DNA of 32,272 nucleotides from a virus. Below are positions 1 through 32,272 of the stretch, one piece after another (within the stretch, counting starts at the first letter, position 1; every line of letters starts with the position of its first letter). The notes beneath the pieces were generated by a model. It did not search any database and was not told the DNA's origin. It saw only the letters and a list, made by a program, of their open reading frames with translations. Location: the IMG/VR virus record IMGVR_UViG_3300005096_000145, positions 1 through 32,272 of that record. The stretch is one strand, 5' to 3'. A program made the position numbers and the translations under genes.

Positions 1-206
1 TAGGCGGTATCAGGCTCGCCTTGTTTTTTAACGTGGAAAGTTACCTTTGCAATCTCACTGATAGGTAATGGTGCGCCATCCATACGCTCAACTGGGTAAT
101 TGCACATGATAGTCATACTTGTCTCACCAGGCATACTTGGGTCGATTGTTATCTCGACAGCAGCCACGTTAAAAGATATGAGTAAAAGTAAGAGTAGTTT
201 TTTCAT
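1..206 (-). CDS. Secreted protein, fibronectin-III-like (3' end outside window)
   Basis: This gene is cut by the left window edge, so only its first 68 codons are visible. It starts with a classical signal peptide: MKK, a run of leucines, then a likely cleavage after SFNVAA before VEI. The mature part has a DGAPLPISEIAKVTFHV stretch. That resembles the start of fibronectin-III-like domains in small phage exported proteins (pattern DGTPL..ISGYRIYY). The ATG at 206 overlaps the stop of the preceding 642-aa gene as ATGA and has AAGGA about 8 bases upstream, so it is probably translationally coupled. Role unknown; export to the periplasm or cell surface is inferred. It is probably co-transcribed with the tail and surface genes before it. 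Confidence 0.7.
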   Translation of the reverse strand, partial: MKKLLLLLLISFNVAAVEITIDPSMPGETSMTIMCNYPVERMDGAPLPISEIAKVTFHVKKQGEPDTA

Positions 207-2131
207 ATTAAATTCCTTGAGTGAAATGGTCTGTATAAGGGGTCGCCATAAACAAGGGCGCGTGGGTTAGACTCACTGCCTAGTCTGCCACCACTCGTTA
301 ATGTTGTCACTACTGTCTCAGCTAAGCAATGTCCAGATAGTAGTCCGTCTATTAAGTTAGTTGCCAATGGCGCGGCGGCTGTTGTTGGTTCATGTGGCGC
401 TCCAATCGCTACGCACGCACCGTTAAGTAATGCTCGTGCCGCGCGACTTTCTACAAATTGACAGGTGAAGCCTATTGTCCAGTCAGCGGGCAATGTTGCA
501 TCAAGTAGTGTTTCAACATGGGTATTTACGGTGCCTTCGGCTACTGTGAGAGCTAGTACTGATATACCGTCTTCAAATAATTCAATTGTATTTAATGCTG
601 TTACTTGTATCTGTGCTGTTGTTGCTAGGCCAGAGTACTGAAAGTTAACACCTCTTACTACGCTGTTAAGTGCGCCACTTAGGTAATATAAATTAGCTTT
701 TGTATTCAGTGCATTTTGTAATACACCATTAGCGTTTACAGTAGGGTCTATATCTCTTATGGTGTTGAAATAATCTATAGAAAGGCGCACATCAGGCAAT
801 GCGCCACAACTCTGTCCCCATAATGTTATTGCACCTTGCGCGTATTCTAGTTCGTTTCTTGTAAAAGGTATTTTTGTTTCGCTGTAGTAAGATAGACCTC
901 CTATGGCGGCAAAAAATACGTTAGATATTTTATTAAACCCTGATAGTGGACGAGTTGGCAACAGGCTTGTATTACCATTTGCATACTTAGGTGTGGTTGG
1001 AAGGTTTGTTGAGCCGTATATACTACTTTGGTCAGAATTGAGTGCTTCGTAATACACGTTGTCTAAGGTATGTCCATGATCTTGTAATTCAAGATATGCA
1101 TCGCTTTGCGGCACTATACCTGCACCTGGAGATACTAATACTTTTCCTGGAAACTCCCGTAAATTCTTGGCTTCGACTGCAATAGAATCGTCAATCATGC
1201 GTTTAACAATATCTAATTTTGATGTATTGTAAATATCAGTGTCTTCTACGTTTGGCGCATCGAGTATTGTCACTGGATAAGTCAGCATTATTTCCCAACC
1301 AGGCTCTCCATTAGTGCTAGCCTTAACTGCATTGTAATAGTCTTTCGGGTGCCGATACGCAGCGGGTATAAAAAAATCTTCTCTAGGGCTTGAGCATACC
1401 CAAGTCACTTCTCCATCTATAACAGTGTCGTCTTTGACGTTTATTGTAGGTTCTGTGTTACCTGATACGCCTGATACGGTACATAATAGGGCTAGACTTG
1501 ATGTTGTTACCGGGTATTGATTTATGACCGTGAATGGGAACAGTGTTTGAGTCATTACATAGCTGTTGCCTGCTATGTAATTGGTGTTAGGTTTCCACAT
1601 ATTATATCGATAGTTTGAAGTCTGCGGTGGCCTCCAATATACACTCCGGTATTTATTGTCCATGTACCTGTAGGGCGCTGTCATTTCTCGACTAAGTGGT
1701 ATATTTGATATGCCACTTAATGATCCTGCTAGTAAATCTACTACTCCAAGTATATCTGTGTGGAAGGGTTTGTTTACCGCAGTTATCAATCCAGCATTTA
1801 ATCCCCCTTGTGTAAAGTTATTAGGTATTCTTGTAGGCCACTCTCCACATAGACAAATTGCTCTTATATTTTGGTTACTTCTAATATAGGTTGTTATTGC
1901 GCCTAACAATAGTTCTGTATCTGTTTGACTTAGTACATTATCTGTTCTATTCCAAGATATTGCTACGCTTAAAGCGTTTTGCGCTGGAACATTACGTACT
2001 GCCGAGTAGTATTCAACGATAGCCTCGGCATGTTCTTGCCCTTTAATATAGATAAGTAGCACATCTTCTGCAACTAATTTGCGTTCATCTTGCATTTTAG
2101 CGAAACCATTACCGTGTGAAGCTATAGTCAT
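203..2131 (-). CDS. TIGR03790-like protein with inserted phage tail domain
   Basis: A 642-aa protein. Residues 20-50 (VLLIYIKG...AIVEYYSAVRNVP) and the C-terminus GDPLYRPF (about 629-636), preceded by a GAPHEPT segment and a LLSGHCLAE segment, match my memory of the TIGR03790 family. That is an uncharacterised bacterial family reported mostly from genomes with exosortase. Residues about 179-246 (W.PNTNYIAG ... SGNTEPT ... DGEVTW) look instead like the small beta domain repeated in phage tail proteins. It appears inserted between two halves of the TIGR03790-like part. No signal peptide is seen. It lies last but one in the visible virion operon, after the ejection proteins, so a virion surface or adsorption role is likely but inferred. 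Enzymatic activity is unknown. The upstream SD is weak. Confidence 0.6.
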   Translation of the reverse strand: MTIASHGNGFAKMQDERKLVAEDVLLIYIKGQEHAEAIVEYYSAVRNVPAQNALSVAISWNRTDNVLSQTDTELLLGAITTYIRSNQNIRAICLCGEWPTRIPNNFTQGGLNAGLITAVNKPFHTDILGVVDLLAGSLSGISNIPLSREMTAPYRYMDNKYRSVYWRPPQTSNYRYNMWKPNTNYIAGNSYVMTQTLFPFTVINQYPVTTSSLALLCTVSGVSGNTEPTINVKDDTVIDGEVTWVCSSPREDFFIPAAYRHPKDYYNAVKASTNGEPGWEIMLTYPVTILDAPNVEDTDIYNTSKLDIVKRMIDDSIAVEAKNLREFPGKVLVSPGAGIVPQSDAYLELQDHGHTLDNVYYEALNSDQSSIYGSTNLPTTPKYANGNTSLLPTRPLSGFNKISNVFFAAIGGLSYYSETKIPFTRNELEYAQGAITLWGQSCGALPDVRLSIDYFNTIRDIDPTVNANGVLQNALNTKANLYYLSGALNSVVRGVNFQYSGLATTAQIQVTALNTIELFEDGISVLALTVAEGTVNTHVETLLDATLPADWTIGFTCQFVESRAARALLNGACVAIGAPHEPTTAAAPLATNLIDGLLSGHCLAETVVTTLTSGGRLGSESNPRALVYGDPLYRPFHSRNLI

Positions 2132-2878
2132 TTAAAGTAAGCCCGGATAAATAATCCGTTGAGTTGGGTCAGCTTTGCATATATCTGATGTGTGCTGAGC
2201 TAGTTGCCAAGCAGCAGCCTCTTTAAATAATGGTAATGAAGGTGCTGATTCTGGATATAGTCCATAAAATATACTGTAATGCTCTCCGAAAAGGAGGTTA
2301 ATTGTGTCAGTAAATGCTGTTGCTGACCCACCGGCAAAAGCTGCGGCAGCTTCATGACTAGAATCTGTTGCGCTTACCCATCCCCATGTCAATGTCGCAG
2401 CTGAATCATCAATATAGATGTAAATAGCAAGAGGTGTATTTATTGGTATAGATTTTGTAACTGCAAAAGTGACGGTTCCTGTGCTATTCTTAAATACCAA
2501 CCCCGATAACTCATTAATGCGGAATCCAGTACTAAAACCCGTTCCGCCTAGGCCATAAGAATAACCACTTGATATAAATTCAAGCACCCCTATAAACAAA
2601 AAATCCTCACCAGCTATAGGGTCAGTTAACGTAAATGGGGGCACAGATAGAGTATTACTTCCAATAACTGCTCCATTGTTTGTATCCCAAGTTAGGTGCG
2701 CTGCGGTGCCGCTTGTTACATTCGTCTTAGCATCAGTGATAGCTAAACCAGAACCGTCGTGCATTTTAAAGAAGTGAGCTGTTTGAGCACCATAACCTCC
2801 GCCATGATTTCCGGGGAGAGCAATGTCACCCTTAGAATCTCCACCGCCCCATGCACCATATAAAGATCGATTAGTCAT
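2132..2878 (-). CDS. Hypothetical virion protein, Gly/Ser-rich beta protein
   Basis: A 248-aa protein of unknown function. It is rich in Gly, Ser, Thr and aromatic residues and lacks a signal peptide, membrane segment or coiled coil. Alternating hydrophobic stretches suggest an all-beta, possibly lectin-like fold such as those on phage fibres. This is inference only. Its ATG overlaps the stop of the 174-aa gene by one base, and its own stop is directly followed by the start of the TIGR03790-like gene. The three genes therefore look like one translational unit at the end of the tail module. A receptor-binding or decoration role would fit the position, but no family was recognised. Confidence 0.6.
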   Translation of the reverse strand: MTNRSLYGAWGGGDSKGDIALPGNHGGGYGAQTAHFFKMHDGSGLAITDAKTNVTSGTAAHLTWDTNNGAVIGSNTLSVPPFTLTDPIAGEDFLFIGVLEFISSGYSYGLGGTGFSTGFRINELSGLVFKNSTGTVTFAVTKSIPINTPLAIYIYIDDSAATLTWGWVSATDSSHEAAAAFAGGSATAFTDTINLLFGEHYSIFYGLYPESAPSLPLFKEAAAWQLAQHTSDICKADPTQRIIYPGLL

Positions 2879-3402
2879 TATACTTTCCTCATGTAAATAT
2901 CAAAGTCTGTGGTTCCAGCAGTACCACCGGGATAGTGAAAATCTAACCTGCGAACATGCGAACCCATACTGAATACTTCTGACCACGCATCTTTGCCTGA
3001 CGACAAGTTAGCATCAGCCACATATTTAACTTCTTTATACATTACGTCAGTATCTTCTGATGCGGTAGCTGCTTGCAGCCAGTTCCACGCTTGAGAATCA
3101 TCAGTAGTATCATCAACTGGCATTGCATCAATGACAAATCTAACTACAGCGCCAGCAGCGGGAGTGCCGGTTTTAGGGACAAGTTTGATCTGAAAATTAT
3201 CCACCTTTTCATCAGCGCCAAAAGTCATATGCCCCATTGTTGCGCGGGTTTCTGCTACCAATGTTTGAAAACGGTCATGTGATTGACCTGCGCTTGAATC
3301 ATTACCGACCAGCACATTCGCCGCAGGGTCGTTGTTGCTGTTTGCTACATAATCCCCATTTACATCTCTTGACCGGAGATTGTCTACACTTACATTCATC
3401 AT
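2878..3402 (-). CDS. Hypothetical structural protein
   Basis: A 174-aa protein, not recognised as a family. The N-terminal third is rich in Asn, Asp and Ser. The rest alternates hydrophobic and polar residues as in a beta sandwich and ends in FDIYMRKV. It starts with two consecutive ATG codons (3402 or 3399) preceded by GAGGATAAAATT, a good ribosome binding site. It follows the 917-aa ejection-like protein after an 83-base gap and overlaps the next gene by one base. Probable virion surface or minor tail protein, by position only. Confidence 0.6.
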   Translation of the reverse strand: MMNVSVDNLRSRDVNGDYVANSNNDPAANVLVGNDSSAGQSHDRFQTLVAETRATMGHMTFGADEKVDNFQIKLVPKTGTPAAGAVVRFVIDAMPVDDTTDDSQAWNWLQAATASEDTDVMYKEVKYVADANLSSGKDAWSEVFSMGSHVRRLDFHYPGGTAGTTDFDIYMRKV

Positions 3403-3417
3403 AATTTTATCCTCTGG

Positions 3418-3474
3418 CTATTTAGCCTGCTGTCCTAGATAGTAACCTTTCGGCGGTACTCCTGTACGACACAT
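3418..3474 (-). CDS. Possible 18-aa peptide MCRTGVPPKGYYLGQQAK
   Basis: A short open frame filling the gap between the 917-aa gene and the 174-aa gene. It begins MCRTGVPPKG and stops at 3418, just before the SD of the next gene. There is no clear SD for its own ATG, only GAG directly before it. Tiny Cys-, Gly- and Pro-containing proteins occur at similar positions in other podovirus genomes, which is the only reason to list it. It may be chance. Confidence 0.2.
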   Translation of the reverse strand: MCRTGVPPKGYYLGQQAK

Positions 3475-3485
3475 CTCTAGGTATT

Positions 3486-6239
3486 TTATTGTTTCGTTTC
3501 TTTTTCTGAAATAATCGGCGCAGCTAGTGGCGAGAACATTGTTCCAACTATCTCTCTACCTTTAATTGTTGTTGACATTTTAAGTAATTCTTTAGCAAAA
3601 TCAGGGTTTTCCATTGCTTCTTTAAGGACATTATGCGCCTGCTTCGTTGTAATCGCTCTGTATCCACGCATAGACATTTGCGCTGCAATTAAGTCTGGTC
3701 TAACGAAACCATGCGCCGCTGCACGTAATCCTGTCATTAACTTCTCTGCAAGCTTCTCATCAATATGTTCTTTCGGCAATCCTGCTGATTTGCTTATGTC
3801 TGGAGATATTCTATCAATAATATCAATTAATTTCTTTAGGCTTGCATAATGATCTTTGCCAAGCCCCTCTTTTAACTGTTTTCCATAGTTAATATCATCA
3901 AGCATCTTCCTGACTTGCCCTGTAGAAAGGATGATTTCTTCACCAGAAGCAACCTCGTTTGTTGTTAGCCTGCGCTTCATCCCTTCCCATAAAGCCTCTC
4001 TTACGCCGCGTTGAACAATTTTCCGTCTTGCCTTGTTCTCTATTCCATTTATCTCTTTGTTTAATTTAGTTAATTTACCAGTTTGTGAAGCATTAACAAT
4101 GAAATTAACGGGATCGTCTGAGCCAATAAACTTGCTTACAACTGTTTTCTGATAATCCTTATAATTCAGTACCTTGTTGGCTTCAGCAATATTTGCCTCT
4201 TCAACCGCTTTTACTACAGTATCGAATTTATCTGATATTCTTGCTCTTTTAAGGAAGTTGCTGTGCCTGTCAATAAATCGTCTTATTGCTTTTGGATTAA
4301 GCTTGCCACCTTGTTTTGTTATTTCTTCTTTTAATAATGCGCCAAAGGCGTTTGTTAGCCACCGCTTTGCTTCAGGCATATCGCCATAAGCATTGTAAAA
4401 ACCATCAACCGCCTCATTTGTGCGGGCGTATTTTGTATCACTATTCGGTTTAACAAAGTTTCTTACAAATCCCTCAGTGGTTATTCTCTCCATGCCTTTT
4501 ACGTCGATTCTTGACTGAAGTAGAACCTCGCCTTGGTCAAAAATATTATGCAGTCTTTTTGATGCGGCGGCGGCTCTCCTGAGATTTGCTATCTGATTTG
4601 CTTCAATGCCTTTTACAGACTTATACTGCTCAAATACACCGTTCAGTATTTTCCCAAGAATACGCGCCTCATTTGATTTTCCAGCAGCATTTGCTATACG
4701 AATACGCTCTTTTAATCGACTTTCAATAACGCGCATAGATTCAAGCGACATTTCAGAAGGTAGTTTTGCATCGCCTCGACCAAGATAAATCTTCTTAACT
4801 GGCGCATCAATCACTTTTCCTGATTGTTTATTGCCAAGCACATTAGATTCAAGCGTTGACACAAGGTCTGCATCAAGCTCTTTCATGTAAGCGTCATTAG
4901 CAAGAGGTGATTTCTTTGCTTCTCTTACAGCGCTAACAAGTGTCTTTGTTGGTATGTTTGGATTTCCAACATCTTTATAAAGCTTATTTACTTCTAGCTC
5001 CATAGCTTCCCTTGATGAGTCAAGAGCCGCTCTACCAGATTCGCCAAGCATTTCTCTATCAAGCGGCGCTGCATTATCAACCTGCTCTAAAACATTGTCT
5101 ACAGCACGGTTAGCCTGCTTATCAAGTGCAATCTCAACCTCACTCTGCATATCCTCAAGACCTTTTATCGCCGACTCCTTATGTTCTTGAACTGAAGGGA
5201 ATGCTTTTTTAATCTCTTTTGTATGTTCAGCAAGACGTGCCTCAATACCTGTCATCGTTCCCGCTGTATGAACATCCATCAACTGCAAAGCAGCTTTCAA
5301 TTCAGGATTGTTTGTCAGTTCAGCAAGGTTCATTTTAATACCGGTCTCTTTCTGAAGTTGCAATCCGCGCTCTAACTTCTTAGTAAAGTTTGGATCATTC
5401 TTAAAAACTTCCTGTAGGTACTCTGCGGCCTGAATCTTTCCTATGCGCGATGCTGAGCCTGGAATCTTCTTGCCCATCCAATTAATGATTGACTTGGAAG
5501 TATTTAGAATCTGACCAGACGCTAATCCAGTAGCTAATTCAGCAGCTAACTGAGCATTTTCACTACCTCCAATCTGTTTTATTGTTTCGCCAGATGATGC
5601 CATTAATGCACTAACTCCCTGCTCCATTTTTATCGCAGCAGTCGGGTTTTTTGCAGCAGCCATCATTGCTTTCTCAAACACATTAAATACTTTCCGTGTT
5701 TTATCAGCGTTTAGTGCGACACCTTTGGTTATTAATTGGCGCGTAATGGCTTGCGTTGGCGCAGCATACTCAGCAATCTTTTGTGCATACTCGCCGATTG
5801 TTCCTTGATTTTTACCAGCAATCGCCTTTACATCTTTCTTTGTTGTTTCCTTGAATTTATCAGAGAAGTAATCAGTAACCTTAAACGGCTCATCAGAAGG
5901 ATAATCTCCCGTAGCATATTTATACCCTTCTCTACCAATTATTCTTCCGGTATCATAGACAGTCTCAACACCGGCAGATGCAAGTGATAACAAATCACCT
6001 CCTGCCTTATAAAGACCGGCGGCAACACCTCTAACGATGTCTTCTTTTACATCACCATAGCTCTGATACAAGTCAGGCATTTTCTTTGAAGCGTCATATA
6101 CCGCACCAAAAACTTCCTGACCAACTGTTTTTTCATCTTTAGTCGGCTCTTCCTCGGTTGCATTGAGTTTATCTACCCACGGGTTGTCCTGAACCGGAGT
6201 AGATTCTTGAGAGTCAAGTTTTTCAGCCCATGTTGCCAT
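3486..6239 (-). CDS. Large internal virion (DNA ejection) protein, gp16-like position
   Basis: A 917-aa, Lys/Glu/Ala-rich, mostly helical protein with long segments likely to form coiled coils in the middle, around residues 350-800. There is no signal peptide. It is the last and largest of three consecutive genes (223, 436 and 917 aa) directly downstream of the gp10-like hub. In P22-like phages that place is held by the ejection proteins gp7, gp20 and gp16, which leave the head with the DNA and help it cross the cell envelope. The assignment rests on order, size and composition, not on a conserved motif. No lytic transglycosylase motif was seen. The N-terminus carries repeated short W..KL segments (WAEKL, WVDKL). 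Start and preceding stop overlap as TAATG. Confidence 0.65.
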   Translation of the reverse strand: MATWAEKLDSQESTPVQDNPWVDKLNATEEEPTKDEKTVGQEVFGAVYDASKKMPDLYQSYGDVKEDIVRGVAAGLYKAGGDLLSLASAGVETVYDTGRIIGREGYKYATGDYPSDEPFKVTDYFSDKFKETTKKDVKAIAGKNQGTIGEYAQKIAEYAAPTQAITRQLITKGVALNADKTRKVFNVFEKAMMAAAKNPTAAIKMEQGVSALMASSGETIKQIGGSENAQLAAELATGLASGQILNTSKSIINWMGKKIPGSASRIGKIQAAEYLQEVFKNDPNFTKKLERGLQLQKETGIKMNLAELTNNPELKAALQLMDVHTAGTMTGIEARLAEHTKEIKKAFPSVQEHKESAIKGLEDMQSEVEIALDKQANRAVDNVLEQVDNAAPLDREMLGESGRAALDSSREAMELEVNKLYKDVGNPNIPTKTLVSAVREAKKSPLANDAYMKELDADLVSTLESNVLGNKQSGKVIDAPVKKIYLGRGDAKLPSEMSLESMRVIESRLKERIRIANAAGKSNEARILGKILNGVFEQYKSVKGIEANQIANLRRAAAASKRLHNIFDQGEVLLQSRIDVKGMERITTEGFVRNFVKPNSDTKYARTNEAVDGFYNAYGDMPEAKRWLTNAFGALLKEEITKQGGKLNPKAIRRFIDRHSNFLKRARISDKFDTVVKAVEEANIAEANKVLNYKDYQKTVVSKFIGSDDPVNFIVNASQTGKLTKLNKEINGIENKARRKIVQRGVREALWEGMKRRLTTNEVASGEEIILSTGQVRKMLDDINYGKQLKEGLGKDHYASLKKLIDIIDRISPDISKSAGLPKEHIDEKLAEKLMTGLRAAAHGFVRPDLIAAQMSMRGYRAITTKQAHNVLKEAMENPDFAKELLKMSTTIKGREIVGTMFSPLAAPIISEKETKQ

Positions 6240-7549
6240 TATCTATATCCAAGCTGATTAGCTTGCTGCTTGACTTGCTCAATTGCTGCTTTCTGCTCAG
6301 TTTTACTCATAGCGTCAACATTTGGATAGCGTTTCTGTAACTCAGCCGCCATGTATTCTTTCATCGAAGGTATATCGCCCAAAGCGCCAAAGTCTGTAAT
6401 AGCTTTCGTCTCGCCGGTATCAGGATTTGTCCACATTGGCATTTCACGACCATCACTTAATTTAACTAAGCCAGAATGATTAAAGCCCTGTGATTGAGCA
6501 AGTTTCGCCCGAACAGCGATCCTATCCGCCTTGTCTTTCCATGCAGGAAGCTTAACCTTCCACTGTGAATTTGTATCTTCCATATTAAGCGGTTGTGAGG
6601 CGATGTCTTTAATCTCCCATTTACCTGCCTGTGATCCTGTAACATGCAGCCGCCATGCTGTTTGAAGCTGCTTTGTACGTCCCTTCATCTTTTCTCTGTT
6701 TCCAGAACTTATCTCCTGACCTTTTGTTATCGGTAGGCCAAGTTTTTCCATGACCCTTGTGGCTGCATCACCGCCTTGAGAAACCCAGTCCATCTTGCCT
6801 TTACCAAAGTCATTCCACATGGTATCAAGAGCAGCAATATCATCCTGCATCTGTGCGGCAAGTAATTGATCGTCTTGCAATTTACCTTTTGTTTTCTTTG
6901 TAATATCAGAGGTTGTTCCGCCTTGACTTGGGCTATATTTAACCCACTCATTTGTTCCAACCATTTCAGCAAGATATGGGTCGTCTTTCGGTCTTGATAT
7001 AACCTGACCCGTTTTCACGTTCTGTATCGAACCCATCTCAAATGTCGTTTTAGGCGTTACAGGATTTAATCGACTCTGAATAGAGTTTGCATTAGTCAGC
7101 CCACGTCTAATTTCTTCAACACTTTGTGTATCTTCAGGGATGAATTGTTTGTATCCATCAGGGAATGAGTCATAGATAGATTTCTGAACTTCAGCAAATT
7201 TAGCCTCATCAGTAACCAATTCTGGATTATCTTCAATAGCCTTTAATACGGCGGTAGAATAAGCGCCCATTGCTTGTGAGCCTTTATCTGCCATTTCTAC
7301 TTGCTGGGTTTGTGCTTCACGCGCAGCATCTTCAGTAGCGCGCTTATCAGTATTCGACTTGTACATATTATCAAGTTCTGTTTGCTGAGCATCGGCTGTC
7401 GCCTTATCTTTCGCTAACTGCATTTTTTCATCAGTAAGTTTATTCTCAATTCCAACTTGCTTAGATTTAAGATAAGTCTGCGCAATATCCCCTAACTTTC
7501 CTGCTGTTGGGTCTGAGATCATTTTCAATACTTGAGGACTGACTGCCAT
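6239..7549 (-). CDS. Internal virion (DNA ejection) protein, gp20-like position
   Basis: A 436-aa protein rich in Gln, Lys and Asp and largely helical, with a Gln-rich C-terminus (KAAIEQVKQQANQLGYR). The longest open frame reaches 7606, but the ATG at 7549 (MAVSPQVLKM) is preferred. It has AGGA about 7 bases upstream and begins four bases after the stop of the 223-aa gene, whereas the longer version would overlap that gene by more than 50 bases. As the second of three genes after the tail hub it takes the place of P22 gp20, an ejected head protein. No catalytic motif is visible, so this is a positional call. Its stop overlaps the next start by one base. Confidence 0.6.
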   Translation of the reverse strand: MAVSPQVLKMISDPTAGKLGDIAQTYLKSKQVGIENKLTDEKMQLAKDKATADAQQTELDNMYKSNTDKRATEDAAREAQTQQVEMADKGSQAMGAYSTAVLKAIEDNPELVTDEAKFAEVQKSIYDSFPDGYKQFIPEDTQSVEEIRRGLTNANSIQSRLNPVTPKTTFEMGSIQNVKTGQVISRPKDDPYLAEMVGTNEWVKYSPSQGGTTSDITKKTKGKLQDDQLLAAQMQDDIAALDTMWNDFGKGKMDWVSQGGDAATRVMEKLGLPITKGQEISSGNREKMKGRTKQLQTAWRLHVTGSQAGKWEIKDIASQPLNMEDTNSQWKVKLPAWKDKADRIAVRAKLAQSQGFNHSGLVKLSDGREMPMWTNPDTGETKAITDFGALGDIPSMKEYMAAELQKRYPNVDAMSKTEQKAAIEQVKQQANQLGYR

Positions 7550-7553
7550 AATA

Positions 7554-8225
7554 TTATCCTGCTGCGCCTGCTTTTGCGCCAAAATATGTTGCGCCCAAAT
7601 TGCCAATGTCTAATAATGTATTAAATGGTGCCATCGCTCTGCCTGCCTCAATATTTCCAATGTCTGAATACATATTAGCTGTAGCACCTGCACCTTCGCG
7701 GATTGACGAGCTTACCTGTGCGCCCATCTGACCGCCTGTCGCTGCTTGTCCTGCTGCTGCTGCCTGACCTGATGTAATCATTCGGTAGAGGTTATCCAGG
7801 CCAACCTGACGACGATTAAATGCATCATTGTACTTTGTTGCACCATAATCTACGCCAAAGCGGTTTAATGCTTTCTGCGAAGCGCCTGATAATTGCATAC
7901 CCCTTGATGATGCTGAGGTTTCCCTCGCTTTAGCTCCTTCGTTTAAACCAAATTGGTATCCAGGGTCTTTATACATCTCATCAACAGTCATGCCTTTAGC
8001 AACTTCTTGCTGATAAGTTGGAATAGCTGCTGCACCAAAGTCTGAATATGGCTGGGACAAGTCTTTCTGCTCGCCCCATAACCACTTCTGGAAGTCGATA
8101 TTCTTTTCAGTACCAGCTAAAGTTGCCGCGGCTGATAGTCTTGCGCCCTCTTTAGCTGCATCAGCTGCTTGATTAGAGCCTGTAATATCGCCTATTAAAT
8201 TTGTAACCGGACTAAATAATCCCAT
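7554..8225 (-). CDS. DNA transfer / ejection protein, P22 gp7-like
   Basis: A 223-aa protein with an Ala/Gly-rich N-terminus (MGLFSPVTNLIGDITGSNQAADAAK in sense) and a central segment PYSDFGAAAIPTYQ...DPGYQFGLNEG. The phrase DPGYQFRL.EG followed by a block of small residues is typical of phage proteins annotated as DNA transfer proteins (gp7-like). They are packaged in the head and ejected during infection. The C-terminal half is Ala, Gly and Gln rich and may insert into membranes. It is the first of the three-gene ejection set downstream of the gp10-like hub, and is close in length to P22 gp7 (about 230 aa). Family recognition is fairly good; function is inferred from the family. Confidence 0.75.
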   Translation of the reverse strand: MGLFSPVTNLIGDITGSNQAADAAKEGARLSAAATLAGTEKNIDFQKWLWGEQKDLSQPYSDFGAAAIPTYQQEVAKGMTVDEMYKDPGYQFGLNEGAKARETSASSRGMQLSGASQKALNRFGVDYGATKYNDAFNRRQVGLDNLYRMITSGQAAAAGQAATGGQMGAQVSSSIREGAGATANMYSDIGNIEAGRAMAPFNTLLDIGNLGATYFGAKAGAAG

Positions 8226-8226
8226 G

Positions 8227-8589
8227 TCAAATCCTGCTGTTCTTAATGTAGATCACGGTATAAACCTCAGATGGCGGGTCTATTGCGCCTGCCGTTGCAT
8301 TAATTAATTGTATCGCTAAAGTATCTGCTGCGCTAACTCTTGCCTGTAATACGCCAATACCAGTTGTTAAAGTCGGCTTTACAACTGATAATATTATATC
8401 CTGTACCTTCAGCCCTTTAGCCTCTACTGTTTGCTCAACTGTTGTTGCAGCGATAATCGAAACGGGATTAAATGTCACGCTAATCTCACGAATATCCAGT
8501 GTAAATTCACGCACCAAATCAAGCCATTTGCGACCTTCTTCACTTGCCTGAATGTCGTTTTCATTAACTTGATGCAAGGGCTTTCTCAT
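8227..8589 (-). CDS. Conserved podovirus structural protein, unknown function
   Basis: A 120-aa protein. The segment ITVTFNP-like (EISVTFNPVSIIAATT), followed by GLKVQDI...VVKPTLTTGIGVLQARVSAADTL and ending AIDPPSEVYTVIYIK, matches a recurring small protein of podovirus and prophage tail modules usually left unnamed. It is a beta-rich domain without a signal peptide. Start (8589) and the gp10-like stop (8586) overlap as ATGA, so it is coupled to the tail hub gene. Probably a virion component at the tail tip or hub. Confidence 0.65.
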   Translation of the reverse strand: MRKPLHQVNENDIQASEEGRKWLDLVREFTLDIREISVTFNPVSIIAATTVEQTVEAKGLKVQDIILSVVKPTLTTGIGVLQARVSAADTLAIQLINATAGAIDPPSEVYTVIYIKNSRI

Positions 8590-10241
8590 GCTCTCATACC
8601 CTCTTCTTCAATCTTGATTCGAGCATAAGCATCAAGCAATACCGCATCTACTGGGTCGGTTACTGTAATCTCATAAACCCTTGATGATTCGGTATAGCCA
8701 AGTTGTCTCCACCGTACTTTCTTGTTTCGTTCGCCAATCTTACCCATTGATCTAGAATGATAGTTCGACCATGCGCCGTTATTTTCTCTATAGCGAAGAT
8801 GGATTTTAGGGTCTGGTGAAGACGCATTGCCAACACCCTCTTTAATATCCATTTCAATAACATCCCAGTTAATACCTTTGTCTTCAGCATGAAATACAGC
8901 CGAGATACGTTTGCGCTCAATCAAATCACCATTATCTGTGTAATTTGACCAATCTAATTCATAAATCCTTCCAGTGATAGGATCACCTACTAAATGTTTT
9001 CCATAGATAAACGTCAGTCCTGAACTTCTGTGATATCCGAGGCTCTTTGACTTCCACGTATGGAATTTACCTAAAGTTGTATCATAAACAATCGTCTTAC
9101 CGCCAAGTGGAAAGGTAAACGCAACAAATGTCTGCTGGTATTTCTGATAAGTGAATGTGTAGCAATCAGATATATCGCTTATTGCAGAAATCTCAGCGGC
9201 AATCTCAGGTGTTGAGATAATCTTAACCTGAAGACCATTTGCCATGATAATTAAGCCATTACCTTCTTCGTTCTGCGATACCCAAAAAGCTAGTCCAGCA
9301 GTCTCAACTAACGAATATGGCGCGGCTGTACCCCACTCACTGAATCCTGATCGGATAGGCTCAAACGGGAAATCACCCGCCCCTGTGTTGTGCCATGGCT
9401 CTGCTGTCTCACTACCAACCAACCAAAGTACACGATTAGCCTTTAATATGCCTCTCAGCTCATCAGGGCTGCGCTCTGCGGTTGCAAACTCACTCGCATC
9501 TATGTCTGAGCCATCATAACCCTTTGACTTGTAGAAACGTCCTGAGTTAAGCGGGTCATTCCATAAAAAGTAACCATCAAAGAACTCGACGTGTGTTGCA
9601 CCATTCGGAAATCCATCTGAGCCAATTTCATATGATTCTGTGCCTAGCGGGAATAAATCAACAATGACGCCAGACGCATTAACGATAGTAATTATTGTTT
9701 CAGAATCCACAAGAGATACTGTGCCTTTTGTTGAATCAGTAGTGTTATAAACGATTGTTCCAGCAACAACTCCATCAGTCTGAAATGTTGCAGCAGTATC
9801 CTCTAGTTTATTTAATGTATTGGTATCGGCACTTCCTGTAGAAAACTGCTTAATCTGTGAAAACGTACTATACTGCGTATTCCAGATATATCCATTAGTG
9901 CCATCAACAATACATATCTGTTGACCATTATTCGCGCCGTTATGACCTAAACTACATCTTCCAGTAGAAGTATTTAATGTGCCACGAAGTAGGGAATTAC
10001 CTGCTGCATCAACCTCATAAAACTCATTCCCTGAGACAATGAAGAAAAGCCCGTTATAGTTAATTTGACCACGTACTGCACCTGTACCGTAATCACCAAA
10101 TAAAGTAAGACCCGGCGTTGGGTAAAGCGCAAGTTTTGACTTGCCACCACTGATTACGCGCGGATACCAGTTCTGAGTTAGTTGTGATGAATTATCATCA
10201 ACTAAATCTTTTCCTGATTCTCCAAGTAATTGTAGTTTCAT
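8586..10241 (-). CDS. Tail hub / packaged-DNA stabilisation protein, P22 gp10-like
   Basis: A 551-aa protein of the P22 gp10 family. These proteins form the hub below the portal and adaptor, plug the tail and carry the tailspikes and needle. Recognisable features are the N-terminus with SQLTQNWYPRV and SKLALYPTPGL, then G.VRG...N..FFVVSGN-like strands. The centre has an aromatic-rich PYSLVETAGLAFWVSQNE block and a C-terminal YRENNGAWSN segment. P22 gp10 is about 470 aa; the extra length seems to sit in an insertion around residues 150-210 (TNTLNKLED...SYEIGSDG). That insertion resembles a stretch in the gp4-like adaptor, where DTVKNTT...GTEAYEI is seen. GGTGATAA precedes the ATG. Downstream genes are the gp7-like ejection cluster, as in P22. 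Confidence 0.85.
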   Translation of the reverse strand: MKLQLLGESGKDLVDDNSSQLTQNWYPRVISGGKSKLALYPTPGLTLFGDYGTGAVRGQINYNGLFFIVSGNEFYEVDAAGNSLLRGTLNTSTGRCSLGHNGANNGQQICIVDGTNGYIWNTQYSTFSQIKQFSTGSADTNTLNKLEDTAATFQTDGVVAGTIVYNTTDSTKGTVSLVDSETIITIVNASGVIVDLFPLGTESYEIGSDGFPNGATHVEFFDGYFLWNDPLNSGRFYKSKGYDGSDIDASEFATAERSPDELRGILKANRVLWLVGSETAEPWHNTGAGDFPFEPIRSGFSEWGTAAPYSLVETAGLAFWVSQNEEGNGLIIMANGLQVKIISTPEIAAEISAISDISDCYTFTYQKYQQTFVAFTFPLGGKTIVYDTTLGKFHTWKSKSLGYHRSSGLTFIYGKHLVGDPITGRIYELDWSNYTDNGDLIERKRISAVFHAEDKGINWDVIEMDIKEGVGNASSPDPKIHLRYRENNGAWSNYHSRSMGKIGERNKKVRWRQLGYTESSRVYEITVTDPVDAVLLDAYARIKIEEEGMRA

Positions 10242-10309
10242 TTATCACCAAACATGTATATAAGTCCGAAGGTGTTTATGCCGTAATCAATACAGATCAA
10301 ATTTGACAT
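10238..10309 (-). CDS. Possible 23-aa coupled ORF before the tail hub gene
   Basis: A short frame MSNLICIDYGINTFGLIYMF... that starts inside the 3' end of the lipoprotein gene and whose TGA overlaps the ATG of the gp10-like gene. GINTFGLIYMF looks like the closing beta strand of an outer-membrane-type protein, as does the lipoprotein end GLNEIGANVKFDLY in the other frame. It could be a vestige, an alternative C-terminus reached by a frameshift, or a coupling device for hub translation. No good SD is visible, so confidence is low. Confidence 0.25.
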   Translation of the reverse strand: MSNLICIDYGINTFGLIYMFGDK

Positions 10310-10580
10310 TTGCGCCAATCTCATTTAATCCTCGGCCACCGCTTCCACACGATGTCTCTCTCCATCCGCAATTACTTTCTGTGTTTTTTAATAACAAGCT
10401 CTTATGCTGCACATAAATTTCAAACGGCGTATCTGTTATTTCCTGAGTCAGCGATACCGTGCCGATAATATCACCACCCCTGAAATACGTGTCACCCATA
10501 GTGTCATGTAGTGAAGCACCTGTGCGAAGGACGCAGCCAGATAATAAAACGAGTAATGCTATAAGTGCATATTTGTTCAT
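10287..10580 (-). CDS. Phage-encoded lipoprotein
   Basis: A 97-aa protein with a clear lipoprotein signal: MNKYALIALLVLLSGC, with lipobox LSGC and modified Cys at residue 16. The mature protein is short (about 80 aa) and contains two more cysteines in the NCGWRETSCGSGGRG region. It ends in a beta-like strand FDLY. It is encoded between a fibre-like gene and the tail hub. Phage lipoproteins such as T5 Llp block a receptor after infection; others have no known role. A superinfection-exclusion or envelope role is a reasonable guess, not shown by sequence. Export and lipidation in a Gram-negative host are well supported by the motif. Confidence 0.75.
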   Translation of the reverse strand: MNKYALIALLVLLSGCVLRTGASLHDTMGDTYFRGGDIIGTVSLTQEITDTPFEIYVQHKSLLLKNTESNCGWRETSCGSGGRGLNEIGANVKFDLY

Positions 10581-10582
10581 AG

Positions 10583-11824
10583 TTAATCCTTACTGAACAT
10601 GAAGTGAAACGGGATGTCCCCAGGTGAAGTCGAACTAGACAACCACGTTCTGACTGAAAATGAATTATTACCGTGATTGAAAACATAGCATGAGTATTGA
10701 GTGCTTACGATAGATGTGTCAACAGGAGAGGCAATGACTGTATTTTGTGTATTAAGACTATGGGTTATTTTATACTGCCCAGCGGATATGTAAGTCACAG
10801 ACCATCCTGTCGGCAGTTTTGTTGTTGTTCCATCTGCATTTACTCTTCCTGTAAGCACTTTACTATCAATATAAGCCTTAACCGCTTTCTGAGGAGCTAT
10901 CAACGTATTACTGTTAGCTGCGAGAGTTACATCTGTGTCTACTGCTGTACCTGAAACGCCTGTTTTTAATATCAGGCTTGTGGCTGTTTTGTTTGTAACT
11001 TCCTGCGTCTTTTCCAACGTAACTAAATCGCCCTCTCTTGATGTTATCTCAATGCCGTCAAAATACGCCTTAGAGCTTAAATTAGAGCCTCCACTAGAGA
11101 TACCTGTTAATACTATTTCTCCCTGAGTCGCCGCAGCATCAGCGGTAATAACTTCCTGATAGCCCGTCCAGGATGTAGGCACTGAGCCAGAAGCAGGCAT
11201 AGTGACTGTAGAGGTGCTTTTTAATACATTATTCTCATCATACCACTTAATCTGAAAAGTATTCGTCGTAGTTGCATTGGTTGCATAAAACGAGAATGAA
11301 ACAGATACAGCTGAGCCTTCAGTAACGGGTAATTTAGCCGAAGTTGCTGTACCGCCACCACTTCCTACTCCGCCTGTATTGAACTCTAGCGCTTTTGTTC
11401 CATCGGTAACGATAGTTGAGGTAATCGCTATTGCACTGCCGGAATATGGCGAGATAGTCCAGTTATCCGGCTGTCCATCATTATCTTCATCAATTTCAAA
11501 TGAACCGTTTTGAGCAAGGTTAAACCCCTGAACTACGGCGTTACCTGCATTCGGGTCAAGATTCAACGTATCTCTAATCAGTACGCCTGAACTTGTCTTT
11601 TCACGAATATCCACTTTAACGTCATACCAGATTTCCTTTGTACCTGCATCATCAAGAGTAATCGGATTAGCTAACTCAGTCGTCTTAACTTGGTCTGAGT
11701 AAATTGTGGCATAAGTCGTAAATAACCCGTCAGCAACATAAACCTCGACACTTCCGCCTGAGTTGACTCGACCCGCACCTGTGGTTGATATGAATACTGG
11801 ATTAACAAGGGATGTTATTGGCAT
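10583..11824 (-). CDS. Tail fibre-like protein with carbohydrate-binding-like domain
   Basis: A 413-aa protein. Residues 1-95 have the pattern seen at the N-terminus of many phage fibres: NP.F....G...SGG.VEVYVA, then ANPITLDDAGTKEIWYD and VDIREK. Residues about 100-260 start with NGSFEIDEDNDGQPDNW and end with KAYFDGIEI. That is the typical start and end of a jelly-roll carbohydrate-binding module (CBM4/9-like) fused in phage and secreted proteins. The C-terminal third (GRVNADGTTTKLPTGW...VIASPVDTS) looks like a tip or trimerisation domain. It probably binds host glycans at the surface. It lies between the gp4-like adaptor and the lipoprotein. No chaperone gene was recognised nearby. Confidence 0.7.
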   Translation of the reverse strand: MPITSLVNPVFISTTGAGRVNSGGSVEVYVADGLFTTYATIYSDQVKTTELANPITLDDAGTKEIWYDVKVDIREKTSSGVLIRDTLNLDPNAGNAVVQGFNLAQNGSFEIDEDNDGQPDNWTISPYSGSAIAITSTIVTDGTKALEFNTGGVGSGGGTATSAKLPVTEGSAVSVSFSFYATNATTTNTFQIKWYDENNVLKSTSTVTMPASGSVPTSWTGYQEVITADAAATQGEIVLTGISSGGSNLSSKAYFDGIEITSREGDLVTLEKTQEVTNKTATSLILKTGVSGTAVDTDVTLAANSNTLIAPQKAVKAYIDSKVLTGRVNADGTTTKLPTGWSVTYISAGQYKITHSLNTQNTVIASPVDTSIVSTQYSCYVFNHGNNSFSVRTWLSSSTSPGDIPFHFMFSKD

Positions 11825-11826
11825 AA

Positions 11827-12744
11827 TTAGTTCCTAATCTCTGGCACAACGTATACAGAGCCACTTTCTTGATCGTAACCCTCGGCTAAATCAACGGCCT
11901 CTCTGGCATCTGCTTTCAAGTCTCTACGCTCACTTGCTGATAACCCGCCAAATCGCCATGAAAGGCGGTAGGCAAGGCTAATGACTAATGCCTCAAGGTT
12001 CTCAGAGGGAATGTCAATAGAATCTGTCGCAGCGTCTAAATCATCAATTGTTGCCTGATAAACAAGTTCAATCGTCCATTCAGCAACCGCAGCAGCATCC
12101 GGTGACAGCCAGATATAAAACGTACCGTTGTTTATTGTTGGGTCATAATGATATGAAATTGGCGCACCATTTGTTGCCTTGTTTGGTAGCGACTCATACT
12201 CATTTCGCGTCATTGCATTAACAGTAATCTCGTCGCCAGCCGAACCTTTTCTATTGCACTTAAGAATCTTCATCGGACGCGGTGCTGAGACATCTGCATC
12301 GGTTATCTCGTAAGCCTCTGTGCCGACAGTGAATATATCTGATGCAAGTGCCAGTTGAGTCGTGGAAGTTACAGCAGAGATGGTTGTAGACGTGCCTGCG
12401 GTAGTATTTTTAACAGTATCACCAATCTGAACGCTATCAGTATTGAAATTAGCTCCTGAGTCTACTAGATTATTAGCAGATAGTGATGTTGCATTGCCCG
12501 CACTTTTCTGACCAATCTTATAAATAACCTGATTTTCTATCAAATTTATTGTTGCTGTCTTTCGCTTCCAGATGTTTAGCTTCTGTTGCAAGGCTTTCAG
12601 CATGATATTTAACGTGACAAGGGCGGTTGCTGAGTCTTCCGGCTCTAAATCCTCGCCACCATGAGCAACACCAATCATCTCAAAAGCCGAAGTCATTAAT
12701 TCCGTACCATTGAGCGTATAATTTGTTGAGTTAGATAAAGGCAT
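11827..12744 (-). CDS. Head-tail adaptor, P22 gp4-like
   Basis: A 305-aa protein. The N-terminus (LMTSAFEMIGV...LEPEDSATALVTLNIMLKALQQK) matches the start of gp4-like adaptor proteins, where a helix A..L.G.......L...D...L..LN.ML..W is conserved. The C-terminus has the ENLEALVISLAYRLSW and SASERRDLKADAREAVDLAE helices of the family. These proteins form the ring under the portal that receives the hub. P22 gp4 is about 165 aa; here a beta insertion (residues about 80-150, with a KNTTAGTST and GTEAYEI stretch) lengthens it. The gp10-like hub has a similar insertion. The gene follows a 60-base AT-rich gap and has no obvious SD before its ATG, which is unusual for this genome. Confidence 0.75.
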   Translation of the reverse strand: MPLSNSTNYTLNGTELMTSAFEMIGVAHGGEDLEPEDSATALVTLNIMLKALQQKLNIWKRKTATINLIENQVIYKIGQKSAGNATSLSANNLVDSGANFNTDSVQIGDTVKNTTAGTSTTISAVTSTTQLALASDIFTVGTEAYEITDADVSAPRPMKILKCNRKGSAGDEITVNAMTRNEYESLPNKATNGAPISYHYDPTINNGTFYIWLSPDAAAVAEWTIELVYQATIDDLDAATDSIDIPSENLEALVISLAYRLSWRFGGLSASERRDLKADAREAVDLAEGYDQESGSVYVVPEIRN

Positions 12745-12804
12745 TATTATTTATTTTATACATATTTTAATTATCGCTAATCATATAAGTTTTTAATGGA
12801 AATT

Positions 12805-14703
12805 TTATACCGGGGTATGAACCGTTGTGCCACTGCCATCTACCCATACAGAGCCAGCCGATCCGCCAGCCGCCCAGACGTTTTGCAGATTCGTAGAATC
12901 CCAAACTTGTTGCCCAGCCTGTTTTTGTAGCGTATTTACTGCTGCCGTTATATCTTTAAAATTAGTGGCAGTTTCAGTTCTGATATTCTCAACAAGCCTA
13001 ACGCCGTTTCCTATATTGCCATTGCGGAACCCCACTACTTCTGTGATCGCCGCACCTTCCAGGCTAATTTCATTTCCTGTAATTCCTGCAACAGTATTAC
13101 CTTTTACGGAATCATACCCCGCCTGTAACCGAATACCTATACCAGCAAAGGGCGTAGAAACCTCTATAATATTATCGTCAATAACTAATCCACTAGCAGT
13201 TGTATCTTGATGGATAGCACCGCTTGGAGCTTCATTTTGATCTAAAAGTTTATTCCTTAAAATCTTTGCGTTTGCCCCACTGATGTGAATAGATCTGCGA
13301 TACCCTTTGTCAAAAGTTATGTCTGAGACTTCGCAGTTTTCTCCTACTACTTGCACGGCAGAATCTGCGCTGGCTGATTTAACAACTCCCCCAGTCATTA
13401 CACAGTTTGGGGCGTTGAGCATAGCAGCCGTACTACACGCGTCTACGTCAATATCTGAAATCGTAATATGACCGGTGTTAGTTGAATGCACATATACCAA
13501 TGGGAGATTTACGGTTGTTGTTGATATGTTTCTAAATATCGGCCTTACGATATTAAGCTGTGTTTCTTGTGAGTTACTTGGTACGTCTATAACGCCACGG
13601 GTAATATTATTATCAGCGCCGTCGAAGTGTGGATCTATAATCTTTCCTGAAATAGCGCCCCAATCAATAGCCCCCTTAACGTTGTCATAAAACTTACATG
13701 AGATCGACACTATATTTCTTGGCTGCTTTACACTAGATACAAGCAAGCCATATCCAGCATTTCCGCTGAATTTCGTATTGATAAGCAAACCATCTTCAAT
13801 GCTATACAATGGGTTTGCTGCGTTACTCTCTAGATCTATGCCCGCTTCCGGCGCAGTTCCGTTTGTATTTGAGAAATCACCGCCAAGAAATATAAAATTA
13901 TTCGCTTCGATTATTGAACAGCCCTGCCTATAGCAATTATCATTTTCTTGATTCTCAATGCTAAAATGACTTGAGTGCGTAGTTTTATCAGATGGCGTGG
14001 ATGATGCGATATAAATTCCGTCTACAACTGCATTTTTACTCTTACAGTTAGTGAATTTGAAGTAGTGGCAATCACGTATCCATATATTATGAGCTGAAAC
14101 TTCAGCAGGAGTTCTGTTTGTTCTATTACCATCAACAGTAATTCCGTTAACAGAAAACTGACTGCATCTGGTTAATACGAATAATTCATTTCCACTAACA
14201 ACAGCAAAACCATTAGCGGCTTTTAATGTTCCGCCTCCTGTAATATTAAAACCTGACTTATCAGTAAATGAAACACTGCCACTAATCAAATACTCTTTAT
14301 TAAGCACAAAGTCAGTATTGTTAGGCAACGCAGTCGCTGCGGCCTGTAATGCTGCGGTGTCATCTGTTACGCCGTCTCCAATAGCTCCATACTCTTCAGG
14401 GTCAATGCTTGCCTCATTATCTTTAATCCATGCTTCTGAACCATCACCGCCAATAGGTATAAATACTTTTCCGCAGTATAATATGCCGCCATCATCTGCA
14501 TAGGCTCCTGGAGCTGCACCTGTAACACCACGCCAGAGGCTTCCCTTACCATCAGCGCTTTTAATCGCTAAGTTAAGCCCGTCAACTGGTTGTAATAATG
14601 CAGCAGCGGCTTTATCTGCAACAGAGTATGCCATTCTGTTTACGTCATTAAGCCATGAAGAATCTATACTTCCTGCGCCATCTACAAAAGTTGTATCAGC
14701 CAT
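12805..14703 (-). CDS. Tailspike, beta-helix (pectate-lyase-like) protein
   Basis: A 632-aa protein. The N-terminus (TTFVDGAGSIDSSWLNDVNRMAY) is the virion-attachment motif common in podovirus fibres and spikes. Residues about 100-130 contain DPEEYGAIGDGVTDDTAALQ, the hallmark start of a right-handed beta-helix of the pectate-lyase superfamily. It is followed by many short repeats with N-rich turns such as GNRTNRTP and ISDIDVDACS. The C-terminus (QQVWDSTNLQNVWAAGG) is a short ending shared with other phage spikes. Such spikes bind and usually cleave capsular or O-antigen polysaccharide, but the substrate cannot be read from sequence. It lies upstream of the adaptor gene, not at the end of the tail module as in P22. 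Confidence 0.9.
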   Translation of the reverse strand: MADTTFVDGAGSIDSSWLNDVNRMAYSVADKAAAALLQPVDGLNLAIKSADGKGSLWRGVTGAAPGAYADDGGILYCGKVFIPIGGDGSEAWIKDNEASIDPEEYGAIGDGVTDDTAALQAAATALPNNTDFVLNKEYLISGSVSFTDKSGFNITGGGTLKAANGFAVVSGNELFVLTRCSQFSVNGITVDGNRTNRTPAEVSAHNIWIRDCHYFKFTNCKSKNAVVDGIYIASSTPSDKTTHSSHFSIENQENDNCYRQGCSIIEANNFIFLGGDFSNTNGTAPEAGIDLESNAANPLYSIEDGLLINTKFSGNAGYGLLVSSVKQPRNIVSISCKFYDNVKGAIDWGAISGKIIDPHFDGADNNITRGVIDVPSNSQETQLNIVRPIFRNISTTTVNLPLVYVHSTNTGHITISDIDVDACSTAAMLNAPNCVMTGGVVKSASADSAVQVVGENCEVSDITFDKGYRRSIHISGANAKILRNKLLDQNEAPSGAIHQDTTASGLVIDDNIIEVSTPFAGIGIRLQAGYDSVKGNTVAGITGNEISLEGAAITEVVGFRNGNIGNGVRLVENIRTETATNFKDITAAVNTLQKQAGQQVWDSTNLQNVWAAGGSAGSVWVDGSGTTVHTPV

Positions 14704-14710
14704 AATTTAC

Positions 14711-15052
14711 CTATAATGGATTAGTGTAGCCTTTCGACCAGCCTGGGATTGCACATCCTGGAACAGCCTGACCGGGAATGCTATTCGGCTGAGAGCAGTT
14801 TACAGTAAACAAACTCTTTCCATCAACCGTTGTAACATTCGTATCCGCATTTGAATCAGGTCGTGACCACGGAACGTTTGAGTTATCTTCCTTCCCGCGA
14901 AGGAACTCTTGTGGGTGCCTCGGCTCCCAGCACGAGTCGCAGACCATCCATCCAGTCCACTCCTTCTTTAAATCTGAAGCCTTAAACTTAAAACCGCAGC
15001 GGTCGCAAATCGCATTGTAGTCATTTGGTTTGTAGTAGTCAGCCCTTCCCAT
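14711..15052 (-). CDS. Zinc-ribbon phage protein in virion module
   Basis: A 113-aa protein with a four-Cys zinc ribbon: C16-x2-C19 and C38-x2-C41, in the context YNAICDRCGFKFKASDLKKEW and GWMVCDSCWEPRHPQEF. This CDRCGFK...W.G..VC..C.E.RHPQ.F pattern occurs in a family of small podovirus proteins of unknown role, usually found next to capsid or tail genes. The C-terminus is Pro/Asn rich. It ends about eight bases before the tailspike gene and follows the 119-aa gene closely. It may help assembly or be a minor virion protein. The zinc site is a confident reading; the function is unknown. Confidence 0.7.
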   Translation of the reverse strand: MGRADYYKPNDYNAICDRCGFKFKASDLKKEWTGWMVCDSCWEPRHPQEFLRGKEDNSNVPWSRPDSNADTNVTTVDGKSLFTVNCSQPNSIPGQAVPGCAIPGWSKGYTNPL

Positions 15053-15061
15053 GACTAATTA

Positions 15062-15421
15062 TTATGATATAACTGGTGGTGCCAAAATACCTGCTGCGCC
15101 AACAATTACCCAACCAACCGTATCATCAACATATTGAAGAGTAGCATTATCCTTGGCTGCGACAAATACAATGGTAGAAAATCCAGTTGATGTCGCTGGT
15201 GTTAACGTTCCATTGCCACCATCGGTTGTTAAATTAAGTGTAATCATCTGGCCTTCTGCGCCATTCGCTAAAGTTAGTGCTTCTGCACCACCTGTAGTCA
15301 TAGCAATGTATCGAGCAGTAATTGGTACAGCGAGAGTTCCGCCTGCTTTTGTGGTAGACGACGTAATTCCATTGACTCGCAATGTACCTGCATCAACACC
15401 TGAAAAATGTGTATAACTCAT
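15062..15421 (-). CDS. Small beta-rich structural protein
   Basis: A 119-aa protein rich in Thr, Ala and Gly, without signal peptide or membrane helix. LTLANGAEGQMITLNLTTDGG followed by a NATLQYVDDTVGWVIVGAAG ending is a pattern seen in small phage proteins that follow the capsid gene and in fibre C-termini. A role as capsid or tail decoration protein is inferred from position, right after the major capsid gene and a 142-base gap. AAGGA lies upstream of the ATG. A small stem in the gap may slow transcription into it. Confidence 0.6.
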   Translation of the reverse strand: MSYTHFSGVDAGTLRVNGITSSTTKAGGTLAVPITARYIAMTTGGAEALTLANGAEGQMITLNLTTDGGNGTLTPATSTGFSTIVFVAAKDNATLQYVDDTVGWVIVGAAGILAPPVIS

Positions 15422-15504
15422 ATTATTTATTCCTTCGCTTGTCAGCGAGTCAACTTCACTTAGTAGTGAATATATAATTTAGGGGCGCATAACCTGTCGT
15501 TTAA

Positions 15505-15524
15505 AGTATGTAGCTACCCATACT
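15505..15524 (-). terminator. Stem-loop after the capsid gene, weak terminator candidate
   Basis: On the minus strand AGTATG and CATACT form a 6-bp stem with an 8-base loop, followed by only TTTAA. It lies in the 142-base gap between the capsid gene and the 119-aa gene. The U-run is short, so partial termination or mRNA 3'-end protection that keeps capsid transcripts abundant is more likely than a full stop. Confidence 0.3.
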
Positions 15525-15563
15525 CCCCTATTTGCTAAATTGCTATATAAATCAATAGCTTAC

Positions 15564-16475
15564 TCAGACTGGATTCGACCCAGCTATACCACGGCTATCC
15601 GCCCAACCAAAGCTTTCGCGACCTTCAACCTTGAACTTAACGTTCGAGGTATCAAAGTCGTTGTCTGCTTCGATTGAATCCGCTTCGCGCTCGAAGTGAA
15701 TCATGCCGTCTTCACAGTCTGTAAGCACATACCACATGTTAGGGTCTGTCAGATAGTGATTAACGGTATAACCTTCGGGAATGGTACGGGTTGTTGCAAG
15801 TGCGTTCAGATCGTTATCCGCAGTGCCAGTACGAAGAGAGCTATTCAAAATACGCTCTGCTTCAAACTTCTTCTGACGAGGAACAACCAGTTTGCGCAGA
15901 CTTGCCGCAATCAGTAAGCCACGGTCATCTGTCCAAGCGCCAACATCAATCTCAGTCTGCTCTAATGCCGCCTCTGATAAATCAGCCGCCGTAGATAAGA
16001 TATTTGAGAATGTGCCGCCAGCCTTGTTAGGATGTGCGTTGCTGAACAAAGTTACGCCATCGCCACCTGTGTATCCAGCCGTATCAGCGCGGTTCAGTAC
16101 ATTAGCTGCAACTGTTTCACGGGTAATACGTTTGGAGCGACCAAGTGCTTTAGCGCGAGCTTCAGCAAGTTCCATATACAGGTTATCGTTGATTGCATTC
16201 TTGGTAATAATAAAACCAAGTTTGTAATCAAGATGAGTGAAGCGTGTATAGAAGCCTTGTTGAGCAGTGTCATAAGGTACGGCAGAACCTTCGCCTACAA
16301 CTGCTGCCATACCAAACCATGATGTACCCATGATTTCTTCGTATGCACGTTTTGATTTACGTGTTTCAAAGATTTCCTTACATTGCTCACCACGTCGATT
16401 GTAGCTTGCGCCATACCATTTCTGAACGCCCGGCTCTAAGGCTTTGGCAAAACTGCCAGTGTTAATATTAGCCAT
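15564..16475 (-). CDS. Major capsid protein (HK97-fold)
   Basis: A 303-aa protein. Its start (NINTGSFAKALEPGVQKWYG) and the block YEEIMGTSWFG...GEGSAVPYDTAQQGF match the Mu gpT-like / HK97-fold major head proteins of many phages. LDYKLGFIITKNAINDN is the helix and beta stretch before the peripheral domain. NAHPNKAGG, LLIAASLRKLVVPR and the late WYVLTDCEDGMIHFEREAD also fit. Scaffold, portal and terminase lie upstream, which is the standard head gene order. The N-terminal part shows no obvious cleaved delta domain. A clear sigma70-like promoter 190 bases upstream of the preceding gene probably gives this pair high late expression. The call is by motif and context. Confidence 0.85.
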   Translation of the reverse strand: MANINTGSFAKALEPGVQKWYGASYNRRGEQCKEIFETRKSKRAYEEIMGTSWFGMAAVVGEGSAVPYDTAQQGFYTRFTHLDYKLGFIITKNAINDNLYMELAEARAKALGRSKRITRETVAANVLNRADTAGYTGGDGVTLFSNAHPNKAGGTFSNILSTAADLSEAALEQTEIDVGAWTDDRGLLIAASLRKLVVPRQKKFEAERILNSSLRTGTADNDLNALATTRTIPEGYTVNHYLTDPNMWYVLTDCEDGMIHFEREADSIEADNDFDTSNVKFKVEGRESFGWADSRGIAGSNPV

Positions 16476-16477
16476 GA

Positions 16478-17122
16478 TTAAATACCTACAGCTAAGCCGC
16501 TGCGCGCATGATTAGCGAATGTCACTTTCCAGTCAGTCCACGGTTTTGTTGAATCGACAGATGCCAACTCGTTCTCAGGACTTGTGTAAAGGTCTAATAG
16601 ACGCAAAGGAAGGGTTGCTGTGGTTGCCTTGCTTGTTGAATCAATCTCCATTAACGAATTACCTGTAGAGGTAGATGCGCCTGGATTAATAATATCAACA
16701 TTGATACCACGGTCTGCAAGGACAAGCGGTGTGGCTACACCATCTTCCTGACCGACCATGATTAAATCAGGGGCGGTACAGACAAGTGCGGTTCCAGCAG
16801 TATTCGCAGCCAAGCTACGTGTGCCAGCACCAACTAAAGTAGGCTCACTTGCTGACAACGAATTGTCACCAAACTTACCAGAGGTTGCATTCCAGCCTTC
16901 ACCTGCTGGTGAAATACCAACAACAAGACCAAATACACCTGAATCAGTTGCACCAGCGGTTAAAACATCGGGATAGCCGTCTGCGGTCATTTCGATTAAA
17001 TCACCGACACCGACAGCAGCATGTGTAGTATCAAACTGAACCAACTCAACTGAGTTAGACCAAGCTGAACCACTTAGAGTACCAATAGGCGTGAAGCCTC
17101 GTGGTCGATCTACGTTGCTCAT
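16478..17122 (-). CDS. Capsid-associated (decoration-like) structural protein
   Basis: A 214-aa protein starting SNVDRPRGFTPIGTLSGSAW, an N-terminal signature of phage proteins directly upstream of the major capsid gene. It has Gly/Thr-rich beta strands (VGVGDLIEMTADGYPDV, GVFGLVVGISPAG) and ends WTDWKVTFANHARSGLAVGI. In other phages these are listed as structural or head-decoration proteins, so a cement role on the capsid is likely but not shown here. It is the first gene after a near-consensus promoter and has a strong SD (AGGAGAAATTCT before ATG). The gap to the capsid gene is two bases. Confidence 0.65.
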   Translation of the reverse strand: MSNVDRPRGFTPIGTLSGSAWSNSVELVQFDTTHAAVGVGDLIEMTADGYPDVLTAGATDSGVFGLVVGISPAGEGWNATSGKFGDNSLSASEPTLVGAGTRSLAANTAGTALVCTAPDLIMVGQEDGVATPLVLADRGINVDIINPGASTSTGNSLMEIDSTSKATTATLPLRLLDLYTSPENELASVDSTKPWTDWKVTFANHARSGLAVGI

Positions 17123-17239
17123 AGAATTTCTCCTAAAAATTAAAAAGTAGTTGCCCTTAGGCGGTTATCTTCTTTGGAATTTTATTGGAGATCACTATGA
17201 TGCAAACGCACACCTTCTGATAGATAATCTTCAAACAAC

Positions 17240-17262
17240 TTGCCACTTTCCAAACGTGGCAA
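17240..17262 (-). promoter_or_regulatory. Leader hairpin of the capsid transcript
   Basis: TTGCCAC and GTGGCAA form a perfect 7-bp stem around a 9-base loop, about 15 bases after the predicted -10 box of the capsid promoter. No U-run follows on the minus strand, so it is not a typical terminator. 5' stem-loops can protect abundant phage mRNAs from decay. It also lies inside a possible short frame (see findings). Confidence 0.5.
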
Positions 17263-17277
17263 TGCTTCTTTTATGCT

Positions 17278-17306
17278 ATTAAAACCATTTTAACTGAAAA
17301 TGTCAA
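17278..17306 (-). promoter_or_regulatory. Sigma70-type promoter for capsid genes
   Basis: On the minus strand a perfect TTGACA (17301-17306) is followed after exactly 17 bases by TTTAAT (17278-17283), five of six matches to TATAAT. It sits in the only sizable gap (190 bases) between scaffold-side and capsid genes, and would give a leader of roughly 150 bases before the decoration-like gene. It is the best promoter match noticed in the window. Confidence 0.75.
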
Positions 17307-17312
17307 TATAAA

Positions 17313-17831
17313 TCAATCTTCTACGCTTTTAGCTAATGAGTTTGTTTTCTCAACATCACCATACCGACCATCTTCAGACTTCAGTTTTCTGAACATAGAC
17401 TCTTCAGAGGCATCAATGGCTTTAGCGCGAAGCTCTCTATCTTCCTCATGGAATTCCATTGGTTGGCGCATCAGGATAGCCTTTTTACCGGATGTTTTGT
17501 CAACGACAACAGAATGTGCTGAACCTGTACCAATCTCATTCCCTGAATTAAACCCAACGGAGTCATCAGTGACAATCTCATATCCGTAGGATTTAAGCTC
17601 TTCAATCCGACTTCCTTCGTCATTAACAATACGATAATTGAAGTTCGGATCTTTTTTACCAGCAGTGGTTAGAATCCCACCGCCTGCTGCGCCACCAACT
17701 GCATTACGGCGTGGCCGCTTAGCCCTGTTTGAAGGGTCTGGTCGCGCCTGCATTGTTTCTGTAGGCTCTTTAACCTCAGTCGTTGATTCAGTTGTCATTT
17801 GTACTTTTGCTGGTCTTCCACGTTTTTTCAT
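17313..17831 (-). CDS. Hypothetical head-module protein with basic N-terminus
   Basis: A 172-aa protein with a basic, disordered N-terminal 50 residues (KKRGRPAK, later NRAKRPRRNAVGG) and a more ordered C-terminus. KKRGRP resembles an AT-hook core, suggesting nucleic-acid contact, but one copy is weak evidence. The middle (NYRIVNDEGSRIEELKSYGYEIV) and MRQPMEFHEEDRELRAKAID recur in unnamed phage proteins beside the scaffold gene. It lies between the scaffold and the capsid promoter, so an assembly or internal head role is plausible. Acid and base residues alternate strongly along the chain. Confidence 0.6.
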   Translation of the reverse strand: MKKRGRPAKVQMTTESTTEVKEPTETMQARPDPSNRAKRPRRNAVGGAAGGGILTTAGKKDPNFNYRIVNDEGSRIEELKSYGYEIVTDDSVGFNSGNEIGTGSAHSVVVDKTSGKKAILMRQPMEFHEEDRELRAKAIDASEESMFRKLKSEDGRYGDVEKTNSLAKSVED

Positions 17832-17835
17832 TCTT

Positions 17836-18783
17836 CTATGCCTCGTATGATTTCAGGTATTCTTCCTCGGTTAATTCTGCCGACTCCATTACAAGTCTTG
17901 CTACTGCCTGCTGATCCTCAGGTAAATCGGCAAGTGTCTTTTTAGGGATTCGGCTGTTAGCTACCGTTCGATTTCTATTTGATGCCACTCGTGTCTGGCG
18001 TTTTTGCTTGCCCATATCAGGAAAGTCTTTTTCAACCTCTTTGACAACATATTTAAACAGGTCATCTGGGTCTGGCAGTAAATTATGCTTTTTATAATAA
18101 TTCTCAGCATATTCTTTTCCAAGTGAATCAGCAAGTGTTGTCATTGCTCTGTTATTCTCATACCACTCATTGTTTTTTGTAAACTGCTCTTTAGCATCGT
18201 CATAAGCTGCAACAATTTCATCTTCAGAGCTAGATTCAACGGTTGAGTTGTCTTCAATCTGCTTATCAATAGCCTTTAGCTTGTTAATATCATCCTTATC
18301 AAGCACCTCTTCACCGAGAAGAGCATCTTTTGCTGCTTTCAGCTCAGAAACTAATCTTTCTTTTTCTTCAATCGACTTCTTAGCAATTTTCTTGCTCTGC
18401 TCTGCCAATTTCTTAATCTGTACATCCTGTTTCTCAATATCCCCCCGCATTAAGTCCATCTTATGAAACAATGGGGTGCGCTCAAGGAATTCAATAGCTG
18501 AAATCTTATGCCCGTACTTATCCTTGCCGTCCTCACGCCAGCCACGTTCAGAAGCCTTTGCAACCGCTTCTTCATCGGTAATCTTGCCCTCAAGAGATAT
18601 AGGCGCAAAACTATCTAGGGCTTCATCAAGGTCAAACTCAGGTTCATTGGTTAAATCATCTTCGGTAATGACCTTCTCTTGATCTGCGTCAATGTTTTCA
18701 TCAGCCACATCATCGGCGGCCTCTTCGTTTTGTGACTCTTCAATGCTTTGCCGGATTGCTTCAATATCTACTTCTTCTGACAT
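17836..18783 (-). CDS. Scaffolding protein (probable)
   Basis: A 315-aa, highly charged, helical protein. The N-terminal 60 residues are very acidic (many Asp and Glu). A coiled-coil region follows at about 105-200 (KLAEQSKKIAKKSIEEKERL). The C-terminal part is basic and contains RVASNRNRTVANSRIPKKTL. An acidic start, central coiled coil and basic C-terminal end are typical of phage scaffolds, where the basic end contacts capsid protein. Its place between portal and capsid genes supports this. A GWREDGKDKYGHKISAIEFLER segment near residue 80 recurs in putative scaffold proteins of related phages. No protease motif is present. Confidence 0.7.
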   Translation of the reverse strand: MSEEVDIEAIRQSIEESQNEEAADDVADENIDADQEKVITEDDLTNEPEFDLDEALDSFAPISLEGKITDEEAVAKASERGWREDGKDKYGHKISAIEFLERTPLFHKMDLMRGDIEKQDVQIKKLAEQSKKIAKKSIEEKERLVSELKAAKDALLGEEVLDKDDINKLKAIDKQIEDNSTVESSSEDEIVAAYDDAKEQFTKNNEWYENNRAMTTLADSLGKEYAENYYKKHNLLPDPDDLFKYVVKEVEKDFPDMGKQKRQTRVASNRNRTVANSRIPKKTLADLPEDQQAVARLVMESAELTEEEYLKSYEA

Positions 18784-18784
18784 G

Positions 18785-19147
18785 CTATTCTCCTATAACC
18801 GCTAGTATATTTTCGTCTGACATTAAAAAATAGTCTTGTGGCTTACCATTTATAATATCGTCTTTGTCTTCTATTCTATCAGCGACATGGCGCTTAAAAT
18901 ACACCTTGTCGCCAACATTAGCCCACGGCATACCTGAATCAAACGCCTTCCACGCGTTCTCGCCTACAGCAACCAGCTCACCCCTAACAGATGCTACATG
19001 CTCACGTGATAGTTGGTTACTTGTTCCTGCAATAATCCCCATATCACCGTATGTGTCCTCAACGGCATCAGGTTTAATTAAGACATAATGCCCGCACGGT
19101 TTTATTGGTAATTCTTTAGTCCTGCTCATCTTCGCTACTTTGCTCAT
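18785..19147 (-). CDS. GroES-like co-chaperonin
   Basis: A 120-aa protein with the Cpn10 layout: PCGHYVLIKPDAVED (first strand, residues 17-31), a variable mobile-loop region (about 32-52), VRGELVAVGENAW (residues 54-66), NVGDKVYFKR (77-86) and a closing strand DYFLMSDENILAVIGE. In GroES these are the strands R.L...V, G.V.AVG, GD.V.F and L..L.E.DILAV. Phage co-chaperonins such as T4 gp31 replace host GroES so that GroEL can fold the capsid protein. Here the gene lies inside the head cassette, next to the scaffold, which supports the same task. No GroEL is encoded in the window. A second ATG (19129, MSRTKELP) is possible; the first overlaps the end of the 97-aa gene. Confidence 0.8.
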   Translation of the reverse strand: MSKVAKMSRTKELPIKPCGHYVLIKPDAVEDTYGDMGIIAGTSNQLSREHVASVRGELVAVGENAWKAFDSGMPWANVGDKVYFKRHVADRIEDKDDIINGKPQDYFLMSDENILAVIGE

Positions 19148-19409
19148 CTTCTACCATCTCCTCTAGGATATAAATTGTTTCAGCGATAGCTTGTGCTTTG
19201 CCGATTGCTTCTGAATTTCGTTGTGCTGTTTCTTCTGTGGATTCTCCGGTATATTCACCGTTAACCCACCCGTCTTTTAAGTCTTCAAGTCGTTCAAACA
19301 ATGTTGCTTTGAAGTATTTTCCTGTCGGTTGGTTTAGCCAGCCCTGCGCCTGTTCTTTCGTAGGCTCTTTAGGCTCCGACTTCTGGCGCTGTATTAGTAT
19401 TTTGTTCAT
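19116..19409 (-). CDS. Hypothetical protein between portal and co-chaperonin
   Basis: A 97-aa acidic protein, not assigned. Residues 20-55 (EQAQGWLNQPTGKYFKATLFERLEDLKDGWVNGEYTG) form a recurring phage motif in small genes beside the portal. The C-terminus is a helix rich in Glu, Ala and Ile ending in an acidic tail. It begins inside the last 40 bases of the portal gene and ends inside the first codons of the co-chaperonin gene. It is likely expressed with the head genes. No catalytic or metal-binding residues stand out. Confidence 0.6.
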   Translation of the reverse strand: MNKILIQRQKSEPKEPTKEQAQGWLNQPTGKYFKATLFERLEDLKDGWVNGEYTGESTEETAQRNSEAIGKAQAIAETIYILEEMVEDEQSSEDEQD

Positions 19410-21372
19410 TCATCATCTCTTTGTTTGTCGTCTGTGGTTGCATCGTCTGTTGTTGTGAATTCTTCATGTTGATGACATTCTGTTTTGCCATCTCACGTAA
19501 TCCATCAAGCTCTGCGTTATATTGTGCTAATTGTTGCCCGCTCTCCTCTCCCTCTGCTTTAGCAATTGCTAAAATTGCATTTGAAGTCGCCTTTATCTCG
19601 TTGTTGATCCACTCGGATTCCTTATTGAGTGTCTCAAGCATAAGTTTTGCATAACCAAGTTTCATCTCGTCATTATGTTTTGTAACTTCAAATGGTGGAG
19701 GTGGCTGCTGAACACTCATTATTTCTTCAATGCCAGGCTGCTCTTCTGCCTCTAAAGCGCGTTTCATCGCTATTTGTGGATTGATAAGACCTGTTTGTAT
19801 CTTCTGAATCAGTGAGTTAGCTTTTGCCATCTTCATCTGACTTGATGTGTAATTTGAGTCTGCTGCTGGAATGATATTAACTGATTTTGCATCATAATCA
19901 TTACGGAAAATCTTGTCGCCAATCTTCTCTCTTTCGGCAACCGGCACACCATCCAAGATGTTCAGGTAAGATTCAGCATCAAGATTGACTGAATTTAAGT
20001 AGTAAAGTCGTTTTATCTCTTTTTTCAGTGATCTATGGCTTCGTTTGTAGATTCCTGAAAATATCCGCTTACCTTCTTCCTGAACAGCTAGTGTCGTAGT
20101 GGCTTTCTGATTCTGGCCTGGGTTTTCACCAACCTGTGAGTCAAGAGTAGATGCAATACGTTGAGCCGAGGTCATCATCATACCTAGCAGATTAAACAGG
20201 ACGCTACTCGGTTTAACTTCGGGAAAGTGAACAATATTTCTCTGTAAATCCTGACCAGAGGTAGGCACAGAGGTATATTGCCCCATCCTGCGTTTTATTT
20301 CGCCACCTTTGATCTTGATTCCACGACCCAATAGACCGCCGCCCATGATTCCGAGTGTTCCCGCATCATTTAACTGATTTATTGAGGTGTTTATCTGCTC
20401 ATTTAACGGACAGAGTAGCTGACCAAGCCCCAAATCCATTACCGAGCCATCAGGATTAGGCATAAAGCCATATTTCACAAAGAATTGCTCTTGTTTTACT
20501 TCAAAAACCGTCTCTTGGTCGGCAATAATGTCATCAACAGTATATCCAGCAACGATTTTAAGCGGCTGTCTTGACTTGTACTCAACAGTACAGATATACG
20601 GCTCCATCAAGCCATCACCATCCAAATCGTACCAAGTATGCTGCTCTAATAGTAAATAAGGTGTTGAGTCATCAGTTTCTGATGTTTTCTGACTTTCAGG
20701 CTTATCTGAATCGTCTTTCTGTGGCTTGCCTAAGTCTGCATCACGATATTGGCCGGATAACATGCCGATTTTAATATCATTTTCAGTGGCATCGAAGAAG
20801 TGTGTCTTTCTAAATGATGTTTCGAGTGATTTTGCGTTATTGCACATCACAAACTCGTTTGGCGATAGCATCTCGCTGACATTACGACCAAGGCTTTCAT
20901 CGTAATAGGTCTTTTTGTACATATTCCCCAATAATGGCTGTACAATCAATCCTCTATCGGTTTCTTCCTCCCATTCCTCCATTTCCTCAAGCATCTGATA
21001 ACTCATGTGCTTAGAAACGCGGATTGCCTGATTCTGCTTTTCACCATCGGTATCAAAACCAACAACACGACCTTTTACAATATCTACGGGCGGGATTAGA
21101 GCAGGATACATGCGGGAGTTATACTGAATAATTGCCTCAGTAATAACCGGCATCATAATATTTGAAGCGTTATTCCATGGGAAGGTCTTTTTCTTTGAGT
21201 TCTGAAGGGCTAAATCCATAGCCGTTTTCATCTTCTCTTCCCAAGGCTTCCTGTCGTTACGGTCTGTGTCATACCCATCAACAACTTGTGAGCCAATCTT
21301 CTGCAACGTCTCTGCATCCAATGACTCCGCAATGTTATCCATTGCGATATACTCAATCAGGTCTTCAATCAT
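19369..21372 (-). CDS. Portal protein
   Basis: A 667-aa protein of the size of podovirus portals (P22 gp1 is 725 aa). Typical segments are residues about 50-75 (ALQNSKKKTFPWNNASNIMMPVI), then AIIQYNSRMYPAL. The PLLGNMYKKTYYD, LSPNEFVMCNNAKSLE and QHTWYDLDGDGLMEPYICTVE blocks follow. Its central part has PLNEQINTSINQLND, which lies in the helical stem of portals. A Gln/Asn-rich C-terminal tail follows a long helix. The portal forms the ring through which DNA enters and leaves. It lies two tiny genes downstream of the large terminase, as expected. Its ATG overlaps the 28-aa gene as ATGA. Confidence 0.9.
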   Translation of the reverse strand: MIEDLIEYIAMDNIAESLDAETLQKIGSQVVDGYDTDRNDRKPWEEKMKTAMDLALQNSKKKTFPWNNASNIMMPVITEAIIQYNSRMYPALIPPVDIVKGRVVGFDTDGEKQNQAIRVSKHMSYQMLEEMEEWEEETDRGLIVQPLLGNMYKKTYYDESLGRNVSEMLSPNEFVMCNNAKSLETSFRKTHFFDATENDIKIGMLSGQYRDADLGKPQKDDSDKPESQKTSETDDSTPYLLLEQHTWYDLDGDGLMEPYICTVEYKSRQPLKIVAGYTVDDIIADQETVFEVKQEQFFVKYGFMPNPDGSVMDLGLGQLLCPLNEQINTSINQLNDAGTLGIMGGGLLGRGIKIKGGEIKRRMGQYTSVPTSGQDLQRNIVHFPEVKPSSVLFNLLGMMMTSAQRIASTLDSQVGENPGQNQKATTTLAVQEEGKRIFSGIYKRSHRSLKKEIKRLYYLNSVNLDAESYLNILDGVPVAEREKIGDKIFRNDYDAKSVNIIPAADSNYTSSQMKMAKANSLIQKIQTGLINPQIAMKRALEAEEQPGIEEIMSVQQPPPPFEVTKHNDEMKLGYAKLMLETLNKESEWINNEIKATSNAILAIAKAEGEESGQQLAQYNAELDGLREMAKQNVINMKNSQQQTMQPQTTNKEMMNEQNTNTAPEVGA

Positions 21373-21455
21373 TTTATTCTCTTCGGGCGAGGACGCTTAG
21401 GCTTCGGAAGAACAATCTTCGGCGTTGGCTTACGTTTTTTCTTTGTTTTTGGCAT
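21369..21455 (-). CDS. 28-aa highly basic peptide, coupled to portal
   Basis: A tiny frame starting MPKTKKKRKPTPKIVL and ending in KPKRPRPKRIK. More than half of the residues are Lys, Arg or Pro and none is acidic. Its TGA overlaps the portal ATG as ATGA, and its ATG lies within the last 26 bases of the 42-aa gene. The tight overlap chain from terminase to portal suggests it is translated. Such a peptide could bind DNA, RNA or the acidic portal or scaffold, but function is unknown. It may also simply deliver ribosomes to the portal start. Confidence 0.5.
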   Translation of the reverse strand: MPKTKKKRKPTPKIVLPKPKRPRPKRIK

Positions 21456-21558
21456 TCTTCTTTCCCTTGTTAAATATCAGATCATAATTTGACCTGTACT
21501 CGTCTGAATTAGGTTTTGACTTAATCTTGTCGCCGGTTATTGAGTTACGTGTTGTCAT
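21430..21558 (-). CDS. 42-aa small protein between terminase and portal
   Basis: A small frame beginning MTTRNSITGDKIKSKPNSDE, then YRSNYDLIFNKGKKNAK. Short proteins with the same layout (TRNS.TGD.I....S..Y..N.D.IF) are found between large terminase and portal in other podoviruses, so this is very likely a real gene even though it is short. Its ATG overlaps the terminase TGA as ATGA. The C-terminus is Lys rich. Function unknown; by position it may assist packaging or portal assembly. Confidence 0.7.
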   Translation of the reverse strand: MTTRNSITGDKIKSKPNSDEYRSNYDLIFNKGKKNAKNKEKT

Positions 21559-23093
21559 CCGTACCCCGTTGTTCCTGCTGGAATAATATCATCATCATAG
21601 TCTTCAAATGAATGGTCGTCAATATCGTTTTCATTGACAGCATGGCGTAACATCATCAAATTGTATCTGATCGTCGCAATTAAATCATCATCTCGGTCTA
21701 CAATCTTAACTGTTCCTGTTTGTGTTTTTGTTGTGTGGTAGTTTCTCAACTCCTCCCAAATTTCAGGAAGTGTATTGAAAACACGCAATCTTCTATCAGA
21801 AAAACGGGCGTTCATATCAATCAATCCAGGCTCTATCTTAATTCCGCCCTTCCCTTCGCCTTTCTCATCATCAGGATTAGTTGCATGTGTATCAAACATG
21901 TTAATGCCAAATCGACGGTACTGCTCTGCAACCGTGCCACCACCAGGAACTGTCTTCTCTCCATCATGTGGATACATCGTTGGTATCCACTGCGGCCTTG
22001 ATAGCATTCTTGCAGCAATATCAGCAGGCTCATTTGAGAACATCTTTAAGCAATCATAAATATAGGCAATATCACTCTGTTTGTCATAAGCCATCCATGT
22101 AACTGCTGTTGGGTGTGATTTCTTGCTAATTCCACCAAAATCTATTGCACAAAGCCTAGACCAGTGATCCGGTATCTCAATCGGATTAATCATTATCTGA
22201 TCTTGTGGGTAACTAAAGATTAATCCTGAACCTTGTGTCGGGATACCTAGTACACGCATCTCCAGCTCATGGTCTAGCATTCCTTTTAGAGCGTTCCTTA
22301 CTTTTTCTTCTGTAAGGTGTCCTTTCTGACCCTTCAACCCCTTAACAGTACGAAACTCCAATACTTTTCCTGTTTTCAGAGTTATATCAAAATCATCACC
22401 AGAAGCATCCATCCACGTCATGTGATGGTTTGACCAGTTCTCTTCAATAGATATAAGTACAGCAGTCCGGCCATTCTCAGGGGTAAACGTCATATAAATA
22501 GACCCGCCCCTATCAACAATACTCCGCGTTGCCTGACCCATAATATCTTCAGGAGGCTCCTCGTCTAGCCACACAACGTCAGAAGCGAAACCCATCCATG
22601 ATTCCTTCCCCATATCATAAGCAAGAAGCGTTATCTTTGATTCACCATCATATACACCATCCGTATGATGACGCACGTAAATATGATACTTCGCATCAGG
22701 AACACCAGGCTTTCTCACCATATTACCAATACAAAATTTAGGTACAAACCCAGTGCCAAGACTTTTCTCATCAGCAGGGTCGCCAAACAACTCCTTCTGA
22801 ATCAAATCCCTCGTTTTCTCATTATTCTTACCACTTGCTAATCCAAGAATCGGATGAGTATATCGACGACCTTCCCACCAATCAGGATAATTACCCGTCA
22901 GATGAATGGCCATCTCAGCAGCGCCACTTAAAGTTTTTCCAGGGCGATTTGCGCTCGTATTATTTCGAAACCTGTCAGTATCGTTGTGAAACTCAACCTG
23001 TTTCGGATAAGGACTGTAATACTCAAGCTTGTTAAACTTGATGTACTCAGCCTTCCTTTGCAAAGCATCCCTTAGCTCTTCCCTTGCGCTCAT
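21555..23093 (-). CDS. terL: Terminase large subunit
   Basis: A 512-aa DNA-packaging motor. The ATPase domain has a Walker A variant ANRPGKT (residues 48-54) and a Walker B with catalytic acid VVWLDEE (173-179). A motif III-like TFTPENG follows at about 202-208. The C-terminal RNase H-like nuclease domain starts near LCAIDFG (D318), and a late acidic cluster includes DRDDDLIATIRYNL. The protein pumps DNA into the prohead through the portal and cuts concatemers. Downstream lie two tiny genes and the portal; upstream, overlapping by ATGA, is a 39- to 40-aa basic peptide. Packaging strategy (headful or cos) cannot be told from this. Confidence 0.92.
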   Translation of the reverse strand: MSAREELRDALQRKAEYIKFNKLEYYSPYPKQVEFHNDTDRFRNNTSANRPGKTLSGAAEMAIHLTGNYPDWWEGRRYTHPILGLASGKNNEKTRDLIQKELFGDPADEKSLGTGFVPKFCIGNMVRKPGVPDAKYHIYVRHHTDGVYDGESKITLLAYDMGKESWMGFASDVVWLDEEPPEDIMGQATRSIVDRGGSIYMTFTPENGRTAVLISIEENWSNHHMTWMDASGDDFDITLKTGKVLEFRTVKGLKGQKGHLTEEKVRNALKGMLDHELEMRVLGIPTQGSGLIFSYPQDQIMINPIEIPDHWSRLCAIDFGGISKKSHPTAVTWMAYDKQSDIAYIYDCLKMFSNEPADIAARMLSRPQWIPTMYPHDGEKTVPGGGTVAEQYRRFGINMFDTHATNPDDEKGEGKGGIKIEPGLIDMNARFSDRRLRVFNTLPEIWEELRNYHTTKTQTGTVKIVDRDDDLIATIRYNLMMLRHAVNENDIDDHSFEDYDDDIIPAGTTGYG

Positions 23094-23212
23094 TTCTTCT
23101 TAATCTTACGACCACGCCGATTACGCTTCTTCGCCTCAGCAGCCTTCTTCTTCGCAAGATTAACCTTGCGGGCAGCCTCACCAGTCAACGGACGCTTTAA
23201 CTTATGCATCAT
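23090..23212 (-). CDS. Small basic peptide upstream of terminase
   Basis: A 40-aa frame (39 aa if the second ATG at 23209 is used) beginning MMHKLKRPLTGEAARKVNLA. It has a very Lys/Arg-rich end (NRRGRKIKKK) and is almost free of acidic residues. Its TGA overlaps the terL ATG as ATGA and its start overlaps the acidic 44-aa gene by 11 bases. The arrangement is that of a translated, coupled gene. The basic helix could contact DNA or the acidic neighbour. No family is known to me. Confidence 0.55.
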   Translation of the reverse strand: MMHKLKRPLTGEAARKVNLAKKKAAEAKKRNRRGRKIKKK

Positions 23213-23336
23213 CTTCGTCATCCTCTTCATTATCATCACTCTCCTTCATCCCGTCAGGCATGTTCATCTCCTCAACCTCACCAGACATTTCACATCCTTC
23301 ACATCGCTTAATCTTGCTCTCATCAATCTCTTTCAT
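23202..23336 (-). CDS. 44-aa acidic peptide with a CxxC pair
   Basis: A small frame beginning MKEIDESKIKRCEGCEMSGE and ending in a run of Asp and Glu. It has one C-x2-C pair and many negative charges. The purine-rich stretch AAGGTGAAGATA before the ATG can serve as a ribosome binding site. It lies between the frameshifted structural gene and the basic peptide, and overlaps the latter by 11 bases. One CxxC could bind zinc only as a dimer. Function unknown. Confidence 0.5.
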   Translation of the reverse strand: MKEIDESKIKRCEGCEMSGEVEEMNMPDGMKESDDNEEDDEDDA

Positions 23337-23351
23337 TATCTTCACCTTGTC

Positions 23352-23931
23352 TTATTTGTTTCCAGCAGTCTTAGTGTGCTTGTCATCTGAACCAATAGTA
23401 TCCATCAAATGATTGAAATCCATCAACAACAAAGCAGCATCACCAGCATAAGTATCGCTAACATTAGTAGCGTCCCTGAATATCCTTGCCAACATAGCTG
23501 TTAAACCTAAAAGCACTTCCATCTATATCTTGAAAATTAGAGATAAAAAATTGCTTTGCAGTACTGTTGGTCGAAGCCGTCATAGAAAAAAACGCTGTAT
23601 TACCAACAACATCTCCATCACCAACAACCAAAAGCTCAAGACCCCAAACAACATCACCAGCACCAGCAGTCATAGGCATCCAATGAATATGCGGCGAAAC
23701 ATCTGTCCCCTCTTTATACGAAAATGGAGCCTGAACCACAAATAACAACTCCTCCTCAATAGCTGGATCAAAAGCATAAGCGCCAACACCCGTACTACCA
23801 GCACCATCATCCGCTATCTGTACATAATCAGGCGCAATAGCACCACCACCATTAACCCCAGTCGTAGGAACTGAAACATTATTGTAGACAACACCAGTAA
23901 ATCCAATATCTGTGAAATGCGTTCTGCTCAT
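23352..23931 (-). pseudogene. Phage structural protein interrupted by a +1 frameshift
   Basis: The first frame (23464-23931) gives 155 aa beginning MSRTHFTDIGFTGVVYNNV and ends in SYVGKDIQGRY. The segment FVVQAPFSYKEGTDVSPHIHW belongs to a widespread phage family I recall as VVQLPH.WKEGT.I.PHVHW. That family ends with a block like S.ML..R..R....DTY..DA.LL..D.H. That missing end is present in the +1 frame from 23495 to 23352: MLARIFRDATNVSDTYAGDA, then LLLMDFNHLMDTIGSDDK. Skipping one T at about 23496 restores a single 192-aa protein. This may be a true mutation, an assembly or sequencing error, or recoding near the rare AGG codon. CGGAG lies 7 bases before the ATG. Family function is unknown; probably a virion protein. 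Confidence 0.8.
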
Positions 23932-23976
23932 AAATTAACTCCGAGTATTAGATTGTTCTTATAAAGCTAAATTCTC

Positions 23977-24004
23977 AAAAAATGTAGGGGGTACATATCT
24001 ACAT
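23977..24004 (-). terminator. Rho-independent terminator candidate
   Basis: On the minus strand ATGTAG pairs with CTACAT around an 11-base loop, followed at once by TTTTTT (23977-23982). An outer AGGGGG could alternatively pair with CCCCCT in the loop. It separates the regulatory region and the 40-aa membrane peptide from the virion operon, so transcripts from the right may stop here. Confidence 0.5.
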
Positions 24005-24082
24005 CATCATGCCGAACCGAATGTTTCCCCCTCGCGTCACCTATAACATCAGATTTGTTTAATTATACGCTGTTCCCACCTA

Positions 24083-24205
24083 TCATACATCGGACACAGC
24101 GCCAGTCACAGCACTAACTATGCAGATCAATAGCACGGGCAGGATAAGCGGAGGGAAGGCGATACAGGCGGCTATGACGAGTATCCAGGCTATCAGGGGT
24201 TTCAT
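24083..24205 (-). CDS. 40-aa hydrophobic membrane peptide
   Basis: A frame missed by longer cut-offs: MKPLIAWILVIAACIAFPPL followed by ILPVLLICIVSAVTG and a short polar end. It has AAGGAG 7 bases before the ATG, one of the best SDs in this region. Two hydrophobic stretches separated by FPP suggest a helical hairpin or a single long membrane helix. IAAC could be read as a lipobox, but the strongly hydrophobic sequence after it argues against a lipoprotein. It lies between the RepL-like gene and a terminator. Possible roles include a small holin-like or membrane-modifying peptide; none is demonstrated. Confidence 0.6.
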   Translation of the reverse strand: MKPLIAWILVIAACIAFPPLILPVLLICIVSAVTGAVSDV

Positions 24206-24231
24206 GTGCGTAGCTCCTTAAGTGATGCGGT

Positions 24232-24666
24232 TTATGTTAGTTCTATTCGCTCGCCGTCTTCAGTGATTATATACGCACTGTCTATACCGGCGTCATTGCT
24301 TGAGAATACCCGGGTCTCATAGATATGAGATGACTCTTGCCGTAGCTTCTGAGGTATATACTTTACGTATGAATACGATGACGGGTCTACCAGGTATGCG
24401 CCACGCCCTATTGACTTGATAAGACCTGATTCGCATATCCTGCGTAAATATTGATTAGCCAGGTTTAGCATGTTCTTTGACTCGCACCCTATAGACTTCA
24501 TTATCATTATCTTGTCGTGCGGGGCTAGTATAACTAGCGTCTGCTTCGTGTCGCTGTCGTACTCGATCATTGATAGCAGGTGCGCAAGGAACATAGTCTG
24601 CTTATTAGCGATCTGGCTTAACTTGGCTATATGTTCGTATGAGCACATGAATGGTTTTCTGCTCAT
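24232..24666 (-). CDS. RepL-like winged-helix protein
   Basis: A 144-aa protein. The middle and C-terminal half (NLANQYLRRICESGLIKSIGRGAYLVDP) fits a winged helix like those of plasmid RepL and related phage proteins. There a recognition helix is followed by L...GLI....RG.Y.V.P. The start (LAHLLSMIEYDSDTKQTLVILAP) corresponds to the preceding helices. It could be a replication initiator, or a repressor or activator. Its promoter is striking: TATAAT lies seven bases before the ATG with no SD, so the mRNA may be leaderless or start translation at Met7 (24648). Inverted repeats upstream may be its own operators. It is followed at 27 bases by the 40-aa membrane peptide. Confidence 0.6.
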   Translation of the reverse strand: MSRKPFMCSYEHIAKLSQIANKQTMFLAHLLSMIEYDSDTKQTLVILAPHDKIMIMKSIGCESKNMLNLANQYLRRICESGLIKSIGRGAYLVDPSSYSYVKYIPQKLRQESSHIYETRVFSSNDAGIDSAYIITEDGERIELT

Positions 24667-24672
24667 ACGGTC

Positions 24673-24699
24673 ATTATATCAAATGTAACGGTTAGTTAC
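24673..24699 (-). promoter_or_regulatory. Promoter and operator-like repeat before RepL-like gene
   Basis: On the minus strand a perfect TATAAT (24673-24678) lies just upstream of the ATG at 24666. Immediately before it is an inverted repeat, GTAAC and GTTAC with a 5-base spacer (24685-24699), covering the -10 to -35 interval. The -35 box is poor, which would suit an activated or extended promoter. The layout suggests autoregulation and a very short or absent 5' leader. Confidence 0.5.
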
Positions 24700-24740
24700 T
24701 ATTTTGTTGTAGATAATAAGCCTGTATGTAGAATCGCATC

Positions 24741-24769
24741 TGTATAGCTTATTGATCGTTAGCTATACA
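24741..24769. repeat. 9-bp inverted repeat TGTATAGCT / AGCTATACA
   Basis: Two perfect 9-bp arms separated by 11 bases lie about 75 bases upstream of the RepL-like start codon. No T-run follows on either strand, so a protein-binding palindrome, for example for the RepL-like protein itself, is more likely than a terminator. It is part of the 635-base stretch from 24667 to 25301, which has no firmly supported gene. Confidence 0.55.
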
Positions 24770-24826
24770 TTTGAGCTACCCCTTAGAATCATGTACTTAC
24801 AGAAGTTTACAATACTATATAGATAC

Positions 24827-24859
24827 TGCCGGGTTGACCAACAACCGGCACATGTTTTT
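24827..24859 (+). terminator. GC-rich hairpin with T-run (plus strand)
   Basis: TGCCGG-G-TTG pairs with CAACCGGCA (one bulged G) around a short loop, followed by CATG and TTTTT at 24855-24859. It has the shape of a rho-independent terminator on the plus strand, yet no plus-strand gene is recognised to its left. It may end a short untranslated RNA or be a structural element. Confidence 0.35.
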
Positions 24860-24916
24860 CCTTCGCTTGTTACCCGTACGTGGCACATATTAACTAAGTA
24901 GCTGATTTAATTGAAT

Positions 24917-25018
24917 ATGATGATTATGCTACCTCAGATGCTTAGTGTGCAAGGATATGATGATTGCCTAGCTATGGGCGGTGCAGAGCCTATTGTGTGG
25001 GTGTGTGGGAGGAAGTGA
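24917..25018 (+). CDS. Possible 33-aa ORF, plus strand
   Basis: This frame begins MMIMLPQMLSVQGYDDCLAM and ends with IVWVCGRK. The QGYDDC segment resembles small phage proteins with a G.DDC.(I/V)G motif. No good SD precedes it. It runs against the flanking genes and may be a remnant. It is followed by the 21-aa frame after one base. Confidence 0.25.
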   Translation: MMIMLPQMLSVQGYDDCLAMGGAEPIVWVCGRK

Positions 25019-25019
25019 T

Positions 25020-25085
25020 ATGTATTCTGATATATTTGCTACTGTCTTGAATAGACTACAAACAAGCTACAGGCCGCATTCTTAG
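25020..25085 (+). CDS. Possible 21-aa ORF with strong SD, plus strand
   Basis: The sequence GGGAGGAAGTGAT precedes the ATG, an excellent ribosome binding site. The peptide begins MYSDIFATVLNRLQTSYR. A good SD before such a short frame suggests a leader peptide or a decayed gene. No family is known. Confidence 0.3.
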   Translation: MYSDIFATVLNRLQTSYRPHS

Positions 25086-25102
25086 TGCCTATTGGTTAAT
25101 CA

Positions 25103-25237
25103 ATGAATAATGTACAAAGCGCGCTATCAATATGTTTAGCTGTATTGCTATGGGTTATAAATGGTTGCTGTAGCAGTATTCGTGGCTTACTACAGATGGA
25201 AGTAATTATTTATGCACTAGGTTGTGTTGCGCTTTAA
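25103..25237 (+). CDS. Possible 44-aa hydrophobic ORF, plus strand
   Basis: This frame begins MNNVQSALSICLAVLLWVIN, with a potential membrane helix at 8-20, and ends IIYALGCVAL. No SD is seen. It lies in the same orientation as the two frames before it and ends 65 bases before the antisense end of the small terminase gene. Low confidence; the rest of 24667-25301 shows only repeats. Confidence 0.2.
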   Translation: MNNVQSALSICLAVLLWVINGCCSSIRGLLQMEVIIYALGCVAL

Positions 25238-25301
25238 TAGTGGATAGAGATATTTACGGTATATTGGTAGTCCTGCTAACAATCCTTTGTTGTATTCCTT
25301 G

Positions 25302-25853
25302 TTACCGCGTTCTGTCAGGGTCTGGCGCTGTTTGGCCTGCTCTATGTCGTGGAGTTGCTTTCTTATTGAGTAGTTCAATGGAGTTCTTTGCCTTCAGCAT
25401 GGTTAATCTCGTCCTGGAGTCTTTGTATATCACCATCTCAATGTCGTCAATGGTCTGTACTTTCTTCACTGATACGTTGGGGAATAGGTCTTTTGTTAGG
25501 GTTGTAGCAACTTGGGCTTTGACTGATTCGCTTTCCGCTTCTTCGCATAGCTTCATAAGAGTGGTCAGCCCCATCCTGCGCGCATCCTTTGCTTTCTTTA
25601 GCAATTCAGCATCTATCTGATCTCTTAGCCTTTCGTGCATCTCATAGGCGCGCTGACGGGTTGCGGTAAGTTGTTCTGTCAATTCTGCCGACTCAATAGC
25701 GTATCTCATCAGGTCTATTTTCTTTGCGAAGGGGTATTCTAGCGCGGAATCTATGTAGTGCTGATCTAATGCGCCAGTCTTTATCCGATAACCACTATCT
25801 GCCATGCAGTCTTGGCCTTTTGGCTTGCTTTTGTCGATCTTTGCTTTTGTCAC
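25302..25853 (-). CDS. Probable terminase small subunit
   Basis: A 183-aa protein if the GTG at 25853 is used. It has AAGG nine bases upstream, while the longer TTG start at 25925 lies in promoter sequence and ATG 25805 (MADSGYRIKTG) lacks an SD. It is helical and basic-acidic, with the segment YPFAKKIDLMRYAIESAELTEQ and a central coiled coil (QRAYEMHERLRDQIDAELLKKA). The C-terminal part (VAKVQTIDD-like VKKVQTIDDIEMVIY) is where small terminases carry their oligomerisation and TerL-contact strands. It lies upstream of the terL cluster in the same direction, but about 2 kb away. No other terS candidate exists here. The call rests on composition and context rather than a firm motif. Confidence 0.5.
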   Translation of the reverse strand: MTKAKIDKSKPKGQDCMADSGYRIKTGALDQHYIDSALEYPFAKKIDLMRYAIESAELTEQLTATRQRAYEMHERLRDQIDAELLKKAKDARRMGLTTLMKLCEEAESESVKAQVATTLTKDLFPNVSVKKVQTIDDIEMVIYKDSRTRLTMLKAKNSIELLNKKATPRHRAGQTAPDPDRTR

Positions 25854-25893
25854 GTTCGGCAACCTTTGCGGGCTTATTAAATACCTGTGATTT

Positions 25894-25921
25894 ATTTTAC
25901 CACATAAGTTATTGATTACAA
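25894..25921 (-). promoter_or_regulatory. Leftward promoter for probable terS
   Basis: On the minus strand TTGTAA (25916-25921), a 16-base spacer and TAAAAT (25894-25899) preceded by TGG, an extended -10 feature. It lies about 40 bases upstream of the preferred GTG start and back to back with the rightward promoter. Confidence 0.45.
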
Positions 25922-25962
25922 ACAATCTGGTTAATTAGTTTGGTTATATTGATGGATTCTTG

Positions 25963-25991
25963 TTGATACTTTGTGCAGTTATTGTTATTGT
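25963..25991 (+). promoter_or_regulatory. Rightward promoter of the small-gene operon
   Basis: TTGATA (25963-25968), a 17-base spacer and TATTGT (25986-25991) match five and four of six consensus positions. It is placed about 45 bases before the first plus-strand gene, which has GAGAGG as SD. It probably drives all seven genes to 27872. Confidence 0.55.
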
Positions 25992-26034
25992 TTAGTCATA
26001 GTCAATCACGGCTTAATTAAGAGAGGTTAGATAG

Positions 26035-26328
26035 ATGTTTAAATCAAGATCAACCCAGCAGCATGAACAGGCAATGGCTTTGGTTGGCATGGTCGGCTCA
26101 ATTGCATCAGCTACAGCAGGAATGAAAGGGCGGGGAGCTGAAAGAATGGAAGCTATGGCACAAGTTGTCGCGGCGCTTGGATTTGATTCAGCGTCGATAA
26201 AATCAGTTGAAATAAGCTGGCAGATATTTGACGGCGAATATTGCCCAACACTGAAAATGGAATCAACCGGCAACAATATAAAAGAAATAGTCCAAATTGA
26301 AAGAACGGCGGAGACTAGCCATGCTTAA
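26035..26328 (+). CDS. Hypothetical protein, first gene of rightward operon
   Basis: A 97-aa protein of unknown family. The N-terminal half is Ala, Gly and Met rich (MALVGMVGSIASATAGMKGRGAE) and the second half has an alternating beta-like pattern with VEISWQIFDGEYCPTLK. No signal peptide. The SD GAGAGG is 8 bases before the ATG. It overlaps the next gene by a few bases. As the promoter-proximal gene of a short early-looking operon, it is a candidate host-takeover or counter-defence protein, by position only. Confidence 0.65.
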   Translation: MFKSRSTQQHEQAMALVGMVGSIASATAGMKGRGAERMEAMAQVVAALGFDSASIKSVEISWQIFDGEYCPTLKMESTGNNIKEIVQIERTAETSHA

Positions 26329-26485
26329 TTTCAAGGTATATGCAAAAAACATGTTCGTCGGGTATCTGTCCGTAGTGCCAGGCTTCTCCCACAACTTTAT
26401 CAGCCGTAGTAATCAGGTGGTTTGTCATCGCTATCCTATTGGTAAGGTTGCGGGTTATAAACAACTTAGATTAGAGAGGGTTTAA
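26321..26485 (+). CDS. Small hypothetical protein
   Basis: A 54-aa protein starting MLNFKVYAKNMFVGYLSVVP. The ATG at 26321 is chosen over an upstream TTG because GGAG lies 8 bases before it and it overlaps the previous stop. It is basic, with aromatic residues spread through it, and ends YKQLRLERV. Unknown function; no motif recognised. Confidence 0.55.
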   Translation: MLNFKVYAKNMFVGYLSVVPGFSHNFISRSNQVVCHRYPIGKVAGYKQLRLERV

Positions 26486-26487
26486 CA

Positions 26488-26784
26488 ATGAAATTTACCA
26501 AACAAATAAGACTAGGCGAAGAATTCTGGTTCTCTGGAATATACAAGATTTCCTGCTACACATGGTTTCGAGGCTATGACTGCGATCAATATTATCATGT
26601 GTACCTTATTCAGCCCGGCTGTAAAAATTGGGGTGATTATGTAGGCGGTAAGGCTGCTCAATATGACAAAAAACTAACCTTTGATAAATGTGTTTCGCTA
26701 TGTGAGAAGCATGCCAATGATTACGATCCACTGCCAAGTCAAATAAAACAAGCGTCTATCGCTCAGCAAACATGGTGCGACTAA
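26488..26784 (+). CDS. Hypothetical Cys/Tyr-rich protein
   Basis: A 98-aa protein with six cysteines and many aromatic residues (YKISCYTWFRGYDCDQYYHVY, NWGDYVGGKAAQYD). It starts two bases after the previous stop with AGAGG as SD. The C-terminal helix has CVSLCEKHANDYD. The cysteines are not arranged in a clear zinc motif. No family recognised; the compact size and operon context suggest an early interaction protein. Confidence 0.6.
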   Translation: MKFTKQIRLGEEFWFSGIYKISCYTWFRGYDCDQYYHVYLIQPGCKNWGDYVGGKAAQYDKKLTFDKCVSLCEKHANDYDPLPSQIKQASIAQQTWCD

Positions 26785-26819
26785 CCGCCACGGATGGCTT
26801 TAACCTTATAGGGTGACTT

Positions 26820-27026
26820 ATGACAGCTGAAAAACTCATAGTACACGAATCAGATCATCACTGGATTCGGTCTGTAACAAAAGGAAAGGGTAGTAATTAC
26901 TCAGGATTTGAGGTTTATCACATCGGTATTACACATTCTACACGGTGCGCTCAAATAGGATTCACAAGCAAAATCGGTCTTGATAAAGCAATAAAGGAGG
27001 TTGCTAAAAGAGAGTCAGCGATGTAA
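26820..27026 (+). CDS. Small hypothetical protein
   Basis: A 68-aa protein starting MTAEKLIVHESDHHWIRSVT. It has AGGG 7 bases before the ATG. GFEVYHIGITHSTRCAQIGF suggests a small beta sheet, followed by a helix GLDKAIKEVAKRE. No family recognised. It lies 35 bases after the previous gene. Confidence 0.55.
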   Translation: MTAEKLIVHESDHHWIRSVTKGKGSNYSGFEVYHIGITHSTRCAQIGFTSKIGLDKAIKEVAKRESAM

Positions 27027-27071
27027 AAGAGCAGTAAAACCAATAACTTATTATACCACAAGAGGTGATAT

Positions 27072-27248
27072 ATGAACATCAAACAACTCAACGAAGCTAT
27101 AGCACGCTGCAATCCATACGAGCAAAAAGACAAGCTCCGCCACCTGCACAAGCAGAAGCGTCAGCTAATCAGATCAATCAATCAGTCGGTGGTCGATGTG
27201 ACTACAGGGAATTTACCGGCTATGTTACAGAAGCAGTCGGGGCTTTAG
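27072..27248 (+). CDS. 58-aa helical protein
   Basis: The frame beginning MNIKQLNEAIARCNPYEQKD has AGAGGTGATAT before its ATG, a strong SD. It overlaps a longer frame in another phase that has none. It is helical and basic (KLRHLHKQKRQLIRSINQ), so a short coiled coil or nucleic-acid contact is possible. It ends one base before the start of the helix-turn-helix gene. Family unknown. Confidence 0.6.
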   Translation: MNIKQLNEAIARCNPYEQKDKLRHLHKQKRQLIRSINQSVVDVTTGNLPAMLQKQSGL

Positions 27249-27249
27249 G

Positions 27250-27516
27250 ATGACTTACAAAGTATCTAAATGCTCAATATGCGACAAGCCTGTCACAGGG
27301 TATAAGTTTGCGCGAAACTCAGATGAATTACGCCAGATCAAACGTGACTACAAGCTAACGTCGAAAGATGTTGCGAAGCTGCTTTACTGTGAAGAGGTCA
27401 CGGTTATATCCTGGCTCCGTAATCCTGAATCTGAATCCAGTCGTAATATGCCAGATGGAAAGCTGAAGCATCTTAAACTGGCTTTGCGCGGTAGAAAGAA
27501 GGTGAAATTATGTTAG
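27250..27516 (+). CDS. Helix-turn-helix DNA-binding protein
   Basis: An 88-aa protein. An N-terminal C8-x2-C11 pair (CSICDKPVTGYKF) is followed by a Cro/XRE-type helix-turn-helix at about 28-60 (IKRDYKLTSKDVAKLLYCEEVTVISWLRNP). The phrase L...DVA.LL....VTV..WL is typical of phage transcription regulators. The C-terminus is basic. It starts just after the previous stop (TAGGATG) and overlaps the next gene. It may regulate this operon or the divergent leftward promoter; both are inferred. Confidence 0.7.
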   Translation: MTYKVSKCSICDKPVTGYKFARNSDELRQIKRDYKLTSKDVAKLLYCEEVTVISWLRNPESESSRNMPDGKLKHLKLALRGRKKVKLC

Positions 27517-27872
27517 CCAATAAAGTAAAGCTACAAGTCGAGCATAATCCTGAATATGATCCACACGAAAGTCACATGCTTCCATTAATTACGCATTCAC
27601 TGCCTTTCTATAAATCAGACCAGAGTGGTAAATACTTCCATCGTGTTCGCTCTGCAAATAATCATGCGCTATTTAAAAAATACTCGCATACGTCAGTTAG
27701 GTTCTGGTGCGGAAATAGCGGGTTTATTAGCAACGGGAAAGGTAGATTATACCAGAAAATACCCGATGGGGGCGTGTTGTGCGCTGTTTGCGAAGGAAAG
27801 GCTATTGGCGCTGGCGAGGATGGCTCAAGGCTGATAAATGGCAGAAGCGTGATGTATTCACCTAGAAAGTAG
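27510..27872 (+). CDS. Conserved Cys-containing phage protein
   Basis: A 120-aa protein, last gene of the rightward operon. The C-terminal half SVRFWCGNSGFISNGKGRL and GVLCAVCEGKAIGAG (C67, C91, C94) is a pattern of a small, widely spread phage family, usually without assigned function. It may bind zinc through these residues and His in the first half. The SD AAGGTG is 7 bases before the ATG, which overlaps the previous gene. The next gene is convergent, 55 bases away, and that gap has imperfect stems (around AGGTGG / CCACCT) but no clean T-run. Confidence 0.65.
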   Translation: MLANKVKLQVEHNPEYDPHESHMLPLITHSLPFYKSDQSGKYFHRVRSANNHALFKKYSHTSVRFWCGNSGFISNGKGRLYQKIPDGGVLCAVCEGKAIGAGEDGSRLINGRSVMYSPRK

Positions 27873-27927
27873 TCTTTGCCTGTAGGTGGCTTTGCTGCCT
27901 ATGGGCTTATCTGCGCGTTTTACCTGC

Positions 27928-28506
27928 CTACCCACCTGTGATATGTCTATTTGGACACATCCAGCAGCTAGACCGTGGCGGCGTTGGCAGTCCGTAATCT
28001 TCAACTTTCTTAATTGCATCAGCCCTTGTCATCCTTTTGTTTATCAATGGATAAACGTCCTGCCATTTTCCTGCTTCTTGCTTACAGCGATGCATTTCAT
28101 CTATTGTGAACCCTATCCACGTATTCCATTGTTCTTTTGGAAATGCATCATTGGCATAGCGGCGAATAACGGCTCTCTTCCACTCACTTGAGCAGTATAA
28201 TTTTAACTTGCTCATTTCGCCCGAAAAGGCAGTGAACGCAGGGATTAGCAAGGTGTCTTTGTCTTTCCCGCCGTACAGCCCGACCTTTGAGTACTCACTA
28301 GCTTTCACTCTGACCAACTCAACACCTTTTTCCATTAACGTGGGGTAGATATATTCGTCCATGTACTTCCATGTGCTAGAAGCTTCATAGCCAGTATCAG
28401 CAATTAAACACAAGTCGGGCTTTGGTAGTTCACCATTTGCAATCATCACGGCAATACAACAACTTTGCGTGCCGCCGCCACTTGACCATAGTTGTTTTCT
28501 TTCCAT
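27928..28506 (-). CDS. PAPS-reductase-like protein, C-terminally short
   Basis: A 192-aa protein of the phosphoadenosine phosphosulfate reductase / ATP-pyrophosphatase superfamily. Residues 9-15 SGGGTQS form the PP-loop, and LCLIADTGYEASSTWKYMDEYI is the family's second region. KLYCSSEWKRAVIRRY and a final CWMCPNR block are also typical of phage members. Phage PAPS-reductase-like proteins are related to DndC and have an unknown, possibly DNA-modifying, role. ATG 28506 is preferred (GGAGGT four bases upstream) over the TTG at 28518. In members I remember, CPNR is followed by about 40-60 more residues; here it stops after HITGG, next to the convergent operon end. Confidence 0.75.
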   Translation of the reverse strand: MERKQLWSSGGGTQSCCIAVMIANGELPKPDLCLIADTGYEASSTWKYMDEYIYPTLMEKGVELVRVKASEYSKVGLYGGKDKDTLLIPAFTAFSGEMSKLKLYCSSEWKRAVIRRYANDAFPKEQWNTWIGFTIDEMHRCKQEAGKWQDVYPLINKRMTRADAIKKVEDYGLPTPPRSSCWMCPNRHITGG

Positions 28507-28544
28507 CTCTACCTCCAATTATAGCATTTTATAACCTTACGTTA

Positions 28545-28572
28545 CACCCGACACGGTTAGGCTGTGCGGGTG
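28545..28572. repeat. Inverted repeat between Cys-rich and PAPS-like genes
   Basis: CACCCG and CGGGTG, extended by CAC/GTG with one bulged base, form a stem of about 9 bp. No T-run follows on either strand. It fills most of the 63-base gap and may be a weak terminator or processing site. A TATAAT box on the minus strand follows just before the PAPS-like gene's SD. Confidence 0.35.
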
Positions 28573-28581
28573 AAGTTGGTA

Positions 28582-28830
28582 TTAGTTGGCATAATTATTA
28601 TCAAATAAAAATGGATAATCTTTTACGGCCCGATCTGAGGGTTCTTTCTTTCCATCAGGATTACAATGCTGGCACGGCAACGCATCTACTGGCCTTCCTC
28701 CGCAACCACATTCAAAACCGCTGCAGCAGCCTAACACCTCATAGTGATAGTCATTGCAAAGTTTGCAACTAACAATACGCTCAACCTGTTTCGTCTCTGC
28801 ACCGCTCGTTCCGCTCACTACTTTACTCAT
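28582..28830 (-). CDS. Cys-rich zinc-binding protein
   Basis: An 82-aa protein with C22-x2-C25, C35-C36, C41-x-C43 and C53-x2-C56. In particular CKLCNDYHYEVLGCC and ALPCQHCNPDG form a double zinc-ribbon-like pattern resembling the DnaJ central zinc domain. Zinc binding is likely; the partner is unknown. GAGG lies nine bases before the ATG. It is encoded directly after the 94-aa gene and the helicase in the same direction, so it may act in DNA metabolism. Confidence 0.65.
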   Translation of the reverse strand: MSKVVSGTSGAETKQVERIVSCKLCNDYHYEVLGCCSGFECGCGGRPVDALPCQHCNPDGKKEPSDRAVKDYPFLFDNNYAN

Positions 28831-28831
28831 C

Positions 28832-29116
28832 TCAAATTACCTCAATGCGTTGTACCAAACTCCGCGCCAAAGGGTCACGAATCACCCTTTCTTTCTTCGT
28901 CAATATCCGCACCGCCTTTGCTGCCTCTGTTATCTCACAGCGATCTAATCCGACAACCTGGCGAAGCGTTATCCTTGCGCCGAGCTGCTTTAGCTTATAA
29001 TACCGCCTAATTGCATAGTCTGTCTTGCCGGTTATGTTCGTCCAGCCAGTAACTCCGTGGGTTATTAGTTCGCCGTTGTCGTCTTTTGTGGTGATGGATA
29101 TTGGCGTTCTGCTCAT
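28832..29116 (-). CDS. Hypothetical basic protein next to helicase
   Basis: A 94-aa protein, not assigned. The middle (GWTNITGKTDYAIRRYYKLKQLGARITLRQVVG) may form helix-turn-helix-like helices and the C-terminus is basic (KKERVIRDPLARSLVQRI). Such small proteins with a .GK..Y.IRRYY. stretch are seen in phage early regions, where they may recognise DNA. The ATG overlaps the helicase stop as ATGA. DNA binding is an inference from composition only. Confidence 0.6.
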   Translation of the reverse strand: MSRTPISITTKDDNGELITHGVTGWTNITGKTDYAIRRYYKLKQLGARITLRQVVGLDRCEITEAAKAVRILTKKERVIRDPLARSLVQRIEVI

Positions 29117-30594
29117 TTGCTTCTCCTGTTTGCATATTTTATCGCCTTATGCGTCATAAAGTTTTGGAATTCAGGCACGTTTCCGCCAGCTACTTTCTGC
29201 ATGGCGTTCGGCCATACGCCCAGATAATCACGATAGGCATTTGAGGCCCAGCCGGTTTTGTATCCCTTCTTTTGAGCGTATCCGAGTGCGGCTGAATAAA
29301 ATGCTTGCTTTTCTGATTTACTCATAGTCTTGTTTCTTTTCTGCAAGGCGGATTGTTTTATTTTCACAAGTTCACCTTTAACCTGTTCTACCCCATGCTG
29401 AACTGTTGGCACAAACCCACATGCCGGACATTTAAACTCGCTATGCAAACAAGTGCATTGCTGGCATGGCTTTGGTGATTTAAGTTCTTTCTCTTTTTCT
29501 TCTTTCTTTTTCTGTAGTTTGTCCTTGCTATCATCGTTAAATTCATCTGGCATTTCATCATCTGGAAATCCTAAACGGGATATATTTCCAGAGTGATCTA
29601 ATATCAACGCATCACGACCACATGGCGATATACGAAGCACACGGCCTAAAATCTGCACATGAAGCATCAGGCTTTTTGTCGGTCTAGCTATAATTAAACA
29701 GGTAGCAGATGGGCAATCAAACCCTTTCGTTAATACTCCAACCGATGAAATGATGTTTATTTTACCCTTTTTGAAATCGCCGATAATCTCAGCCCTTTCC
29801 TCTTTATCCGTGTACCCATCGATATGTGCAGCGACTACACCACGACTTACAAACTCTTCAACAATGGCTTTTGAGTGGGCGACATTTACACCGAAACAAA
29901 TAGTCTGCCTGTTCTGTCCTAAATTAAGCCACGTATCAATAACCGAGCCTACAATCTTTTTATTGTTTATCTTTTTATCCAATTCATCAGGCTTATAATC
30001 ACCTGCTTGCACTTTCACGCCCTTCATGTCTGGCGTATATGGCGCAAACGCCTCATATCTACACAAGTGACCGGCATCCATTAACTGCCCTGCTGTTGCT
30101 CCAACTATTAAGTTTGAATACATTTTAGCCATGCCTTTAGCCCACGGCGTGGCCGATAAACCAATAACAGGGATTTCTTTAAACATACCTATCATTTCGT
30201 GGTGCGCCTGATATACACAATGCGCCTCGTCAATAATAATTAAAGTTGGTCTCCACTGTGGGTTCGCGTCAATAACATGCCAGCGCCTTGTGATCGTTTG
30301 AGCCGTTATTACCTGTATATCTTTTCTGTAATCTGTTTTTTCATGCTGGCCTTGTATAACGCCACAATCCAGCCCGAAGGAATTGAAAACACTGATTGTC
30401 TGCTCAACCAATTCCAGGTTATCGCAAACAAACCACATCCTCCCGCCTTTATCAAATGCTGATTTAGCTATGTTCGCAGCAATGATCGTTTTTCCGCTGC
30501 CCGTGCAAAGCTGTAATACTTGGTGTTTGTTTCCGCTAATAAACCCGCTTCTTAGTTCTTTTATGGCTGTTGTTTGATAATCACGTAATTCCAT
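29113..30594 (-). CDS. Superfamily 2 DNA helicase
   Basis: A 493-aa DExH helicase. Q motif and start RDYQTTAIKEL; Walker A TGSGKT (31-36); DEAH (122-125); SATP (147-150); motif VI QILGRVLR (314-321). A C-terminal four-Cys cluster lies at C377, C380, C389 and C392 (PCQQC ... CPACG), likely a zinc ribbon. This layout is common in phage helicases that act in replication or recombination, comparable in role to T4 UvsW. It is preceded, with a one-base overlap, by a primase-type zinc protein, which supports a role in replication initiation. Motifs are intact, so activity is expected. Confidence 0.9.
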   Translation of the reverse strand: MELRDYQTTAIKELRSGFISGNKHQVLQLCTGSGKTIIAANIAKSAFDKGGRMWFVCDNLELVEQTISVFNSFGLDCGVIQGQHEKTDYRKDIQVITAQTITRRWHVIDANPQWRPTLIIIDEAHCVYQAHHEMIGMFKEIPVIGLSATPWAKGMAKMYSNLIVGATAGQLMDAGHLCRYEAFAPYTPDMKGVKVQAGDYKPDELDKKINNKKIVGSVIDTWLNLGQNRQTICFGVNVAHSKAIVEEFVSRGVVAAHIDGYTDKEERAEIIGDFKKGKINIISSVGVLTKGFDCPSATCLIIARPTKSLMLHVQILGRVLRISPCGRDALILDHSGNISRLGFPDDEMPDEFNDDSKDKLQKKKEEKEKELKSPKPCQQCTCLHSEFKCPACGFVPTVQHGVEQVKGELVKIKQSALQKRNKTMSKSEKQAFYSAALGYAQKKGYKTGWASNAYRDYLGVWPNAMQKVAGGNVPEFQNFMTHKAIKYANRRSK

Positions 30595-31037
30595 TATCTT
30601 TTTCCATAAGAAATTTTAAGATTATTAAAAATCTTTCTAGCGACTTCCGTTTCTTTTTCCCACGGTTCAAGTGGCATTGCTGGTCGCTCTGCCGACTGAT
30701 TCTCATAACTAGCAACCCTATCGTTTATTATCAAAAGCATTACGTGTAAATCTATCTGTAATTCTTTCTGAGCCTGTAGCCTAGTTTTTTTGATTAAATA
30801 GGCTTTTTTTTCAGGCATGGATAACGTGTCTTTTTCCTTTAATCCCTCGTCTTCAAGTGCCTGCATTATTGTTCTAAATTCACACCCATGAGAAAAGCAC
30901 TTTGCTAGAAGCTTCCCATCCTGTGCATTCCATAATTTAAGATTTTTGTCGTTTCCGTTGTGACAAATTGACCTAACCCTGTATCCGTTTCCACTCTTTT
31001 TACCACCAAGTATGTTAGATATATTCTCTGCACTCAT
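30594..31037 (-). CDS. Stand-alone primase-type zinc-binding protein
   Basis: A 147-aa protein. Residues 25-60 (CHNGNDKNLKLWNAQDGKLL, then AKCFSHGCEFRTIMQAL) match the N-terminal zinc-binding domain of phage and bacterial primases. C25, H26, C47 and C52 (with H50) are candidate ligands. The usual catalytic TOPRIM or AEP primase domain is absent: the rest is helical, with QAQKELQIDLHVMLLIIND. The protein may recognise single-stranded DNA for a primase encoded elsewhere, or guide the adjoining helicase. It overlaps the helicase start by one base. Upstream lies the intergenic repeat region. Confidence 0.7.
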   Translation of the reverse strand: MSAENISNILGGKKSGNGYRVRSICHNGNDKNLKLWNAQDGKLLAKCFSHGCEFRTIMQALEDEGLKEKDTLSMPEKKAYLIKKTRLQAQKELQIDLHVMLLIINDRVASYENQSAERPAMPLEPWEKETEVARKIFNNLKISYGKR

Positions 31038-31295
31038 TTAAATAATCTTTCTGCCTGAAGTTTTTGTTTACTGTAATCGTAATCGTATTAGTTGTTGATA
31101 GAACCAAGCCGCATAGGGTTTAGCGTAATGTTAAATCAAGCCTGTGACTAATGAAAAAAATCTATCGTTAATTATAAGTAAATTTTATCGACTATATAAA
31201 ACAACGACTTATAACTATTAGTCATAAGTAAAACTTATACCTATAGCTTGCTCATAAGTAAATTCTATAAGGATAAATTATCCATAACCTGCAAA
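31038..31295. other. AT-rich intergenic region, no gene seen
   Basis: This stretch between the primase-type gene and the 22-aa frame has no supported coding region on either strand. It holds the ATAAGT repeat cluster, a GGATAA-A-TTATCC palindrome (31271-31283), an A-run at 31154-31160 and a short tandem CGTAAT repeat near 31078-31087. Its AT content is visibly higher than in the neighbouring genes. It may be the control region of the helicase operon or a replication origin. Confidence 0.55.
31171..31283. repeat. ATAAGT half-site cluster (operators or iterons)
   Basis: ATAAGT or its complement ACTTAT occurs at 31174-31179, 31208-31213, 31224-31229, 31233-31238 and 31254-31259. Three copies share the longer unit ATAAGTAAA, and ATAAGT-AAA-ACTTAT (31224-31238) is a perfect palindrome. 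A minus-strand TATAAT (31171-31176) overlaps the first copy. A sixth half-site lies at 31363. Regular half-sites over a promoter suggest repressor operators; an origin with iterons is the alternative. Confidence 0.65.
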
Positions 31296-31364
31296 TCAAC
31301 GAAAGCAAACAGCAATTGCTATGATGGCGAGCTGTGTTTTCATGTTGCAGTTGCATTTATTCAT
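31296..31364 (-). CDS. 22-aa hydrophobic peptide, coupled ORF
   Basis: The frame begins MNKCNCNMKTQLAIIAIAVC and ends FR. AAGGAG lies 4 bases before its ATG, and the ATG overlaps the TGA of the 97-aa gene as ATGA, so translation is quite likely. It has a short hydrophobic core and two or three cysteines. It may be a small membrane peptide, a leader, or the remnant of a signal-peptide gene. Confidence 0.45.
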   Translation of the reverse strand: MNKCNCNMKTQLAIIAIAVCFR

Positions 31365-31654
31365 AAGTCTCCTTCCCATATTTCATGTTTATTTCGCATG
31401 GCGGCTAGTATTAGCTTTCCAACAAACTCAACAGCACCATCGTAATTCCCCCACCCATTCTCAGGGTTCATAGCCTCAAGCTTGTCAATATTGTCTTCCA
31501 TGTGTTCGCGCAATTTACGAAGAACAGGAATAGACTCTTCGCCAGACAGGCCATAGTGTTCTCTTATCCCTTTCTCATAGCAGTCATACCACATATCTGC
31601 CACGTTATATGTGTAGTTAAAGCTTTCACTTCCTATGCCCATATCGTAGCTCAT
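31361..31654 (-). CDS. Hypothetical small protein
   Basis: A 97-aa acidic protein (start ATG at 31654, which overlaps the previous TGA by one base; GTG 31657 is the alternative, with GGGGG upstream). It contains MGIGSESFNYTYNVADMWYDCYEKG, a phrase of small phage proteins with a FN.T.N....W motif, and VEFVGKLILAAMRNK near the end. That family has no known function. It probably belongs to the same early operon as its neighbours. Confidence 0.6.
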   Translation of the reverse strand: MSYDMGIGSESFNYTYNVADMWYDCYEKGIREHYGLSGEESIPVLRKLREHMEDNIDKLEAMNPENGWGNYDGAVEFVGKLILAAMRNKHEIWEGDL

Positions 31655-31899
31655 CACTCACCCCCCAGTACGCTATCAATGGCTTCATGGGTCTCATGCA
31701 GCGTTATCAGTATTCCGCTTGAGCATCCAATATTACCCTTTGCTGATGCTCTCAAGTTGCCGATTGCCGCCTTCAACCTCTGGCGGTCTGATCTGCGTAT
31801 CAGGGCGATGATTCTCTCTGCTTTTTGTTCACGATATAAACGATATGATTTAGACTCTATTAATTCGACTATTCCCTCTATAAGCTCTTCATATTTCAT
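31654..31899 (-). CDS. Hypothetical helical protein
   Basis: An 81-aa protein, mostly helical (EELIEGIVELIESKSYRLYRE, then ERIIALIRRSDRQRLKAAIG). Basic and acidic residues are mixed, without Cys clusters or membrane segments. Start and stop overlap both neighbours (ATGA upstream, TGATG downstream), a sign of translational coupling. No family recognised. Confidence 0.55.
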   Translation of the reverse strand: MKYEELIEGIVELIESKSYRLYREQKAERIIALIRRSDRQRLKAAIGNLRASAKGNIGCSSGILITLHETHEAIDSVLGGE

Positions 31900-32210
31900 T
31901 GCTTATCTCCTGCTGTTGATTCGATGAAACTACGGAAGGCTTGTTTGATAGTTATGCTGCGTCTAACTACATTTCCTACCATGCCGCACGACTGCCATAT
32001 ACTTACTTCAAAATTAGGCGCGCGTATAAGCTTCTCAACCACCTCTGCTGCCTGATTTAAGTCTTCATACGGATCATATTCACGCGGTATAGGCTCATTA
32101 GGAAAAACCACAGATACCATCGCCATGCTGATAGTGACTTCATACCCCATGATGCTTGCACAGTGTTCATTGAATGCCTGTTTATTCATTGTTTCGCCTT
32201 TATTGCTCAT
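31896..32210 (-). CDS. Hypothetical protein
   Basis: A 104-aa protein. The first ATG (32210) has GGAGGG about 9 bases upstream; an in-frame ATG at 32189 (MNKQAFNEHCASIMGYEVT) is also possible. A EPIPREYDPYEDLNQAAEVVEKL segment is followed by a beta stretch FEVSIWQSC and a helix IKQAFRSFIES. This layout (ASIMGYE ... YDP..DLN...EVVEKL) occurs in unnamed phage early proteins. It overlaps the next gene by ATGA. Confidence 0.6.
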   Translation of the reverse strand: MSNKGETMNKQAFNEHCASIMGYEVTISMAMVSVVFPNEPIPREYDPYEDLNQAAEVVEKLIRAPNFEVSIWQSCGMVGNVVRRSITIKQAFRSFIESTAGDKQ

Positions 32211-32211
32211 C

Positions 32212-32272
32212 TTATTTTCCCTCCATAGTTCTAATGGCTAATTCAATTGACGCGACATCACCGGCAAGCCCC
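32212..32272 (-). CDS. 3' end of a gene cut by the window edge
   Basis: An open frame enters from the right edge and ends LAGDVASIELAIRTMEGK before TAA at 32212. Its stop lies one base before the ATG of the 104-aa gene, and the SD of that gene sits inside its last codons. The start is outside the window and the family cannot be told. Confidence 0.5.
   Translation of the reverse strand, partial: GLAGDVASIELAIRTMEGK

Follow-up and report, generated by a model that had tools for sequence, protein, structure and literature searches.

A repeated ATAAGT dyad ahead of the replication genes of a metagenomic phage: a putative operator cluster

The stretch of DNA analysed here, hereafter the window, is the whole of the virus record IMGVR_UViG_3300005096_000145 at its full length of 32,272 bases. 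It has no end repeat and is therefore probably incomplete; the record of one relative of its structural genes comprises 41,647 bases. A zinc-finger/helicase gene pair reads leftward from a non-coding gap that is flanked by two genes of the same strand and is, by gap ranking, the largest within the early leftward block:

29113–30594, minus strand: DEAD/SSL2-type helicase, second gene downstream of the gap (Pfam ResIII, 3.6e-26, and Helicase_C; phrog_16, DNA helicase, 3.8e-92)
30594–31037, minus strand: zinc-domain protein of the primase type, stand-alone, 147 aa; first gene downstream of the gap (weak N-terminal relatives)
31038–31360: non-coding, putative control region of 323 bp, 31% GC (69% AT), between two leftward genes (ORF list, gap ranking, composition)

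In other phages the helicase is followed by a primase-like gene, whose zinc-binding start the 147-aa protein resembles; a 43% relative of this protein is encoded in a prophage-like locus. The 147-aa protein is without the catalytic part and is therefore read as a stand-alone primase-type zinc domain, forming here a separate gene before the helicase, whereas in the related phages the domain is the start of the gene after it. The helicase shares 43% identity with that of Pseudomonas phage PS-1. Since CI and Cro genes immediately precede the homologous helicase genes of phages PS-1 and YA3, a helicase gene of this kind can be under the control of a lysogeny switch. The largest apparent gap of the whole record is a different one, at 24667–25301 (635 bases, between ORFs taken as genes).

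Within the gap, ATAAGT or its complement occurs at 31174 (+), 31207 (−), 31224 (+), 31233 (−) and 31254 (+). These half-sites make up one 15-bp dyad, present in three copies (A, B and C) of the same orientation within a stretch of ~95 bp, and one additional inverted half-site (D):

31171–31200, minus strand: TTTATA-18-TATAAT, a candidate promoter directed at the replication genes, with a match no better than chance
31174–31188, plus strand: putative operator copy A, ATAAGTAAATTTTAT, an imperfect dyad overlapping the minus-strand TATAAT
31207–31212, minus strand: half-site D, ACTTAT, inverted and single; its left arm and flank match the dyad, its right arm does not
31224–31238, plus strand: putative operator copy B, ATAAGTAAAACTTAT, a perfect dyad whose arms reach ~11 bp at 82%
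31254–31268, plus strand: putative operator copy C, ATAAGTAAATTCTAT, an imperfect dyad
31271–31283, no strand assigned: palindrome GGATAAATTATCC of the 6-1-6 type, at chance level by itself

The flank of half-site D also resembles that of the other copies (TAGTTATAAGT against TAGTCATAAGT). Start-to-start spacing is 50 bp from A to B and 30 bp from B to C. A weight matrix built from the three copies scores them at 17.8 (A), 20.4 (B) and 16.2 (C), and the best score outside the array, in the rest of the 32-kb record, does not exceed 12.7. The folding of the array as single-stranded DNA is unremarkable (z −1.44), and no Rfam RNA family scores above threshold in the region.

A reading of the letters alone (the sequence-only reading) had pointed to five clustered ATAAGT half-sites in both orientations and to a perfect palindrome of ATAAGT and its complement around AAA, set in AT-rich DNA next to helicase and primase-type genes; all of these are there, the palindrome being copy B and both genes lying downstream. 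The hexamer is not enriched over the record as a whole (27 observed against 22 expected), nor is it equally frequent throughout, the outcome which that reading had named as speaking against itself: 5 of the 27 sites fall in 86 bp. Shuffles of the gap preserving its dinucleotide content never reached five ATAAGT sites (0 of 2000), and any hexamer occurred five times in only 2 of 2000. A perfect 6-3-6 dyad accompanied by two more copies (at most 3 mismatches, within 100 bp) was likewise reached in 0 of 1500 shuffles. The record holds seven perfect palindromes of the 6-3-6 type and five of the 6-1-6 type, and a single palindrome therefore means little. The second palindrome described earlier, GGATAAATTATCC, exists where it was said to be, and as one of these five is at chance level. 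A functionless accident of AT-rich non-coding DNA would agree with the 31% GC of the gap, with the appearance of one palindrome alone in 16% of shuffles and with promoter-like matches not being enriched. We nevertheless hold such an accident to be very improbable against a repetition that the 2000 or 1500 shuffles never produced, and the clustering of half-site and dyad is confirmed as more than chance.

Is the same dyad found in other viruses? Viral contigs were scanned for two tandem copies of ATAAGT-N4-YTTAT at 5–35 bp from each other, which gave 79 loci, and for a control consisting of one palindrome only, of equal composition and also containing TAA, which gave 57. The dyad loci are wholly or partly non-coding in 64 of 79 cases, against 12 of 57 for the control (Fisher p 2e-12), and once loci with shared proteins are grouped, non-coding ones predominate in 32 of 39 dyad groups and in 6 of 23 control groups (p 3e-5). 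Gaps of 6–9 bp, corresponding to a period of 21–24 bp, occur at 42 of the 79 dyad loci and at 10 of the 57 control loci. Many of the tandem loci adjoin terminase genes, for example in cyanopodovirus-like contigs and in the fosmid phage AP013539, and others have replication-initiation or helicase-loader genes nearby; the named cyanophage isolates NATL1A-7, S-CBP1 and S-CBP3 are without the pair in the stretch examined. The array shares with the cyanopodovirus-like contigs L288 and L263 and with AP013539 the half-site, the non-coding position and the presence of two or more copies. Their dyads, unlike those of the array, mostly keep a regular period of 21–24 bp and often stand beside terminase genes; the array copies are spaced more irregularly than the typical tandem pair elsewhere, and the phages bearing dyads of that type are unrelated to this one.

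That the dyad recurs in non-coding viral DNA is a lead to a regulatory site that many phages may have in common; we do not call it special, because one control word is too few. The array may be no more than a further example of a widespread AT-rich operator sequence. A bolder proposal, which appears rather unlikely to us, is that tandem ATAAG-N5-CTTAT is a shared phage control element near terminase and replication genes, recognized by one widespread class of DNA-binding protein in unrelated phages of many environments, cyanopodoviruses included, and that the array would be one instance of it. No DNA-binding protein was found in common among the neighbours of the tandem arrays, which within families are terminase or replication genes. 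As separate observations, tandem dyads with a period of 21–24 bp recur outside genes in the unrelated contigs L288, L263, L298, L302, L012, L319, L108, L086, L066 and others, and in L012, L259, L310 and L319 tandem dyads stand beside the DnaA-box-like TTATCCACA.

The relation of the array to a promoter differs from that first described. The sequence-only reading had laid the perfect palindrome over a TATAAT box, which is in fact on the minus strand at 31176–31171 and overlaps the imperfect copy A rather than the perfect copy B. The region contains 1 promoter-like match where shuffles give a mean of 3.0. The dyads might be bound by a positive regulator or by a global factor of the host, and so activate or enhance a promoter downstream of them: the best −10 candidate has copies B and C 50–80 bp upstream of it, and in some other contigs tandem dyads with a period of 21–24 bp occur near TTGACA-like boxes. 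We find such a role improbable, given that the best −10 candidate is overlapped by copy A, an arrangement suited to repression, and that the tandem pair is found in 0 of 369 bacterial genomes of one class, a test of little power as the density in viral contigs is possibly too low for this to tell much. The earlier proposal of a repressor-controlled early promoter holds up in so far as the anatomy agrees best with a control region bound by a regulator; its promoter match is at chance level, and activator sites are inseparable from repressor sites by sequence.

Could the array be the replication origin of the phage, with an initiator binding the dyads as iterons and melting the adjoining AT-rich DNA? 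The O protein of phage lambda acts in this manner at the lambda origin, binding iteron dyads and melting the AT-rich DNA beside them. Like ori-lambda, the array combines several imperfect dyads with neighbouring AT-rich sequence and genes for replication. With 69% AT, the gap adjoins the helicase and primase-type genes, and its three to four dyads have centres 24–30 bp apart once half-site D is counted. Dyad arrays also lie near replication-initiation or helicase-loader genes in contigs L086, L046 and L112. The array differs from ori-lambda, however, in its irregular spacing, in not lying inside an initiator gene and in having no O-like initiator adjacent; no initiator gene adjoins it, and its neighbouring proteins match no initiator family. 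The origin alternative offered by the sequence-only reading gains nothing from GC skew, which follows the gene strand without a turn at the array, or from DnaA boxes, of which the gap has no exact copy, the 57 matches with at most 1 mismatch in the record being background. AT content in the record also peaks elsewhere, at about 12735–12810. An origin at this place is, on balance, unlikely.

What is observed is a repeated dyad, confined to one place in the record, in non-coding DNA, with replication genes just downstream. This anatomy gives most support to a control region bound by a regulator, and because the repeated dyads are confined to one non-coding gap before replication genes we consider that the array is probably an operator cluster for a dimeric regulator controlling the leftward replication genes. 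From the sequence we infer how such a cluster would work: a dimeric DNA-binding protein of the phage, most probably a helix-turn-helix protein of the Cro/CI type, would bind dyads A, B and C and perhaps also half-site D, in a cooperative manner, and the bound protein would block or tune a minus-strand promoter driving the zinc-finger/helicase replication operon from 31037 leftward. The operator reading is supported by the strongly non-coding placement of tandem dyad copies in unrelated viral contigs. It is weakened by a promoter not above chance and by the lack of a repressor gene adjoining the array.

Clusters of this type are familiar from lambdoid phages, in which the operators of lambda (OR and OL), P22 and 434 are bound by CI and Cro. 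Several similar dyads of the ~14–18-bp class within ~100 bp, as expected of a lambdoid-type operator cluster, are found here: three dyads of ~15 bp lie in less than 100 bp before early/replication genes, and one of them overlaps a −10 candidate. Unlike the lambdoid operators, which lie between the divergent cI and cro, the array lies between genes of the same direction; its centre spacing (50 and 30 bp) is wider, its sequence is unrelated, and no repressor gene was found beside it. A search of the literature found nothing on the dyad. The operator of SPbeta was rejected as the identity of the array, its consensus being CGAACATATGTTCG (PMC8270828). The array is an element of an ordinary, common type, with one side observation that lacks an explanation. 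If the operator reading is right, the array marks a control point for the transcription of replication genes in a metagenomic phage and provides a ready probe for finding its regulator.

Which protein would bind there? Both flanking genes are leftward and neither is repressor-like in Pfam, PHROGs or NCBIfam, and no divergent repressor/anti-repressor pair adjoins the array in this probably incomplete record. One candidate is encoded at a distance:

27250–27516, plus strand: 88-aa HTH protein, candidate regulator and putative binder (phrog_7950, transcriptional repressor, 3.7e-10)

Solved structures gave no match for this protein or for the 144-aa protein, and the product of 24232–24666, which the sequence-only reading had labelled 'RepL-like' and put forward beside the HTH protein as a possible binder, fits none of the RepL models of Pfam, PHROGs or NCBIfam. 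Upstream of the HTH gene, the weight-matrix scan of the record revealed no further operator. A distant homologue, with 33% identity to the HTH protein, is encoded in G001, a relative in structural genes; the 31.2 kb of G001 examined for clusters contain none of this kind, and over the whole G001 record the dyad pattern is at control level. Both results weaken the operator reading, and the gene for the binder may therefore lie outside this probably incomplete record.

Relatives of the region itself were sought at several levels. Phage isolates contain no DNA-level relatives of 30000–32272, and a direct search of viral contigs, phages and plasmids with the zinc-domain protein yielded none. An ATAAGT cluster precedes the helicase in 0 of the 33 loci examined, namely those with enough upstream sequence out of 80 helicase-related ones, and the structural-gene relatives G001, G002 and L126 are without helicase and array alike. 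We infer the function of the array, because no relative was found to keep the non-coding region 31038–31360.

Two further features of the window were recorded. The region 25780–26035 is a divergent start region between leftward genes and the rightward HTH operon, and includes one ATAAGT at 25904; the true start of the 207-aa ORF is probably ~120 bases further on than in the ORF list, which makes this intergenic region ~230 bases long. The early region also encodes, at 27928–28518, a phosphoadenosine phosphosulfate reductase-like protein (phrog_424, 3e-27).
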